Source: Pontimicrobium aquaticum
GTDB taxonomy: Bacteria > Bacteroidota > Bacteroidia > Flavobacteriales > Flavobacteriaceae
Direction: 5' to 3'
Length of the DNA stretch: 64,000 nucleotides
NCBI RefSeq assembly: GCF_005047595.1
Contig: NZ_SUPL01000002.1
Coordinates: forward strand, 372,001 to 436,000
Shown: piece by piece, positions 1-64,000 of the stretch
Layout of the letters: each line of letters begins with the position of its first letter
Position numbering within the stretch: the first letter of the stretch is position 1
Translations under genes and position numbers: made by a program
Notes under the pieces: model-generated
The model's database searches: none
The model's input: the letters and a program-made list of their open reading frames with translations, nothing else
What the model was told of the DNA's origin: nothing

Positions 1-617
1 TAAATTTTGAAGGTGTTATCTTAACAAAACTTGATGGTGATACACGTGGTGGAGCTGCTATATCAATCAAGTCGGTTGTAAATAAACCTATCAAGTTTAT
101 TGGGACAGGAGAGAAGATGGATGCTATTGATGTATTCTATCCTTCTCGTATGGCGGAGCGTATTCTTGGAATGGGAGACGTGGTATCGTTAGTAGAGCGT
201 GCACAAGAACAATTCGATGAAGAAGAAGCGCGTAAACTTCAAAAGAAAATAGCCAAGAACCAATTTGGTTTTGATGATTTCCTAAAGCAAATCCAGCAAG
301 TAAAGAAAATGGGAAGCATGAAGGATTTAATGGGAATGATTCCTGGTGCTGGAAAAATGATGAAAGATGTTGATATTGAGGATGATGCCTTTAAGGGTAT
401 TGAAGCTATTATACATTCAATGACACCAGAAGAGCGTTCTACACCATCCATTTTAAATGCTAGTAGAAAAAAACGTGTTGCTAAAGGTTCTGGAACATCA
501 GTACAAGAAGTAAATCAGTTGTTAAAGCAATTCAACCAAATGAGTAAGATGATGAAAATGATGCAAGGTGGTGGCGGAAGAAAAATGATGCAAATGATGA
601 AAAATATGCCAAGATAA
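1..617 (+). CDS. ffh: Signal recognition particle protein Ffh, C-terminal part (5' cut by window edge)
   Basis: Ffh binds SRP RNA and signal sequences and, as a GTPase with FtsY, delivers ribosomes to the membrane. The frame is open from the first bases of the window, so the gene starts outside it; the ATG at 117 is internal. Visible are the end of the NG GTPase domain ([12 protein letters not shown], then [28 protein letters not shown] split around position 117) and the methionine-rich M domain. The tail ([23 protein letters not shown] region) is the flexible Met-rich signal-binding segment. folD follows after 23 nt and is probably co-transcribed. Identification is secure. Confidence 0.97.
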
Positions 618-640
618 TATTTAACTTAAAATAGCACAAC

Positions 641-1522
641 ATGACAATTCTAGACGGAAGAAAAGTTAGTAACGATATTAAAGATGAAATCGCTGAACAA
701 GTAGCAGCAATGAAATCTAATGGCGAAAAAGTACCACATCTTGCAGCTGTGTTAGTTGGAACTGATGGTGCTAGTATGACTTATGTTGGAGCTAAAGTTA
801 AAGCTTGTGAGCGTATAGGATTCGATTCTACATTAATTGATTTGCCAGAAGAAACTACCGAGGAAGAATTATTAAATCATATCGATAATTTAAATAACAA
901 TGATGACATTGATGGATTCATTGTACAATTACCTTTGCCAAAACATATTGACGAGCAAAAAGTATTAATGGCTGTTGACCCAGATAAAGATGTTGATGGA
1001 TTTCATCCAACAAACGTAGGTAGAATGACTTTAGATTTACCATCTTTTTTACCAGCAACACCATTTGGGGTTTTAGAATTACTGGAGCGTTACAATGTTG
1101 AAACCTCTGGAAAGAACGTGGTTGTTATGGGACGTAGCCACATTGTTGGTCGCCCTATGAGTATTTTAATGAGCCAAAAGCGTAAAGCTGGAAATGCAAC
1201 AGTTACTGTTGTACACAGTCGTACACAAAATCTTGCTGATTTTACTCGTGGTGCTGATATTATTGTGGCTGCCATTGGTATTTCAGAGTTTTTAACAGGA
1301 GATATGGTTAAAGATGGTGTGGTTATCATTGATGTAGGTATTACACGTGTTCCAGACGACATGAAAAAAAGAGGTTACAGACTTGCAGGTGATGTAGATT
1401 TTGAAAGTGTGAGCAAAAAAGCAAGTTACATTACACCAGTTCCTGGAGGTGTTGGACCAATGACTATTGCAATGCTTCTTAAAAACACCTTGCTAGCAAG
1501 AGAAATGCGTAGTAAAAAGTAA
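641..1522 (+). CDS. folD: Bifunctional methylenetetrahydrofolate dehydrogenase / cyclohydrolase FolD
   Basis: FolD interconverts 5,10-methylene-THF and 10-formyl-THF in the cytoplasm, supplying one-carbon units for purines and formyl-Met. The 293 residues match the usual length. The N-terminal catalytic domain carries the [14 protein letters not shown] segment with the catalytic lysine region and the [10 protein letters not shown] motif (about residues 97-106). [13 protein letters not shown] follows. The NADP-binding half has [14 protein letters not shown] (about 161-174) and ends with the [13 protein letters not shown] motif. It lies 23 nt after ffh, same strand. fhs (30080-31756), folE and folP in this window belong to the same folate network. 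Confidence 0.97.
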
Positions 1523-1529
1523 CTATCAC

Positions 1530-1556
1530 CCTGAGTGCAGTTGAAAAGTCTGTTCA
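1530..1556. repeat. Possible remnant of a dispersed 'CACCCTGAG-' intergenic repeat
   Basis: Just after folD the bases CACCCTGAGTGCAGTTGAAA resemble one arm of a short inverted repeat (consensus near CACCCTGAGCGCAGTCGAA) that I recall as scattered between genes in many Bacteroidota genomes. Only one arm is present here and no matching second arm follows, so this may be a decayed copy. The likeness to the dispersed family is from memory and cannot be checked in this window. Confidence 0.35.
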
Positions 1557-1613
1557 GTATTTTTTTCTATCAAAAAAATGAGTACCTTTTTTACAAATTA
1601 AAAAGGTGTTCCT

Positions 1614-3350
1614 ATGAGACTATTTAAAATCCTGTCCCTATCATTATGTTTTCTTGTTTTCAATTGTGAATCAACTACTAAAAAAACCAACTCTGTAGCA
1701 GTAAGTGTGTCGTTTTCTAACGATGCTAACAATCAACCTCTCGATGGGAGATTACTCTTAGTGTTTGCTGATAATAATGAACGTGAACCGCGTTTTCAAG
1801 TAAGTGAAGGGCTTAATGCGCAGCCCATTTTTGGAATGAATGTAGATGGTTTAGCACCTAACGAAAAAGTAGTGTTTGACGAAACTATTTCAGGGTTTCC
1901 ATATCAAAGTTTAGGCGATATGGCACCTGGAACCTATTATGCGCAGGCAGTGTTACATACATATGAAACGTTTAATTTATCCACAGGACATACTGTAAAA
2001 TTACCAATGGATAATGGCGAAGGACAACAGTGGAATCGCTCACCAGGAAATTTATATAGCACACCAATTCAGGTTGAGGTTACTGAAAATGGACTTAAAG
2101 ACTTTGAAATAATTATGGATAATGTCATTCCAGAAATTGTACCTCCAGAAGATACCGAATGGATTAAGCATATTACCATGAAATCAGACTTACTATCCGA
2201 GTTTTGGGGACGCGATATGTATTTAGGAGCTCATGTGTTATTGCCAAAAGGGTTTGATGAACATCCTGAAGCCAAGTATCCGCTTATGGTATTTCAAGGT
2301 CATTTCCCATCAGATTTTGGAGGATTTAGAACCACGCCACCTGATGAAAACCTAGAACCTGTATATTCTGAAAGATTTGGAGTAGAAGGTTATAATATTA
2401 TTCAGCAGCAGGAAGCTTACGATTTTTATAAGCGTTGGAACGAACCAGATTTTCCACGTTTCTTGATTATTGAAATTCAGCATCCAACACCATATTATGA
2501 TGATTCGTATGCAGTGAATTCTGCTAACCAAGGACCTTATGGGGATGCATTGACGTATGAGTTAATCCCATATATTGAGAAAATGTTTAGAGGTCAAGGT
2601 GAAGGTTGGTCGCGATTTTTGTATGGAGGTTCTACAGGAGGTTGGGAAGCCTTAGCAGTTCAAGTAAAATACCCTGATGAGTATAACGGATGTTTTGCAG
2701 CATGTCCTGACCCAATTGATTTTGCAGCCTATTGCTTGACTAATATTTATGAGGATGAAAATGCGTATTTTGTTGGTGGTAAACATAAAAAAGTAGAGGT
2801 TCCAGGAAGTAGAGATTATTTAGGAAATATAAGTTCTACGGTTAGAGAGTCAAATCATCTGGAATTGGTGTTGGGAGATAAAACACGTTCTGGTGGACAA
2901 TACGATATTTGGGAAGCTACCTATTCACCTCAAGGTGACGATGGGTATCCTGTAAGACTCTGGGATAAGGTCACAGGCGACATTAACCATGAAGTTGCCG
3001 AATACTGGAAAGAGAATTACGATTTACGACATATTTTAGAACGCGATTGGGATAAAGTAGGAGAGAAGCTTAAAGGGAAAATACATATTTACTGTGGTGA
3101 TATGGATAACTATTATCTTAACAATGCCGTGTATTTAATGGAAGACTTTCTTGAAAGCACTACAGACCCTTATTATGCTGGAGAAGTAGATTATGGCGAC
3201 AGAGCAGAACACTGTTGGAATGGTGATCATGAAAATCCTAATGCCATATCTAGATTGCGTTATAATGGTATGTACGTTCCTAAAATTATGAAGCGTATTG
3301 CTGAAAGTGCGCCAGCTGGAGCCGATTTAACGAGTTGGAGGTATAAGTAA
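1614..3350 (+). CDS. Secreted lipoprotein of the esterase D / enterochelin-esterase-like alpha/beta-hydrolase type
   Basis: A 578-residue protein with a signal peptide ending in a lipobox-like LVFNC (Cys18), so likely a lipoprotein. Residues about 25-170 form a beta-rich N-terminal module. Residues about 200-570 form an alpha/beta hydrolase with the nucleophile elbow YGGSTGGWEA (Ser340), preceded by DALTYELIPYIEKMF, the layout of the putative esterase family that includes enterochelin esterase. A late HCWNGDHENP stretch likely carries the catalytic His. Substrate is unknown; a siderophore or polysaccharide ester role is not shown. It stands alone between folD and an unrelated hypothetical gene. 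Confidence 0.75.
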   Translation: MRLFKILSLSLCFLVFNCESTTKKTNSVAVSVSFSNDANNQPLDGRLLLVFADNNEREPRFQVSEGLNAQPIFGMNVDGLAPNEKVVFDETISGFPYQSLGDMAPGTYYAQAVLHTYETFNLSTGHTVKLPMDNGEGQQWNRSPGNLYSTPIQVEVTENGLKDFEIIMDNVIPEIVPPEDTEWIKHITMKSDLLSEFWGRDMYLGAHVLLPKGFDEHPEAKYPLMVFQGHFPSDFGGFRTTPPDENLEPVYSERFGVEGYNIIQQQEAYDFYKRWNEPDFPRFLIIEIQHPTPYYDDSYAVNSANQGPYGDALTYELIPYIEKMFRGQGEGWSRFLYGGSTGGWEALAVQVKYPDEYNGCFAACPDPIDFAAYCLTNIYEDENAYFVGGKHKKVEVPGSRDYLGNISSTVRESNHLELVLGDKTRSGGQYDIWEATYSPQGDDGYPVRLWDKVTGDINHEVAEYWKENYDLRHILERDWDKVGEKLKGKIHIYCGDMDNYYLNNAVYLMEDFLESTTDPYYAGEVDYGDRAEHCWNGDHENPNAISRLRYNGMYVPKIMKRIAESAPAGADLTSWRYK

Positions 3351-3417
3351 AAATATCTTTTCCTAATTGAGAATACTTGTTTGCTCATTTTGTGTTTTTA
3401 ACTAAGTAAGATGGTTT

Positions 3418-3425
3418 TAAATTTG
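3418..3425 (+). promoter_or_regulatory. Bacteroidota -7 box (TAAATTTG) upstream of gene at 3444
   Basis: TAAATTTG matches the Bacteroidota housekeeping -7 consensus TAnnTTTG and ends 18 nt before the ATG. No TTG lies at the ideal distance upstream (nearest 25 nt away), so this is a weak call. Confidence 0.4.
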
Positions 3426-3443
3426 TAAGAAATAATCTAAAAA

Positions 3444-4088
3444 ATGAAGAATCGTCTTTTTCTATTACTTTTATTAATAATTCCCTTTTTTGTGTATAGT
3501 CAAGAAAAGATAAAAAGGGTTTATGAGATTTCGGTTATAAATTATCCTCAAATTATAGAACTTATTGAATATGAAAGTGGTGAATATTCTGGAAATATCA
3601 TAACTAAGATAACGAAAGGAAAAAATCGAACAAGTTGGCTAAACAGAACATGGAGAAGTTTATGGAGAGTTGAGTCTAAAGAAATTATGGGTAAAACACC
3701 ACTAGATGAAAAAGTTGTAGAAAAAGTAATGTCTAGACTAAAAGAAAATGGAATAGAAACTATTAAGAAATGTAGTGATGATAAAGAGTGTGATAATTAT
3801 AGATTTTTAGACAGTGGAGCAGTTGCTTTTAGAATTAAACTTTCTAATAGTGAAAGAGAGTATCAATTTGATGAAATTTATCCATTAAAAGAAGATAATA
3901 AAGAAAAAATAGAATTACGGTTTAAAGTACAAAAACTAATAACAATTCTATATGAGCATATTGATATAAATCAAGGTTTTGCCGATTTGCTTGAAACTCT
4001 TCCAAAAGGGCATTATCATTGGTATCGTGCAAGTGGACACTCAATTGTTACAATAAATAATAGGGAACTAAAAAAACAAAAACTTTAG
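3444..4088 (+). CDS. Hypothetical exported protein
   Basis: A 214-residue protein with a clear N-terminal signal peptide (MKNRLFLLLLLIIPFFVYSQ, cleavage after about residue 19-20). The mature part is charged and mixed alpha/beta, with a pair of cysteines (KCSDDKEC, about residues 112-119) that could form a disulfide. I do not recognise a family. It ends 4 nt inside the 3' end of the convergent M1 peptidase gene, so the two transcripts must overlap unless termination lies within coding sequence. No functional hint comes from the neighbours. Confidence 0.7.
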   Translation: MKNRLFLLLLLIIPFFVYSQEKIKRVYEISVINYPQIIELIEYESGEYSGNIITKITKGKNRTSWLNRTWRSLWRVESKEIMGKTPLDEKVVEKVMSRLKENGIETIKKCSDDKECDNYRFLDSGAVAFRIKLSNSEREYQFDEIYPLKEDNKEKIELRFKVQKLITILYEHIDINQGFADLLETLPKGHYHWYRASGHSIVTINNRELKKQKL

Positions 4089-5677
4089 TTTTCACTTTCA
4101 AACAACAACCAAGAATTTGGGTCAATAACCACCTCTTTAACTTTTCCTTTTACATCTAATTTGGCTGTAGCCTTTTTATCTTTTACAGATAAAGTCACTA
4201 CTTCCGAAGAGTCGTCTTCATACACAAGTTTTAACTCTATTGGAAACGCAAAGACTACATCAGTTTTTTGGGTTTGCTCAATGTTAAATGTTAGTGTTTT
4301 GTTGTTCGATTTCCAAGAAGTTTTTAAAATTGGGTGTCCAGGTTGTTCTAACCATTGCTCAAAAAAGGCGTCTAATTCTTGTTTGGTAACGTCTTCAAAC
4401 ACATTTTTTAAATCGTCACTCGATGCATTTTTTAAAGCATACTTTTTGTAGTAAGCTCTTATGCTATTCCAAAAAGGAACATCACCTACTTTTTTACGTA
4501 ACATATGTAGTATCCAGCCACCTTTTTGATAGGAGTTGGTATTGAGCAGTCGCATTAAACTTTTTGTATTGGAATCTAACACAGGTGTTAATTGTGTCTT
4601 GGAAAACTTAATAATTGCATCACGATTTTCATGAACTAATTCTAAAAAAGCATCTCTGCCTTTCATTTTTTCAACATATAAGTTGGTAAAATAAGTTGCA
4701 AATCCTTCACTTAACCAAACATGAGTCCAATCGCTTTCTGATGCTGAATTTCCAAACCATTGGTGTGCAATTTCATGTGCGATGAGGTTTTCAATTTTAC
4801 GCTCACCACTCACCGAGTTTTCAAAATAGAAAATATTACTCGCATTTTCCATACCACCAAAACGTGTTTTAGACTGTACGTTCGCCAATTTTGAATAAGG
4901 ATAAGGACCAACATGTTCTATAAAGAAGTTTAGAATGTCTTTTCCCATAGCATAATCGTAGAAACCAGCGTCCTTATTTTGTGGATATACCCAAGAAGAA
5001 ATAGGAATATTATTGGTTTCGCCTATATGCTGTACTGCAAAACGCGCAATACCAATTACCATTACTTTGGTAGGAATGGGTACATCTGTTTTCCAAACAT
5101 AATAGGTGTTTTGATTATCTAAATCGGTTTCTTCAACTTGGGTTCCATTTCCAACAACTTGATAATGTGAAGGAGCTGTTACATGCCATTCTACCAAAGC
5201 CTTGTCTGAAGGATGATCGACTGTTGGTAGCCATTGATGTGCTCTATTTGGCCAATTATCGCCAAAAAAAGTACGGTCGCCATATTTGTTTTTAGAAATT
5301 ACCAAGCCATCTTTTGGAACTCCATGATATGTAATAGTGAATGTTTTTTGCTCACCAGAAGTTACATTGCTAAAAATGGTAAGTACGTTGTTTTGATGTT
5401 CAAATTTTACAGGATTTCCATTTTCAGAAACTGAGGTTACCATCATTCCTTTATCTGTCTCATCGGTATTTTCTAAGTCTAATTTAAAGCGCTCTAAATT
5501 TGAGGTAGCGATGAGGTTGACTTTAGATGCTCCTTGCATGTCATTATTATTGTCATTTACAGAAATATGAAACTCATATTTTTGAATATCAATAGCACCA
5601 TAATCTGTGTAAACACGTTGACTATAAGAAGTAAAACTGAAACAAAAAGCGACTAAAAGGAAGATGATTTTTTTCAT
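4085..5677 (-). CDS. Exported M1-family zinc aminopeptidase
   Basis: A 530-residue M1 metallopeptidase with a signal peptide (MKKIIFLLVAFCFSFTSYSQ). The N-terminal beta domain spans roughly residues 25-210. The catalytic domain has the substrate-binding GGMEN (274-278) and the zinc site HEIAHQW (301-307) with the third ligand in WLSEGFATYF (Glu324). A DEFFEQWLEQPGHP-like segment (DAFFEQWLEQPGHP) and a short C-terminal beta domain follow; the long HEAT-like domain of PepN is absent. It likely trims peptides in the periplasm or outside the cell. A VOC gene lies 12 nt upstream on the same strand, so the two may form a small operon. Confidence 0.92.
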   Translation of the reverse strand: MKKIIFLLVAFCFSFTSYSQRVYTDYGAIDIQKYEFHISVNDNNNDMQGASKVNLIATSNLERFKLDLENTDETDKGMMVTSVSENGNPVKFEHQNNVLTIFSNVTSGEQKTFTITYHGVPKDGLVISKNKYGDRTFFGDNWPNRAHQWLPTVDHPSDKALVEWHVTAPSHYQVVGNGTQVEETDLDNQNTYYVWKTDVPIPTKVMVIGIARFAVQHIGETNNIPISSWVYPQNKDAGFYDYAMGKDILNFFIEHVGPYPYSKLANVQSKTRFGGMENASNIFYFENSVSGERKIENLIAHEIAHQWFGNSASESDWTHVWLSEGFATYFTNLYVEKMKGRDAFLELVHENRDAIIKFSKTQLTPVLDSNTKSLMRLLNTNSYQKGGWILHMLRKKVGDVPFWNSIRAYYKKYALKNASSDDLKNVFEDVTKQELDAFFEQWLEQPGHPILKTSWKSNNKTLTFNIEQTQKTDVVFAFPIELKLVYEDDSSEVVTLSVKDKKATAKLDVKGKVKEVVIDPNSWLLFESEN

Positions 5678-5689
5678 GGTAAGGATTAA

Positions 5690-6112
5690 TTATTTAGCAA
5701 ATAGTTGACTCATGTCTTTAAAGGCTTTAAACTCTAAAGCATTTCCTGAAGGATCTAAAAAAAACATAGTGGCTTGTTCACCAACTAGACCTTCAAACCT
5801 AATATAAGGTTCAATAATAAATTCGATGCCTTTAGTTTTTAATGATTCAGCAAAGGTTTGAAACGTATCCCAAGGAAGTACCACCCCAAAATGAGGTACG
5901 GGAACATTCTTTCCATCTACAGGATTGGTGTGTAGATCATCTGTAAATTTTTCTTTGTAATGAATCACCAGCTGATGTCCAAAAAAATCAAAATCTACCC
6001 AATGGTCGCTACTGCGTCCTTCAACGCAACCAAGCGTATCTCTGTAAAATGTTCTGCAAGTGTCTAAATTCCATACAGGGATTGCCAAGTGAAAAGGTGA
6101 AATTTGTATCAT
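5690..6112 (-). CDS. VOC-family (glyoxalase/dioxygenase fold) protein
   Basis: A 140-residue single-domain vicinal-oxygen-chelate protein. The opening [23 protein letters not shown] is the first beta-alpha-beta unit with a candidate metal ligand His; HFGVVLP and the late [15 protein letters not shown] motif give the other typical ligand positions (His and Glu). VOC proteins of this size act as dimers in lyase, dioxygenase or resistance reactions, but the substrate cannot be told. It is 12 nt upstream of the M1 peptidase gene. The sequence before its ATG has a near-consensus -7 box (TAAATTTA on the minus strand). Confidence 0.85.
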
Positions 6113-6194
6113 TGATTTCGTTTATAGCGTAAATTTACATTTTTTGTTGCATACAATTTATGTTCACAATAGATAAATAGTTCTATTAGTTATT

Positions 6195-6983
6195 CTAGTG
6201 CTTACGATTCCTTCGATTTGAAGAAAATTTATTCGTGTTTTGTATGTGAGATTTGTGAATTTTTGTTGAATCACTTAGTAATTCGTTAAGCGTTTTTAAT
6301 TCGTTTGATGTTAACTCTCTGTAGCTTCCAACAGGAACGTCTAAAGGAATATTCATAATTCTTGTGCGCTGTAATTTGGTAACTTCATAATTTAAATATT
6401 CGCACATTCTACGTATTTGTCTATTTAATCCTTGGGTTAAAATAATGCTGAACGTATGTGAATTGATTTTCTTGACCTTACACTTTTTTGTGGTTTGATC
6501 TAAATCTTCCAAATAAATGCCACCAGACATTCTTTTTACAAAAGTTTGTGAGATGGGTTTGTCAACAGTCACTACATATTCCTTTTCGTGATTGTTGCTA
6601 GCCCTTAGAATTTTATTGACAATGTCTCCATCATCAGTTAACAGAATTAATCCTTCACTTGGTTTATCTAACCGTCCAATTGGAAAAATACGTTTGTGAT
6701 AATTAATATAGTCAATGATATTATCTTTTTCAACGCTTGTATCTGTTGTACAAACAATGCCAACAGGTTTGTTAAAAGCTAAATAGGTGCGCTTAACTTC
6801 TTTGTTTTTAACGATTTCACCATCAACAGCCACCACGTCATTTTCGGAAACTTTAGTTCCCATTTCAGGAACAGTACCATTAATAGTTACACGTCCTTCT
6901 TCAATAAGTTTATCGGCTGCTCTACGAGAGCAATAGCCAGCTTCACTTAAATACTTGTTGAGTCGTGTTAGTTTTTCTTCCAT
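6195..6983 (-). CDS. rluF: 23S rRNA pseudouridine(2604) synthase RluF
   Basis: RluF makes pseudouridine 2604 in 23S rRNA. The 262 residues begin with an S4 RNA-binding domain (LNKYLSEAGYCSRRAADKLI, residues about 8-27, through VDGEIV). The RsuA-type catalytic domain follows with KPVGIVCTTD (about 73-82) and the catalytic-Asp motif GRLDKPSEGLILLTDDGD (Asp about 104). The segments NDHEKEY-like (NNHEKEYVVTVDKPI), CKVKK, and TQGLNRQIRRMCEYLNYEVTKLQRTRIMNI are closer to RluF than to RluB/RluE/RsuA. The C-terminal tail is basic and Asn/Arg-rich. It is the last gene of a leftward group starting at 8762. Confidence 0.88.
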   Translation of the reverse strand: MEEKLTRLNKYLSEAGYCSRRAADKLIEEGRVTINGTVPEMGTKVSENDVVAVDGEIVKNKEVKRTYLAFNKPVGIVCTTDTSVEKDNIIDYINYHKRIFPIGRLDKPSEGLILLTDDGDIVNKILRASNNHEKEYVVTVDKPISQTFVKRMSGGIYLEDLDQTTKKCKVKKINSHTFSIILTQGLNRQIRRMCEYLNYEVTKLQRTRIMNIPLDVPVGSYRELTSNELKTLNELLSDSTKIHKSHIQNTNKFSSNRRNRKH

Positions 6984-7004
6984 AAGGCAAAAATAGTATA
7001 ATTA

Positions 7005-7832
7005 TTAGCTTTTTATAAAGTCAACAATGCTTTTGGTAACCTTGGTGTTATTAAGTGAATGTCCTAAGCCTTTTGTGGAAATTAACCTGCTATTTCTAAG
7101 GTTTAATTTGATAAGTTTTGCATCAGAAAAAGGAATAATAGGATCTTTCATGTCATGAATAATAAGTCCTTTAGCACTTATGTCTTTAGCAAATTTGGAT
7201 GTAGAAAATTCTGTAGGAGCTGCTCCAAAACGATTGATGATTACCCTGTTTAAACCTTTTTCAATGTTTTTATTATAACCCAAAAGGTTGATGTAATTTT
7301 TTAAGACGCCTTCAAATTCTGAAGGCGCTCCAAGCAACACCATTTTTTGAATGGAATCTAATTGATATTTTTGTTGATAAAACACCAAAGCCATACCACC
7401 AACAGAATGTCCAATAACGATTTGAGGTTGGTGTTTTTTTGAGACAACATTAATAAACTCAGCATAGAGCAGTGCATTAAAAAACTTGCTACCTGAAGCA
7501 CCATGAGCTGGCGCATCTAAGGCAATGACATTAAAGCCTTCTTCTACAAAAGTGTCTATTTTTCGTTTCCAGCGAGCAGAATTACTTTCCCAGCCATGCA
7601 CTAAGAGAATGGTTGCTTTATCTCCTTTCCAATGGTAGGTGGCAATTCTTAAATCGTCATACCGTAAAAACTCTTTTTTTGCAGTATTTAAAAAAGCATC
7701 GTGTTTTGATGTTAACTTTCCTTTACGTGGTTTTGAAAATAAATGGAGTGCTTTATTGGCCGCATAATCTGGTGACACATAACTTAAAATGTTAAGATAA
7801 GTACCAACAAGTTTTATGATATATTTTTCCAT
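7005..7832 (-). CDS. Alpha/beta hydrolase
   Basis: A 275-residue hydrolase with no clear signal peptide. The core shows LLVHGWESNSARW (oxyanion-hole strand, about residues 75-87), the nucleophile elbow IGHSVGGMA (Ser about 143), an acid in HDMKDPIIPFSDA and a late His in GLGHSLN, so the Ser-Asp-His triad is complete. It probably cleaves a small ester or amide. It sits 11 nt downstream of the cupin gene and 21 nt upstream of rluF, consistent with one operon. Substrate is not predictable from sequence. Confidence 0.85.
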   Translation of the reverse strand: MEKYIIKLVGTYLNILSYVSPDYAANKALHLFSKPRKGKLTSKHDAFLNTAKKEFLRYDDLRIATYHWKGDKATILLVHGWESNSARWKRKIDTFVEEGFNVIALDAPAHGASGSKFFNALLYAEFINVVSKKHQPQIVIGHSVGGMALVFYQQKYQLDSIQKMVLLGAPSEFEGVLKNYINLLGYNKNIEKGLNRVIINRFGAAPTEFSTSKFAKDISAKGLIIHDMKDPIIPFSDAKLIKLNLRNSRLISTKGLGHSLNNTKVTKSIVDFIKS

Positions 7833-7843
7833 AAAAATTAAAC

Positions 7844-8206
7844 TTAGCCTTCTCTATTAACCTTGTCTATAGAAAATGCAGGTGAGCAGATTGCCAGATA
7901 CTCACATGGTTCAGTAAATGGGTTTGAATACTGTACACGAACATTTTTATTAATCTTTATGGATTGTCCAGCTTCTAATACAATGGTTTCACCATCAATA
8001 ATAAATTGCTTTTTGCCTTTAATGATATAGGTGTATTCATCAAATTCAGGTGTTTGAAAAGGTTCGCTCCAGCCAGCAGGAGCGACCATGTGTGCAATAC
8101 TTAATTCTGGGTTATTGTTTATTGCATTTCCAAAATGTTCCTCGATAAGTTTACCATCATCAGTAGGAACAATAAAAGGTGATTTTTGTAGGGTGTATTT
8201 TTTCAT
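7844..8206 (-). CDS. Cupin-domain protein
   Basis: A 120-residue single cupin. The two cupin motifs appear as PAGWSEPFQTPEFDEYTYIIKGK (with Glu/His-type ligand positions partly replaced) and a second half INKNVRVQYSNPFTEPCEYLAIC. I place the start at 8206 (MKKYTLQKSP): an ATG two bases after the upstream gene's TAA. The longer reading from 8269 would overlap the upstream gene by 62 nt and add a 21-residue extension with no cupin content. The metal ligands are not all obvious, so it may be a sugar- or small-molecule-binding rather than catalytic cupin. Confidence 0.8.
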   Translation of the reverse strand: MKKYTLQKSPFIVPTDDGKLIEEHFGNAINNNPELSIAHMVAPAGWSEPFQTPEFDEYTYIIKGKKQFIIDGETIVLEAGQSIKINKNVRVQYSNPFTEPCEYLAICSPAFSIDKVNREG

Positions 8207-8207
8207 T

Positions 8208-8762
8208 TTAAAACCACTGAATAAAAAAGTTCTTAATTTTTGCATCGTCAGGAATATGAATGGCTTCAATCTCTAAATTCATGTCTAATCGCATTTCGGG
8301 TGGCAACTCTCTCTTATCAATAGTAAAATATGCATTAATGCCATTTACTGAAACAATAACATCCATTAAAGTGTTTTGAATACTGGAAATTTTATAATTA
8401 TCTCTAATCGATTTAAAAGTACTATTAATGTTTAAACCTTTAGAAGTTTTGTAGCGTTCATCTATAATTCTAATCGTTTTTATTGTAGAGGTAGAATCTT
8501 TTGATTTGGCTGGAGATAACACTAATAACTGTTTGCCTCCTTTTTCATAAATATGAATATCGTTGGTGTTACCACTAAACTCACTATTAGTATCTGCGGT
8601 AACAATAGAGTCGTTTGAAAACACCATTTTTAAATCTTTAACATGTGTTGAGTCGTTGAGGTTGCCAATATTATTAGGTGAAACTTTGAAAGGGTCTTGC
8701 TCTTTGTTACAAGATGTTAATAAGGTAATTGATAGGATTAAGGCTAAAATTGAGTATTTCAT
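8208..8762 (-). CDS. Hypothetical lipoprotein
   Basis: A 184-residue protein with a short lipoprotein signal peptide (MKYSILALILSITLLTSCNK, lipobox LTSC, Cys18). The mature part is beta-rich and polar, with no cysteines after the lipid anchor and no motif I recognise. It is the first gene of the leftward group lipoprotein-cupin-hydrolase-rluF; its stop is one base before the cupin start codon, so translation of the two is probably coupled. The HerA-like gene ends 67 nt upstream, so read-through from it is possible. Confidence 0.75.
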   Translation of the reverse strand: MKYSILALILSITLLTSCNKEQDPFKVSPNNIGNLNDSTHVKDLKMVFSNDSIVTADTNSEFSGNTNDIHIYEKGGKQLLVLSPAKSKDSTSTIKTIRIIDERYKTSKGLNINSTFKSIRDNYKISSIQNTLMDVIVSVNGINAYFTIDKRELPPEMRLDMNLEIEAIHIPDDAKIKNFFIQWF

Positions 8763-8829
8763 ATGTTATTGTATAGGTGGTTTTAAATTATTTTAAGTCA
8801 ATAAAAATTAGTGCATGCTCATAAAGAGC

Positions 8830-10398
8830 TTATTTCATTGCTTTTTTAAGTACTCCAAATACTGCACGTATAAATGTAGCACTAGTTAATACTTTAACGA
8901 CAGGATTCTGGCGTTGGTATCTAGAGGACGAACGTCTTCTGGATTTAGATTCTTTTTCTTTTTCAAGTTTTTCACGTTCTTCTTCTAATGCTAAACGTTC
9001 TTCTTCTTTTTTCTTTAATTCTTGAGCTTTCTTTATTTTTTCGTTTAGTAACTCATAAGCGCTTTCACGATCTATTTCTTCATTATACTTCAAAGCAAGT
9101 TTAGATTCATCCAGTAATTGGTTTAACTCTTTTTGAGTTAAAATATCCATTCTGCTCATTGGAGCTCGCATCATTGTTGCTGCCAAAGGTGTTGGGCGAC
9201 CTTTTTCATCTAGAGCAGACACTAACGCTTCACCAATACCTAGAGATGTTAATACTTCTGCAGTATCATAATAGTCGGTGTCTGGGTAATTTTGTGCAGT
9301 GAGTTTTATGGCTTTTCTGTCTTTAGCAGTAAAGGCACGTAATGCATGTTGTACTTTCAATCCTAGTTGACTCAATACTGCTTCAGGGACATCTGTTGGA
9401 TTTTGAGTTACAAAATATAAGCCAATACCTTTACTTCTAATAAGCTTTACAATGCTTTCTATTTGGTTAAGTAAGGCTTTTGAAGCTTCATTAAAAATTA
9501 AATGGGCTTCGTCAATAAACATAATAAGTTCTGGTCTTCCAGAATCACCTTGCTCAGGAAACGTTTCATAAATTTCAGCAAGTAAGCTTAACATGAATGT
9601 TGAAAACAACTTAGGTCTATCTTGAATATCTGTTAATCGAATAATATTAATATAGCCACGACCATCTCTAGTGGTTCTTACAAGGTCTTCAACCTCAAAG
9701 CTTTTTTCACCAAAAAATAAATCGCCACCTTGTTGTTCTAACTCGACAATACGGCGTAGAATAGCACCAGTTGAAGCTGTTGAAATTCGTCCGTAGGCTT
9801 CTTCAAATTCTTTTTTGCCTTCGTTAGTGGCGTACTGAAGTATTTTCTTAAAATCTTTTAAATCTAGTAGAGGGAGTTTATTATCATCACAGTATTTAAA
9901 AATCACCGAAATAATTCCAGCTTGAGTTTCAGAAACGTCTAAAATTCTTGAGATTAACACAGGTCCAAACTCACTTACAGTAGCTCTTAAGCGCACACCA
10001 TCTTGTTCTGATAACGACATGATTTCAACAGGGAAGGACTTAGGCTCAAAGGGCAAGCCTATTTTTTCGTGACGCTCGTCAATTTTTGGATGTCCAGGAC
10101 TAGGTTGTGCTAATCCACTAAGGTCGCCTTTGATATCCATTAGTAATACAGGAATTCCTTTCTCACTTAAATTCTCAGCCAATACTTGCAACGTTTTTGT
10201 TTTACCAGTTCCTGTAGCTCCAGCAATTAACCCATGTCTGTTCATAGTTTTTAAAGGAACTTTTACATAAGCATTTTTTATAGTTTCTTCATCCAATATT
10301 GCCGAACCAAGTGTGATGTAATCACCTTTAAACGTGTTACCTTCAGCTATATGATTAAAGAATTCTTCTTTTCGAGTCATGGTCTGTAAAATTTTCAT
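8830..10398 (-). CDS. HerA/VirB4-type ATPase, DUF853 (YjgR-like) family
   Basis: A 522-residue P-loop ATPase of the HerA-FtsK superfamily. Walker A is AGATGTGKTKTL (about residues 59-70), followed by LLMDIKGDLSGL; Walker B is ELIMFIDEAHLIF (about 292-304); a sensor FVTQNPTDVP follows (about 329-338). The C-terminal 70 residues are a charged Lys/Glu coiled-coil-like segment ending in a basic tail, as in YjgR. The family's cellular role is not settled; DNA or protein translocation is inferred from the superfamily. The start could also be the ATG at 10380 (MTRKEEFF), which is the more conserved-looking beginning. It is divergent from queE. Confidence 0.85.
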   Translation of the reverse strand: MKILQTMTRKEEFFNHIAEGNTFKGDYITLGSAILDEETIKNAYVKVPLKTMNRHGLIAGATGTGKTKTLQVLAENLSEKGIPVLLMDIKGDLSGLAQPSPGHPKIDERHEKIGLPFEPKSFPVEIMSLSEQDGVRLRATVSEFGPVLISRILDVSETQAGIISVIFKYCDDNKLPLLDLKDFKKILQYATNEGKKEFEEAYGRISTASTGAILRRIVELEQQGGDLFFGEKSFEVEDLVRTTRDGRGYINIIRLTDIQDRPKLFSTFMLSLLAEIYETFPEQGDSGRPELIMFIDEAHLIFNEASKALLNQIESIVKLIRSKGIGLYFVTQNPTDVPEAVLSQLGLKVQHALRAFTAKDRKAIKLTAQNYPDTDYYDTAEVLTSLGIGEALVSALDEKGRPTPLAATMMRAPMSRMDILTQKELNQLLDESKLALKYNEEIDRESAYELLNEKIKKAQELKKKEEERLALEEEREKLEKEKESKSRRRSSSRYQRQNPVVKVLTSATFIRAVFGVLKKAMK

Positions 10399-10471
10399 AA
10401 AAATAAGTAATCTTAGTCAAACCAAAATAAAAAAACTTTTAAGTTTTGGGTCTAAACTAGAAACTCTAAAC

Positions 10472-10479
10472 TATCTTTG
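10472..10479 (+). promoter_or_regulatory. -7 box (TATCTTTG) placing the queE transcript start at its ATG
   Basis: TATCTTTG matches TAnnTTTG exactly and ends 6 nt before the queE ATG. Transcription would begin almost at the start codon, giving a leaderless or near-leaderless mRNA. The box also explains why an apparent upstream TTG start (10477) is not real: that TTG is the end of the promoter. Confidence 0.6.
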
Positions 10480-10485
10480 CGCACG

Positions 10486-11115
10486 ATGAACAAAGAAATT
10501 TTAGAACTTGTAAGTAAAGGTGAAATGCTTCCGTTAATGGAAGAGTTTTACACGATTCAGGGAGAAGGATATCACAAAGGTACTGCTGCTTATTTTGTTA
10601 GAATTGGTGGCTGTGATGTTGGTTGCCATTGGTGCGATGTAAAAGAAAGCTGGAATGCCAATTTACACCCTCCAACAAAAACAGCTAGTATTATTGAAAA
10701 CGCTACCAAATATAGTGATACTGTGGTGGTTACAGGAGGCGAACCACTAACTTGGAATATGACCAATTTAACTGAAGGCTTAAAAGCTAAAGGTGCAATG
10801 GTGCATATTGAAACTTCTGGAGCTTATGAGTTAACAGGAACGTGGGATTGGATTTGCTTGTCACCAAAAAAGATGAAACTTCCAACCAAAGAGGTGTATG
10901 AAAAAGCAAATGAACTTAAAGTAATTGTTTATAACAAAGACGATTTTAGATTTGCCGAAGAGCAGGCTGCAAAAGTAAATGAAGACTGTATATTGTATTT
11001 ACAGCCAGAATGGAGTAAGCGTGATAAGGTTATTCCTTTAATTGTAGATTATGTAATGAAACACCCAAAGTGGAAAGTGTCATTACAAACACATAAATAC
11101 TTAAATATACCATAA
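10486..11115 (+). CDS. queE: 7-carboxy-7-deazaguanine synthase QueE
   Basis: A radical-SAM enzyme that converts 6-carboxytetrahydropterin to 7-carboxy-7-deazaguanine in queuosine biosynthesis. From the ATG at 10486 it has 209 residues. The [4Fe-4S] motif is CDVGCHWCD (CxxxCxxC), set in the FYTIQGEGYHKGTAAYFVRIGG context typical of QueE, and VVTGGEPL is the SAM-binding GGE motif. An in-frame TTG at 10477 falls inside the -7 promoter box, so I reject it as the start. No other que gene is in the window. folE (39202-39879), whose product GTP cyclohydrolase also feeds this pathway, lies 28 kb away. Confidence 0.95.
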   Translation: MNKEILELVSKGEMLPLMEEFYTIQGEGYHKGTAAYFVRIGGCDVGCHWCDVKESWNANLHPPTKTASIIENATKYSDTVVVTGGEPLTWNMTNLTEGLKAKGAMVHIETSGAYELTGTWDWICLSPKKMKLPTKEVYEKANELKVIVYNKDDFRFAEEQAAKVNEDCILYLQPEWSKRDKVIPLIVDYVMKHPKWKVSLQTHKYLNIP

Positions 11116-11116
11116 T

Positions 11117-11147
11117 AAAAAACCCAGATTAAATGTCTGGGTTTTTT
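11117..11147. terminator. Bidirectional intrinsic terminator between queE and DUF2911 gene
   Basis: Perfect 12-bp arms AAAAAACCCAGA / TCTGGGTTTTTT with a 7-nt loop. The A- and T-runs make it active on both strands, fitting the convergent genes on either side. Confidence 0.9.
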
Positions 11148-11168
11148 AGTGTTATTTATGTAATGTTT

Positions 11169-11702
11169 CTACATCATAGGAACAGATACTCTAACCTTGT
11201 CCCATCCCATGTGCATTGTTCCATCTTTGTCAAATACAATAGAGAAAGCTTCTAGCGATTCGTCAGCCATAGTAGCTTTAGCTTTAATTCTTGCAACGTC
11301 ATTTGCTTCGTTGTAAAAATAACTTCCCCAAACATTAAGGTCTGAACTTAAAATTAATGTCCATTCTGTTTTACCTGGAATTGCAGACATAGTATAAGTT
11401 CCAGCTTTAATTTTTTGACCTCCGAAGGTTACATCCTTATAAAAAGATATTTCTGCAGCTTCGTTAGCACCTAAACGCCATTGTTTTCCGTTAGGAGCAA
11501 GTTTATCTAGTGAACGACCATTTAACTGTGGGCGACCGTAAACAATTTTAGCAACTTTATTTGATACTTTGTAATCGTTAGGATGTGAAGCCGCATCCAT
11601 AGGGCTTTTATCTAGATCAGGAAATTTTTGAGCATTTATATTTGTTGTTAATAACATAATAAATGCAAAAGCAATAGTTGTGATTAATGATGATTTTTTC
11701 AT
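11169..11702 (-). CDS. Exported DUF2911 protein (copy A)
   Basis: A 177-residue protein with a signal peptide (MKKSSLITTIAFAFIMLLTTNINAQ). It is a DUF2911 protein: VYGRPQLNGR, then the WRLGANEAAEISFYKDVTFGGQKIKAGTY block and the WTLILSSDLNVWGSYFYN block. The gene at 11851-12342 is a clear paralogue with the same order of motifs (WRAGANENTTISFDKDVTVGDQKVPAGKY). Function of the family is unknown; it is a periplasmic or surface beta protein. A terminator-like hairpin lies between the two copies, so they are probably separate units. Confidence 0.88.
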   Translation of the reverse strand: MKKSSLITTIAFAFIMLLTTNINAQKFPDLDKSPMDAASHPNDYKVSNKVAKIVYGRPQLNGRSLDKLAPNGKQWRLGANEAAEISFYKDVTFGGQKIKAGTYTMSAIPGKTEWTLILSSDLNVWGSYFYNEANDVARIKAKATMADESLEAFSIVFDKDGTMHMGWDKVRVSVPMM

Positions 11703-11797
11703 GATTAGTTTTGTTTAATTAGTGATTTAAAAATATTGAATTTATTGTTTATGAGTCGAAAGGTTTTGTTAAACTTAACAAGTCAGCAAAGATTTTT

Positions 11798-11824
11798 ATA
11801 AAAAAACCTCATAACGTTGAGGCT
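11798..11824 (-). terminator. Intrinsic terminator after DUF2911 copy B
   Basis: Read on the minus strand, GCCTCA-acgt-TGAGG is followed by a run of seven T. It closes the transcript of the 11851-12342 gene. Confidence 0.75.
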
Positions 11825-11850
11825 TTAATAAATTATTTAAAAACTAAATA

Positions 11851-12342
11851 TTAATTAATAGGAATAAAAATGGTTACTTTTTCCCAAGCAAATTGTACTC
11901 CTTTTTTACCGACATGAAAAGCCATTTGTTCAACACTTTTATCACCTTTCTTAGGGTTAACCTTTAAACGGATTAAATCATTTTCTTTGCTGTATCCGTT
12001 AGATCCCCATGCATCGTTCTTCTTGCTAAATACAATAATCCATTGTTCTCCTTCATTTGGAATAAAGAACAATCCATACTTGCCAGCTGGAACTTTTTGA
12101 TCACCAACAGTTACGTCCTTGTCAAATGAAATTGTAGTATTTTCATTTGCTCCCGCTCTCCATACTTTTCCGTAAGGAACTAATTCTCCCCAAATTACTC
12201 TGTCTCTAACGCTTGGCGCACCATAATCGACCTCAACAGCTACAGCGCCAATATTTCCTGTTGCTTGTTTTCTTGGGCTTTGTTGAGCAAATGTAACAGT
12301 TGCTACTACTAATAATACGAGTGTAATCCTTAATTTTTTCAT
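11851..12342 (-). CDS. Exported DUF2911 protein (copy B)
   Basis: A 163-residue paralogue of the protein at 11169-11702, with signal peptide MKKLRITLVLLVVATVTFAQ. Shared blocks are VDYGAPSVRDR, VWRAGANENTTISFDKDVTVGD and EQWIIVFSKKNDAWGSNGY. The C-terminus ends VTIFIPIN compared with VRVSVPMM in copy A. The pair probably arose by tandem duplication followed by strong divergence. The 236-bp stretch upstream of its start, shared with asnB in divergent orientation, is very AT-rich and carries no clear box. Confidence 0.88.
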   Translation of the reverse strand: MKKLRITLVLLVVATVTFAQQSPRKQATGNIGAVAVEVDYGAPSVRDRVIWGELVPYGKVWRAGANENTTISFDKDVTVGDQKVPAGKYGLFFIPNEGEQWIIVFSKKNDAWGSNGYSKENDLIRLKVNPKKGDKSVEQMAFHVGKKGVQFAWEKVTIFIPIN

Positions 12343-12578
12343 ATTAAATTTTTAATGTTTTTGAATTTTCAAAATATTGAATACAAAATATAAAATTTGC
12401 AAGGTTTTGTTAAAACTTTACAAATCATAAATCTAAAGTGTAAATTTTACTGATTATGGTTTTAATAATGTATAAATTTATAGAAATAAGTTTCATATTG
12501 TAATTATTATTTGTAAATATGTTTATAATTTAATATGTTATTTGCACATTTGTACTATAATAATTAAAGGATTGAATT

Positions 12579-14240
12579 ATGTGTGGTATTGTATGTGCCT
12601 TCGACTTAAAAAAAAAATCAGAAAAATTAAGACCTCAAATTCTAGAAATGGCTAAGACCATTCGTCACCGTGGACCAGATTGGAGTGGTATTTACAGTGA
12701 TGATAAAGCTATTTTAGCTCATGAACGTTTGGCAATTGTGGATCCAGCTTCAGGAAAGCAACCTTTGTTTAGTGAGGATAAAAAACTCGTTCTTGCTGCC
12801 AATGGTGAAATATATAATCATCGTCAACTACGTAAGCAGTTTCCGGACTATAGCTTTCAAACTGAAAGTGATTGTGAAGTTATTTTAGCTTTATATAAAG
12901 AAAAAGGTTTCGATTTTATTGACGAAATGAACGGCATTTTTGGATTCGCCATTTATGATGTTAAAAGAGATGAATATTTCATAGCACGAGACCATATGGG
13001 AATTATTCCTTTGTACATTGGTTGGGACAAGCAAGGAACTTTTTATGTCGCATCTGAGCTGAAAGCCTTAGAGGGTGTATGTACAAAAATTGAACTGTTT
13101 CCTCCAGGTCATTATATGAGTAGTAAAGATGGTGAGTTTGTACAATGGTACAAACGCGATTGGGAAGATTATGATGCGGTAAAAGACAATAAAACAGAAA
13201 TAGCAGAAGTGCGTCAAGCGCTAGAAGATGCAGTACATAGGCAGTTAATGAGTGATGTGCCTTATGGGGTGTTATTGTCTGGAGGATTAGATTCTTCAAT
13301 TACTTCAGCTATTGCAAAAAAATATGCTGAGCGACGTATAGAAGCAGATGATAAAGAGCAAGCTTGGTGGCCACAATTGCATAGTTTTTCGGTAGGATTG
13401 AAAGGTTCACCAGATTTAAAAGCAGCCAAAAAAGTGGCAGACCATATTGGAACAGTTCATCATGAAATAAAGTTTACTATACAAGAAGGTTTAGATGCTA
13501 TTAAAGATGTAATCTATCAATTAGAAACCTATGATATTACTACTGTAAGAGCGAGTACGCCAATGTATTTAATGGCAAGAGTTATTAAATCTATGGGAAT
13601 AAAAATGGTATTATCAGGTGAAGGAGCAGACGAATTATTTGGAGGTTATCTTTACTTTCATAAGGCACCAAACGCTAAAGAATTTCATGAAGAAACCGTT
13701 AGAAAATTGAGTAAGCTGCATATGTACGATTGTCTTAGAGCAAATAAGAGTTTGGCGGCCTGGGGAATTGAAGGACGTGTACCATTTTTAGATAAAGAAT
13801 TTATAGATGTTGCTATGCGCATTAACCCCCAAGATAAAATTATAAATGGTGAACGTATGGAAAAATGGGTCATTAGAAAAGCATTTGAAGATATGTTGCC
13901 AGAATCTGTAGCCTGGAGACAAAAAGAACAGTTTAGCGATGGTGTTGGTTACAGTTGGATTGATACTTTAAAAGAAGTAGTAGAGCAAGAAGTAACAGAT
14001 GAGCAATTGGAAAACGCACATTTTAGATTTCCAATACAAACACCACAAAGCAAAGAAGAGTACTATTATCGCACTATTTTTGAATCACATTTTCCAAGTG
14101 ATGCAGCAGCATTAAGTGTACCGCAAGAACCAAGCGTCGCTTGTAGCACAAAAATTGCATTAGAATGGGACGAAGCATTTAAAAACATGAACGACCCATC
14201 TGGTAGAGCAGTGGCAAAAGTGCATGACGACGCATATTAG
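12579..14240 (+). CDS. asnB: Asparagine synthase B, glutamine-hydrolysing
   Basis: Converts aspartate to asparagine using glutamine and ATP. The 553 residues match AsnB. MCGIVCAFD exposes the catalytic Cys2 of the class II glutamine amidotransferase domain (about residues 1-200, with RHRGPDWSG and NGEIYNH). The synthetase domain has the PP-loop SGGLDSSITSAIA (about 234-246), SFSVGLKGSPDL, and LSGEGADELFGGY (about 346-358). FLDKEFIDVAMRI is also typical. A double hairpin and terminator follow, so it is a single-gene unit. Upstream 236 bp hold no exact -7 box; CACATTTG near 12545 is one base off. Confidence 0.96.
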   Translation: MCGIVCAFDLKKKSEKLRPQILEMAKTIRHRGPDWSGIYSDDKAILAHERLAIVDPASGKQPLFSEDKKLVLAANGEIYNHRQLRKQFPDYSFQTESDCEVILALYKEKGFDFIDEMNGIFGFAIYDVKRDEYFIARDHMGIIPLYIGWDKQGTFYVASELKALEGVCTKIELFPPGHYMSSKDGEFVQWYKRDWEDYDAVKDNKTEIAEVRQALEDAVHRQLMSDVPYGVLLSGGLDSSITSAIAKKYAERRIEADDKEQAWWPQLHSFSVGLKGSPDLKAAKKVADHIGTVHHEIKFTIQEGLDAIKDVIYQLETYDITTVRASTPMYLMARVIKSMGIKMVLSGEGADELFGGYLYFHKAPNAKEFHEETVRKLSKLHMYDCLRANKSLAAWGIEGRVPFLDKEFIDVAMRINPQDKIINGERMEKWVIRKAFEDMLPESVAWRQKEQFSDGVGYSWIDTLKEVVEQEVTDEQLENAHFRFPIQTPQSKEEYYYRTIFESHFPSDAAALSVPQEPSVACSTKIALEWDEAFKNMNDPSGRAVAKVHDDAY

Positions 14241-14271
14241 AATAACTAATTTGGTTGGTTAATTAGTTATT
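14241..14271 (+). repeat. Inverted repeat just after asnB stop
   Basis: AATAACTAAT and ATTAGTTATT form perfect 10-bp arms around an 11-nt loop, directly after the asnB stop codon. It has no T-run of its own and precedes the real terminator by one base, so it may protect the mRNA 3' end. Confidence 0.65.
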
Positions 14272-14272
14272 T

Positions 14273-14305
14273 AAAGAGGTTGGCAAATTTTGCCAACCTC
14301 TTTTT
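14273..14305 (+). terminator. Intrinsic terminator of asnB
   Basis: AAAGAGGTTGGCA and TGCCAACCTCTTT form 13-bp arms around a 5-nt loop, followed by more T. A strong GC-containing stem in this AT-rich genome. Confidence 0.92.
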
Positions 14306-14317
14306 GCTTAAATAAAT

Positions 14318-14325
14318 TATATTTG
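14318..14325 (+). promoter_or_regulatory. -7 box (TATATTTG) close to the epimerase start codon
   Basis: TATATTTG matches TAnnTTTG and ends 5 nt before the ATG at 14331, again implying a leaderless transcript. No TTG is at the ideal -33 distance. Confidence 0.55.
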
Positions 14326-14330
14326 ATGTC

Positions 14331-15347
14331 ATGAAACTAACCCTTCAATCACAACTGTATAAGCTTTTTTTAAAGCATCCATTCACAATTTCTAGGTTTA
14401 CAAGAACTCATCAAGACACAGTTATTGTATCTGTGTCTGATGGTGTAACAACAGGTTATGGCGAAGCTATTCCATACGCTTTTTATAATATAACACTTAA
14501 AATGATAGAGCAATCTGTCGTAAAATCAAGAGCTGTTATTGAAAATGCTTTTGGGATGCATCCAAACGATTTATGGGAATATCTTGAACCAAATTTAAAA
14601 GACGATTATTTTACGTTATGCGCTATTAATTGTGCTTATTGGGATTATTACGCTAAATCTCAAGACAAAACCACAAGAAGCTATTTTTGTGATGATACTA
14701 AGACAGCGCCATTAAGCGATTACACCATTGGAATTGATTCTATTGAGGTAATGAAACAAAAAATTTTAGAAACACCATGGCCAATTTATAAAATTAAACT
14801 TGGGACTGAGCATGATGTGGAAATTGTCTCAGAACTTAGAAAAATAACTGATGCTGTATTTAGAATTGATGCTAACTGTGCTTGGACTGTGGAAGAAACC
14901 TTGTTTAATGCTATTCAGCTAAAGAAACTAGGTGTAGAATTCATAGAACAGCCACTAAAAGCAGAAGATTGGGAAGGCATGAAACGCTTGAAAAGAGATT
15001 GTATTTTGCCTTTAATGGCAGATGAAAGTTGCCAACGTTTAGAAGACGTAGAACAATGTGCCGAAGGATTTCATGGTATTAACATAAAGCTTATGAAATG
15101 TGGAGGCATAACACCAGCATTAAAAATGATTGAGAAAGCCAGAGCACTTAATTTAAAAGTGATGGCTGGTTGTATGGCAGAATCTACTGTTGGCATCTCT
15201 AATCTAGCTCAAATTGCACCACTTTTAGATTATATAGATGCCGATGGAGCAATGTTATTAAAAAACGATACAGCAAAAGGTGTAAAACTGGACTTCGGAA
15301 AAATAATATTTCCTGAAGAAAAAGGCTCAGGTATAAGTCTGCTTTAA
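14331..15347 (+). CDS. Dipeptide epimerase-type enolase-superfamily enzyme
   Basis: A 338-residue member of the muconate-lactonising subgroup of the enolase superfamily, most like L-Ala-D/L-Glu epimerases, which recycle murein peptides. The N-terminal capping domain ends near residue 115. The barrel has YKIKLG (KxK-type catalytic Lys, about 152-157), metal-ligand stretches FRIDANCAW (Asp), EFIEQPL (Glu) and MADESC (Asp-Glu), and the second catalytic Lys in NIKLMKCGG. Substrate assignment rests on family likeness; other dipeptides are possible. It follows asnB but has its own promoter and a terminator in between. Confidence 0.85.
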   Translation: MKLTLQSQLYKLFLKHPFTISRFTRTHQDTVIVSVSDGVTTGYGEAIPYAFYNITLKMIEQSVVKSRAVIENAFGMHPNDLWEYLEPNLKDDYFTLCAINCAYWDYYAKSQDKTTRSYFCDDTKTAPLSDYTIGIDSIEVMKQKILETPWPIYKIKLGTEHDVEIVSELRKITDAVFRIDANCAWTVEETLFNAIQLKKLGVEFIEQPLKAEDWEGMKRLKRDCILPLMADESCQRLEDVEQCAEGFHGINIKLMKCGGITPALKMIEKARALNLKVMAGCMAESTVGISNLAQIAPLLDYIDADGAMLLKNDTAKGVKLDFGKIIFPEEKGSGISLL

Positions 15348-17609
<2,262 letters not shown>

Positions 17610-17627
17610 AAATTCAGCATGTTTTTT

Positions 17628-17672
17628 AAAAGCAGCAATACTATTAATTAAAATAGTATTGCTGCTTTTTTT
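17628..17672 (+). terminator. Strong intrinsic terminator of gyrB
   Basis: AAAAGCAGCAATACTATT and AATAGTATTGCTGCTTTT form a near-perfect 18-bp stem with a 6-8 nt loop and a T-run. Confidence 0.95.
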
Positions 17673-17695
17673 ATGTAAAAAAAACACAAGTAAAT

Positions 17696-17728
17696 CGATT
17701 AAGTGTTATTTTTTTACGATTAAGTGTT
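17696..17728. repeat. Two direct copies of CGATTAAGTGTT, 21 bp apart
   Basis: CGATTAAGTGTT occurs at 17696-17707 and 17717-17728, two helical turns apart, each followed by a T-run. The second copy overlaps the -33 TTG of the next gene's promoter, so the pair could be a regulator binding site. Confidence 0.45.
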
Positions 17729-17756
17729 GTTTTTTGAAATATATTACTTATGTTTG
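17727..17756 (+). promoter_or_regulatory. Promoter of the T9SS-secreted protein gene (TTG-N19-TATGTTTG)
   Basis: TTG at 17727-17729, a 19-nt spacer and TATGTTTG at 17749-17756 fit the Bacteroidota sigma-A consensus fully. The predicted leader is about 25 nt. Confidence 0.7.
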
Positions 17757-17786
17757 TTGTTCATTAATAACCTAAAAAGCCTTTTT

Positions 17787-18728
17787 ATGAAAAAAGTTTG
17801 TTTAGTTTTTATTGCAGTGTTTATATCCTTATCATTTAATATAGAAGCGCAAAATATTACAATTATTAATAGTCAGGAATCTGTTGCCCATACTATGGAT
17901 CAAGTATGGTATGATAAAGCAGTTGGGATGGGTTATAGTCCAACGATTGTCCCTCAAAATACTTTAAATGCTTTATCTAATTTGAGTGCTACGGATGTTC
18001 TTATTGTAGCTTCAGGGACGCAAACATTAAGTGCAACACAATTACAGACAGTAAAAGATTTTATATCAGCTGGAGGACCAGTATATATTCAAGCAGAATA
18101 TTTACCAACTATAGCAGGTTCAGTCAATTTTGAGTCAATAATGGATCATATTGGTGAAGATTTTTCATGGACATCATCAATTTTTAATTCTGTTACAGTT
18201 ATTGTTTCGGGTGAGCTATCTACCACACCTAATAGTGTGACTTCTTTTAATGGATTTTCATATGGATCTGTTGGGGCAACTACTTCAACTAAAATTGAAA
18301 AATTTCTTGAATATTCAGGAATGTTCGTGGGTTTTAGTTATCACGATGATTCTTCTTCTAATGGAGATGTGATTACAACTAGTGATCAAGATTGGTTGCG
18401 CCTTGACAAGTCTCCTGAATTAGTTGGTAATATGCTTAATAGTTTGGTGCAATCCACAGCTCCTTTGTCAATTATCAAAAATGAGTTTGAAAATAGCATT
18501 ATTGGTTATCCCAATCCAACCAATGGAGATTTTTTGGTTGATTTCAAGAAAGAATATTCTTTAGTTAATGTTGATATAATAAATGTTAATGGACAGCTAA
18601 TTAGTAGTGAACAAATTCAAAATTCTAAAGAAATCAAGCTAAATTTTGAAAAGTTAAGAAGAGGATTTTATTTTACTAAAATAACAGCTGATAAGAAAAC
18701 AACTGTATTAAAAGTATTAAAGAAATAG
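17787..18728 (+). CDS. T9SS type A sorting-domain protein, secreted
   Basis: A 313-residue protein from the ATG at 17787, where a normal signal peptide begins (MKKVCLVFIAVFISLSFNIEAQ); the reading from 17724 would start inside the promoter. Residues about 25-215 look like a Rossmann-type or glutamine-amidotransferase-like sensing fold (TDVLIVASGTQTLSATQLQ, FISAGGPVYIQAEYLP) without an evident catalytic Cys. The last 75 residues are a type A T9SS C-terminal domain (YPNPTNGDFLVDF, VDIINVNGQLI, GFYFTKI, KVLKK), so it is exported through the outer membrane and likely anchored to the surface. Substrate unknown. Confidence 0.85.
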   Translation: MKKVCLVFIAVFISLSFNIEAQNITIINSQESVAHTMDQVWYDKAVGMGYSPTIVPQNTLNALSNLSATDVLIVASGTQTLSATQLQTVKDFISAGGPVYIQAEYLPTIAGSVNFESIMDHIGEDFSWTSSIFNSVTVIVSGELSTTPNSVTSFNGFSYGSVGATTSTKIEKFLEYSGMFVGFSYHDDSSSNGDVITTSDQDWLRLDKSPELVGNMLNSLVQSTAPLSIIKNEFENSIIGYPNPTNGDFLVDFKKEYSLVNVDIINVNGQLISSEQIQNSKEIKLNFEKLRRGFYFTKITADKKTTVLKVLKK

Positions 18729-18756
18729 ATATAAATAATAAAGATGTATAATAAAA

Positions 18757-18774
18757 TAAGTTTTTAAAAACTTA
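18757..18774. repeat. 18-bp perfect palindrome between genes
   Basis: TAAGTTTTTAAAAACTTA is a perfect palindrome between the T9SS protein gene and the DUF6588 gene. It is AT-only except for one G/C pair per arm and could be a weak terminator or nothing. Confidence 0.35.
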
Positions 18775-18796
18775 CTTAACCCAAATTTATCATACT

Positions 18797-19843
18797 ATGA
18801 AAAAGTTAACCCTCTTATTGTCGCTTTTTGTAGCGATGCAATCAGTACATTCACAAGAGCTTGAGAGCTTACTATTAGCCTCTGAAGATGCTAGTAAACT
18901 AACCGAAAGCTATATAAATCCAGTTATGAAAGGATTAATGTATAGCATGAATGGTAGTTGGGCTACTACAGGTAAAGTTCATAAAACCCTAGGATTCGAT
19001 TTAACGATTAGTGCAAATGCTTCATATGTGCCAGATGCAGATAAGCTATTTGCCTTTATACCTAGTGATTATAATTATTTAACATTGCCTAATGGAGAAA
19101 CATCCCTTCCAACTATAATGAGTGATAATGATTATGAAACAACTGTAGATGTTGAGATAGATAATGGTGATGGCACCTATAATGTTGCGAGTTTTGAAAT
19201 GCCAGGAGGAATTACCAAAGATTTACCAATAAATGCAGTGCCAGCACCTATGGTGCAATTAGGAATAGGACTCCCTACTAAAACAGACTTAAAACTACGT
19301 TACGTTCCAAAACTTAATTTTGATGATTCGGTTGAAGCTAATTTAATAGGTTTAGGATTACAGCATGATATCACGCAATATTTAGGACCAATAGATAAAT
19401 TGCCTTTAAGTTTGTCTATACTTGGAGCATTTACAAACATGGATGTATCATATGCTATTGAAGACGAAGATCCTTCAGATGATGTTACCGTTACCAATGG
19501 AGAAGCTGCTTTCGAAATGAAAACCTGGACAGTTCAAGCTATAGGATCTTTAGACTTTAAAATAATAACCCTTTATGGAAGTCTTGGATATAATGGTGGA
19601 AAATCATCTATAAAATTAAAAGGAACTTACGATTTAGAATATGATGTAGAAGATGGAAGTGGTAATGTTGTTGGGACATATAATGACTCGGTGACCAACC
19701 CAATAAATTTAAATTTTGAATCAACCGGTGTTAGAGGAACATTAGGAGCTAGATTAAATTTAGCATTTTTTAAAATATTTGCTGATTATACTTTACAACA
19801 ATATAACACACTATCTGCTGGAATAGCTTTTAGTTTTAGATAA
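18797..19843 (+). CDS. DUF6588-type outer-membrane protein (copy 1)
   Basis: A 348-residue protein with signal peptide MKKLTLLLSLFVAMQSVHSQ. The mature part shows alternating beta strands ending in an aromatic C-terminus (NTLSAGIAFSFR), as in outer-membrane barrels. It is a clear paralogue of the protein at 26703-27716: both begin with ELLxA...DAxx...YxxPxxxGLxxxxN, share LGxGLPTKTDLKLRYVPK/GTEIKGRFFPKVN-like and FYGGLGYxxGKSxxxLxGTY blocks, and end in xxADYTxxxxxxxxxGIxFSF. Function is unknown. The two copies flank the sigma/FecR/receptor locus. Confidence 0.8.
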   Translation: MKKLTLLLSLFVAMQSVHSQELESLLLASEDASKLTESYINPVMKGLMYSMNGSWATTGKVHKTLGFDLTISANASYVPDADKLFAFIPSDYNYLTLPNGETSLPTIMSDNDYETTVDVEIDNGDGTYNVASFEMPGGITKDLPINAVPAPMVQLGIGLPTKTDLKLRYVPKLNFDDSVEANLIGLGLQHDITQYLGPIDKLPLSLSILGAFTNMDVSYAIEDEDPSDDVTVTNGEAAFEMKTWTVQAIGSLDFKIITLYGSLGYNGGKSSIKLKGTYDLEYDVEDGSGNVVGTYNDSVTNPINLNFESTGVRGTLGARLNLAFFKIFADYTLQQYNTLSAGIAFSFR

Positions 19844-19875
19844 TATAACATAATAACCAATATTATAAACAAGAA

Positions 19876-19904
19876 GAAAGCGTGAGATAATATCTTACGC
19901 TTTC
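19876..19904. terminator. Bidirectional terminator between convergent genes
   Basis: GAAAGCGTGAGATA and TATCTTACGCTTTC pair with one G-T. It lies between the DUF6588 gene and the convergent barrel gene; T-runs are short, so efficiency is uncertain. Confidence 0.65.
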
Positions 19905-19926
19905 AATATTTGGGGCAAAAAATAAA

Positions 19927-20517
19927 TTAAAAATCAAATCCAATAGAGAAATGCCATATTCTATTTTTTGGTTTCCCTTCGTCATATACGTCTCCAAGAC
20001 CTAAATGATACCTGACTCCAAGGGAAACTCCTGAATCTGTTTTAAAGCCACCTCCAAAATTAACTCCCCAATCAAAATTACTTGGGTTAAGCTCTTTTGA
20101 AGTATCAAATAAATTAAAGCTATCATCAAATGTTTCATTGTGTGAAACAGCTAAACCTATTTGAGGTCCTGCTTCGAAAAAGAAATTTGTGTTTGGATAT
20201 AGCTTAAGCATTATAGGTAGGTTTATATAATCTAACTTTTGAGTGAAAGTCCCGCCATTATCATTTATCTCATAACCTTGTTGAGAGTATAATAACTCTA
20301 GTTGAATAGAGAAATCTTCACTAGCAAAAGTTTCGGTGTAAAAACCTAAGTGAAACGCATGCCTTTGACCTGTTTCTGATTCGCCATCTAGACTAACAGC
20401 AGCCAAGTTATATCCTAATTTTAAACCAGTATTGTTTCTGTCGCTTTGTGCATTTATTGTAAATAGGACACCTAATAAAAGTGTTAATGTTATAAATTCT
20501 GTTTTCATCTTTCTCAT
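19927..20517 (-). CDS. Outer-membrane beta-barrel (porin-family-like) protein
   Basis: A 196-residue protein with a signal peptide ending FTINAQ and an alternating-strand mature part of the 8-strand OmpA/OmpX-like type (GLKLGYNLAAVSL, FSIQLELLYSQQGYEI, FFFEAGPQIGLAVS, WGVNFGGGFKT, GVSLGVRYHLGLGDV) ending in aromatic F (WHFSIGFDF). The start could be ATG 20517 or 20508. It is the last gene of the leftward group from 22450, lying 11 nt after the metzincin-like lipoprotein gene, so it likely shares that group's ECF-type promoter. Confidence 0.85.
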   Translation of the reverse strand: MRKMKTEFITLTLLLGVLFTINAQSDRNNTGLKLGYNLAAVSLDGESETGQRHAFHLGFYTETFASEDFSIQLELLYSQQGYEINDNGGTFTQKLDYINLPIMLKLYPNTNFFFEAGPQIGLAVSHNETFDDSFNLFDTSKELNPSNFDWGVNFGGGFKTDSGVSLGVRYHLGLGDVYDEGKPKNRIWHFSIGFDF

Positions 20518-20528
20518 GTTTTTAATTA

Positions 20529-21302
20529 TTACTTTCCTCCATTTGCTTGTAAATCAGCAATACATTGAGCATCTAATTCAGGTGCACTGCTTACTCCAAT
20601 TAAATTGCTTAAACCACTATCTGTTTCTGCAGACCAATACATTAAGCAACTTTCTACATTACAGTGTTTTGGATGTTGAGTATCTTCATGGTTGCTTTGT
20701 AGTGTAGCTCCAAGATTTGTTAATCCTAGTATGTGCCCAAACTCGTGTGTAATGACTGTGGCTTCTAATATACTTGTACTAGGTTGTAATGCGTTACCAC
20801 TTAAATCTTGAATAGTTTCCTCATAAATTACAAACGATGTATTTCTATAGGCAGTACCTAAAACAACTCCATTATTTGTATTGCTTGCTGAAGAACCATC
20901 AGCAAAAAATACCCATACAGCAATTTGGTTATTGGTGTTAAATTTTGTTCTGTTTTCGTCTTCAATGTTAATAATGTCTTCGATTGAATAAGGAGCAGTT
21001 CCATGAGATGAAATTGCTCTTATTTCAATAGTTATACCATTTGGTTTATTAATTCTTGCTTCTAAAAAAGATCTAAAATTATTTATAGCACTTTGCGTTG
21101 GTTTATAATTTTCCACATAAACAAGCTCGATAATTATACTTGTAAAAGTATCATCAGACAATAAGTCGTTTGAAGAACTGCCAGTGGTTTTTTTATTTTC
21201 TATTGTATTATTTACAGGGTTTTCTTGATTTACGCCCTCACTAGAACAAGAGAGGATAATCATTATTAAACCTGAAAAAAAGATATGTGCTATTTTTTTC
21301 AT
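20529..21302 (-). CDS. Zinc-metalloprotease-like lipoprotein with split archaemetzincin motif
   Basis: A 257-residue protein with lipobox ILSC (Cys19) and a Ser/Asn-rich linker. The catalytic zinc helix is HEFGHILG (186-193). In metzincins a third ligand follows as GxxH/D; here position 196 is Asn. However HCNVESCLM (213-221) has exactly the archaemetzincin spacing HCx4CxM, including the Met-turn Met221, but 19 rather than 2 residues separate it from Gly193. I infer a metzincin fold with an extra loop. It acts at the outer membrane or surface. It is 95 nt downstream of the repeat lipoprotein and 11 nt upstream of the barrel gene. Confidence 0.75.
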   Translation of the reverse strand: MKKIAHIFFSGLIMIILSCSSEGVNQENPVNNTIENKKTTGSSSNDLLSDDTFTSIIIELVYVENYKPTQSAINNFRSFLEARINKPNGITIEIRAISSHGTAPYSIEDIINIEDENRTKFNTNNQIAVWVFFADGSSASNTNNGVVLGTAYRNTSFVIYEETIQDLSGNALQPSTSILEATVITHEFGHILGLTNLGATLQSNHEDTQHPKHCNVESCLMYWSAETDSGLSNLIGVSSAPELDAQCIADLQANGGK

Positions 21303-21322
21303 TCTATATTTTTTGTAAATGA

Positions 21323-21346
21323 GCTGCTGTTAATATTAACAGCAGC
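21323..21346. repeat. 24-bp perfect palindrome in the lipoprotein operon
   Basis: GCTGCTGTTAAT is followed directly by its reverse complement ATTAACAGCAGC. It sits in the 95-bp gap between the repeat lipoprotein and the metzincin-like gene. There is no T-run on either side, so it is more likely an mRNA-stabilising/processing hairpin or a dimeric regulator site than a terminator. Confidence 0.8.
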
Positions 21347-21397
21347 ATTATTAAAAATTAATTAAACCAAATTAACTAAGTTATAGTGTTATGTATA

Positions 21398-22450
21398 TTA
21401 AATTTTGTTAAGAATTAATATAACAGCAGCATCAGTTGTGCTTTTTAATGAAACACTAGTGCTGTTAAAGCTGGTAACTTTCCATGTGTGGTTTAACAAG
21501 TTAAAAGTTGTGTTGCCTGTAAAGGTTAGGTTTAAAAACACTTCAGTTTCTGAGGTTACTTGGTAAGTACCTTCAACATTTTCTATCGCTACATTAACAA
21601 CATTTGTTGCTTCAACTGTTAAATCGTTTGCGAAGTCTATGGTGTATTCTACATAATCGTTTGCGGTTTCAACTCCAGAGTTTATGAAAGATTGTACTTT
21701 AAAGTTTGTTTCCACTAAGAAATCTTCTAAAGCTTCAGCCTCTTCTTCAGCTTCTTCTTCTAATTCTTCTTGATCTAAACAATCATTAATGCTGGATTGT
21801 AAGTCAATATCACTATTAATAGTTATTTCAGTGTCATCACTTAATGTTGCAGTAATTGGATAGCTAACAGCAAATAGTTCTCCGCTTTCAAAATTATCCA
21901 TATAAGTATATAATTCTTGCTCGCTTTCAAGTACTATACTTCCTGTTTGTTCGAAATTTAAACTATATGTCAAAATGGTGATTGGGAAATTAATATCTAA
22001 GCACGAAATAGCGTCTTCAGCTTCGTTTTCGGCTTCTTCACAAGCATCAATTAATGCGTTATACTCAGTTTGATTAGACACAACTATTGTAGTATAGTTA
22101 CTTAATTGTACTGTAATTGGAAATTGAAAAACAACTGTATCATCATCGTCATTAAACTCTCCAAAAATATTTAAGACTTGTTGATAATCTATTTGATTTA
22201 GTATAGTAACTTGAGTTCCATTAACAGTTGCTGTTACTGGAAGCAATACAGATGAGCAAGAAACGCCATCTAAGAAATCATCAAAAGAACCATCGTGCAT
22301 TGAAGAACGCTCTAAATTTTTAGCAGTTCTTGAGTTGGCACTGTTGGTATTTGGGTTTTGTCCATTCTCATTATCTATTTCATCTTGGCAAGATGTAAAA
22401 GATAATAATGAGGTTAACATAATAGCGGTGATAAGTTTTAAATTTTTCAT
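21398..22450 (-). CDS. Repeat-containing surface lipoprotein, divergent from the ECF sigma gene
   Basis: A 350-residue lipoprotein (lipobox FTSC, Cys21). After an Asn-rich linker it has four related beta units of about 32-38 residues: CSSVLLPVTATVNGTQVTIL (65-), VVFQFPITVQLSNYTTIVVS (106-), CLDINFPITILTYSLNF (150-) and FAVSYPITATLSDDTEITIN (192-), each then carrying an acidic/aromatic helix with Cys in units 2 and 4. A very acidic Glu/Ala coil (about 226-243) leads to a C-terminal beta domain. It has no family name that I know. Two ECF-type boxes lie in front of it, so the local sigma factor likely controls it. Confidence 0.78.
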   Translation of the reverse strand: MKNLKLITAIMLTSLLSFTSCQDEIDNENGQNPNTNSANSRTAKNLERSSMHDGSFDDFLDGVSCSSVLLPVTATVNGTQVTILNQIDYQQVLNIFGEFNDDDDTVVFQFPITVQLSNYTTIVVSNQTEYNALIDACEEAENEAEDAISCLDINFPITILTYSLNFEQTGSIVLESEQELYTYMDNFESGELFAVSYPITATLSDDTEITINSDIDLQSSINDCLDQEELEEEAEEEAEALEDFLVETNFKVQSFINSGVETANDYVEYTIDFANDLTVEATNVVNVAIENVEGTYQVTSETEVFLNLTFTGNTTFNLLNHTWKVTSFNSTSVSLKSTTDAAVILILNKI

Positions 22451-22515
22451 AATCTTTTTAATGTTTAGAAATTTGCTTTTTTCTTTTTCATAGCGATTTT
22501 TCGCCTTTGTATAAG

Positions 22516-22541
22516 TAAGACACCTTCGTTTAAATTTACCC
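22516..22541 (-). promoter_or_regulatory. ECF-type promoter P1 for the lipoprotein operon
   Basis: On the minus strand GGGTAAAT (22541-22534), 11-nt spacer, TGTCTTA (22522-22516). The -35-like half is extended upstream as AGGTAGGGTAAAT. The same two halves with the same spacing recur at 22594-22619 and 23187-23212. Predicted start is about 60 nt before the ATG at 22450. Confidence 0.75.
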
Positions 22542-22593
22542 TACCTAAGTTTGTTTTTTTTAATTAAACTAATAATTTTACTTTGTACAGATA

Positions 22594-22619
22594 TATGACA
22601 ACAGAAAATTAAATTACCC
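22594..22619 (-). promoter_or_regulatory. ECF-type promoter P2, second copy in the divergent region
   Basis: On the minus strand GGGTAATT (22619-22612), 11-nt spacer, TGTCATA (22600-22594), then TGTAC. It directly abuts a plus-strand -7 box of the sigma gene (22620-22627), so RNA polymerase binding at the two could exclude each other. Confidence 0.6.
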
Positions 22620-22627
22620 TACTTTTG
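22620..22627 (+). promoter_or_regulatory. Candidate -7 box (TACTTTTG) of the ECF sigma gene
   Basis: TACTTTTG matches TAnnTTTG and ends 36 nt before the ATG. No TTG lies 17-20 nt upstream, so the call is moderate. Confidence 0.45.
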
Positions 22628-22663
22628 TGTGGAAATTATGTGTTTTTAAATGAACTATAACTT

Positions 22664-23179
22664 ATGAATGAAGAGAAACCAAAATTATGTAAAGAAACAT
22701 ACTTTAATGCTTTTTATTTAGAACACGCCCAATCTGCCAGCAATTTTGCTTTTTATAAATGCGGTGATAAAATGAGTGCTTTAGATTTAGTACAAGAAGC
22801 ATTCACTAAGATATGGGAAAATTGCTCTAAGATAGATTTCAATAAAGCAAAAACATATTTATTCACTACAGTTAATAATTTATTTTTAAATACAGTTAAG
22901 CATAATAAGGTTGTTATGGAGTATGCTAAAACTGTTCCTTATGTAGATACTAATAACCAAAATCCAGAATATTTACTTGAAGAAGAGGAGTTTAAACAAA
23001 AGTTGCAAAAAGCTATTTCTATATTAACTGATGTGCAGCGTGAAGTTTTTTTGTTAAATAGGATTGAAGGAAAAAAATATAGAGAAATTGCTGAAATGCT
23101 TGATATTTCACAGAAAGCAGTAGAGAAAAGAATGTCAGGAGCCTTAAAAATATTAAGAGAAAAAATAGAAAATATATAA
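22664..23179 (+). CDS. ECF RNA polymerase sigma factor, FecI-like
   Basis: A 171-residue extracytoplasmic-function sigma factor. Region 2 spans about residues 15-80 (LEHAQSASNFAFYKCGDKMSALDLVQEAFTKIWEN) and region 4 about 105-160 (LTDVQREVFLLNRIEGKKYREIAEMLDISQKAVEKRMSGALK), the helix-turn-helix that reads the -35 element. It precedes fecR and a TonB receptor with an STN domain, the classical FecI-FecR-FecA order for cell-surface signalling. It probably drives the three GGGTAA-N11-TGTC boxes around it. An ECF box between this gene and fecR suggests the two are not simply co-transcribed. Confidence 0.92.
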   Translation: MNEEKPKLCKETYFNAFYLEHAQSASNFAFYKCGDKMSALDLVQEAFTKIWENCSKIDFNKAKTYLFTTVNNLFLNTVKHNKVVMEYAKTVPYVDTNNQNPEYLLEEEEFKQKLQKAISILTDVQREVFLLNRIEGKKYREIAEMLDISQKAVEKRMSGALKILREKIENI

Positions 23180-23186
23180 CAAGGTA

Positions 23187-23212
23187 GGGTAAATTAAAAT
23201 ATAGTTGTCTTA
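23187..23212 (+). promoter_or_regulatory. ECF-type promoter P3 in front of fecR
   Basis: GGGTAAAT (23187-23194), 11-nt spacer, TGTCTTA (23206-23212), with AGGTAGGGTAAAT as extended -35 half. It starts 8 nt after the sigma gene's stop and would begin transcription about 10-15 nt before the fecR ATG at 23231. Confidence 0.75.
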
Positions 23213-23230
23213 AAGTTGTACGTGTTAAAA

Positions 23231-24151
23231 ATGAAAGAAGAAAAAAACATATTAAAATGGTTTAATAACGAGCTTTCTGAGAAGGAAGTTGAAGATTTAA
23301 AACAATCTGAAGACTTTGATACACTAAAAAAAATAGCTCACTATAGCTCGTTTATGCAAGCACCTAAAATTGATGTAGAACAAGCATTACTAGATTTTAA
23401 GAACAAACATGCTGTTAAAAAAGAAGTAAAAGTTAGAAAACTAAACTTTCAAACTATTTATAGAGTAGCTGCAATAGTTATACTTATGCTGAGTGTATCT
23501 TATTTTGTATTTTTCAATAATAATGTATCAATTAATACAGATTTAGCACAAACAAAAACATTTAGTCTTCCTGATGAATCTGAAGTCATTTTAAATGCAG
23601 CTTCAACATTACATTACAATAAAAAGAAATGGAAAACTTCTCGAGATTTAGAGCTTGATGGTGAAGCCTTTTTTAAAGTGAGTAAAGGACAAAAATTTAC
23701 AGTACATACCGATGTTGGTTCGGTACAAGTGTTAGGAACACAATTTAATGTAAAAGAGAGAGATAATTATTTTGAGGTACAATGTTACGAAGGTTTAGTT
23801 GGTGTAACTTATAATAACACTAAGGTGAAGCTTTCAAAAGGAAAAACGTTTAGAATAATTAATGGAGACATAAAAGAGATTGAAGATTTTAACAAATTAT
23901 CACCTTCGTGGATAGATTCTGAGTCTAGTTTTACCGAAGTGCCTTTGTCTCAAGTTATTCAAGAGCTTGAAAGACAATATCAAATAAAAATAACGATAGA
24001 TAATGATGTAGATACTGCTAAACTTTTCACAGGAACATTTACACACAACGATAAAAATATAGCATTACAATCTGTAACAGTACCATTAAAATTGAGTTAT
24101 GAAATAGATAGAAATAACGTGACGTTTTATAATTATGATGGAACAAAGTAG
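23231..24151 (+). CDS. FecR-family anti-sigma factor / sigma regulator
   Basis: A 306-residue inner-membrane protein that binds the ECF sigma factor in the cytoplasm and receives a signal from the receptor in the periplasm. The start at 23231 (MKEEKNILKWFNNELSEKE) is preferred; the 23216 TTG lies at the predicted transcript start. A cytoplasmic N-terminal part leads to one membrane segment (VAAIVILMLSVSYFVFF, about 78-95). Then comes the FecR domain (TFSLPDESEVILNAASTLHYN, LDGEAFFKVSKGQKFTVHTDVGSVQVLGTQFNV) and a C-terminal STN-like domain (PLSQVIQELERQYQIKITID). Its last 17 nt overlap the receptor gene. Confidence 0.92.
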   Translation: MKEEKNILKWFNNELSEKEVEDLKQSEDFDTLKKIAHYSSFMQAPKIDVEQALLDFKNKHAVKKEVKVRKLNFQTIYRVAAIVILMLSVSYFVFFNNNVSINTDLAQTKTFSLPDESEVILNAASTLHYNKKKWKTSRDLELDGEAFFKVSKGQKFTVHTDVGSVQVLGTQFNVKERDNYFEVQCYEGLVGVTYNNTKVKLSKGKTFRIINGDIKEIEDFNKLSPSWIDSESSFTEVPLSQVIQELERQYQIKITIDNDVDTAKLFTGTFTHNDKNIALQSVTVPLKLSYEIDRNNVTFYNYDGTK

Positions 24152-26681
24152 GCTTGTAATTTATGTATTGTTATTAACTAGCTTTTTGGGTTACGGACAA
24201 ATTCAAGAAAAAAAAGCCTTATCTCAAATCATGAACATTGTTGAGAAAAACTATAATGTTAAGTTTTCTTACTCAGTTAATGATGTGAAAAATATTTTCA
24301 TTGAAGCACCAAGCAATTCACTAACCATTACCGAAATTATAAGTTACCTAAATAAGAATACGCTATTAAATTTTGAACTCTTAAATGATAGATACATTAC
24401 GGTATCTATATTAAATAAAACAATTTCTATTTGTGGTATTGTAACTGGAAATTCAAATAACGATGCACTTTTTGGAGCTTCAATAGTTGTATTAAACACA
24501 GACAAAGGAACAATTGCTAACGAAAATGGCAGTTTTAATTTAGAAAATGTTTCAGCTAATGCACGTATTCTAATTTCTTATTTGGGATATAAATCTCAAG
24601 AATTCTCCGCGAAAGACTTATTTGCAAAAGATAATTCATGTAGTACAATTCTGTTGGAAGAAGCTAACTTAGAGTTAAACCAAATATTAATAACCAAGTT
24701 TTTAACAACCGGATTACAAAAAAATATTGATGGAAGTACTGTGTTGAATACTAAAAAATTTGGGATTCTTCCAGGGCTTACCGAACCAGATGTGTTACAA
24801 TCCATACAAGCATTACCAGGCATCGAAAGTACTAATGAGAGTATAGCAAATATTAATGTAAGAGGAGGAACAAATGATCAAAATTTAATGTTATGGGATC
24901 ATATAAAAATGTATCACTCAGGACATTTTTTTGGGTTAATTTCAGCCTATAATCCGAATGTAACAAGCAAAGTTATTGTTACTAAAAATGGTACTAGTAG
25001 TCAGTATAGCGATGGCGTATCAAGTACAATAAGCATGTTTACCAATGATAATTTGACGAAGAAATTTTCTGGAGGCGCAGGTATAAATTTAATAAGTGGC
25101 GACGCTTTTTTGGAAATCCCTATTACAAAGCAATTAGAGTTGCATGTTTCTGGTAGGCGATCTTTTACTGATGCATTTAGTACCCTAACATATGAAAACT
25201 ATTTTGATAGAAGTTTTCAAGATAGCGATATTAATACTAATTCAGAAACTATTGAAAACAGTGATACTTCTTCCAATTTTGTGTTTTACGATTATACAGC
25301 TAAGTTGTTATTTGATTTAAACGATAAGCATTCCTTTAGAGCAAATTTTATTGGTATAAAAAATGAATTAGATTATTCTGAAAGTATTACAGATAATTTT
25401 AACAAAACCAACACAAAAGAAAGTAGTTTGTCTCAAGATAACTTAGGGTTTGGAGGTAATTGGAATGCACAATGGTCTAATAATTTTTCAACTAATTTAG
25501 TTAGTTATTACTCGCAATATAATGTTGATGCATCCGATTTTAGAGTTGAAACTGATCAGCTTTTAACTCAAGCAAATGAAGTATTGGAAACAGGATTAAA
25601 ACTAAACTCATTTTATAAAGTAAATAATTATTTAACCTTGCTAAATGGCTATCAATTTAATGAAACTGGTATTTTAAATGAAACAACTGTAACAGCACCT
25701 TCATATGAAAGAACTAAGAAAGATGTATTGTTAAACCATGCTTTATATACTGAAGCTGAATATCATAAAGGAAGCACTTATGCTAGAGTGGGAGTACGCC
25801 TTAATTACTTTCAAAAATTCAGTAAGCTTATAGTAGAGCCTAGAATTAATATTAGACAAAAAGTAGGGAAAGGTTTGGCTTTAAAATTAGAAGGTGAATT
25901 TAAAAATCAGTCTGCTACGCAAATAGTAGATTTTCAAGATGACTTTTTAGGCGTAGAAAATAGACGCTGGATTTTAGCTAACGAGCAAAGCATACCAATT
26001 TCAACTAGTAAACAAGGGTCTTTTGGAGTAGAGTACAGTGAAAATAATTTGAATATTGATGTTACAGGATTTTATAAAAAGGTAGAAGGTATTACAGCAA
26101 GTAATCAAGGTTTTTACAATAATTTTCAATACCTAAGTGCTACAGGAAATTATAAAGTAAAGGGCATTGAGTTTTTAGCTAATAAAACAACTAACAATTA
26201 TAGTGCATGGGTAAGTTATACGTACAGTATTAATGATTATAAGTTTGAAAACTTTACACCAATGGTATTCCCAAATAATGCCGATATAAGACACTCCGTT
26301 TCTATGGCAGTAAACTATAACGTGTTAGAAAATTTAAAGCTATCAATCGGTGGTATTTGGCGTTCAGGACAACCTTTTACTAGGCCTGTTGAGGGTAATG
26401 AAACAGTACAAGATAGAAATAACACCTTTGTTAATTACGATACACCTAATAATGAGAACCTTGAAAGTTTCAAGAGATTGGATGTATCGTTAAGCTATAA
26501 CTTTAATATATCCACTAAAACACCTGCAATATTAAGAGCTGGAATTATTAATCTTACAAATCAAAAAAATACTATTAATAGGTATTACAAAGTAGATCCA
26601 AATAACTCTAATAAAACAATTCAAATAGATAACCTATCATTAAAAATAACTCCTAATGTAAGTTTAAGAGTGAAATTTTAG
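24135..26681 (+). CDS. TonB-dependent receptor with N-terminal STN signalling domain
   Basis: An 848-residue outer-membrane receptor. After a signal peptide (ends FLGYGQ) come an STN domain (about 28-95, ALSQIMNIVEKNYNVKFSYS), a carboxypeptidase-regulatory-like beta domain (about 98-175, ICGIVTGNSNNDALFGASIV...), a plug (about 210-300, DVLQSIQALPGIESTNE, NVRGGTNDQN) and a 22-strand-type barrel ending in SLRVKF. The STN domain indicates it signals to FecR on substrate binding. Its start overlaps fecR by 17 nt. The ligand is unknown; no SusD partner is present, so a glycan-uptake pair is unlikely. A DUF6588 gene follows at 21 nt. Confidence 0.92.
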   Translation: MMEQSRLVIYVLLLTSFLGYGQIQEKKALSQIMNIVEKNYNVKFSYSVNDVKNIFIEAPSNSLTITEIISYLNKNTLLNFELLNDRYITVSILNKTISICGIVTGNSNNDALFGASIVVLNTDKGTIANENGSFNLENVSANARILISYLGYKSQEFSAKDLFAKDNSCSTILLEEANLELNQILITKFLTTGLQKNIDGSTVLNTKKFGILPGLTEPDVLQSIQALPGIESTNESIANINVRGGTNDQNLMLWDHIKMYHSGHFFGLISAYNPNVTSKVIVTKNGTSSQYSDGVSSTISMFTNDNLTKKFSGGAGINLISGDAFLEIPITKQLELHVSGRRSFTDAFSTLTYENYFDRSFQDSDINTNSETIENSDTSSNFVFYDYTAKLLFDLNDKHSFRANFIGIKNELDYSESITDNFNKTNTKESSLSQDNLGFGGNWNAQWSNNFSTNLVSYYSQYNVDASDFRVETDQLLTQANEVLETGLKLNSFYKVNNYLTLLNGYQFNETGILNETTVTAPSYERTKKDVLLNHALYTEAEYHKGSTYARVGVRLNYFQKFSKLIVEPRINIRQKVGKGLALKLEGEFKNQSATQIVDFQDDFLGVENRRWILANEQSIPISTSKQGSFGVEYSENNLNIDVTGFYKKVEGITASNQGFYNNFQYLSATGNYKVKGIEFLANKTTNNYSAWVSYTYSINDYKFENFTPMVFPNNADIRHSVSMAVNYNVLENLKLSIGGIWRSGQPFTRPVEGNETVQDRNNTFVNYDTPNNENLESFKRLDVSLSYNFNISTKTPAILRAGIINLTNQKNTINRYYKVDPNNSNKTIQIDNLSLKITPNVSLRVKF

Positions 26682-26702
26682 AAACCCAAATGTATTATAA
26701 TT

Positions 26703-27716
26703 ATGAAAAACCTATCACTTTTTGCATTGTTATTTATGACAATGTTTTTATTAAATGCACAAGAAAATATAGATGAGCTTTTAGCAGCTGGTGTTAAAGA
26801 CGCTAAAACATTTACAACCTATTATATCGCTCCATCTTCCGAAGGATTAGCTTTCGGGATTAACAATGGGTGGTTTAATAAAGCAACCACATCCAAACGT
26901 TTTAAATTAGAATTTTCAATACTTGCAAATGGCTCATTTATTAAAGATGAAAAGAAATCATTTACAATGAATGTGTCAGACTATGAAAACATAAGGTTTT
27001 CAGATAATAGTCCTTCAAAAACAGTAGCAACATCTTTAGGTCATAACGACCCAGATGTTTCGGTATTTGTAACGTATAACGATCCTATTTTTGGAGAGCA
27101 AGAAGTAGAAGTTACTTTGCCAACAGGTATTGGAGCTACAAATATAAGCTTAATACCAACGGCATATTTACAAGCTAGTTTTTCACCTTTTAAAGGAACA
27201 GAAATTAAAGGAAGATTTTTTCCTAAAGTAAATATCGAAGATGCTAATATTGGTTTATATGGTGTAGGCATACAACAGGAGTTTACTAGGTGGTTACCAG
27301 CTGAAAAAGTTTTTCCAGTAGCTGTTTCAGGAGTGGTAGCTTATACGCGTTTAAACGGGAGTTACGATTTTACAGACACAGGAATTGTAGATGGTGAAAA
27401 TCAACAAATAGAAACTATTGTAAACACGATGCTATATCAGCTAGTTGTAGGAACTAAGTTAAAGATGATAAATTTTTATGGAGGTTTAGGATATGTAAGC
27501 GGAAAATCGACAACCAACTTGTTAGGAACTTATAGAGTTTCCAATGGAGTTGTGTTTGCTGATGAAATAGTAGACCCTTTTTCAATTAAGCAAGATGTAA
27601 AAGGTGTAAGAACAAGCTTAGGAGCTAATTTGAAGTTAGGCTTCTTTGCACTAAATGCCGATTATACTTTTGCTGAGTTTGACAGTGCCTCATTAGGAAT
27701 CAACTTTTCGTTCTAA
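26703..27716 (+). CDS. DUF6588-type outer-membrane protein (copy 2)
   Basis: A 337-residue paralogue of the protein at 18797-19843, with signal peptide MKNLSLFALLFMTMFLLNAQ and a barrel-like mature part ending SASLGINFSF. It starts 21 nt after the TonB receptor with no terminator in between and is followed by a terminator, so it is the last gene of the fecR-receptor transcript. That position ties the DUF6588 family to the receptor system. Its role (channel, receptor partner or surface structural protein) cannot be told from sequence. Confidence 0.82.
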   Translation: MKNLSLFALLFMTMFLLNAQENIDELLAAGVKDAKTFTTYYIAPSSEGLAFGINNGWFNKATTSKRFKLEFSILANGSFIKDEKKSFTMNVSDYENIRFSDNSPSKTVATSLGHNDPDVSVFVTYNDPIFGEQEVEVTLPTGIGATNISLIPTAYLQASFSPFKGTEIKGRFFPKVNIEDANIGLYGVGIQQEFTRWLPAEKVFPVAVSGVVAYTRLNGSYDFTDTGIVDGENQQIETIVNTMLYQLVVGTKLKMINFYGGLGYVSGKSTTNLLGTYRVSNGVVFADEIVDPFSIKQDVKGVRTSLGANLKLGFFALNADYTFAEFDSASLGINFSF

Positions 27717-27734
27717 AAAAAGTTTTTTTATTTT

Positions 27735-27768
27735 AAAGGCACCTTATTTAATTTGGGTGCTTTTTTAT
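27735..27768 (+). terminator. Terminator of the receptor operon
   Basis: GCACC and GGTGC pair around a 12-nt loop (part of AAAGGCACC...GGTGCTTTTTT), followed by six T. Confidence 0.75.
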
Positions 27769-27786
27769 TTACAGCATATTTATTCG

Positions 27787-27794
27787 TAATTTTG
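27787..27794 (+). promoter_or_regulatory. -7 box (TAATTTTG) of mdh
   Basis: TAATTTTG matches TAnnTTTG and would give a leader of about 45 nt before the mdh ATG at 27843. No ideal -33 TTG. Confidence 0.5.
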
Positions 27795-27842
27795 CAGTCT
27801 TTAAAACAACACAATACAAACTTAAAATTAAGAAAAGAAAAA

Positions 27843-28769
27843 ATGAAAGTAACAGTAGTAGGAGCAGGAGCTGTAGGTGCTAGTTGTGCCGAATATATAG
27901 CTATTAAAAATTTTGCATCAGAAGTCGTTTTATTAGACATTAAAGAAGGGTATGCCGAAGGAAAAGCAATGGACTTAATGCAAACAGCTTCATTAAATGG
28001 GTTCGATACAAAAATAACAGGAACTACAGGAGATTATTCAAAAACAGCCAATAGTGATATTTGTGTAATTACTTCAGGCATTCCTCGTAAACCAGGAATG
28101 ACTCGCGAAGAATTAATAGGTATTAACGCAGGTATTGTAAAAACAGTAGCTTCTAGTTTAATTGAGCATTCTCCAAACACTATTTTAATAGTTGTGAGCA
28201 ACCCAATGGATACAATGACATATTTAGCTCATAAAGCAACTGGCTTACCAAAACATAGAATTATTGGAATGGGAGGTGCTTTAGACTCAGCTCGTTTTAA
28301 ATATAGATTAGCTGAAGCATTAGGAGCTCCTATTAGCGATGTTGACGGAATGGTAATTGGAGGTCATAGCGATAAAGGTATGGTGCCATTAACCGCTCAC
28401 GCAACTAGAAATAGCGTAAAAGTAACAGAATTCTTATCTGCCGAACGTTTAGATCAAGTAAAAGAAGATACTAAAGTTGGAGGCGCAACACTTACCAAAT
28501 TATTAGGAACATCTGCTTGGTATGCACCAGGAGCTGCAGTGTCTGGTTTAGTACAAGCCATCGCTTGTGACCAACAAAAAATGTTTCCTTGCTCAACATT
28601 GTTAGATGGTGAATATGGATTAAGTGATTTATGTATAGGTGTGCCAGTAATTTTAGGAAAAAACGGTATTGAAAAAATCGTCGAAATAGATTTAAGCGAC
28701 GCTGAAAAAGAGCATATGCAAGAAAGTGCAGAAGGTGTTAAAAAGACTAACAGCTTGTTAGACATATAA
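27843..28769 (+). CDS. mdh: Malate dehydrogenase
   Basis: NAD-dependent malate/oxaloacetate interconversion in the TCA cycle. From the ATG at 27843 it has 308 residues, the usual length; the longer reading from 27753 would begin in the terminator of the previous operon. It is the LDH-like type: GAGAVGASCAE dinucleotide motif, VLLDIKEGYAEGKAMDLMQ, TSGIPRKPGMTREELI, VSNPMDTMTYL, MGGALDSARF and the catalytic-His segment GGHSDKGMVP (usual form GGHGDxMVP, here one residue longer, as I recall from other Bacteroidota). Terminators bound it on both sides. Confidence 0.96.
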   Translation: MKVTVVGAGAVGASCAEYIAIKNFASEVVLLDIKEGYAEGKAMDLMQTASLNGFDTKITGTTGDYSKTANSDICVITSGIPRKPGMTREELIGINAGIVKTVASSLIEHSPNTILIVVSNPMDTMTYLAHKATGLPKHRIIGMGGALDSARFKYRLAEALGAPISDVDGMVIGGHSDKGMVPLTAHATRNSVKVTEFLSAERLDQVKEDTKVGGATLTKLLGTSAWYAPGAAVSGLVQAIACDQQKMFPCSTLLDGEYGLSDLCIGVPVILGKNGIEKIVEIDLSDAEKEHMQESAEGVKKTNSLLDI

Positions 28770-28793
28770 TAGTATATTAAAAGTAGAATATTG

Positions 28794-28831
28794 AAAAGAT
28801 TGTTTCATACATTTGTGAAACAATCTTTTTT
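28794..28831 (+). terminator. Terminator of mdh
   Basis: AAAAGATTGTTTCA and TGAAACAATCTTTT form perfect 14-bp arms around an 8-nt loop, followed by TT. Confidence 0.93.
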
Positions 28832-28849
28832 ATTAATAAAAAATTAAAT

Positions 28850-29518
28850 ATGAAAAAAATACTAGTATTAGTAGTTGCACTTACATTAAGTTTTGCAGGG
28901 TTTTCTCAAAGTAAAATAAATGAAGGAATGCTTGTGATAACTCAAAAAATGACAAGTGATAATGAGCAAATGAATGCACAGATTTCAATGATGGGTGATA
29001 CTAAAACAACTACCTATTTTAAAGGCGAAAAATCTAGAACAGAAGTTTCTAGCTCAATGACAGGTGATGTTGTAGTTGTTGCAGATGGTGAATCAGGAGA
29101 AATGATTACATATATGGATAACCCAATGTTGGGGAAAAAATATATGAAAGGCTCTGTTAATGATTCGCAAGTAGATCCAAGTAAAGTTACTGTAAAAAAA
29201 GGAGATAAAACCAAGACAATATTAGGATATAAGTGTCAGCAATACTTTTTAACAGCCGAAGTACAAGGACAAACAATGGAAATGGAACTATATACCACTG
29301 AAGCTATCAATGCATATTCTCAACAAACATCTGCTTTTAGTAAAGAACTTAAAGGATTTCCTATGTATTTAACGGTTAATATGTCGCAAATGGGCATGAA
29401 TATAACTATTACAAGTGAAGTAACTAAAATCAATAAAAATGCAGTTGCTGCTGATAAATTTAGTATGGTTGTACCAGAAGGTTACGAAGAAATGACGCAA
29501 CCTGAAATTAAAAACTAA
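28850..29518 (+). CDS. Exported DUF4412-like protein
   Basis: A 222-residue protein with signal peptide MKKILVLVVALTLSFAGFSQ. The mature part is Met- and Lys-rich, with MGDTKTTTYFKGEKSRTEVSS and KTILGYKCQQYFLTAEVQGQTMEMELYTTEAINAYSQQ, the pattern of DUF4412 (an outer-membrane or periplasmic family similar to LolA-type half-barrels). Its function is unknown. It is a single-gene unit between two terminators. Confidence 0.8.
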   Translation: MKKILVLVVALTLSFAGFSQSKINEGMLVITQKMTSDNEQMNAQISMMGDTKTTTYFKGEKSRTEVSSSMTGDVVVVADGESGEMITYMDNPMLGKKYMKGSVNDSQVDPSKVTVKKGDKTKTILGYKCQQYFLTAEVQGQTMEMELYTTEAINAYSQQTSAFSKELKGFPMYLTVNMSQMGMNITITSEVTKINKNAVAADKFSMVVPEGYEEMTQPEIKN

Positions 29519-29536
29519 AAAGAAATTACTTTAATA

Positions 29537-29567
29537 AAAAACCAGCCTTTTGGCTGGTTTTTTATTT
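29537..29567. terminator. Bidirectional terminator between DUF4412 and GNAT genes
   Basis: AAAAACCAGCC and GGCTGGTTTTTT around a TTTT loop, with T-run on both strands. The genes are convergent. Confidence 0.93.
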
Positions 29568-30078
29568 ATATTTCAAATCTAGACCCATAAACAGAAACAT
29601 TGTCTTGCTCAAAATCTATTTCTGAGAATCGACTAAACCCCATACGTTCATACATTTTCCAAGCTAGCATCATGGATTTGGTTGAGTGTATAACAAGATG
29701 TTTGTGACCTTCTTTTTTTGCTTGATTGATACAAGTATTAATTAGTAATTTACCTAAGCCTTTTCCTCTTGTTTCCGGATTTATGGCTAATAATCTAAAA
29801 GCTGCAGCTTTTTGGTTAGCGGTTGCTTTTCCTCCAGCGCCATAATAACTTATGTCACCAAAATACACTAAACCTCCATCAACCTTCCCTTGCTTAGAAA
29901 TTGCAACAAACAGTTTAACTTTTGGTTGTTTTGTAAACTCACCTACATTTTTAAGTACATGATAGTAACTAGGAATTTCATCTTGTTTTGGAAACCCTTT
30001 TAATTGTGAGTAAACTAATACCATTAATTTTCCCAATTGAGAATATTCCTCTGGTTTAGCTTCTCTTATTTTGTGCAT
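29566..30078 (-). CDS. GNAT-family N-acetyltransferase
   Basis: A 170-residue acetyl-CoA-dependent transferase. The acetyl-CoA loop is RLLAINPETRGKGLGKLLINTCINQAKKEGHKHLVIH (motif A, R/QxxGxG/A as RGKGLGK, about residues 111-117). The late MMLAWKMYERMGFSRF is motif B. It begins one base after the fhs stop, so it is probably translated from the same mRNA. Substrate unknown. Confidence 0.88.
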   Translation of the reverse strand: MHKIREAKPEEYSQLGKLMVLVYSQLKGFPKQDEIPSYYHVLKNVGEFTKQPKVKLFVAISKQGKVDGGLVYFGDISYYGAGGKATANQKAAAFRLLAINPETRGKGLGKLLINTCINQAKKEGHKHLVIHSTKSMMLAWKMYERMGFSRFSEIDFEQDNVSVYGSRFEI

Positions 30079-30079
30079 T

Positions 30080-31756
30080 TTATGATAGTCCTGAAATTAC
30101 ACCTTCTTTGTCAATGGTCATGCCTTCAGATGCAGGAATAGCTGGTAACCCAGGCATACGCATCATTTTACCAAGAATAGGAATAATAAATTGTGCACCA
30201 GCAGCAATTTCTATTTCGCGAACGGTTACTTTAAAGCCAGTTGGCCTTCCAATAAGCTTATCGTCGTCTGAAAAAGATTTCTGGGTTTTTGCCATACAAA
30301 TTGCAAAATCATTAAAGCCTAAACGATCAATTCTGCGTAGGTTTAATTCGGCTTTTTTATCATAAATCACGCCATCAGCGCCATATATTTCTTTAGCTAT
30401 AGTTTCAATTTTTTCCTTTACTGGGCTTTTCCAGTCGTATAAAGGCTTATACTGTGTGGCTTTATTTTCAACTACATTTATCACTGCATTGGCAAGGTCT
30501 TTTGTTCCTTCGCCTCCTTTTTCCCAACCTTCAGATAATACAGCTTGAACACCTAAACTTTCACAAGTTGTTTTAATGTAATCAATTTCTTTTTCCGAGT
30601 CTGATACAAAAGCATTGATAGCAACTACTGGCTCAATATTATATTTTCTAATATTTTCAATATGTTTTTCTAGATTTTTGAATCCGTCTTTTACAGCATC
30701 TAGGTTAGGCGTATTATAATCTTCTTTTTGTGCTCCTCCATGATGACGCAATGCTCTAACAGTAGCAACTAAAACAACACACTTTGGGTTTAAACCAGCG
30801 TAAGCCGATTTAATGTTTAAGAATTTTTCTGCACCTAAATCTGCTCCAAAACCAGCTTCGGTCACTACATAATTAGATAGTGATAATCCCATTTTAGTCG
30901 CAATAATTGTATTGGTTCCTTGTGCAATATTGGCAAAAGGGCCACCATGAATAATCGCAGGGTTTTCTTCTAAGGTTTGAACTAAGTTAGGTTTAATAGC
31001 TTCTTTTAGTAAAATTGCCATCGCATTTTCGGCTTTTAAATCTCTGGCAAAGATTGGTTTTCTGTCAAAGGTAAATCCAATAAAAATATCTCCTAAACGT
31101 TTCTTTAAGTCTTCAAAATCGGTAGCCATACATAAAATTGCCATAACTTCTGATGCAGGTGTAATGTTAAACCCATCTTCACGAGGGATACCATTCGCCG
31201 TTCCCCCAAGGCCAATAGTAATTTGGCGTAATGCACGATCGTTCATATCTATAACGCGTTTCCACAAAATAGTACGAGGGTCGATGTTTAAGTTTTGCGT
31301 TTTACTTTGTATATTATTATCAATTAAAGCAGATAACAAATTATTAGCTTTTTCAACGGCATTAAAATCTCCAGTAAAATGCAAATTTATATCTTCCATT
31401 GGCACTACTTGCGAGTAACCACCACCAGCAGCACCTCCTTTTATTCCAAAAACAGGACCAAGTGAGGGTTCGCGCAAAACAACAGTAGCTTGCTTTCCTA
31501 CTTTATTTAACCCTTCTGTTAAGCCAATAGAAACTGTTGTTTTTCCTTCTCCAGCAGGAGTTGGTGTAATTGCTGTAACCAATACTAAATTATTGGTTTT
31601 AATTTTATTCTCGTCAATAAGATGTAAAGGAAGTTTCGCTTTATACTTGCCATAAAGGTCTAAGTCATCTTCCGAAATATCTAATTTTTTTGCAATGTTT
31701 TTAATGTGATTAATATCGTTTGCTTGAGCGATTTCAATATCTGTTAAATGCGCCAT
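30080..31756 (-). CDS. fhs: Formate-tetrahydrofolate ligase
   Basis: Makes 10-formyl-THF from formate, THF and ATP; it feeds the same pool as FolD. The 558 residues match. The N-terminal P-loop is TPTPAGEGKTTVSIGL (about 64-79); LREPSLGPVFGIKGGAAGGGYSQVVPM and NLHFTGDFNAVEKANNLL follow, then RGDRALR-like NDRALRQI and FVSDSEKEI. The C-terminus has GKMMRMPGLPAIPASEGM. It is followed after one base by a GNAT gene. Upstream 250 bp are AT-rich with no clear -7 box on its strand. Confidence 0.97.
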   Translation of the reverse strand: MAHLTDIEIAQANDINHIKNIAKKLDISEDDLDLYGKYKAKLPLHLIDENKIKTNNLVLVTAITPTPAGEGKTTVSIGLTEGLNKVGKQATVVLREPSLGPVFGIKGGAAGGGYSQVVPMEDINLHFTGDFNAVEKANNLLSALIDNNIQSKTQNLNIDPRTILWKRVIDMNDRALRQITIGLGGTANGIPREDGFNITPASEVMAILCMATDFEDLKKRLGDIFIGFTFDRKPIFARDLKAENAMAILLKEAIKPNLVQTLEENPAIIHGGPFANIAQGTNTIIATKMGLSLSNYVVTEAGFGADLGAEKFLNIKSAYAGLNPKCVVLVATVRALRHHGGAQKEDYNTPNLDAVKDGFKNLEKHIENIRKYNIEPVVAINAFVSDSEKEIDYIKTTCESLGVQAVLSEGWEKGGEGTKDLANAVINVVENKATQYKPLYDWKSPVKEKIETIAKEIYGADGVIYDKKAELNLRRIDRLGFNDFAICMAKTQKSFSDDDKLIGRPTGFKVTVREIEIAAGAQFIIPILGKMMRMPGLPAIPASEGMTIDKEGVISGLS

Positions 31757-31900
31757 AGGTTGTTAGTTTAATTTTAAAAGAGGTTCAATGTAATTAATTT
31801 ACAGTTAATAAGCATTAGGTCGCTTAAATTTTACTTTGTAAAAAGTAAGCAGCAATAAAAATAGTTAAAATGATAAAAATTTTCGATTAGATTCTTAGAA

Positions 31901-31936
31901 TTTTTATTTCGTCGGACATATTTTTATTTCCATCGG
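31901..31936. repeat. Two direct copies of TTTTTATTTCnnTCGG, 20-21 bp apart
   Basis: TTTTTATTTCGTCGG (31901-31915) and TTTTTATTTCCATCGG (31921-31936) lie in the 252-bp divergent region between fhs and the gene at 32009. Two turns apart, they could be an operator; nothing else supports it. Confidence 0.35.
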
Positions 31937-31996
31937 TAACATTCTTTTTTTTTGTATAAAAATCTCAATTATATTGTCAAATCTTTAGGTAAATCA

Positions 31997-32004
31997 TATA
32001 TTTG
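31997..32004 (+). promoter_or_regulatory. -7 box (TATATTTG) 4 nt before a start codon
   Basis: TATATTTG matches TAnnTTTG; only GCGC separates it from the ATG at 32009, implying a leaderless transcript. It also argues that the longer reading from 31952 is not translated. Confidence 0.55.
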
Positions 32005-32008
32005 GCGC

Positions 32009-32623
32009 ATGAATAAAAAATGGTATATAATTGGTTTTGTTGTAATTCTGGCTTTTTTAAGCGGAGTTGTAACTCAACAACATATATCTAAGCCTAATCA
32101 GGAAATAGTATTGTACTTTACAAACAATACTATAAATTACGATGAGGTAGAAGACGCTATTTCAGGTATAAAAAGTCAGTTGGAAGCAGTAGGTGTTTCT
32201 AATATTAAAGTTACCAGGTTTGATAATGATGGGTTTAATATTACTTATCACAGTATTTCTAAAGTTTCAGACATAGAGCAAATTTTATTGAATTCTGGTA
32301 AGATTTCTCTTAATGAAGAACATTCTTCACGAGTACCTACAGAAGAGTCTAAGACTTCGTTTAATTTTGATGTATATGAAATTGAAACAGTTTCTGATAA
32401 TGATTTGAATATTCGAGGTATTGGTACTTCATCATCTTCTAAGGGAGATTATAAGCAAAATTTAGAAACCAATTCTTTTGCTAACAAAGTATCGAGTACT
32501 TTCGCCTATCATAAACAAAATGAAACAACAACCTACAAGTTCTATAACCAAAATAGATTTGTATTTAGTTGTAACTCTCATAAAATTCCAGAGGTTAGGG
32601 CTGGACCTTATATTTTAGGATAA
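32009..32623 (+). CDS. Membrane-anchored protein with SecD-P1-like domain (inferred), upstream of secDF
   Basis: A 204-residue protein with one N-terminal membrane segment (WYIIGFVVILAFLSGVV) and no lipobox. Residues about 40-95 (DAISGIKSQLEAVGVSNIK ... IEQILLNSGKISLNE) follow the same pattern as the SecD periplasmic P1 base in the neighbouring SecDF (LRKRIDQFGVTQPNIQ ... ELITTTAQLEFWD): helix, GV, strand, helix, final strand. The C-terminal half is polar and unrecognised. The likeness is by eye and may be chance. It is expressed from its own promoter, 223 bp before secDF. Confidence 0.6.
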   Translation: MNKKWYIIGFVVILAFLSGVVTQQHISKPNQEIVLYFTNNTINYDEVEDAISGIKSQLEAVGVSNIKVTRFDNDGFNITYHSISKVSDIEQILLNSGKISLNEEHSSRVPTEESKTSFNFDVYEIETVSDNDLNIRGIGTSSSSKGDYKQNLETNSFANKVSSTFAYHKQNETTTYKFYNQNRFVFSCNSHKIPEVRAGPYILG

Positions 32624-32770
32624 TACATTAATTTAGACTAAGTATTTCCTGTCACTTCAAGATTTAAAGTCAATTATTGAGTTCGAAATTTTTAATTGCA
32701 CAAATAATACATGCTTTTTGTATATGATCGGAAAGCTTTTTTTAATAAACAATATAAACCCAAATATTAA

Positions 32771-32800
32771 TTGTCAAATTACGAGTAAAAATTATATTTG
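32771..32800 (+). promoter_or_regulatory. secDF promoter (TTG-N19-TATATTTG)
   Basis: TTG at 32771-32773, 19-nt spacer, TATATTTG at 32793-32800. Predicted leader is about 40 nt. Confidence 0.78.
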
Positions 32801-32846
32801 CTCCTTCTGAAAATCAGGAATAGTTTGACCAAAAAACAATTTAATA

Positions 32847-35813
32847 ATGCAAAACAAAGGATTAGTAAAATTATTTGCACTTTTATTTGGTTTGGTAAGT
32901 ATTTATCAGTTATCATTTACTTTTAAAGCCAACCAAATTGAAAGCAATGCAAAGGAAGCAGCAATAAGTAAGATTGCTGAAACAGAAGTTGAATACGATG
33001 CTAAAAGAAGTTTAGAAGAAACAAGGTATTTAGATTCGCTAAATAACTTAGAAGTATTTAACATTGGTGTTGCACAATATACTTATACCGAGGTTAAAGA
33101 AAAAGCAATGAACCTTGGTTTAGACCTTAAAGGAGGTATAAGTGTTATTCTTCAAATTCAAGTTGACGACATCTTAAAAGGACTTGCAAACAAGAGTAAA
33201 GATCCTGTATTTAATAAAGCATTAAATGATGCTGAAGAACTACAAAAAAATAGCCAGAATACTTATTTAGAAGACTTCTTTGTGGCGTTTGATGCAATTA
33301 AAGGCGATACTAAATTAGCATCTCCAGATATTTTTGCAAACCGTGATTTAAGTGACGAAATCACGTTTAACATGACAGACGATGAAGTGAAACCTATATT
33401 AAGAAACAAGGTTGATGAATCTATTGTATCAGCATTTGAGGTATTACGTAAACGTATCGACCAATTTGGTGTAACACAACCAAACATTCAACGTTTAGGA
33501 AATTCTGGACGTATTTTGGTAGAATTACCAGGAGTTAAAGATAAAGAACGTGCTACTGAGTTAATTACAACGACAGCACAATTAGAATTCTGGGATGTTT
33601 ATAAAGCTGAAGAATTGGGAGGATTTTTAAATCAAGCAAACGAAGTCTTAAAAGATTTAGTTGATGCGAAGCCCCAAACAGATGAAGTTGAATCGCAAGA
33701 TGAAGAAGAAAGTACAATTGATGATTTATTAGGAGAAACTTCTACAGATTCTACAGAAGTTGCAACCTTAGGGCCATTATTTGATTTAATTAGAGCACCA
33801 GGTCAAACAGGTTTGCCTGTATTAGCTATGTTTGAAGCTAAAGACAAAGAAACAGTATTAGAATATTTAAATAAAAGAGAAGTTAGAGCATTATTGCCTG
33901 TTGAACAACGTTATGCAGAGTTTGTTTGGGGAATACAGCCTAAAAATAGTGAGTTTGTAGAGCTTTATGCTTTAAAAGGAAATAGAGAAAATGCACCTGA
34001 ATTAAGTGGAGCTGTTGTTGTAGATGCTCGTCAATCTTATTCACCAACAGGTCAGCCTACTGTAAGCATGCAAATGAATGCGAGTGGATCTAAGACTTGG
34101 GAAGAAATGACAGGAAGAGCGTTTAACCAAAGAAGCCAGATAGCTATTGTTTTAGATAACATTGTGTATTCTGCTCCTGGAGTTACGACAGGACCAATTT
34201 CTGGTGGAAACTCTGAAATTTCAGGGTCATTTACTTTAAATGAAGCGATCGATTTAGCAAATGTTTTAAGAGCAGGTAAACTACCAGCTTCAGCTGAGAT
34301 TGTTCAAGCTGAAACTGTAGGGCCATCATTAGGTCAAGAAGCTATTGATAGTGGAATGAAATCGTTTATGATTGCTTTAGCATTAGTGTTAATCTGGATG
34401 ATTTTCTATTATGGTAAGTCAGGTATCTTTTCAGATATTGCGTTATTACTAAATATTGTTTTAGTGTTTGGTATTTTAGCTGGTCTAGGAGCTGTATTAA
34501 CGCTTCCAGGAATTGCGGGTATCGTATTAACTATAGGTATTGCAGTAGATGCAAACGTACTTATTTACGAGCGTGTAAGAGAAGAACTTGTTAAAGGTAA
34601 GGGGCAAAAAGAAGCTATTAAAGATGGATTTAGTAATGCTTTATCATCAATTTTAGATGCCAACATTACAACAGGTTTAACAGCATTAATCTTATTTGTA
34701 TTTGGTACGGGACCTATTAAAGGCTTTGCTACTACATTATTAATAGGTATTGTTACGTCTTTATTTACAGCCATATTTATTACTAGATTATTAATTGATT
34801 GGTATGTAAATAAAGGAGGAAAATTAGATTTTTCTACAAAACTTACTAAAGGATTATTTAGAAACATTAATATTAATTTCTTAAAGAAACGTAAAATGTC
34901 ATATGTTATTTCTGGGGTTATTATTATTGCTGGCTTAGCATCCTTATTCACTACAGGATTAGATGAAGGTATTGATTTTGTTGGAGGAAGAACCTATACG
35001 GTTCGTTTTGCACAAGATGTAAATACTGAAGAAGTAAAAGATGCTGTGGTTGCTACATTTGGTAGTGCAGAGGTGAAAACTATTGGAAGTGCTAATCAAT
35101 TAAAAATTTCTACAAAATATAAAATTAACGAAAACTCAACAGAAGTTGATGCAGAAGTAAAAAGTAAATTATACGAGTCATTAGTGTCTTTCTTACCTGA
35201 TGGACTTAATTATAACGATTTTGCTGATAGTGATAATAATGTTGGTATTATGTATTCTGGGAAAGTTAGTCCAACCATTGCTGATGATATCAAAAAATCA
35301 TCTATTTGGGCTATTCTAGGCTCGTTAATAGTAGTATTCTTATATATCTTGTTACGTTTCAAAAAATGGCAATTCTCTTTAGGAGCAGTAGCTGCTGTAT
35401 TCCATGACGTGTTAATTGTACTAGGAATTTATTCTATTACTTGGCGTTTTATGCCATTTAGTATGGAAATTGACCAAGCGTTTATTGCCGCCATCTTAAC
35501 AGTAATAGGGTATTCGTTAAATGATACTGTGGTAGTGTTTGATAGAATTAGAGAATTCTTAAATGAGCATACAAGCTGGGATTTTGAAAAAACTGTTAAT
35601 ACGTCATTAAATAGTACATTGAGTAGAACGTTAAATACCTCTTTAACTACCTTAGTCGTATTATTAGCAATGTTTGTTTTTGGGGCTGAGTCTTTAAGGG
35701 ACTTATTATTTGCTTTAATGGTTGGTGTTATTGTTGGTACTTATTCATCGGTATTTATTGCAACTCCAGTGATGTTTGACACTATAAAAAAAGAAAATAA
35801 AGAGAAGAAATAA
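32847..35813 (+). CDS. secDF: Fused protein-export membrane protein SecDF
   Basis: A 988-residue SecD-SecF fusion, proton-driven helper of SecYEG. After a first membrane segment come the SecD D1 motif GLDLKGGISVILQIQV (about residues 91-106), the P1 domain with an acidic low-complexity insert (about 275-300, ESQDEEESTIDDLLGE), the ARQSYSPTGQPTVSM region and membrane segments with GIAVDANVLIYERVREE (about 565-581). SecF begins near 680, with DEGIDFVGGRTYTV and GYSLNDTVVVFDRIREFL. Separate secD and secF are replaced by this fusion, as in most Bacteroidota. Confidence 0.97.
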   Translation: MQNKGLVKLFALLFGLVSIYQLSFTFKANQIESNAKEAAISKIAETEVEYDAKRSLEETRYLDSLNNLEVFNIGVAQYTYTEVKEKAMNLGLDLKGGISVILQIQVDDILKGLANKSKDPVFNKALNDAEELQKNSQNTYLEDFFVAFDAIKGDTKLASPDIFANRDLSDEITFNMTDDEVKPILRNKVDESIVSAFEVLRKRIDQFGVTQPNIQRLGNSGRILVELPGVKDKERATELITTTAQLEFWDVYKAEELGGFLNQANEVLKDLVDAKPQTDEVESQDEEESTIDDLLGETSTDSTEVATLGPLFDLIRAPGQTGLPVLAMFEAKDKETVLEYLNKREVRALLPVEQRYAEFVWGIQPKNSEFVELYALKGNRENAPELSGAVVVDARQSYSPTGQPTVSMQMNASGSKTWEEMTGRAFNQRSQIAIVLDNIVYSAPGVTTGPISGGNSEISGSFTLNEAIDLANVLRAGKLPASAEIVQAETVGPSLGQEAIDSGMKSFMIALALVLIWMIFYYGKSGIFSDIALLLNIVLVFGILAGLGAVLTLPGIAGIVLTIGIAVDANVLIYERVREELVKGKGQKEAIKDGFSNALSSILDANITTGLTALILFVFGTGPIKGFATTLLIGIVTSLFTAIFITRLLIDWYVNKGGKLDFSTKLTKGLFRNININFLKKRKMSYVISGVIIIAGLASLFTTGLDEGIDFVGGRTYTVRFAQDVNTEEVKDAVVATFGSAEVKTIGSANQLKISTKYKINENSTEVDAEVKSKLYESLVSFLPDGLNYNDFADSDNNVGIMYSGKVSPTIADDIKKSSIWAILGSLIVVFLYILLRFKKWQFSLGAVAAVFHDVLIVLGIYSITWRFMPFSMEIDQAFIAAILTVIGYSLNDTVVVFDRIREFLNEHTSWDFEKTVNTSLNSTLSRTLNTSLTTLVVLLAMFVFGAESLRDLLFALMVGVIVGTYSSVFIATPVMFDTIKKENKEKK

Positions 35814-35836
35814 TTTCTTTTAGTATTATATAATAT

Positions 35837-35874
35837 AACTAAAAAGCCTTTTGTAATAGAAAGGCTTTTTAGTT
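35837..35874. terminator. Bidirectional terminator between secDF and DUF192 gene
   Basis: AACTAAAAAGCCTTT and AAAGGCTTTTTAGTT form 15-bp arms with an 8-nt loop between convergent genes. Confidence 0.92.
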
Positions 35875-35889
35875 TATATGAGTTAGATT

Positions 35890-36393
35890 TTAATCTAATT
35901 TCAAAAAGGTCATTTTATCACCAACTTGAATATTTAATTTTTGTGATAAACCACCATTAATTTCAAGGACATATTGAGCAGGAGAGCCAGAAGGTAATGA
36001 AGATTCATCTAGTGGTTTTGCATTTTCCTGAATACTTACAATAGTTTTATTGTTATCTAGGTAAATAATATCTAAGGGGATTAATGTGTTTTTCATGTAA
36101 AAAGCTCGCATTTGCATATCTGGAAAAATAAATAGCATTGCGTTGCTATCTTTCATCGATTTACGATTCATTAAACCAGTTTGAGTTTCATATTCATTAT
36201 CTGCAATTTCAATATCAAACATTGCAATTACCGAATCGTTTTCGGCTTTAATTAAACTTAATTCACCTTCTTTTTTAAAGGTCACTTTGGTAGGTGTAAT
36301 TATTTTTTTGTCTTCTTTACATGAGACGATTAGTAATAATAAGGAGCTTAATGCTAATACAATTAAGGATTTAGTTAACTTATTTAACTTCAT
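35890..36393 (-). CDS. DUF192-family lipoprotein
   Basis: A 167-residue lipoprotein (lipobox IVSC, Cys25). The DUF192 domain is complete: GLMNRKSMKDSNAMLFIF, RAFYMKNTLIPLDIIYLD, IVSIQENAKPL and VLEINGGLSQKLNIQVGD. The family is periplasmic and of uncertain function. Its ATG overlaps the lgt stop by 4 nt (ATGA), so the two are translationally coupled. The coupling is apt because Lgt acts on lipoproteins like this one. Confidence 0.9.
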   Translation of the reverse strand: MKLNKLTKSLIVLALSSLLLLIVSCKEDKKIITPTKVTFKKEGELSLIKAENDSVIAMFDIEIADNEYETQTGLMNRKSMKDSNAMLFIFPDMQMRAFYMKNTLIPLDIIYLDNNKTIVSIQENAKPLDESSLPSGSPAQYVLEINGGLSQKLNIQVGDKMTFLKLD

Positions 36394-37235
36394 GCTTTAT
36401 TTACTTTAGGTTTATATAAAAACATAAAATATAGCCCAATTAGTATAAAAGGAATACTTAATAGTTGACCGTTATTTAGTACATTTCCAAAGAAAGCTGC
36501 TAAATCTTCGCCGCTTTGTGGTTCTTTAAAATATTCAACGATAATACGTACCGTCCAAAGCATTACTAGGAATAAGCCAAAAAGAAAGCCTGTTTGGTTG
36601 CTTTTTTTCGTTTTCCAGTAGAATATCCATAAAGTTAGAAATACAAATATATATCCAAAAGCTTCATAAAGCTGTCCTGGGTGTCTAGCGACATTGTCTA
36701 ATTTTTTAAACACAATGGCCCAAGGAAGGGTTTCATCAGCAGGTTTTCCAATCATTTCAGAATTAAAAAAATTTCCAACTCTTACAAAAATAGCTCCTAA
36801 CGCAACAGGAACAACTACACGGTCTAATATCCAGATAACAGACTTTTTAAGTATTTTTTTATTATACAAGTACATGGATATAATCATACCAATTGCAGCA
36901 CCATGACTTGCTAAGCCACGAAACCCAGTAAACTCAAATCCTCCAGCAAATTTAAACGGTAAAAAGATACTTAAAGGATCTTCAAAAATAAGTTCAGATT
37001 GATAGAATACCACATGACCAACACGTGCACCAATCATAATCCCTAATACAGAATAGATGAAAAGGGAGTCTAATTTCTCTTCAGTTTGGTTTTCGTGTTT
37101 GTAGATTTTTTTCATGATGTACCAGCCTAAAATAAAGGCTGCCATCCACATTAAACTATAATAATGTATTTTAAAATCACCAAATATATTTATACCTTCT
37201 GAGGCAGGATCCCAGACAATCTGTAGTGCGTGCAT
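36390..37235 (-). CDS. lgt: Prolipoprotein diacylglyceryl transferase Lgt
   Basis: Attaches diacylglycerol to the lipobox Cys of prolipoproteins, in the inner membrane. The 281 residues have seven membrane segments and the Lgt signature RVGNFFNSEMIGKP (about 151-164). GARVGHVVFY and RGLASHGAAIGMI (with the essential His and Arg positions) and RHPGQLYEAFGYI are also typical. Several predicted lipoproteins in this window would be its substrates. Confidence 0.96.
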   Translation of the reverse strand: MHALQIVWDPASEGINIFGDFKIHYYSLMWMAAFILGWYIMKKIYKHENQTEEKLDSLFIYSVLGIMIGARVGHVVFYQSELIFEDPLSIFLPFKFAGGFEFTGFRGLASHGAAIGMIISMYLYNKKILKKSVIWILDRVVVPVALGAIFVRVGNFFNSEMIGKPADETLPWAIVFKKLDNVARHPGQLYEAFGYIFVFLTLWIFYWKTKKSNQTGFLFGLFLVMLWTVRIIVEYFKEPQSGEDLAAFFGNVLNNGQLLSIPFILIGLYFMFLYKPKVNKA

Positions 37236-37317
37236 ATATTAATCAAAGTTTGATAGGTAAATATATGCAAATGAAATGAAATATTTAATGCGTAATAAAG
37301 TGTAGATATTATTTTTT

Positions 37318-37365
37318 TATCAACTTTCTCAGGAACAGGGTCGTAACCGCTTCCTTCCCAAGGCT
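37318..37365 (-). pseudogene. Decayed second copy of the yidD 3' end
   Basis: Read on the minus strand this encodes [15 protein letters not shown], nearly identical to the YidD C-terminus ([16 protein letters not shown]) at the start of the neighbouring gene's end (37433-37480). The DNA match is about 40 of 47 bases (AGGAACAGGGTCgTAACCGC against AGGAACAGGGTCaTAACCGC and on). A TAG lies immediately upstream in frame and no YidD start region remains, so this is a truncated duplicate. Confidence 0.8.
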
Positions 37366-37379
37366 ACAGAGCGAAAGAG

Positions 37380-37400
37380 AAAATGTACGGTGTACATTTT
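37380..37400. repeat. Perfect inverted repeat AAAATGTAC-GGT-GTACATTTT
   Basis: Nine-base perfect arms around a 3-nt centre, between the yidD fragment and the true yidD gene, in a stretch of locally higher GC (GCGAGCTGGTGCGTGGGC) unlike its neighbourhood. Might be part of a repeat that carried or caused the duplication. Confidence 0.6.
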
Positions 37401-37432
37401 AGTGAATATGCGAGCTGGTGCGTGGGCAATTT

Positions 37433-37672
37433 TTAATTGTCATCCTTTTCAGGAACAGGGTCATAACCGCTTCCTCCCCAAGGATGACAACTAAAAATTC
37501 TTTTAATGGCTAATTTACCTCCATAAAACAATCCATGTTTTTTTAAGGCTTCAACTGTGTAATGCGAGCAAGTAGGTTGATATCTACAAGTGGCTGGGGT
37601 TAAAGGGGATATTACAGTTTGATAGATTCTAACTAAAAAAACAAACGGCACAATGAGGATTTTTTTTAGCAT
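37433..37672 (-). CDS. yidD: Membrane protein insertion efficiency factor YidD
   Basis: A small amphipathic inner-membrane protein (79 residues) that helps YidC-dependent insertion. Family blocks are [34 protein letters not shown] and [14 protein letters not shown]. It lies 2 nt downstream of cysS, so folE-cysS-yidD form a likely operon. A truncated copy of its 3' end follows 70 bp downstream. Confidence 0.95.
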
Positions 37673-37674
37673 GA

Positions 37675-39165
37675 TTAATTAGTCGAAAACGTTGTTCCGT
37701 CTTTACCATCTTTTAATTGAATACCTATTGCTGCTAATTCATCTCTAATTTTATCTGATAAAGCAAAATCTTTATTAGCTCTAGCTTCAGCTCTCATGTT
37801 TATAAGAAGTTGAACGGTGTCTGATAATTTATCGGAACCACTATCATTGTTTTCAGTAATATTGAGTAACCCAAGAACATCAAATACAAAAACATGTAAT
37901 GTATTGGTTAAAGTATTAAAATCTTCTTGAGAAATAGTAGCTTTTCCATCTTTTATCTGATTAATAAATTTTATTGCGCTAAAAAGCTCAGCTATTAAAA
38001 TAGGTGTGTTAAAATCATCGTTCATAGCATCATAACATTGCTGTTTCCATGATGCAACATCAAAATCGGTTGTACTGTTGTTTGATACTTTTAAATTTGG
38101 AAGTGAATTTATAGCTTCCATAAGCTTTCTGTAGGCTTTTTCAGCTGCTAACAATCCATCATCAGTTAAGTCAAGAATACTTCTGTAAGAGGATTGCATC
38201 ATAAAAAAACGAATTGCACTTGGGCTGTATGCTTTACTTAAAATGTCATTATCTCCAGAAAGTAATTCACCAGGGTTAATTGAGTTTCCTGTACTTTTAG
38301 CCATTTTTTGTCCATTCATTTTTAGCATATTGGCATGCATCCAAACATTTACTGGACTTTGGTTGTTGCAAGCTTCTGCTTGAGCAATTTCACATTCGTG
38401 GTGAGGGAATTTTAAATCCATACCACCTCCATGAATATCAAATTGTTCGCCTAAATATTTAGTACTCATGGCTGTACATTCAAGATGCCAACCTGGGAAA
38501 CCATCACTCCAAGGTGAAGGCCAACGCATTATGTGTTGTGGTTCTGCTTTTTTCCAGAGAGCAAAGTCTTGCGGATTTTTTTTGTCAGATTGTCCATCAA
38601 GTGCTCTACTGTTATGTACTAAGTCTTCAAGATTACGACCACTTAATTTACCGTATTCATGACTTTCGTTAAACTTATGTACATCAAAATATACTGACCC
38701 ATTAACTTCATACGCAAAACCTTTATCAAGAATTTCTTTTATAATCTCAATTTGCTCAATAATATGTCCTGTAGCTGTGGGTTCAATACTTGGAGGTAGA
38801 AAATTAAATTTGTTTAGAATATTATGAAAATCGATGGTGTACATTTGTACTACTTCCATTGGTTCTATTTGTTCTAAACGTGCTTTTTTTGCAATTTTAT
38901 CTTCACCAGAATCTGCATCATCAGTAAGGTGACCTGCATCAGTAATATTTCTAACATAGCGAACTTTATATCCTAAATGCTTTAAATAGCGGAATATCAT
39001 ATCAAACGACATAAAGGTTCGTACATTTCCTAAATGCACGTTGCTATATACCGTTGGGCCACATACATACATGCCTACGTGTCCTTCGTTTATGGGGTTG
39101 AAAACTTCTTTTTTACTCGTTAATGAGTTATAAATTTTTAATTCTTGATTTTTATAAAGCTGCAT
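37675..39165 (-). CDS. cysS: Cysteine-tRNA ligase
   Basis: Class I aminoacyl-tRNA synthetase, 496 residues. HIGH-like motif is in [19 protein letters not shown] (about 33-51), zinc ligands include [10 protein letters not shown] and HHECEIAQ, and the KMSKS loop is KMAKSTGNS (about 292-300; Ala for Ser as in some CysRS). The C-terminal anticodon-binding helical domain is complete. folE lies 36 nt upstream and yidD 2 nt downstream. Confidence 0.97.
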
Positions 39166-39201
39166 GTTGATTAGATAGGATTTGGTTGATCTTGAGCGAT
39201 A

Positions 39202-39879
39202 TTAAAACTGAGTGTCTAACTTAATATAATCTAGAAATTCTCTTTTGGTTTCTTTCTCTTTAAACTTACCCCCAAATTCACTTGTAACAGTGCTACTCTC
39301 AGTGTCTCTTATTCCTCTTGAGTTTACACATAAATGTTTTGCGTCTATAACACAGGCTACATCTTTAGTATTTAATACTTTTTGAAGTTCTTCAACTATT
39401 TGAATGGTTAAACGCTCCTGTACTTGTGGTCGCTTAGCAAAATAATCTACAATTCTATTCATTTTAGATAAACCAACAACGGTTCCGTTAGAAATATAGG
39501 CAACATGAGCTTTACCAACTATAGGTAATAGATGATGCTCACAAGTTGAATAGACAGTAATGTTTTTTTCAACAAGCATTTCGCCGTATTTGTACTTATT
39601 TTCAAATGTAGATGCATTAGGCTTTTTTTGGGGATCTAAACCACCAAAAATTTCTGAAACAAACATTTTTGCCACACGATTTGGTGTTCCTTGAAGGCTA
39701 TCATCTGTAAGGTCAAGACCAAGGGTTTCCATAATGTGTCTAACATCATCTTTGATGATATCAATTTTTTCTTCTTTCGTTAATTTAAAAGCATCAGCTC
39801 TTAAAGGTGTGTTTGAAGAGGTTCCAACATGATTATCTCCTAATGAATCAAAATCTTCAATTTCTCTTTCTATTTTCAT
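39202..39879 (-). CDS. folE: GTP cyclohydrolase I
   Basis: Makes 7,8-dihydroneopterin triphosphate for folate and, via 6-carboxytetrahydropterin, for queuosine. The 225 residues have an N-terminal extension of about 40 residues, then zinc/catalytic motifs STCEHHLLPIVGKAHVAYI (Cys and two His) and VVGLSKMNRIVDYFAKRPQVQERLT. CVIDAKHLCVNSRGI supplies the third zinc Cys. It is the first gene of folE-cysS-yidD. Confidence 0.96.
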   Translation of the reverse strand: MKIEREIEDFDSLGDNHVGTSSNTPLRADAFKLTKEEKIDIIKDDVRHIMETLGLDLTDDSLQGTPNRVAKMFVSEIFGGLDPQKKPNASTFENKYKYGEMLVEKNITVYSTCEHHLLPIVGKAHVAYISNGTVVGLSKMNRIVDYFAKRPQVQERLTIQIVEELQKVLNTKDVACVIDAKHLCVNSRGIRDTESSTVTSEFGGKFKEKETKREFLDYIKLDTQF

Positions 39880-39913
39880 AATTACTGTTATCTAAAACAA
39901 ATTAAACAGGGCA

Positions 39914-39921
39914 CAAAGGTA
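39914..39921 (-). promoter_or_regulatory. -7 box (TACCTTTG, minus strand) of folE
   Basis: On the minus strand TACCTTTG matches TAnnTTTG and would give a leader of about 30 nt before the folE ATG at 39879. No ideal -33 TTG. Confidence 0.5.
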
Positions 39922-40057
39922 AGCATTTCCTAAATTTTAACTATTGAATTAACAAAGTATTAATTCTGGACGAAATATGTAATAATTTCGACGGTTAGAA
40001 CGTTTTATTTATCAAATATTGCTTACTTTTTCATCATCTATTAAAATTGACGAGTAA

Positions 40058-40507
40058 ATGCGTAAAACATTACTTTTTTTCTACATTTTATTTATATCTA
40101 GTTTAACTTTAACCGTTAATGCACAGTCAGGGTCTAAAACCATAGTTTTTAATGAGAATATAAAAACACCTCTAAATGGAGCTGAGAAAGACATGCTAAC
40201 TGAAGTTTACGGAGAGCATTTGAAAATGAATATTTTAGATAACCCACAGCGTTTAAAAAGTATTAAGAATATTCTTAGAAATAGAGTTAAAATAGTAGAT
40301 TTATCTAGTTTTAAAAAAGATTATAAGTTGTTATCGCAAGTGCCATTATTTAATAAATACAACAGCTCTTTAAAAAGAGAGTTATTTGATAAGGCCACAT
40401 TTAACCCGCTTAAATACAGTTTTGATTTTTATGCAAAACAAACCCAAGTATTTAGGGTAGATAACACAAATTATTATATTATAATTAAGTCCCAACACCA
40501 AAATTAA
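40058..40507 (+). CDS. Hypothetical exported protein upstream of a T9SS protein
   Basis: A 149-residue protein with signal peptide MRKTLLFFYILFISSLTLTVNAQ. The mature part is basic, helix-rich and without cysteines; no family that I recognise. It ends 9 nt before the large T9SS type B protein gene, so the two are co-transcribed. A chaperone or partner role for that protein is a guess. Confidence 0.7.
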   Translation: MRKTLLFFYILFISSLTLTVNAQSGSKTIVFNENIKTPLNGAEKDMLTEVYGEHLKMNILDNPQRLKSIKNILRNRVKIVDLSSFKKDYKLLSQVPLFNKYNSSLKRELFDKATFNPLKYSFDFYAKQTQVFRVDNTNYYIIIKSQHQN

Positions 40508-40516
40508 GTTTCCCTC

Positions 40517-43099
40517 ATGATGAAAAAGTTACTTTTTCTATGTTCTATTTTTTGTTCATTATCAGTATTTGCTCAAGTAGTGGACATGACAGATGGTATT
40601 ACTACAGTTACATGTTCAGGAACTTTTTACGATTCTGGAGGTAGTACAGGTAACTACGCAAATAACGAAACTATTACGCATACAATTTGCCCAGATGTAG
40701 TAGGATCACAGGCACAATTAAATTTTGCATCTTTTAATTTAGAAGCAAATGCCGATTTTATGACCATTTACAATGGTCCTGATACAACTTTTGATGTCAT
40801 AGGAACATTTAGTGCAACAAGCCCTGGATTAGTAACTGCTGCTATAGCATCTACAATGCCTAATCCAAGTGGTTGTTTAACTATAGAATTTGTTAGTGAT
40901 GCTATCAATACAAGCGCAGGTTGGGAAGCAGAAATATCATGTTTTCAGCCCTGTCAAACAATAACAGCAAGCATCGATGCTACAGTACCAGCTCCAGATC
41001 CAGATGGTATTGTAAGAATATGCCAGGGAGATCAAGTAACGTTTAATGGAAGCGGTGTGTTTTCTGTTAGTGGAGTAGGAGCATCATATGAATTATTTAT
41101 AGGAGATGGAACATCATTCACAGGTGCTTTAATAAATGATACTTTTTCTACTAATTATGCATTTAACGATGAAGGTATTTTTGAAGTGAGCCTTGTTATA
41201 ACAGATGTTAACCCGCAAGGTTGTACAAGTACAAATAAAGAATCTATGTTTGTATATGTGTCATCAACACCAGATTTTACCGGAACTGAAGCTGCTGATG
41301 ATACTTTATGTTTAGGGGAATCTACAACTATTAGCGGTGTGGTAACACCAGTGACGCAAATAGCTGATTGTGCTAATGGTGGCGAAGAGACAGCGCTTGG
41401 AGATGTACAAGGAGTGACCTTTACATCAACCTTGGACTTAAATTGTTTTCAATCTCAAAATTTAACAGATGTTGCGCAATTAGAGAGTATTTGTATTGTT
41501 ATGGAGCATACCTATATAGGTGATTTGGAGATCACAGCTATAAGCCCTAATGGGCAAAGAGTGTTGTTGTACGGTGAAGCAGGAGGAAGTCAAATAGGTT
41601 TGCAACTAGGAAACCCTATCGTAACAGATGGTACTGGACCAGGACAAGGATGGGAATATTGTTTTTCAATGTCTGGGGCAGTTATATTAGAAAATGGTCC
41701 ACTGGTACAATCAGGTATGCCAACTACAGCTTTAACTGTAGATTCAGGGACCTATTTGCCAGTTGGAGATTTTAATAACTTTGTAGGAACGCCTATAGAT
41801 GGACAGTGGACTTTAGAGATTATTGATCATATAGCTGTTGACGATGGCACTATTTTTAGTTGGTCTTTAAATTTTGATGAATCGTTGTTAGCATCAGATT
41901 ATGCATTTACACCTTCTTATCCAACTCAGGGCTGGGATGCAGCCCCTCCTTCAATAACAAATACAGTTGGTAATACAATTACTGTTCAACCTACAACAGC
42001 TGGCACTCATTGCTATACTTATAGAGTTGTGGATGATTTTGGATGTGAATATACAGAACAAGTGTGTGTTGAGGTATTTCCAGAAGTTATAGTAGTACGA
42101 CCTACACCTTTAATTGAATGTAGCGTATTTAATGGGGAGGCCCTTTTTAATCTTAGATCTAAGGATGATGAGATTAAAGGAGGTAATCCAAACTTAGTAG
42201 TTCAATATTTTGAATCCGATGGTGATGTAAACAATAATATCCCTATTGATCCAGCAACCGCATATATGAGTGAATCGAGACTTTTATTTATTAAAGTTAC
42301 CGATATTAATACTGGCTGTATTGCTTTGACTGACATAACTTTGAATGTTTTGTCAAATTCTGATTTTACGTTAGATGATAGTTATGTGATTTGTGTAAAT
42401 ACCAATGGAACCGAAATTGTAGGATTACCATTAATAGACACAGGGTTATCTACTGTAAATTACTCTTTTGAATGGCGTTTAAACAATGCAATTATACCAG
42501 GAGCTATTAATTCAAGTTATTTAGCAGCTCAATCAGGGGATTATAGTGTTACAGTAACTAACACAACTACAAATTGCCAACGTATTGCCAATACAATAGT
42601 TTTTGAAAGCGAACCACCAGTTATAACCACAACGGTAACGTCTCAAGCATTTGCTAATAATCATATTATTGAGGTAGAGGCTTTAGGAAATGGAAATTAT
42701 GAATATAGTTTGGACAACGGTCTATGGCAAGACGATAATATTTTTGAAAATGTATCTTTAGGAGAACATTTAATAACTGTTAGAGACAAAAACGGCTGTG
42801 GATTTGCCAGTGATACTGTAACAGTTATGGATTATCCAAAATTCTTTACACCTAATGGTGATGGTTATAACGATACTTGGAATATTACTGGAATTGATGC
42901 ACAACTAAATGCACAAATATTTATTTTTGATAGGTATGGTAAACTTCTCAAGCAATTAAGTCCTAATGGTAATGGTTGGAATGGTACGTTTAAAGGTTAT
43001 AATCTTCCAGCGGCAGATTATTGGTTTACAGTAAAATACATTGAGCCAAGTAGTGGTGCTGAAAAGGAATATAGTGCGCATTTTTCACTTAAGAGATAA
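40517..43099 (+). CDS. Multidomain secreted protein with T9SS type B sorting domain
   Basis: An 860-residue surface or extracellular protein (signal peptide ends SVFAQ). Domains in order: a CUB-like beta domain (about 22-138), a PKD-like Ig domain (about 150-250), a proprotein-convertase P-domain (about 280-455, with SICIVMEHTYIGDLEITAISPNG and PIDGQWTLEIIDHIAVDDGTIFSWSLNF), further Ig-like units, and a type B sorting domain (about 775-860, FFTPNGDGYNDTWNITG, FDRYGKLLKQL, GWNGTFKG, DYWFTVKY). No protease catalytic domain accompanies the P-domain. Probable adhesin or cell-surface scaffold; gliding-related surface proteins share this build. Confidence 0.88.
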   Translation: MMKKLLFLCSIFCSLSVFAQVVDMTDGITTVTCSGTFYDSGGSTGNYANNETITHTICPDVVGSQAQLNFASFNLEANADFMTIYNGPDTTFDVIGTFSATSPGLVTAAIASTMPNPSGCLTIEFVSDAINTSAGWEAEISCFQPCQTITASIDATVPAPDPDGIVRICQGDQVTFNGSGVFSVSGVGASYELFIGDGTSFTGALINDTFSTNYAFNDEGIFEVSLVITDVNPQGCTSTNKESMFVYVSSTPDFTGTEAADDTLCLGESTTISGVVTPVTQIADCANGGEETALGDVQGVTFTSTLDLNCFQSQNLTDVAQLESICIVMEHTYIGDLEITAISPNGQRVLLYGEAGGSQIGLQLGNPIVTDGTGPGQGWEYCFSMSGAVILENGPLVQSGMPTTALTVDSGTYLPVGDFNNFVGTPIDGQWTLEIIDHIAVDDGTIFSWSLNFDESLLASDYAFTPSYPTQGWDAAPPSITNTVGNTITVQPTTAGTHCYTYRVVDDFGCEYTEQVCVEVFPEVIVVRPTPLIECSVFNGEALFNLRSKDDEIKGGNPNLVVQYFESDGDVNNNIPIDPATAYMSESRLLFIKVTDINTGCIALTDITLNVLSNSDFTLDDSYVICVNTNGTEIVGLPLIDTGLSTVNYSFEWRLNNAIIPGAINSSYLAAQSGDYSVTVTNTTTNCQRIANTIVFESEPPVITTTVTSQAFANNHIIEVEALGNGNYEYSLDNGLWQDDNIFENVSLGEHLITVRDKNGCGFASDTVTVMDYPKFFTPNGDGYNDTWNITGIDAQLNAQIFIFDRYGKLLKQLSPNGNGWNGTFKGYNLPAADYWFTVKYIEPSSGAEKEYSAHFSLKR

Positions 43100-43100
43100 A

Positions 43101-43131
43101 AAAACGCCATAAAATAATATCTATGGCGCCT
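43101..43131. terminator. Likely bidirectional terminator
   Basis: CGCCATA and TATGGCG arms (43105-43111, 43122-43128) with A-run on the left and TTT on the right, between convergent genes. The T-run is short. Confidence 0.6.
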
Positions 43132-43152
43132 TTAATTGTTAAAATAATTGTA

Positions 43153-44667
43153 CTATAGATTCATGCTTAACGATAACGTAAAGTTTGAATTTTCTCTATT
43201 AATTCTCGCAGCATTTGTCAATCCAACACTATATAATTGATAATTGATGTCTCTTTTAGAATTTTCGTAGGCCAAATCTAATTTGGTGCCTCCAAAATTA
43301 TAACCAATACCTAGTGAATAACCTTTTAAATCTCCATAGAAAGAAGTGTCATTGTAAGGACTTTGTTCTAATCTATAACCAGCTCTAAAGCTAAAATTAT
43401 CTTCCCTTAATTCACCGCCAATTCTATAAGTATTAGCTGCTTTTAAGTTGTTTGAAATACTTGCGTTCTGTGAAGCAAAATACGTATCAGATTCAGGTTT
43501 AAATTTTGTGCTTCCATAATCTTTTCTTGAATAATCAAAGCTTATAAGTCCTTGTTTATTTAAAATTAGAGCAATACTACCTGTGATTTTTGCTGGTGTT
43601 TGCAGTTTGTAATCTGGATATACATTAATAACTTGAGGGTCTATAATGGCAGTTGTTGGTCCTCCATCATCTCTAACAGAAGCTACATATTGCGTAGTTT
43701 CTTCACTTATTGTGTACCATGTAGGAGAATCGTAAGAAAGACCTACTCTAACATCGTTAGAAAGTTTTGCAATGCCACCTAATTGAAAAGAAAATCCGTT
43801 ACCAATGGTAGAAAGGTTATTTTCAAAATCAACTTCAGTAACCAACGATCCAACATTAGAGTTTTCTTCAAATAGGAAAGTAGAACGGTCGTAATTTATA
43901 AAATGTGAGTTGAGGTTTAAACCTAAATATATATTGTCATCATACTGAGCTGCGATATTTATGCTAAATTTTCCATTATATCCAGCTGCTGCATAAGAAT
44001 ATTCTTGATTAAAACTTCCTGGAGCAATATTAGAAAAGTAAAGTGTGTTATCGTCATCATCTGTATCTGGTTCTAATATATAGGCTTCATAACCTAAAAA
44101 AGCTTGTTGATTTGCAAAACCATAAGTAGCTCCTAAATCACTGTATGCTTCAGAAATGGTTTCTCCAGGCAAAGCAACTATTTCATCTAATCTAATACCT
44201 TGGGCATTTGCTAAAAAGTAGCTATCAATAGATGTAGAGCTTGTTCCAGAAGCAAAAAAGTCATCATCAAAACTGTTTGTCTTTTCATAAGCAAATCCTA
44301 AAACAAATTTTCTCCAAGGATTATTATTGTTTCGATTATTAAATACAAAAGCAGCACCTGCTTGATTAAAATCGAAATCGGATGTTGAATTAGTGTTCGC
44401 GCCATTAAAATAAGTCGTTGCATTTTCACCATTATAGCTTGAAACTGATAGTGAAGTGTGGCTAAAATTAAAAATAGCTGAACCAGCAGGGTTTAAACTT
44501 ACAGCAGACATATCGCCTCCTAAAGCGCCAAACGCACCGCTCATGGCTTTAAATCTCGCAGTTCCTTCAATATTATCAGACGAATATCGAACAGCATCCG
44601 AAATGTCTTGAGCGTAAATAGCAGACATAGGTAGTACACCTATGAATAGTAATAATAACTTTTTCAT
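43153..44667 (-). CDS. OmpP1/FadL-family outer-membrane transporter
   Basis: A 504-residue outer-membrane barrel that in this family transports hydrophobic compounds. The start at ATG 44667 (MKKLLLLFIGVLPMSAIYAQ) gives a standard signal peptide; the reading from 44688 uses an upstream TTG. Family blocks are GTARFKAMSGAFGALGGDMSAVSLNPAGSAI near the N-terminus (the FadL plug region) and a C-terminus NFTLSLSMNL. The substrate is not defined. It is 27 nt downstream of the low-complexity lipoprotein gene. Confidence 0.87.
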   Translation of the reverse strand: MKKLLLLFIGVLPMSAIYAQDISDAVRYSSDNIEGTARFKAMSGAFGALGGDMSAVSLNPAGSAIFNFSHTSLSVSSYNGENATTYFNGANTNSTSDFDFNQAGAAFVFNNRNNNNPWRKFVLGFAYEKTNSFDDDFFASGTSSTSIDSYFLANAQGIRLDEIVALPGETISEAYSDLGATYGFANQQAFLGYEAYILEPDTDDDDNTLYFSNIAPGSFNQEYSYAAAGYNGKFSINIAAQYDDNIYLGLNLNSHFINYDRSTFLFEENSNVGSLVTEVDFENNLSTIGNGFSFQLGGIAKLSNDVRVGLSYDSPTWYTISEETTQYVASVRDDGGPTTAIIDPQVINVYPDYKLQTPAKITGSIALILNKQGLISFDYSRKDYGSTKFKPESDTYFASQNASISNNLKAANTYRIGGELREDNFSFRAGYRLEQSPYNDTSFYGDLKGYSLGIGYNFGGTKLDLAYENSKRDINYQLYSVGLTNAARINRENSNFTLSLSMNL

Positions 44668-44694
44668 ACTAATATTTTTCTTTTTCAATCTTTA

Positions 44695-45696
44695 TTAATT
44701 ATTTCTTCTAGATGAATTGCTTCTTCCACTACTTCTTGTGGAACTCCTATTAGAGGATCTAGTGCTACTGCTAACATTATTAGATCTTCTAGTGCTGTTA
44801 TTAGATGATCTTGAAGTAGAAGACCTGCTAGATCTAGTTGTTGCTGACCTTGATCTTGTACTTGAGCTATTTCCAACACGAGAACTTCTTGTAGGTCTTG
44901 ATTGTGAATTGACTCTAGATCTACTTGATCTTGTTGTGTTTACTCTAGAACTACTACTTCTAGTAGCATTATTTCTTAAGTTTGTGGCTCTGCTGTTTAT
45001 AGAGCTACGTCTATTTGTAATGGCACTACGTCTAGTAATACCGCTAACATTATTGTTTGAATAAACGGAGCCTCTTCTGCTAGCATTGTATGCGTAAGTT
45101 CTTCTGCTTCTATTTCCGTAATAATAATTGTTGTAGCCATATGGGTAACCATAGTAGTAAGGATAGCCATAGTAACCGTAATAAGAGTGCCAGTAAGGTC
45201 TGTTCCAGCCTACATAAAATGGTGAGTACCAATAATCATAATAACTAAAGCCAAAATCCCAATTGTTGTACCAACCTCCGTAGTTAGAATACCAAAAAGA
45301 ACTATATAAAGGAGCTCTGTTGTAGATATTTACAGTTATATTGTCACTGTAACCCCAACCAGCGTAATTTTCTTGATATTCTAAGGAGTCGTTTTCAACA
45401 TTGTATGAACCTTGATAAGCATCAATATCTGTGAAGATTATATCGTCATTCATATTGTCTAACTCAGCTGCTTTTTCCTTGAAGTAGTTTTTATAATAAG
45501 CTGAATTATCGGTATTTGTTTCAACTTTATTGTCTTGGTATTCAACTGTATGTTCAACATGTTGTTCGGGTTCGCCATAAATACCATCTGCATCATAACT
45601 TGCATATTGGTAAGATCCACAGGAAGTTAGTCCAACTAATAAGCTAAATGCTCCAATTATGGGTAATTTCGAATTTAAGTAGTTATATAATTTCAT
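44695..45696 (-). CDS. Low-complexity Tyr- and Ser/Arg-rich lipoprotein
   Basis: A 333-residue lipoprotein (lipobox LTSC, about Cys26). The middle (about 120-200) is rich in Tyr, Trp and Gly (YYDYWYSPFYVGW, YYGYPYYYGYPYGYNNYYYG). The last 130 residues are almost only Ser, Arg, Asn and Thr. Both parts look disordered and strongly basic. No enzyme motif is present. It precedes the FadL-type gene by 27 nt. Automated annotation of such proteins is often poor; I make no functional claim beyond envelope location. Confidence 0.8.
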   Translation of the reverse strand: MKLYNYLNSKLPIIGAFSLLVGLTSCGSYQYASYDADGIYGEPEQHVEHTVEYQDNKVETNTDNSAYYKNYFKEKAAELDNMNDDIIFTDIDAYQGSYNVENDSLEYQENYAGWGYSDNITVNIYNRAPLYSSFWYSNYGGWYNNWDFGFSYYDYWYSPFYVGWNRPYWHSYYGYYGYPYYYGYPYGYNNYYYGNRSRRTYAYNASRRGSVYSNNNVSGITRRSAITNRRSSINSRATNLRNNATRSSSSRVNTTRSSRSRVNSQSRPTRSSRVGNSSSTRSRSATTRSSRSSTSRSSNNSTRRSNNVSSSTRSSNRSSTRSSGRSNSSRRNN

Positions 45697-45715
45697 ATCT
45701 CTTTAAATTAAATTG

Positions 45716-45743
45716 TTGAACATAACAAAAATAGTTAGTTTTG
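45716..45743 (+). promoter_or_regulatory. proS promoter (TTG-N17-TAGTTTTG)
   Basis: TTG at 45716-45718, 17-nt spacer, TAGTTTTG at 45736-45743. Predicted leader about 48 nt. Confidence 0.6.
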
Positions 45744-45797
45744 TCGAACTATTTTTTTATTTAACATAGTCACAATTTTTGTGCCAAATTAAGATAT

Positions 45798-47276
45798 ATG
45801 AGTAAAAATCTCACGAATAGGAGTGAAGACTATTCAAAATGGTATAACGAATTGGTTGTAAAAGCCGATTTAGCTGAAAACTCGGCAGTTAGAGGATGTA
45901 TGGTAATAAAGCCATATGGTTATGCAATTTGGGAAAAAATGCAAGCAGAATTAGATAGAATGTTCAAAGAAACAGGACATCAAAATGCTTATTTCCCACT
46001 TTTTGTGCCTAAAAGCTTGTTTGAAGCCGAAGAGAAAAATGCCGAAGGGTTTGCTAAAGAATGTGCAGTCGTTACACATTATAGATTGCAAAATGATCCT
46101 GATAATGAGGGTAAACTTAGAGTAGATCCAGAAGCAAAACTTGAAGAAGAACTAGTTGTAAGACCTACAAGTGAAGCTATTATTTGGAATACTTATAAAG
46201 GATGGATTCAATCATATAGAGATTTACCTATTTTAGTAAACCAATGGGCAAATGTGGTGCGTTGGGAAATGCGTACACGACTATTTTTAAGAACTGCGGA
46301 GTTTTTATGGCAAGAAGGTCATACAGCTCACGCAACTAAAGCAGAAGCTTGGGAAGAAACGAAATTAATAAACAACGTCTATGCTAATTTCGCTGAAAAT
46401 TTCATGGCAATTCCAGTAATTCAGGGGTTAAAGACAGAGAGTGAGCGTTTTGCTGGAGCTGAAGAAACCATGTGTATTGAAGCATTAATGCAGGACGGAA
46501 AAGCTTTACAGGCTGGAACATCGCATTTTTTGGGGCAAAATTTTGCTAAAGCTTTTGATGTGAAATTCACCAACAAGGAAGGTAAACAAGATTACGTTTG
46601 GGCAACATCTTGGGGAGTTTCAACCCGTTTAGTGGGAGCTTTAATTATGACACATAGTGATGATAAAGGTTTGGTGCTGCCTCCGAGCTTAGCGCCTAAC
46701 CAGGTGGTAATTGTTCCAATATATAGAAATGATGAGCAATTAGAAAAAATCACTCATGTTGCAAATACGATAATGTCAGACTTAAGAGGAAAAGGTGTTT
46801 CTGTTAAATTTGATAATAGAACTACTTTTAGACCAGGAGCTAAATTTGCTCAGCATGAATTACAAGGTGTGCCTTTAAGAATAGCCATTGGGCCTAAAGA
46901 TTTAGAGAATGGTACTGTTGAATTGGCTAGAAGAGATACACTTACAAAAGAAATTGTATCGTTGGATACATTAACAGACACTGTAGAACAACTGATGACT
47001 GAAATTCAAGAAACTCTCTTTAAAAAAGCATTAGACTTTAGAGATGCTCATATTACTAAAGTAGATACTTTTGATGAGTTTAAAACTGTTTTAGAAAACA
47101 AAGCAGGATTTATTTTGGCACATTGGGATGGTACTTCAGAAACTGAAAATAAGATTAAAGAATTAACCAAAGCAACTATTAGATGTATTCCTATTGACAA
47201 CACAGTAGAGGAAGGTAAATGTGTTTACTCAGGAAACCCATCAAAACAAAGAGTTTTATTTGCAAAAGCCTATTAA
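45798..47276 (+). CDS. proS: Proline-tRNA ligase (type 3, no editing insert)
   Basis: Class II synthetase, 492 residues. Motif 2-type blocks are [15 protein letters not shown] and [24 protein letters not shown]; motif 3 is [23 protein letters not shown]. There is no INS editing domain between motifs 2 and 3, and the C-terminus ends in Tyr (FAKAY), both marking the archaeal/eukaryal-like type 3 ProRS. It is transcribed divergently from the envelope gene pair at 43153-45696. Confidence 0.97.
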
Positions 47277-47308
47277 GTAATTTTTTTTTAAAAAAAATTA
47301 GTAAGTAG

Positions 47309-47338
47309 TTGCAACATTTAAAAATAGTTGTATTTTTG
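47309..47338 (+). promoter_or_regulatory. Promoter of tRNA-Glu/rpsT (TTG-N19-TATTTTTG)
   Basis: TTG at 47309-47311, 19-nt spacer, TATTTTTG at 47331-47338; full consensus. It lies about 70 nt before the tRNA gene. Confidence 0.78.
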
Positions 47339-47405
47339 CATCCGCAATGGAAACATTGTATGTTATTTGAAAACAATTTAGAGTTAATTTAAACTCAAAT
47401 TAAAT

Positions 47406-47477
47406 GGCCCGTTCGTCTATCGGCTAGGACGCCAGGTTTTCATCCTGGTAAGAGGGGTTCGATTCCCCTACGGGCTA
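47406..47477 (+). tRNA. tRNA-Glu (anticodon TTC)
   Basis: A 72-nt tRNA. Acceptor arms GGCCCGT / ACGGGCT, anticodon stem CCAGG-TTTTCAT-CCTGG with anticodon TTC, T-arm AGGGG-TTCGATT-CCCCT, discriminator A. CCA is not encoded. rpsT starts 23 nt downstream with no terminator between, so both are probably cut from one transcript. Confidence 0.97.
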
Positions 47478-47500
47478 CAACGATTTAAAAAAAAAGCAAA

Positions 47501-47752
47501 ATGGCAAATCATAAGTCAGCGTTAAAAAGAATTAGAAGTAACGAAGCGAAACGCTTAAGAAATAAGTATCAGCATAAAACCACACGTAATGCTATTAAGA
47601 AGTTACGTGATATGGATAAGAAGAAGGATGCTGAGAAGTTGTTTCCTACAGTAGTATCTATGATTGATAGATTAGCAAAAAGAAATATTATTCATAATAA
47701 TAAAGCTGCTAATTTAAAATCTGGATTAGCTAAGCATGTAGCTTCTTTATAG
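47501..47752 (+). CDS. rpsT: 30S ribosomal protein S20
   Basis: An 83-residue basic protein that binds 16S rRNA. It has the family start MANHKSALKRIRSNEAKRLRN and the helical repeat pattern through NIIHNNKAANLKSGLAKHV. It lies 23 nt after tRNA-Glu and ends before a strong terminator. Confidence 0.97.
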   Translation: MANHKSALKRIRSNEAKRLRNKYQHKTTRNAIKKLRDMDKKKDAEKLFPTVVSMIDRLAKRNIIHNNKAANLKSGLAKHVASL

Positions 47753-47777
47753 AAAAAAAAACTATTAGATATATATT

Positions 47778-47808
47778 AAAAAAGCTTCTCAATTTGAGAA
47801 GCTTTTTT
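47778..47808 (+). terminator. Terminator of rpsT
   Basis: AAAAAAGCTTCTCAA and TTGAGAAGCTTTTTT around a short loop; works on both strands. Confidence 0.93.
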
Positions 47809-47825
47809 ATTTTCAAAAAATAATA

Positions 47826-47856
47826 AATAAGCCTTAGTTTAAAACTAAGGCTTATT
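47826..47856 (-). terminator. Terminator of rho (minus strand)
   Basis: AATAAGCCTTAGTTT and AAACTAAGGCTTATT form a long stem. It lacks a true T-run, so it may be a 3' stability hairpin with the rpsT terminator acting behind it. Confidence 0.65.
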
Positions 47857-47887
47857 GTATTAATAATAAAGACTAAATTATTAATCT

Positions 47888-49522
47888 CTAACTATTCATA
47901 GAAATTAAAAATTCTTCATTGTTTCTTGTTTGCTTAAAACGATCGTTTATAAACTCCATTGCTTCAACAGGGTTCATATCTGCAAGGTATTTACGCATTA
48001 CCCACATTCTTTGAATGGTGTTGTCGTCTAGTAGTAAATCGTCTCTACGCGTGCTTGAAGATGTTAAGTCAATTGCTGGGAAAATACGTCTATTAGATAT
48101 TTTTCTATCTAATTGTAATTCCATGTTACCAGTTCCTTTAAATTCTTCAAAAATCACTTCGTCCATTTTAGATCCAGTTTCAGTTAAGGCTGTAGCAATA
48201 ATGGTAAGTGAGCCTCCATTTTCAATATTACGAGCAGCACCAAAGAAACGTTTTGGTTTGTGTAGTGCATTAGCATCAACACCACCACTTAATATTTTTC
48301 CAGAAGCAGGTTGTACTGTATTGTAAGCTCTTGCTAAACGTGTAATAGAATCTAATAGAACAACAACATCATAACCACATTCCACTAATCTTTTAGCTTT
48401 TTCTAGTACAATATTTGCAATTTTAACGTGCTCATTAGCTTCTTTATCAAAAGTAGAGGCTATTACTTCACCTCTTACATTACGTTGCATGTCTGTTACT
48501 TCTTCAGGTCTTTCATCAATTAATAAAATCATTTGATAAACTTCTGGGTGGTTTGCAGCAATGGCATTGGCTACATCTTTAAGCAACATGGTTTTACCAG
48601 TTTTAGGTTGAGATACAATCATACCACGTTGTCCTTTTCCAATTGGTGAGAACAAATCCATTATTCTAGTAGAAATAGTACTTTGTTTTTCAGCTATGTT
48701 AAATTTTTCTTGTGGAAAAAGTGGTGTAAGATGCTCAAAAGATACGCGATCTCTTACAACTTGAGGATCGAGTCCATTAATTTTATTGACCTTGATTAAA
48801 GGGAAGTATTTTTCGCCTTCTTTTGGAGGTCTAACATTTCCTAAAACGGTATCTCCTTTTTTTAAACCGAATAAACGTATTTGCGATTGCGATACATAAA
48901 TATCATCTGGAGATGATAAATAATTATAGTCTGATGAACGTAAGAAACCATATCCATCTTGCATTACATCTAATACGCCTTCACTTTCAATAATAGCATC
49001 AAATTCAAAATCAGGTTCGCGATAACGATTACGGTTGTCTTTGTTTCCGTTATTTCCTTGATTTTGGCTAGGTTTATTTTGTTGGTGCCCTTTGTTCTGA
49101 TTTCTATTTTGATTCTTATTTTGATCTTTTAAATCTCTTTGAGGACGGTTTTGGTGTCCTCTTTTTTGAGATTCTTTATTTGATGAATCAGTTTTTTTAG
49201 GAGCTTCTTCTTTTTTAGTAGTGTCTTCCTTTTTTTGATTGTCTTTAGGGTTATCTGATTTTTTATCAGAAAAATCCATTTGTTTTTGAGAGTTGTCGTT
49301 TTTACGTTGCACGCGCTCTCTTTTTTTTCTTTGAGGTTTTTGCTGCTCTTTGTCACCTTTTGGTTGTGTTGGAGCAGGAATAGGGTTTGCAGCTTGATGA
49401 TCTAAAATTTGATATACTAAATCAAGTTTTTTTAATGAACGATACTTAGAGATGTTCAAAGTCTTAGCTATTTCCTGTAACTCAGGAAGCTTTTTTTCTT
49501 TTAATTGTGAAATTTCAAACAT
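47888..49522 (-). CDS. rho: Transcription termination factor Rho with disordered insertion
   Basis: An RNA-dependent helicase that ends transcription. The 544 residues are about 125 longer than the E. coli protein. The N-terminal helical subdomain (1-45, [29 protein letters not shown]) is followed by an Asn/Lys/Gln-rich insert (about 50-170) with no predicted fold. The cold-shock-like RNA-binding domain follows ([37 protein letters not shown]). The ATPase has Walker [18 protein letters not shown], Walker [17 protein letters not shown] and the Q/R-loop region. The insert is common in this phylum. Confidence 0.96.
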
Positions 49523-49689
49523 TGTTGAATTAAATAAATTGTTTTTTTAGAAATTAAATTGTTCCAGGGTTTTCGTTAAGAAATCGAGGGAAAAATTTGT
49601 ATGAATTTTTTGAAGATTTAATATTGTGCAGTACAGTATGTTGCGCAATTATATTGCAATTATACAACTTTATTTTTAATAATTTGTAT

Positions 49690-49717
49690 TTGTTTTAAAA
49701 AGAAACTACTATTTTTG
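49690..49717 (+). promoter_or_regulatory. Promoter of DUF4293 gene (TTG-N17-TATTTTTG)
   Basis: TTG at 49690-49692, 17-nt spacer, TATTTTTG at 49710-49717. The apparent GTG start at 49717 is part of this box, so translation begins at ATG 49738. Confidence 0.65.
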
Positions 49718-49737
49718 TGCTTCAATTTTTGAAAATA

Positions 49738-50148
49738 ATGCTTCAACGAATTCAAACGATATATCTTTTAATTGCTGCTGGAATTTCGGTGGGATTGATT
49801 TTTGTGTTTGATTTGTGGACAACTAACAATGATGTATCATTTTTTGCAAAAGATGATATGCTATACTTAGGTTTGTTTTGTGGTTCGGCCTTGTTATCTT
49901 TAATTGCCATATTTATGTTTAAAAATAGGAAGTCTCAATTTGTTATGGGGCGACTTAACATCATATTAAACTTTATTTTACTAGGATTATTTGTGTATCG
50001 ATCACTAAATTTATCTGGAGAAGCTATGGTTTCTGAGAAAGGTATTGGGATTCTTCTACCAATTTTTTCTATCGTATTTTTGGTTTTAGCCAATAAAGCC
50101 ATTAAAAAGGATGAAGAGCTTGTAAAATCTGTAGATCGGTTAAGATAA
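49738..50148 (+). CDS. DUF4293-family membrane protein
   Basis: A 136-residue protein from ATG 49738 (MLQRIQTIYLLIAAGISVGL) with four membrane segments (about 8-28, 43-60, 72-90, 98-118). This matches DUF4293, a Bacteroidota membrane family of unknown role. It ends before a strong terminator. The rho gene is divergent from it. Confidence 0.85.
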   Translation: MLQRIQTIYLLIAAGISVGLIFVFDLWTTNNDVSFFAKDDMLYLGLFCGSALLSLIAIFMFKNRKSQFVMGRLNIILNFILLGLFVYRSLNLSGEAMVSEKGIGILLPIFSIVFLVLANKAIKKDEELVKSVDRLR

Positions 50149-50176
50149 ACCTATCATCTTAGTAGTATTAGTGCGT

Positions 50177-50216
50177 GAATCCAGACAAGTTAAACATTGT
50201 CTGGATTCTTTTTTTT
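50177..50216. terminator. Bidirectional terminator between DUF4293 and phosphoesterase genes
   Basis: GAATCCAGACAA and TTGTCTGGATTC form perfect 12-bp arms around an 8-nt loop and are followed by an eight-T run. The genes are convergent. Confidence 0.92.
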
Positions 50217-50706
50217 ACCGCTTATATTCTATCACTTCTAGGTTTTGAATTTTTTTGTTGTCGATTTCAAATCGCAACATGGTTCTTACGTTATGAAAAC
50301 CGTGTTTGCCTATAGCGCCTGGATTCATATGTAATAAATTTAATTTTTTATCAGGTATCACTTTTAAAATATGCGAGTGGCCACAAATGAATAAGTCTGG
50401 AGTGTTAGAAGTTATTTCATCTTTTATTCTAGGACAGTATCTTTTTGGATAACCTCCAATGTGCGTTATCCATACATCTAAGCCCTCACAATTAAACCTA
50501 TTGTTTTCTGGAAATTCAGTTCTAAGGTCATGACTGTCAATGTTGCCATATACAGCACGTAAGGGTTTTAGCTTTTTTATGGCATCAGTAACCTTTAAAT
50601 CACCAATATCACCAGCATGCCAAACTTCATCAACATTTATAACGTGTTTTAATATGTCATCTCCAATATAACTATGCGTATCTGAGAGTAAAAGAATTTT
50701 CTTCAT
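50215..50706 (-). CDS. YfcE/MJ0936-type metallophosphoesterase
   Basis: A 163-residue calcineurin-like phosphodiesterase. Metal-binding motifs are LLSDTHSYIGD (about 5-15), WHAGDIGD (about 29-36), VYGNID (about 53-58) and ICGHSHILK, all in the YfcE order. Such enzymes hydrolyse phosphodiesters with Mn; the natural substrate is not known. It is single and convergent with the DUF4293 gene. Confidence 0.9.
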   Translation of the reverse strand: MKKILLLSDTHSYIGDDILKHVINVDEVWHAGDIGDLKVTDAIKKLKPLRAVYGNIDSHDLRTEFPENNRFNCEGLDVWITHIGGYPKRYCPRIKDEITSNTPDLFICGHSHILKVIPDKKLNLLHMNPGAIGKHGFHNVRTMLRFEIDNKKIQNLEVIEYKR

Positions 50707-50776
50707 GTATAGGTATTGATTATTGGCTTATTTCATTATAAAATGTTAATCATAAAACTTAAGTCACAAATCTAAC

Positions 50777-50784
50777 TATCTTTG
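50777..50784 (+). promoter_or_regulatory. -7 box (TATCTTTG) of truA
   Basis: TATCTTTG matches TAnnTTTG and gives a leader of about 22 nt to the TTG start at 50814. No ideal -33 TTG. Confidence 0.5.
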
Positions 50785-50813
50785 TTTCTTGTTAACAAAA
50801 GTATCAAAATAGA

Positions 50814-51563
50814 TTGAGGTATTTTATAGAACTTTCTTATAACGGAAAAGCTTACCATGGTTGGCAAAATCAACCCAATGCTGTGTCAGTTCAAGAGGTA
50901 TTAGAAAAAGCATTATCAACTTTATTAAGAGAGCCTATTAATATTGTTGGAGCTGGACGAACAGATGCTGGAGTACATGCTAAACAAATGTTTGCGCATT
51001 TTGACACTAATAGTGGTTTTTCGCAAGAAAATTTTATGTATAAGCTGAATTCCTTTTTACCTAAAGACATTGCTATTCATACCATTTTCGAGGTTCCAAA
51101 AGAAGCTCATGCGCGATTTGATGCTTTAAGTAGAAGCTATATTTATAGAATCTCGTTGACTAAAAATGTATTTGATTATAATTATTCTTATAATTTTAAC
51201 CTTCCTTTGGACATTGAAGCCATGAATGAAGCTTGTAAAGTGTTATTAGAATACGAAAACTTTAAATGCTTTTCGAGAAGTAATACAGATGTTAAAACAT
51301 ACAATTGCGATATTATGGAAGCAAAATGGGAAGAGAATAATAATACGCTTACTTTTTCTATTACAGCCAATAGGTTTTTACGAAATATGGTAAGAGCCAT
51401 TGCAGGAACTATGATTGATGTTGGCTTAGGCAAAATTAACATAGCACAATTTCATGATATCATTAAATCAAAAGATAGAACTAAAGCAGGAGCATCAGTT
51501 CCAGGACATGCTTTATATTTAACTAATATTGAGTACCCAAATCATATTTTAAAAAACAAATGA
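50814..51563 (+). CDS. truA: tRNA pseudouridine(38-40) synthase TruA
   Basis: Modifies U38-40 in the anticodon arm of tRNA. The 249 residues match. It starts at a TTG: MRYFIELSYNGKAYHGWQNQ is the normal TruA beginning and no ATG is available before it. Catalytic motif GAGRTDAGVHAKQMFAHFD (catalytic Asp about 52); the end has ANRFLRNMVRAIAGTMIDVG. The last 4 nt overlap the ABC transporter gene (ATGA), so translation is coupled. Confidence 0.95.
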   Translation: MRYFIELSYNGKAYHGWQNQPNAVSVQEVLEKALSTLLREPINIVGAGRTDAGVHAKQMFAHFDTNSGFSQENFMYKLNSFLPKDIAIHTIFEVPKEAHARFDALSRSYIYRISLTKNVFDYNYSYNFNLPLDIEAMNEACKVLLEYENFKCFSRSNTDVKTYNCDIMEAKWEENNNTLTFSITANRFLRNMVRAIAGTMIDVGLGKINIAQFHDIIKSKDRTKAGASVPGHALYLTNIEYPNHILKNK

Positions 51564-53326
51564 CAAAAAAGAAAGAAAACGTTTTTGATACTAAACTCTT
51601 TAAGAGGTTGTTGTTTTATATAAAACCTTATCGTTGGGTATTTGTATTGTCTTTACTAACGGTTATTGGATTAGCTGTTTTTGGTGCTTTACGACCAAAA
51701 GTGCTACAATTAGCCATAGATGAAAACATTACAAGTCAACAATTGGAAGGATTTTTACCTTATATCATAACTATGTTGGTACTTCTTATTTTGGAAGTAT
51801 CGTGTAATTTACTGTTTATTTATTATGCAGGTTGGCTAGGGCAATCGGTGGTTAGAGATGTTCGTGTAAAGCTTTTTAAGCATATTTTAAACTTTAAAAT
51901 GAAATATTACGATAACTCTTCAGTTGGTGTTTTAATTACTAGAGCAGTAACTGATATGGAGCGTATCGCCGATATTTTTGGACAAGGACTTTTTATGATT
52001 TTTAGCGATATTTTAAAAATGCTGTTTGTAGGTGTAATGATGGCTATGATGAATTGGCGTTTAAGTATTATTGTATTTTGTACGTTACCATTTGTGTTAA
52101 TTGCTACCAAAATTTTTCAGAAGTATATGAAAAAGGCCTTTGAAGAAGTGCGTAACGAAGTATCTAATTTAAACTCGTTTGTACAAGAACGTGTCACTGG
52201 AATGAAAATTTTGCAATTATTTGCACGCGAAGATATTGAATATAAAAACTTTAAGCTTATAAATGAGCGACATAAAAAAGGCTGGTTAAAAACAGTTTGG
52301 TATAACTCTATTTTCTTTCCAATAGCCGAATTATTGTCATCTCTCACATTAGGTTTAGTGGTTTGGTTTGGTGGCTTAAATGTGGTGCTGCAACAAACAA
52401 CATCTTTGGGAGATTTAACTGCGTTTATTATGATGATTCCTATGATGTTTCGTCCTTTAAACCAAATAGCAAATAAGTTTAACACCCTACAAATGGGAAT
52501 GGTGGCGGCCGACAGAGTTTTTAAAGTATTGGATACAACCTCTAATATTGACGATTCAGGAGACATTGTTGTCTCACATTTTAAAGGAGATATTGCGTTT
52601 AAAGAGGTACACTTCTCTTATGTTGAAAACGAAGAAGTCCTCAAAGGTATTTCATTTGATGTAAAAGCAGGAGATATGGTGGCAATAGTTGGAGCTACTG
52701 GTGCTGGAAAATCAACAATCATTAATTTGCTAAATCGTTTTTATAAAATTAATTCTGGAGATATTTTAATTGATGGGACTAACATAAAGAATGTAACCTT
52801 AAATTCTCTAAGAAAGCAAGTAGCTGTTGTATTGCAAGATGTATTCTTATTTGCTAATACTATATTAAGTAATATTACTCTTAATGACCCAAGTATTACT
52901 GAAAAAGATGTTGTACAAGCTGCTAAACAAATCGGGATCCACGATTTTATTATGAGTTTGCCAAATGGGTATCATTACAATGTAAAGGAACGTGGTGTGA
53001 TGCTGTCTTCTGGTCAACGACAATTAATTTCTTTTTTAAGAGCATATGTTGCTAATCCGAGTATTTTAATTTTAGATGAAGCTACATCGTCTGTCGATTC
53101 GTATTCCGAACAATTAATGCAAGAAGCGACCGATAAAGTTACTGAAGGCAGAACCTCTATTGTAATTGCTCACCGTTTAGCAACCGTTAAAAAAGCAAAT
53201 AATATTATTGTATTAGATGCAGGTGAAATTGTAGAACAAGGCACGCATGATGAACTTTTGAAAAAGCAAGATGGTTATTACCGCAACTTATACGAAGTGC
53301 AGTTTTTGCAAGAGGAAGTGGCCTAA
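51560..53326 (+). CDS. ABC exporter half-transporter (MdlB/MsbA-like)
   Basis: A 588-residue fused membrane and ATPase subunit. Six membrane segments lie in residues about 20-310. The ATPase has Walker A VGATGAGKSTIIN (about 378-390), Q-loop VLQDVFLF, signature MLSSGQRQ (LSSGQ, slightly off LSGGQ), Walker B ILILDEATSSVD and His-loop IAHRLATV. It works as a homodimer, or as a heterodimer with a partner elsewhere. Exported substrate is unknown (drug, lipid). It overlaps truA by 4 nt. Confidence 0.93.
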   Translation: MTKKKENVFDTKLFKRLLFYIKPYRWVFVLSLLTVIGLAVFGALRPKVLQLAIDENITSQQLEGFLPYIITMLVLLILEVSCNLLFIYYAGWLGQSVVRDVRVKLFKHILNFKMKYYDNSSVGVLITRAVTDMERIADIFGQGLFMIFSDILKMLFVGVMMAMMNWRLSIIVFCTLPFVLIATKIFQKYMKKAFEEVRNEVSNLNSFVQERVTGMKILQLFAREDIEYKNFKLINERHKKGWLKTVWYNSIFFPIAELLSSLTLGLVVWFGGLNVVLQQTTSLGDLTAFIMMIPMMFRPLNQIANKFNTLQMGMVAADRVFKVLDTTSNIDDSGDIVVSHFKGDIAFKEVHFSYVENEEVLKGISFDVKAGDMVAIVGATGAGKSTIINLLNRFYKINSGDILIDGTNIKNVTLNSLRKQVAVVLQDVFLFANTILSNITLNDPSITEKDVVQAAKQIGIHDFIMSLPNGYHYNVKERGVMLSSGQRQLISFLRAYVANPSILILDEATSSVDSYSEQLMQEATDKVTEGRTSIVIAHRLATVKKANNIIVLDAGEIVEQGTHDELLKKQDGYYRNLYEVQFLQEEVA

Positions 53327-53341
53327 AAAAGATAATTTAAA

Positions 53342-54127
53342 TTAGGATAAATCTTCCTTAATTTTATCAATCAATTCTTCAGAATTCTTATACATGATAA
53401 ACTCTCCATTTTTTATATAAGATATTTGTCCAGTTTCTTCCGAAACTACAACTGCAAGTGCATCTGTTTTTTCGGTAATACCAATAGCAGCACGATGCCT
53501 TAAACCAAAACGTTCAGGAATGTTTTTTTCGTTATTTACAGGAAGGATCACACGTGTGGCTTTAATAATATTATTCGCAATAATAATGGCGCCATCGTGT
53601 AAAGGGCTATTTTTAAAGAAGATGCTTTCTAAAATAGGCTGTGTCACTTTAATATTCATTTCGTCACCTGTTGATACTAAAAAGTCAAGATTATTGTTGC
53701 GTTCTAAAACAATTAAAGCACCAGTTTTTGAGCTTCCCATTTTCACACAAGCTGCTACAACAGTTTCTGCTTCTGTTTCATGAATAACTTGAGTTCTTAA
53801 AAAATTTAAACGTTTTGTTAAACCACTTTTTGAGCCAATATTGGTTGAGCCAATCATAAGTAAAAATTTCCTTATTTCTGGTTGAAATACCACAATTAAA
53901 GCAATTAAACCTACACTCATAAAGCCACCAAGAATTTTGGTAAGCATTTTCATTTGCAGTGCATCAACCAATAAAAAGATGAGGTAAATAATAACAATGC
54001 CAACAAATATATTAATGGCAACGGTTCCTTTAATGAGCTTGTAAACATAGTAGAGTAGGAGTGCTACTAATATAATATCGATAACATCTAGAACAGTGAA
54101 TTTTAATAAATCGTCAAATATTTCCAA
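53342..54127 (-). CDS. cdaA: Diadenylate cyclase CdaA (c-di-AMP synthase)
   Basis: Makes the second messenger c-di-AMP from two ATP. The 261 residues have N-terminal membrane segments (within about 10-85) and a DisA_N domain with the catalytic DGAIIIANN (about 178-186) and RHRAAIGITEKTDALAVVVSEETG (about 208-231). It is the third gene of a leftward row, folP, lipoprotein, cdaA, with 22- and 34-nt gaps. No c-di-AMP phosphodiesterase is in the window. Confidence 0.95.
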   Translation of the reverse strand: MEIFDDLLKFTVLDVIDIILVALLLYYVYKLIKGTVAINIFVGIVIIYLIFLLVDALQMKMLTKILGGFMSVGLIALIVVFQPEIRKFLLMIGSTNIGSKSGLTKRLNFLRTQVIHETEAETVVAACVKMGSSKTGALIVLERNNNLDFLVSTGDEMNIKVTQPILESIFFKNSPLHDGAIIIANNIIKATRVILPVNNEKNIPERFGLRHRAAIGITEKTDALAVVVSEETGQISYIKNGEFIMYKNSEELIDKIKEDLS

Positions 54128-54161
54128 ATTTAGGTGGTGTTTTAAATTTTAATAAATATAC

Positions 54162-54797
54162 TTAATTGTAGATGAATTCATCATTAGATATAACAATGGG
54201 TAATTGATCTAATGAAAGTATTTGAGATTTTATATTAATGTATCCTTGAATTGTAAGATTTTCATCAAAGGTTAATACTAGTTTTTTTTCAGAATGTGTT
54301 TCAAAATAATCATTTAAAGAAGCTATAGAATCGTATCCCTTACGCATGTCATGAAAAGGACTGATTATTCCATTTTCATATACTCTTATATAAATTTCAG
54401 AATCATTGTTAATTTTAGTATTTAGACTTTTAAAATAATTAACATCCGTAAACTCAATAAAAGACAGGTTTTTCAAGTCTGTATTGTTGCATGTAAAGTA
54501 GTTTTGAAAACTATGCTTTTTATCGCCTTGTCGTTTTTCTTGTAAGTACTGTAAGTGAGGTAAAATTTGTTTGAGTGTTAAGCGTTTATCAATATTTACC
54601 AACCAATTAGTAGCACTAATCATGTTTCTTCGGTTAAACTCTACACTATCTGTTTCTTCATCATAGAACATATATACAGGAGATACGTCAACAACTTCAG
54701 TGATGTCTTTATTGGTGGTTTCTGGTAGTTGCACAACACGCTTATTGCATGAAGTGAATAAACAAAATGCAAAAACTAGAGTTATTATTTTTTTCAT
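54162..54797 (-). CDS. Hypothetical lipoprotein between folP and cdaA
   Basis: A 211-residue lipoprotein (lipobox FTSC, Cys17; signal MKKIITLVFAFCLFTSCNKR). The mature part is acidic to neutral, mixed alpha/beta, with HLQYLQEKRQGDKKHSFQNYFTCNN in the middle. I do not recognise a family. Its position between folP and cdaA suggests co-transcription with them, with no clear functional link. Confidence 0.72.
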   Translation of the reverse strand: MKKIITLVFAFCLFTSCNKRVVQLPETTNKDITEVVDVSPVYMFYDEETDSVEFNRRNMISATNWLVNIDKRLTLKQILPHLQYLQEKRQGDKKHSFQNYFTCNNTDLKNLSFIEFTDVNYFKSLNTKINNDSEIYIRVYENGIISPFHDMRKGYDSIASLNDYFETHSEKKLVLTFDENLTIQGYINIKSQILSLDQLPIVISNDEFIYN

Positions 54798-54819
54798 TTA
54801 TTATAGTAATAAGTCTGTA

Positions 54820-55641
54820 TTAATTAAATTGATTTGTAAGCTTTACACATTCCACAGCTTCTTTAACATCGTGTACACGTAATATATTTGCACCTTTTAG
54901 TAAGGCTATAGTGTTTAACGATGTTGTACCATTTAAGGCTTCGTTTGGATTGGTGTTTAATAATTTATAAATCATGGATTTTCTACTCACACCAACAAGT
55001 ATTGGTTGCTCTAACATGTTTAGTAATTCGAGTTTATTTAATAACGCATAATTTTGCTCTAATGTTTTAGAAAAACCAAATCCAGGATCTATAATAATAT
55101 CATGTATTTTATAAGCTCTCGCTTCGGCAATTCTTTCAGAAAAATAATAAATAATGTCTTTAATTAAGTCGTTATAATCCGTATGCTGTTGCATGGTTTG
55201 TGGTGCGCCTTTCATGTGCATCATGATATATGGAACTCCTAATTCGCCAACAGTTTCAATCATTTTATGGTCTAGTTTCCCAGCAGAAATGTCATTAATA
55301 ATAGCTGCTCCAGTTTCTATGCACTCTTTAGCAATTTGACTTCTAAAAGTATCAATCGATAGGTTGATGTCTGGGAATTTTGCAACAAGTAATTTAACTA
55401 TTGGAATAATGCGCTTTAATTCTTCAGTTTCACTAACATGATCTGCTCCAGGACGAGAACTATATGCGCCAACATCAATAAAGGTTGCACCATCATTTAG
55501 CATTGATTCTACTTGATTTAAAATAGAAGCATCATTTTTGTGGCGTCCACCATCGTAAAAAGAATCTGGTGTGACATTTAAAATCCCCATGACCTTTGGT
55601 GTTGATAAATCAATAAGTGTTCCTCTGCAATTAATGGTCAT
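54820..55641 (-). CDS. folP: Dihydropteroate synthase
   Basis: Joins p-aminobenzoate to dihydropterin pyrophosphate, the sulfonamide target. The 273 residues have MGILNVTPDSFYDGGRH (about 18-34), DVGAYSSRPGADHVS, SIDTFRSQIA, NDISAGK, MMHMKGAPQTMQ and DPGFGFSKT, with the final RVHDV motif. All expected binding residues (Asn, Asp, Lys, Arg, His) are visible. folE lies 15 kb away; folP starts the folP-lipoprotein-cdaA row. Confidence 0.96.
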   Translation of the reverse strand: MTINCRGTLIDLSTPKVMGILNVTPDSFYDGGRHKNDASILNQVESMLNDGATFIDVGAYSSRPGADHVSETEELKRIIPIVKLLVAKFPDINLSIDTFRSQIAKECIETGAAIINDISAGKLDHKMIETVGELGVPYIMMHMKGAPQTMQQHTDYNDLIKDIIYYFSERIAEARAYKIHDIIIDPGFGFSKTLEQNYALLNKLELLNMLEQPILVGVSRKSMIYKLLNTNPNEALNGTTSLNTIALLKGANILRVHDVKEAVECVKLTNQFN

Positions 55642-55736
55642 TTATCGAGTATTCTGGGTTTTGGATTTACAGTTTTAAAATAAACTTTGAATAGTTCTAA
55701 ATTTAAGCGAAATTTACGCAAAATTCAATTGACTTT

Positions 55737-56279
55737 ATGCAAAATACTTCAAAACAATATGACGAGGTGATATCTACTTGTAGAGAGCTGTTTGTGAATA
55801 AAATGAAAGATTACGGAAGTGCTTGGAGGATTTTAAGACTTCCTTCTTTAACCGATCAAATATTTATTAAAGCACAACGCATTAGAGGGTTGCAGCAAAA
55901 TGACGTTCAAAAGGTAGATGAAGGTGAAGTAAGCGAGTTTATTGGAATTATTAACTATTGTATTATGGCTTTAATACAGTTGGAAAAAGGTGTAGTAGAA
56001 CAGCCAGATTTATCTGTAGATGAAGCTACAAAACTTTATGACAAGCAAGTAGCTATAACTAAACAACTCATGCAAGATAAAAACCACGATTATGGTGAAG
56101 CTTGGAGAGATATGCGTGTAAGCTCGTTAACCGATTTAATTTTACAAAAATTATTAAGAGTAAAACAAATAGAAGATAACTCAGGAAAAACCATTGTGAG
56201 TGAAGGTATTGATGCTAATTATCAAGATATGATAAACTATGCTATTTTTGCCTTAATTCATATTTCCGAACAAAAGTGA
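55737..56279 (+). CDS. DUF1599 protein with two tandem copies of the domain
   Basis: A 180-residue helical protein. Two repeats align: KMKDYGSAWRILRLPSLTDQ (about 22-41) with NHDYGEAWRDMRVSSLTDL (about 118-136), each followed by a K-R-hydrophobic helix and an INYxIxALIxxxx segment (IINYCIMALIQLEKG and MINYAIFALIHISEQ). The fold resembles MazG/all-alpha NTP-pyrophosphohydrolases, but function is not established. It begins the row DUF1599, DoxX-like, permease, tpiA, prmA, clpS. Confidence 0.85.
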   Translation: MQNTSKQYDEVISTCRELFVNKMKDYGSAWRILRLPSLTDQIFIKAQRIRGLQQNDVQKVDEGEVSEFIGIINYCIMALIQLEKGVVEQPDLSVDEATKLYDKQVAITKQLMQDKNHDYGEAWRDMRVSSLTDLILQKLLRVKQIEDNSGKTIVSEGIDANYQDMINYAIFALIHISEQK

Positions 56280-56303
56280 TTTACCCATTAAAAACTATGA
56301 CCT

Positions 56304-57398
56304 ATGAAAATATTAGTTGCAATATCTAGAATTCTAGTTGGCGTTTTATTCATTATTTCAGGATTAATTAAACTAAATGATCCTTTAGGATTTTCATATA
56401 AATTACAGGAATACTTTAGTACAGATGTGTTAAACATTCCTTTTTTAGAGCCTTATGCTTTGGGAATTTCAGTTATTGTAGTTGTTTTTGAGGTAGTGCT
56501 AGGTGTGTTTTTACTCATAGGTTATAAGCCTAAATTCACAGTCTGGAGTTTATTTGGAATGATAGTGTTCTTTACGTTCTTAACTTTTTATTCAGCTTAT
56601 TTTGATAAGGTAAAAGACTGTGGTTGTTTTGGTGATGCTTTAAAATTAACACCTTGGGAAAGTTTTACTAAAGATGTTATTTTATTGGTGTTCATACTGA
56701 TACTTTTCTTTGGGGTAAAACATGTAAAACCTGTGTTTACAAAATTGCCAACTACTGTTATTGCTTTAGTAAGTTTTATTTGGTGTTTATGGTTTGGATA
56801 TCATGTATTAATGCATTTACCTTCGGTAGATTTTAGAGCTTATAAAATAGGTGATAACCTTATTGAAAACATGACGATGCCTGAAGATGCACCAAAAGCT
56901 ATTCAGGAATTTACATGGACATTTAATGTCAATGGCGAAGAAAAGGAGTTTGTAACAAATGGATCGTACCCAAGTGTTGATGGTGAATATGTTGGAGTTG
57001 AAACTAAGATTATTAAAGAAGGCTATCAACCACCAATCTTAGACTTTTCTATAGAAACCGATAGTGAAGATGTGACTCAAGAAATGTTGGCCGAAGATAA
57101 GCTTATCATGATTGTATCTTACAGCTTAGACTCAGCTGAAAAAGAAGGGCTTGCAGCTATTATGGACAAAGCTAAAGAAGCTGCTAGTAAAGGTTATAAA
57201 GTAATAGGGTTAACAGCTTCAGGACCAGAAGCTAAAGAACGAATAAAAGCCGATTATAATTATGATTTCGATTTTTATTTATGTGACGAAAAAGCATTAA
57301 AAACAGTAGTTCGTGCTAACCCTGGTGTACTTGAATTAAGCAAAGGTACGGTTTTGCAAAAAGTACATTGGAACGATATAGATGACCTTAAACTTTAA
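56304..57398 (+). CDS. DoxX/MauE-like membrane protein with thioredoxin-like tail (BT_3928 type)
   Basis: A 364-residue protein. Residues 1-160 have four to five membrane segments with GVLFIISGLIKLNDPLGFSY and the DCGCFGDALKLTPWESFTKD loop, as in DoxX/MauE proteins. Residues about 250-364 look like a thioredoxin fold (LIMIVSYSLDSAEKEGLAAI) but have no CxxC where it would be. The CGC in the membrane loop could be the redox site. The family is conserved in Bacteroidota next to DUF1599 and tpiA; its role is unknown. Confidence 0.82.
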   Translation: MKILVAISRILVGVLFIISGLIKLNDPLGFSYKLQEYFSTDVLNIPFLEPYALGISVIVVVFEVVLGVFLLIGYKPKFTVWSLFGMIVFFTFLTFYSAYFDKVKDCGCFGDALKLTPWESFTKDVILLVFILILFFGVKHVKPVFTKLPTTVIALVSFIWCLWFGYHVLMHLPSVDFRAYKIGDNLIENMTMPEDAPKAIQEFTWTFNVNGEEKEFVTNGSYPSVDGEYVGVETKIIKEGYQPPILDFSIETDSEDVTQEMLAEDKLIMIVSYSLDSAEKEGLAAIMDKAKEAASKGYKVIGLTASGPEAKERIKADYNYDFDFYLCDEKALKTVVRANPGVLELSKGTVLQKVHWNDIDDLKL

Positions 57399-57401
57399 TA
57401 T

Positions 57402-58478
57402 TTGCTAAATTATTTTTTAAATAAAGCATTTTACGCCTTACTTACACTATTTGGAGTAGTCACGGTTATTTTCTTTTTATTTAATGTGCTTCCAGGAGAT
57501 CCAGCCCAAATGATGTTGGGTCAAAATGAAGATAGTGAACAGTTGGCCATTGTAAAGGCTAAGTATGGTTTTGATAAACCCATTGCGACTCAGTATTTAT
57601 ATTATTTAAACGATCTGTCTCCTGTTTCTTTTCATTCAAATAACGAAGACGATTACACGTATTTAAGAGATAATAAATACTCGGTTAGCAAACTATTTAC
57701 AATTGGTAATACAACAACTGTTTTAAAGTACCCTTATTTAAGAGAATCGTTTACCAAACAAGGAAAAAAAGTAAGTCAAGTGCTAGGTGAAACACTTCCT
57801 AATACGTTTGTGTTAGCAGTTTCAGCTATTATAATAGCCATGATTTTAGGATTGCTATTAGGAGTGGTTTCAGCTCAGTTTAAAGACACTTGGTTAGATA
57901 AATGTATTCAAATAGCAAGTACCTTAGGTATGAGTGTGCCTTCGTTTTTTAGTGCCATATTATTTGCATGGTTCTTTGGGTTTTTATTGCATGAATATAC
58001 CAATTTAGAAATGACAGGAAGTCTCTATGAATTAGATGATTTTGGAGAAAAAAATACCATCCAATGGAAAAACTTAATCCTTCCAGCTATTGTATTAGGT
58101 ATTCGTCCATTAGCAGTAGTCATACAATTAATGAGGAATTCACTACTAGAGGTAATGAACCAAGATTATATTCGTACAGCGAGATCAAAAGGATTAAGTG
58201 AATTTCAAGTTATTAAAAACCATGCTATTAAAAACGCATTAAATCCAGTGGTAACAGCTATTTCAGGATGGTTTGCATCCATGTTGGCAGGAGCTGTTTT
58301 TGTAGAGTATATTTTTGGCTGGAATGGCTTGGGGAAAGAAATTGTAAATTCATTAAATACTCTGGATTTACCAGTAATTATGGGTTCGGTACTAATAATT
58401 GCCTTAATGTTTATTGTAATAAATATTTTGGTAGATATAATTTATACGTGGTTAGACCCAAAAGTTAAATTGCAGTAA
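57402..58478 (+). CDS. Lone OppB/DppB-type ABC permease
   Basis: A 358-residue permease with about six membrane segments and the binding-protein-dependent signature (DYIRTARSKGLSEFQVIKNHAIKNALNPVVTAI, EAA loop, about 265-297). It starts at a TTG (MLNYFLNKAFYALLTLFGVV) 4 nt after the previous stop. A polar insert (about 60-130) lies between segments 1 and 2. No OppC-like permease, ATPase or solute-binding gene is adjacent, which is unusual; partners must be elsewhere or absent. Confidence 0.88.
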   Translation: MLNYFLNKAFYALLTLFGVVTVIFFLFNVLPGDPAQMMLGQNEDSEQLAIVKAKYGFDKPIATQYLYYLNDLSPVSFHSNNEDDYTYLRDNKYSVSKLFTIGNTTTVLKYPYLRESFTKQGKKVSQVLGETLPNTFVLAVSAIIIAMILGLLLGVVSAQFKDTWLDKCIQIASTLGMSVPSFFSAILFAWFFGFLLHEYTNLEMTGSLYELDDFGEKNTIQWKNLILPAIVLGIRPLAVVIQLMRNSLLEVMNQDYIRTARSKGLSEFQVIKNHAIKNALNPVVTAISGWFASMLAGAVFVEYIFGWNGLGKEIVNSLNTLDLPVIMGSVLIIALMFIVINILVDIIYTWLDPKVKLQ

Positions 58479-58493
58479 CAAAAATACAAGAAA

Positions 58494-59246
58494 ATGAGAA
58501 CTCAAATAGTAGCAGGAAATTGGAAAATGAACAATGATTTACCAGAAACAGAAGCACTAATATCCAATTTAAAGAGGCAAACAAAAACGTCGCATGCAGA
58601 GGTAATGGTCGCACCAACATTTGTTAATTTATACCATGCTTATGAAGCACTAAGAGGATTTGATATTGAAGTCATAGCACAAAACATGCATTTTGCAGAC
58701 AATGGAGCTTTTACTGGAGAAGTAAGTGCTAGTATGCTGGAGAGTGTTGGTGTAAAAACAGTTATTTTAGGACATAGCGAGCGTCGTGCATATTTTAACG
58801 AAACAGATGAAGATCTTGCTAAAAAAGTGGATACTGCTCTAAAAAACAATATGAGAGTCATTTTTTGTTTTGGAGAAGAACTAGCAGATAGAAAATCTCA
58901 TAACCATAAAAAAGTGGTTGAAACACAAATTAAAAACGCTTTGTTTCATCTTCCTGATGATGCTTGGAAAAGTATAGTGTTAGCTTACGAACCCGTTTGG
59001 GCAATAGGTACAGGTGAAACTGCCACACCTGAACAGGCTCAAGAAATGCACGCTTTTATAAGAAAGACTATAGAAGAAGATGCATATGGAATCGACATAG
59101 CAAACAATGTGTCTATTTTATATGGCGGAAGTGTAAAACCTAACAATGCCAAAGACATATTCTCCAAACCAGATGTAGATGGTGGTTTAATTGGAGGCGC
59201 ATCGCTTAATGCTGAAGATTTCTTTAAAATTGTCAATGCTTTTTAA
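58494..59246 (+). CDS. tpiA: Triosephosphate isomerase
   Basis: Interconverts DHAP and glyceraldehyde-3-phosphate in glycolysis. The 250 residues have AGNWKMNNDLPE (Lys in about 9-20), GHSERRAYFNETD (catalytic His), AYEPVWAIGTGETATPEQ (catalytic Glu and loop 6) and YGGSVKPNNA. It lies 15 nt after the permease and 1 nt before prmA. Confidence 0.97.
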   Translation: MRTQIVAGNWKMNNDLPETEALISNLKRQTKTSHAEVMVAPTFVNLYHAYEALRGFDIEVIAQNMHFADNGAFTGEVSASMLESVGVKTVILGHSERRAYFNETDEDLAKKVDTALKNNMRVIFCFGEELADRKSHNHKKVVETQIKNALFHLPDDAWKSIVLAYEPVWAIGTGETATPEQAQEMHAFIRKTIEEDAYGIDIANNVSILYGGSVKPNNAKDIFSKPDVDGGLIGGASLNAEDFFKIVNAF

Positions 59247-59247
59247 T

Positions 59248-60084
59248 ATGTCTAACACAATTTATATAGGTTATTATTTTACTGTAGAGCCTACAAATCA
59301 AGGTGTAGAAATTTTGATTGCCGAATTAGGCTACGCAGGTTTTGAGAGTTTTGTGGAAACTGAAAAAGGCGTTACAGCCTATATTCAAAAAGACGATTGG
59401 AACGAGGCGATTTTAGATAACGTTTATATTTTAAAATCCCATGAGTTTAAAATTAGTTACACATTCGAAGACATAGAACAAACCAATTGGAATGAAGAAT
59501 GGGAAAAGAATTTTAAACCAATAGTTGTTGATGATGTGTGCACAGTAAGAGCACCTTTTCATGATAATCCAAAAACGAAGTATGATATCGTCATAGAACC
59601 TAAGATGAGTTTTGGAACTGGGCATCACGAAACTACACATATGATGATTCAGCATATTCTAAAAAATGATTTCACCAATAAATCTGTGTTAGATATGGGT
59701 TGTGGTACAGGCGTTTTAGCGATTTTAGCCGAAATGAAAGGAGCTACAAAAATTGATGCCATCGATATCGATAACTGGTGTTACTTAAATAGTTTAGAAA
59801 ATATTGAACGAAATAATAGTAAACATATTTCGGTGTTTGAAGGCGATGCAAGCCTTTTAAAAAACAAAACCTACGATGTGATAATAGCTAATATTAATAG
59901 AAATATATTATTAGCCGACATGCATGTTTACGCAACTTGTTTGCATAAAAACGGACAATTATTTTTAAGTGGATTTTACAAGCATGATATTCCAATAATT
60001 GAAGAAGAGTGTTCTAAATATGGGCTAAAACTTGAAGAAAGTTTAGAAAGAAATAATTGGGTATCACTAAAATTTATAAATTAG
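59248..60084 (+). CDS. prmA: Ribosomal protein L11 methyltransferase PrmA
   Basis: Methylates ribosomal protein L11. From ATG 59248 (MSNTIYIGYYFTVEP), 278 residues; an earlier in-frame ATG at 59191 would overlap tpiA by 56 nt. The SAM-binding motif is LDMGCGTGVLAILAEMKGA (about 147-165), preceded by FGTGHHETTHMMI, typical of PrmA, and followed by IANINRNILL. It is one base after the tpiA stop and 15 nt before clpS. Confidence 0.94.
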   Translation: MSNTIYIGYYFTVEPTNQGVEILIAELGYAGFESFVETEKGVTAYIQKDDWNEAILDNVYILKSHEFKISYTFEDIEQTNWNEEWEKNFKPIVVDDVCTVRAPFHDNPKTKYDIVIEPKMSFGTGHHETTHMMIQHILKNDFTNKSVLDMGCGTGVLAILAEMKGATKIDAIDIDNWCYLNSLENIERNNSKHISVFEGDASLLKNKTYDVIIANINRNILLADMHVYATCLHKNGQLFLSGFYKHDIPIIEEECSKYGLKLEESLERNNWVSLKFIN

Positions 60085-60099
60085 TATAAAAATTACTCG

Positions 60100-60375
60100 A
60101 TGAGTATAAAAGAAAAAATATTAGAAAAAACTTCAATAAAAGAAGAAGAAGCTAAACAAAATGAGATCGTATTATTTAATGATGATGTTAATACCTTCGA
60201 CCATGTAATAGATACGCTTGTTGATGTTTGTGAACACACGCCTGAACAAGCAGAACAATGCGCAATCATTGTTCATTATAAAGGTAAATGTACAGTAAGA
60301 ACTGGTGAATATGATGATTTGGAACCACGTTGCTCAATGCTGCTTAATGCAGGTTTAAGTGCCGAAATAGTTTAG
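60100..60375 (+). CDS. clpS: ATP-dependent Clp protease adaptor ClpS
   Basis: Delivers N-degron substrates to ClpA/ClpC. The 91 residues have the ClpS core LFNDDVNTFDHVIDTLVDVCEHTPEQAEQCAIIVHYKGKCTV with the N-degron pocket residues (Asn-Asp-Asp, His) in place. Its last 4 nt overlap the convergent HMA-domain gene. clpA/clpC are not in the window. Confidence 0.95.
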   Translation: MSIKEKILEKTSIKEEEAKQNEIVLFNDDVNTFDHVIDTLVDVCEHTPEQAEQCAIIVHYKGKCTVRTGEYDDLEPRCSMLLNAGLSAEIV

Positions 60376-60641
60376 TTATTCATTCTGCCAACAGCACAGC
60401 TTACAAACGATTTCGCTTTTTTTGTCAACGGATTATTTTCGCCTGCAATTGGGTAGCCTAGTTTAGAAAGTAAATCTGTAGCTTTAGTTAAATCTTTATC
60501 TTCTTTATAATTAAAAGTAACAGTGTCGTTTTCATTACTTACTAATACATTGTCAATAGTATCAAGTGTACTTAATCTAGTTGTAATGGTGTTTGCACAA
60601 CCACCGCATTTTAAGTTTTGTATATTTAAAGTAACCTTCAT
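60372..60641 (-). CDS. Heavy-metal-associated (HMA) domain protein
   Basis: An 89-residue protein from ATG 60641 (MKVTLNIQNLKCGGCANTITTRL). The metal site is CGGC (residues about 12-15), followed by the ferredoxin-like fold; a C-terminal extension (about 65-89) is basic and ends in AVGRMNN. It likely binds or hands over Cu(I) or a similar ion, or acts as a sensor. It is alone, convergent with clpS, and no P-type ATPase is near. Confidence 0.85.
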   Translation of the reverse strand: MKVTLNIQNLKCGGCANTITTRLSTLDTIDNVLVSNENDTVTFNYKEDKDLTKATDLLSKLGYPIAGENNPLTKKAKSFVSCAVGRMNN

Positions 60642-60662
60642 TATTATAATTGTGTGTTTATG

Positions 60663-60670
60663 CAAAGATA
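60663..60670 (-). promoter_or_regulatory. -7 box (TATCTTTG, minus strand) of the HMA gene
   Basis: On the minus strand TATCTTTG matches TAnnTTTG and gives a leader of about 15 nt to the ATG at 60641, which supports that start. Confidence 0.5.
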
Positions 60671-60813
60671 CAGCTATATATCATTATAGGTGGTAATAAT
60701 TGTTACCTAGAATAATAGTTTTATTAAATCTAAAAATAAAGTTAATAAAAGCTAAGTATTTTGAAAATTTAAGTTTGATTGCTAATTTGCGTTTTTAAAA
60801 CCTAGCATAACTT

Positions 60814-62004
60814 TTGAAAAAATATAGTAGTAAAATAGCCCTATTTCTATTAGTTATTGTGAGTGCTTTTATGTTAAGTATAAAATCTAATGCTCCTAAG
60901 AATAAAGAACCAGAAGCTGTAGAAAACAAAAAACTAGTCAAAAATAATACCTCTATTTTAGTTGAGTATCACGATGCAGTTGATACTAAAAAGGTCACCA
61001 ATAAATTAGATTCGCTTTTAAAGCACATCAACAAGAGGCACGATTTTCACGGAGCATTACTAGTGGCAAAAAACGGAAAAATTCTGTATGATAATCAAAT
61101 TGGTTACGCGGATTTTAGAAAGAAAAAGATGTTAAATAAAACTTCGGTTTTTCAATTGGCTTCAGTAAGTAAACAATTTACAGCAGCAGCAATTATGTTA
61201 TTGCAAGAGCGAAATCAAATTAAGCTTACTGATACTGTAAACTGTTATTTTCCAAATTTCCCTTATCAAGGCGTGACCATTAAAAACCTATTAAATCATA
61301 CAGCTGGATTGCCAAAATATTTTTGGGTTGCAGAACATAAATGGAAAAAAGATAAAGCTCCTACCAATAGTGAGATGATGACATTGTTAGAAAATAGTGA
61401 TGTATTGAGGTATTTTAAGCCAGGGAGAAATTTTGATTATTCTAATACTGGCTACATGGTGTTAGCATCAATTGTTGAGGAGGTTTCTGGTGTTAGTTTT
61501 AGTGATTTTGTAAAAAAGAATATTTTCGATCCGCTCGAAATGAAAGACTCGTTTGTATATAGTTTTGAGAATGATAATGTCAAAGAAAATCAATTAATAG
61601 GATATAGATTGTATAGAGGTTGGAGGCATCTAAAAATTGGTGGTACAGTAAATGACGCCATTGTTGGAGATAAAAACGTATATGCTACTAGTGAAGATTT
61701 ATTTAAATGGACATATGGTCTAAATAATGGAAAATTACTTTCTAAAGCGTCTTTAGATTTAATGTATTCTAAAGGAGAAACAATTCACGGACGAGAAGTT
61801 CCTTACGGTTTTGGGTTTAGAATAAATACTAACGATGAAAAATCCATCTATCACCATGGGAAATGGAATGGATTTAGTACTGGTCTTACCCAATACCCAG
61901 AAGATGATTTAGTGGTTATTGTTCTTGAGCATACAAGCTATAATGCTATAGCATCGCTAAGTAAGAAAGTTAAGAACATTGTTCTTGAAAATTTTGAGTC
62001 TTAA
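60814..62004 (+). CDS. Exported serine hydrolase (class C beta-lactamase / PBP4*-like)
   Basis: A 396-residue hydrolase starting at TTG (MKKYSSKIALFLLVIVSAFML, signal peptide or anchor). Catalytic motifs: SVSK (Ser117-Lys120) in the SxxK setting FQLASVSKQFTA, YSN (209-211) in NFDYSNTGYM, and the KTG-equivalent HHGKWNGF (347-). Its likely role is esterase, D-aminopeptidase or peptidoglycan-related; antibiotic hydrolysis is not indicated. It is a single gene; the nearest upstream -7 box is one base short of consensus. Confidence 0.85.
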   Translation: MKKYSSKIALFLLVIVSAFMLSIKSNAPKNKEPEAVENKKLVKNNTSILVEYHDAVDTKKVTNKLDSLLKHINKRHDFHGALLVAKNGKILYDNQIGYADFRKKKMLNKTSVFQLASVSKQFTAAAIMLLQERNQIKLTDTVNCYFPNFPYQGVTIKNLLNHTAGLPKYFWVAEHKWKKDKAPTNSEMMTLLENSDVLRYFKPGRNFDYSNTGYMVLASIVEEVSGVSFSDFVKKNIFDPLEMKDSFVYSFENDNVKENQLIGYRLYRGWRHLKIGGTVNDAIVGDKNVYATSEDLFKWTYGLNNGKLLSKASLDLMYSKGETIHGREVPYGFGFRINTNDEKSIYHHGKWNGFSTGLTQYPEDDLVVIVLEHTSYNAIASLSKKVKNIVLENFES

Positions 62005-62134
62005 AAGGTGTAGTCTGTTTATAGAGGCTCTCTAAAGAGTATATTTAATTAGATGGGTTTTGATACTAGAACTGGTTTTGAAAAAGTAAGATATATAAAG
62101 CTCTAAATTTATTAAAAGGTGCAAATGCAACAAT

Positions 62135-62166
62135 AAAAAAGCTTTCAATTTCTTGAAAGCTTTTTT
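62135..62166 (-). terminator. Terminator of tRNA-Arg (minus strand)
   Basis: AAAAAAGCTTTCAA and TTGAAAGCTTTTTT form perfect 14-bp arms around TTTC, 8 nt after the tRNA 3' end on the minus strand. It can work both ways and may also end the serine hydrolase transcript. Confidence 0.92.
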
Positions 62167-62173
62167 ATTGTTG

Positions 62174-62247
62174 TGACCTCGGCAGGATTCAAACCTGCAA
62201 CCTCTTGAGCCGTAATCAAGTGCACTATTCAGTTATGCTACGAGGCC
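62174..62247 (-). tRNA. tRNA-Arg (anticodon ACG)
   Basis: A 74-nt tRNA on the minus strand. Acceptor GGCCTCG / CGAGGTC, anticodon stem CTTGA-TTACGGC-TCAAG with anticodon ACG (A34 becomes inosine to read CGN), T-arm GCAGG-TTTGAAT-CCTGC, discriminator A. CCA is not encoded. It lies antisense to any upstream extension of apt, which helps fix the apt start. Confidence 0.97.
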
Positions 62248-62321
62248 ATTTTTGTGGGTGCAAATATATTTTATTTTGTTACAATCACAAAATTAAGTAT
62301 AAATTTAATTACTTTTCACCT

Positions 62322-62837
62322 ATGAATAGAATTGAAGACTTTATTAGAGATATTCCTAATTTTCCAAAAGATGGAATTTTGTTTAAAGACATTGCACCAT
62401 TATTGCAAAGCCCAAGAGGTGTAGAGATGTGTCTAGAAGAGTTGCTAAAACTAATTGGAGATCAAAAAATTGATAAAGTAATTGGTATAGAATCTCGAGG
62501 CTTTTTCTTTGCAACGTTACTCGCTCAAAAGCTTGATGCTGGTTTTATTCCTGTTAGAAAACCTGGTAAATTGCCATATAAAACATTGTCACAATCCTAT
62601 GCATTAGAATATGGAGAAGATGCAGTTGAAATACATATAGACGCTATTAAAAAAGACGAAAGAATTCTTATTCACGATGACGTGCTTGCAACTGGCGGAA
62701 CAGCTCAAGCTGTTTGTAAATTGGTTGAAAAATTGGGAGGCAAGATAGTGCAATGTAATTTTATTATGCAGCTTAGCTTTTTAAAAGGTAAAGACAAATT
62801 AAAAGAATACAATGTAAAATCGGTTTTAGAGTATTAA
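62322..62837 (+). CDS. apt: Adenine phosphoribosyltransferase
   Basis: Salvages adenine to AMP with PRPP. The start at ATG 62322 (MNRIEDFIRDIPNFPKDGILFKDI) gives 171 residues, the normal length; the frame stays open further up only because it runs through the tRNA-Arg complement. PRPP loop is ILIHDDVLATGGTAQAVCKLVE (about 117-138), and GIESRGFFFATLLA and VRKPGKLPYKT are family blocks. Its stop overlaps the stop of a small minus-strand gene. Confidence 0.96.
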   Translation: MNRIEDFIRDIPNFPKDGILFKDIAPLLQSPRGVEMCLEELLKLIGDQKIDKVIGIESRGFFFATLLAQKLDAGFIPVRKPGKLPYKTLSQSYALEYGEDAVEIHIDAIKKDERILIHDDVLATGGTAQAVCKLVEKLGGKIVQCNFIMQLSFLKGKDKLKEYNVKSVLEY

Positions 62838-62986
62838 TCTAATGCTCTTAAAGTTATAAACGCTCTCCAACCAATGATTGCAAGTTGTAATTTACTTGCT
62901 TTCGAAATATCTAATTGTTTTTTAGTAAAACTTGGTAATACTACCTTGTTTATTTTGGCTAAAATTTTAAAAACTTGCTTTTTCAT
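62834..62986 (-). CDS. Small basic conserved-type protein, 50 residues
   Basis: A 50-codon gene on the minus strand starting MKKQVFKILAKINKVVLPSF and ending IGWRAFITLRALD. It is basic, with an N-terminal Lys-rich amphipathic part and a hydrophobic centre. I recall near-identical small proteins in other Flavobacteriaceae, some wrongly labelled 'SsrA-binding protein'; this is from memory. A -7 box TACTTTTG (63011-63004, minus strand) lies about 18 nt upstream. Its stop overlaps that of apt, so the genes are convergent. Confidence 0.75.
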   Translation of the reverse strand: MKKQVFKILAKINKVVLPSFTKKQLDISKASKLQLAIIGWRAFITLRALD

Positions 62987-63003
62987 TTTTTAAGAATCTA
63001 AAG

Positions 63004-63044
63004 CAAAAGTAGTAAAACTTATTCTAGACTAAGTTCTACTTTTG
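63004..63044. promoter_or_regulatory. Inverted pair of TACTTTTG -7 boxes (divergent)
   Basis: TACTTTTG occurs on the minus strand (63011-63004) and on the plus strand (63037-63044), within a larger hairpin (CAAAAGTAG, bulge TAA, AACTTA, loop, TAAGTT, CTACTTTTG). The minus-strand box suits the 50-residue gene. The plus-strand box would transcribe into a stretch with no known gene. Confidence 0.45.
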
Positions 63045-63056
63045 TTGCTTCTTTTT

Positions 63057-63110
63057 TTAGTAGATAATTGCAATGACGATTGCAATTATAAATTTAGCAA
63101 GTGTTATCAT
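63057..63110 (-). CDS. Possible 17-residue hydrophobic peptide
   Basis: MITLAKFIIAIVIAIIY followed by TAA. It is strongly hydrophobic and could span a membrane; its sequence also looks like the signal-peptide start of larger flavobacterial lipoproteins, so it may be a remnant. The codons contain an 11-bp inverted repeat. No promoter or ribosome site is clear. Low confidence that it is expressed. Confidence 0.25.
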   Translation of the reverse strand: MITLAKFIIAIVIAIIY

Positions 63111-63440
63111 GTTTTTTTTGTTTTGATGATTGATTAAAATTCTAACTCGTTTTTCTTTTGTTTTTCGAATATAAAAGTTTGCTAATCGTATTGCCAAACA
63201 GATGATTAAAAAATGATATAATTAACTTTAAATTAGTAAGTATATTTATGATTACTATTGCATTATTACTACTATTGTCTTGATGATAGTTATGATATGT
63301 AGTTATAATAAGTTGCAATTGTTTTAATATGTAATATTTGAAGAAGCTTTTTGAGAGCTTTTTAAAATCTGTAGGCAAAAAAAAGTCTAAATATGCCCTT
63401 TTTTTACACTTTCGTCTTTTTTTTGAGGTATCTACTAACA

Positions 63441-63472
63441 AAAAAGGTGCTCATTAATTGAGCACCTTTTTT
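63441..63472 (-). terminator. Terminator of the gene at 63495
   Basis: AAAAAGGTGCTCA and TGAGCACCTTTTT form 13-bp arms around TTAAT, with A/T runs on both sides; it lies 22 nt after the stop on the minus strand. Confidence 0.92.
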
Positions 63473-63494
63473 ATTCAAAACTTTGACTAAAAAG

Positions 63495-64000
63495 TTAGTT
63501 TTTACTTTTCTTTAATGTTATTTCTATAACACCGTCTTTACCTTTTTTACCGTATTTTTCTTTGGCAGAACTGCCTTTTAATACAGTCATGGATTCTATT
63601 GAGTCTGGATCAATATCTTCCAGTATTTTGTATTTAACAACTTTATCGTCAACAACTACTAAAGGCTTTTTCTTACTATCACTAGTAAAAAACATCGTAC
63701 CTCCATTTTTTCCTATTTTGGTAATTGTTTTGCCTTTACTATCGCCTTTGTTTATCCAAATATTACTATTGCCATTTCCAGTAGATTGTATCTTATAAAC
63801 TTTTCCATCGTCAGATTTAAATGAGATGTTTTTACTTTCTATTTTCATCCTTTCTTTGATGATATTACCGTCTTCCTCTTTTTTAATGAACATAACATCT
63901 CCGTTGTCACCCTTTTTTTCTTTTAATTCAATTATTTTATTATCATTTCCAGATGTAACAAATATGCTTTTACCTTCTCCTTTACCTTTAGATTCAATAA
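63495..64000 (-). CDS. C-terminal part of an envelope protein with TonB-plug-like tail (M56/BlaR1-type likely); 5' beyond window
   Basis: The frame is open to the window edge, so the ATG at 63893 is internal. The visible 168 residues are Lys/Gly/Asp-rich (SKGKGEGKSIFV, KKEEDGNIIKERMKIESKN), then end with PLVVVDDKVVKYKILEDIDPDSIESMTVLKGSSAKEKYG and KDGVIEITLKKSK. That tail is the plug-like segment found at the end of M56/BlaR1-type peptidases and in some TonB receptors of Bacteroidota. The length of charged spacer favours the M56 type, but the catalytic part is outside the window. Parent family is therefore an inference. Confidence 0.7.
   Translation of the reverse strand, partial: IESKGKGEGKSIFVTSGNDNKIIELKEKKGDNGDVMFIKKEEDGNIIKERMKIESKNISFKSDDGKVYKIQSTGNGNSNIWINKGDSKGKTITKIGKNGGTMFFTSDSKKKPLVVVDDKVVKYKILEDIDPDSIESMTVLKGSSAKEKYGKKGKDGVIEITLKKSKN

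Follow-up and report, generated by a model that had tools for sequence, protein, structure and literature searches.

FecI-type sigma factors number in the dozens in Bacteroidota and have mostly unknown targets; the 2021 classification of ECF groups reportedly gives predicted promoters for each group. Several described systems bear on the locus presented here (statements credited to a PMC number refer to the available part of each source). The E. coli Fec system (FecA-FecR-FecI) combines a receptor, a FecR-type anti-sigma factor and a FecI-type sigma factor; its sigma gene is not autoregulated, fecI and fecR being co-transcribed and neither of them FecI-dependent (PMC9249621). In F. psychrophilum, start-site data revealed SM6, a promoter class of ECF type with a CGT -10 box, which drives T9SS genes as well as its own sigma/anti-sigma pair; the same work left the roles of the species' seven ECF sigma factors open (PMC9723704). 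In B. thetaiotaomicron, promoter motif 2, associated with SigW-1 and SigH-1 of the other ECF groups ECF251 and ECF114, carries a TGTT -10 element at promoters proposed for ECF sigma factors, and the available part of that report describes no GTAGG element for it (PMC12596196). A start-site map states, in its available part, that no motif is known for any ECF sigma factor of B. thetaiotaomicron (PMC7366714), and a comparative study describes the prediction of ECF-controlled promoters as challenging and dependent on start-site data (PMC3878776).

Here we describe a locus of Pontimicrobium aquaticum in which three sequence boxes are very probably the target promoters of the adjoining FecI-like sigma factor, and we show that this two-part code, in variant forms, is found again next to many genes for related sigma factors. 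We found no description of this code in the literature searched; we do not claim its absence from print and its priority is uncertain. The window is the whole stretch of 64,000 nucleotides that was analysed, and the features of the locus are collected in Table 1.

Table 1. Genes and predicted promoter elements of the locus, with the remote His-rich gene (window positions unless a contig is named)
Feature	Coordinates	Strand	Evidence and remarks
Outer-membrane beta-barrel, 196 aa	19927..20517	-	PF13568 77.9 bits; in 66/80 named loci
Metzincin-like lipoprotein (HEFGHILGL), 257 aa	20529..21302	-	in 74/80 named loci
Repeat lipoprotein, 350 aa, first gene of divergent operon	21398..22450	-	in 77/80 named loci
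Box 1, predicted distal divergent promoter	22516..22544	-	exact match; divergent box in 78/80 relatives; predicted start site 22510 (pyrimidine-purine rule), 60 nt ahead of lipoprotein ATG
Box 2, predicted proximal divergent promoter	22594..22622	-	exact match; predicted start site 22588
TACTTTTG, putative housekeeping (sigmaA) -7 element of sigma gene	22620..22627	+	sequence
FecI-like ECF sigma factor, 171 aa	22664..23179	+	Pfam Sigma70_r2 (PF04542) 40.9 bits, Sigma70_r4_2 (PF08281) 54.3 bits
Box 3, predicted promoter between sigma stop and fecR	23184..23212	+	exact match; forward box in 80/80 relatives; predicted start site 23218, 13 nt ahead of fecR ATG 23231
FecR-like anti-sigma factor	23231..24151	+	PF04773 FecR 68.3 bits, PF16344 FecR_C 38.4 bits, over cut-off
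TonB-dependent receptor, putative N-terminal signalling-type domain	24135..26681	+	Pfam CarbopepD_reg_2, TonB_dep_Rec_b-barrel over cut-off
DUF6588 protein	26703..27716	+	PF20230 365 bits; 21 nt after receptor
His-rich secreted protein, 149-150 aa	G000:C12:352411-352860 (L031:6412-6861)		42 kb from locus

The sigma factor contains ECF regions 2 and 4, both with Pfam scores over cut-off, and is classed as FecI-like; its 121.4 bits against TIGR02985 (Sig70_bacteroi1) lie below the curated cut-off of 126.4 and it is not counted as a member. The adjoining FecR-type anti-sigma factor, whose start was taken as the ATG at 23231 (the longest ORF opens at TTG 23216 and the Pfam search began at 23246), is a feature of TonB-dependent cell-surface signalling. 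Residues 26-90 of the receptor are FecR_C/STN-like, at 24.0 bits against a cut-off of 24.4 and at 28.3 bits, over the cut-off, in the genome search.

As in E. coli Fec, the locus combines a receptor with FecR-type and FecI-type proteins and, as read from its sequence, does not appear to autoregulate its sigma gene. It differs in that a box parts the sigma gene from fecR, so that the anti-sigma factor would itself be a target, and in that the fec transport operon is replaced by an operon for a lipoprotein, a metzincin-like protein and a beta-barrel. The SusC/SusD-type FecI/FecR systems of Bacteroidia, with their TIGR02985 core, belong to the same sigma superfamily and have a related code, TAGGGGTA-N14-TGTC, with a gap one base longer. 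Unlike here, their box mostly stands before the sigma gene itself (12/26), in apparent positive autoregulation. The receptor also differs from theirs, scoring 52.1 bits against a cut-off of 368.25 for SusC-type TIGR04056, and the locus is not classed as a SusC/SusD polysaccharide utilisation locus. F. psychrophilum SM6 has in common with our boxes that it is an ECF-type promoter class in a flavobacterium; here, the elements are TGTC and GTAGGGTAA.

Two products of the divergent operon deserve description. The repeat lipoprotein has no Pfam family (best sequence-profile E 0.043), and its model, poor past residue 243 (mean pLDDT 65.5), matched no solved structure at E 0.001 or better. The best Foldseek match of the metzincin-like lipoprotein is archaemetzincin 2x7m (E 1.4e-6). 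Its HEFGHILGL lacks the usual third ligand in place and is followed by a conserved HC-x4-C-L-M, of which H213, C214, C219, L220 and M221 do not vary among 39 sequences; for a surface lipoprotein, this is a layout resembling that of archaemetzincins.

A pattern scan of the window for GTAGGGTAAWT-N(10-12)-TGTCWTA gave exactly three matches, each with a gap of 11 nt; 100 dinucleotide-shuffled versions of the window gave none. Boxes 1 and 2 point at the lipoprotein gene and box 3 begins 5 nt after the sigma stop. The presence and identical spacing of the three boxes had been proposed from a sequence-only reading and are confirmed, but the ends given there on the GTAGGG side fell 3 nt short. Across the genome (3.31 Mb, 22 contigs), GTAGGGTAA-N13-TGTC has four exact matches, three of them in the window, and its backward-read form none. 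The motif is therefore not randomly scattered: the fourth copy, at C12:352339, lies 44 nt ahead of the gene for the 149-aa His-rich secreted protein, a conserved candidate member of the regulon. Matching with two mismatches was uninformative (30 genome matches, below the 76 of the backward control), and so only near-exact matches are informative.

The His-rich family adjoins the sigma locus in 15 of 80 related loci, with its own box every time, and the box travels along where the gene lies apart from the sigma gene, as in the window genome, G131 and G002; the G002 sigma factor is only 57% identical. In two genomes besides that of the window, a box precedes the His-rich orthologue (L180 and L184). 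The protein, which has sub-cut-off Pfam matches only, includes a CNHHCHH...YYYHHASFYYY stretch that possibly binds metal. Exact boxes are further found before two small membrane-type proteins of 149 and 141 aa (L177 box 1158 and L182 box 1155), remote from the sigma locus, which may be additional targets.

The 80 loci used for comparison carry relatives of the sigma factor with 67-82% identity in Flavobacteriaceae (one scan of named genomes). Allowing at most one mismatch, a box occurs within 150 nt after the sigma gene in 78 of them and a divergent box in 69. L067 has an exact forward box farther out than 150 nt. A weight matrix adds one forward box, in L117, and divergent boxes in nine further loci; the boxes recovered in this way reach 23 to 37 bits, where the local background has a median of about -15 to -20. 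The boxes of L117 are weak (three mismatches in the divergent and two in the forward one) and have the weakest weight-matrix scores but one. In total, the forward box is present in the sigma-fecR gap of 80/80 loci and the divergent box in 78/80; in the other two, L090 and L136, the sequence spans only 261 and 140 nt upstream. The motif is thus conserved next to orthologues of this sigma factor, as the earlier proposal demanded.

Although such sequence counts are inflated by shared ancestry, the spacing is strict: TGT follows GTAGGGTAA at exactly 13 nt in 152 of its 159 copies in the 80 loci, and the N13 gap occurs in 153 of 154 instances of GTAGGG[TA]A having TGTC in reach. The gene next after 197 boxes (at most one mismatch) is the lipoprotein gene for 99, fecR for 78 and a His-rich family gene for 15; three boxes lie inside ORFs. 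Among 299 genomes of the family, 30 have the exact motif, with 67 matches against 27 for the backward pattern. Sigma factors of at least 69% identity were found, among the matches listed, in 24 of these genomes, the next best being 59% identical; by this count of orthologues, 21 of the 24 genomes have the exact motif as against 9 of the 275 others. In one of the 21, G008, it adjoins a paralogue and not the orthologue, and three genomes have the orthologue without it. Of the ten matches in the nine genomes lacking an orthologue, four adjoin a 47-58% identical sigma factor and one precedes a His-rich protein; for the other five, no sigma gene was found within the 2.5 kb examined.

The proposal that one sigma factor would drive the fecR-receptor transcript as well as the divergent lipoprotein-protease-barrel operon finds good support at the level of sequence, because the motif is not scattered and is conserved beside orthologues. 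Its extension to DUF6588 is weaker: the gene has no box of its own and a DUF6588 gene lies behind the receptor in 17/80 relatives, 47-162 nt downstream. It may form the end of the fecR transcript but is not a conserved part. DUF6588 paralogues lie on both flanks of the locus, the second at 18797-19843 (374 bits).

The sigma gene of the window has no box of its own and lies between the outward-facing boxes. TAnnTTTG is the Bacteroidota housekeeping -7 element (PMC7366714, PMC9723704), and the putative -7 element of the sigma gene, TACTTTTG, shares TAC (22620-22622), the complement of the box GTA, with the -35 end of box 2. Within 130 nt before the sigma gene, TAnnTTTG is found in 28 of the 80 loci (shuffle expectation 6.7, antisense 8), mostly at -50 to -31 relative to the gene (22 of 32 sites). 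A proximal divergent box, no more than 110 nt from where the sigma gene starts, is present in 34 of 81 loci including the window, and in 19 of these 34 it overlaps TAnnTTTG by TAC. A second box facing the lipoprotein operon had been suggested to set a higher output there, and it is quite possible, though short of probable, that the two divergent boxes simply add output and that the overlap has no regulatory effect: tandem promoters are common and the duplicated lipoprotein genes of L073, L075, L076 and L079 bring further boxes. This is nevertheless the weaker part of the earlier proposal, since box 2 overlaps the putative housekeeping promoter of the sigma gene and such overlap keeps to a single register in 18/35 proximal boxes against 0/178 other boxes, with 16 distinct upstream flanks (Fisher value 7e-17, which ignores relatedness). 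With one mismatch allowed, the overlap is less exclusive (31/35 proximal against 24/178 other boxes). It is found in 0/68 divergent boxes of paralogues and is absent from loci having only a distal box, and is therefore a lineage-specific step. As box 2 overlaps the -7 element, ECF- and housekeeping-polymerase should exclude each other, which suggests that box 2 and the housekeeping promoter of the sigma gene are mutually exclusive. The tandem duplication of the lipoprotein gene is seen in L185 as well as in the four loci named, every copy being preceded by one or more boxes of its own.

A second system lies 26 kb away in the same genome, comprising a sigma factor (53% identical), FecR, a receptor and a divergent lipoprotein, with boxes in the same two places and of another type, GTAGGAGTT-N13-TGTT. 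The wider pattern GTAGG-N17-TGTYWTA has nine matches in this genome and one backward; six fall in the two systems, one precedes a 259-aa lipoprotein, one is inside an ORF (other strand) and one is ambiguous. The 259-aa lipoprotein is Asp-rich, its gene follows a paralogue-type box by 45 nt (L160 box 1500, G000:C20:98578), and it is a probable trans target of the paralogous sigma factor. In 80 paralogous sigma loci (47-59% identity), picked by us from among the matches listed, GTAGG-N17-TGT lies after the sigma gene in 64, upstream in 67 and on both sides in 57; a gap of 17 gives 134 matches, against 0-4 for each of the ten alternative gaps in the range 12-22.

This common GTAGG-N17-TGT frame raises the question of whether the boxes serve a different sigma factor or several related ones, such as the paralogue at C12:368.5 kb, the regulon then being shared and not private; five genomes (G008, G002, G029, G045 and G181) indeed have exact GTAGGGTAA-N13-TGTC beside a 47-58% identical sigma factor. 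We consider this unlikely. The boxes flanking one sigma gene match each other, agreeing in the sixth base in 155 of 159 pairs and in the last base of TGTY in 153 of 159, and the codes differ in 10 of 12 two-system genomes, the present one included (paralogue GTAGGA.../TGTT, orthologue GTAGGGTAA/TGTC), the exceptions being G131 and G008.

A search for sigma residues co-varying with box type gave no clear answer. The tree comprised 161 of the 167 sigma factors, five being left out as lacking a box and one because of its length or a stop; on it, there are three changes of the sixth base (G/A) and four of the last TGTY base (C/T). In the Tenacibaculum/Polaribacter branch (L119, L130-L132, L135, L139-L141 and L143), the forward box has TGTT in place of TGTC. 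Residue T69 is V or I in the nine TGTT orthologues, and the residues separating these from the 69 TGTC orthologues, T69 among them, all belong to one lineage and were set aside.

Beyond the family, 30 class-wide TIGR02985 loci contain TAGGG-N17-TGTC 14 times, a pair chosen after 20 head-tail pairs had been tried, and other gaps 0-1 times. It lies mostly 50-180 nt before the sigma gene itself, in 12 of the 26 loci judged, four having been left out for lack of alignment to the window sigma factor. In 99 genomes, the class-wide TAGGGGTA-N14-TGTC shows no excess over its control (40 matches, 35 for the backward pattern); 31 such boxes stand before a sigma gene in six cases, FecR in one and a receptor in three, and within coding sequence in six, so that position alone would speak for it.

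Across 194 distinct sites of the orthologous loci, the conserved columns are GTAGGGTAA(A), an (A/G)GTTGTCTTA-like block and, at positions 33 and 34, T/C and then A/G. This pyrimidine-purine step is found in 190 of 197 boxes, other offsets within 28-35 giving 1-77, and at the same offset in 127 of 144 paralogue boxes. We infer that position 34 is the start site (+1), which would place GTAGGGTAA between -34 and -26 and TGTCTTA between -12 and -6 (TGTC at -12 to -9), GTAGGGTAA and TGTC being separated by 13 nt. The TGTAC noticed earlier downstream of two boxes is indeed present and has the same offset in both, positions 33-37 (the first G being 0); it is the predicted start-site region, where the pyrimidine-purine step, rather than TGTAC, is conserved across relatives. 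With two conserved blocks at fixed spacing before the targets, we read the boxes as a phylogenetically footprinted ECF promoter including its predicted start site. A two-block site might also bind a dimeric regulator, and, the evidence being that of sequence, the boxes could be operators of a separate DNA-binding protein or another conserved element; we judge this very improbable, as the site is asymmetric and always aimed at a gene start (box-to-ORF-start medians of 22, 65 and 48 nt over the three targets), combines a fixed gap with a start-site signal at a fixed offset, and tracks the sigma family across paralogues. Chance or an assembly artefact, for which we found no support, can practically be dismissed: the boxes are conserved in 80/80 named loci and the backward pattern, matched 27 times in 299 genomes, averages about 0.09 per genome.

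Taken as a whole, these observations are in our judgement very likely explained by the boxes being promoters of the FecI-like ECF sigma factor of this probable cell-surface signalling locus. The boxes, their spacing, conservation, start signal and overlap are seen in the DNA itself; sigma binding to the boxes, the signalling steps and the feedback would follow this course. The TonB-dependent receptor would sense an outside ligand and FecR would relay the signal, releasing the sigma factor, which would then have three sets of targets: FecR and the receptor, expressed from box 3; the lipoprotein-metzincin-barrel operon, expressed from boxes 1 and 2; and, in trans, the His-rich secreted protein encoded 42 kb away. 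A housekeeping promoter would serve the sigma gene itself. Since a box precedes fecR and none serves the sigma gene, the sigma factor would raise its own anti-sigma factor, a negative feedback, and not itself; in this branch, when firing, it may even shut its own gene, since box 2 overlaps the -7 element. The zinc-protease fold and the His-rich target lead us to guess at metals or peptides as the signal, and this is a guess only.

A more general proposal, which we hold to be evenly balanced, is that FecI-like sigma factors of Bacteroidia share a frame (G)TAGGG...N16-17...TGTY with a pyrimidine-purine start, a small number of its bases deciding which sigma factor reads it; that the flavobacterial branch places the sigma gene between outward-facing boxes and controls the anti-sigma factor and not the sigma factor; and that one sub-clade has fused the sigma gene's housekeeping promoter with a promoter that depends on the sigma factor, allowing just one of the two to fire. 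If a few bases set the reading sigma factor, the private regulon of each FecI-type sigma factor, and hence the genes that it switches on, could be read from sequence. Such a code, present in two versions in one genome, would make these regulons directly testable and may offer separable promoter-sigma pairs for genetic tools.
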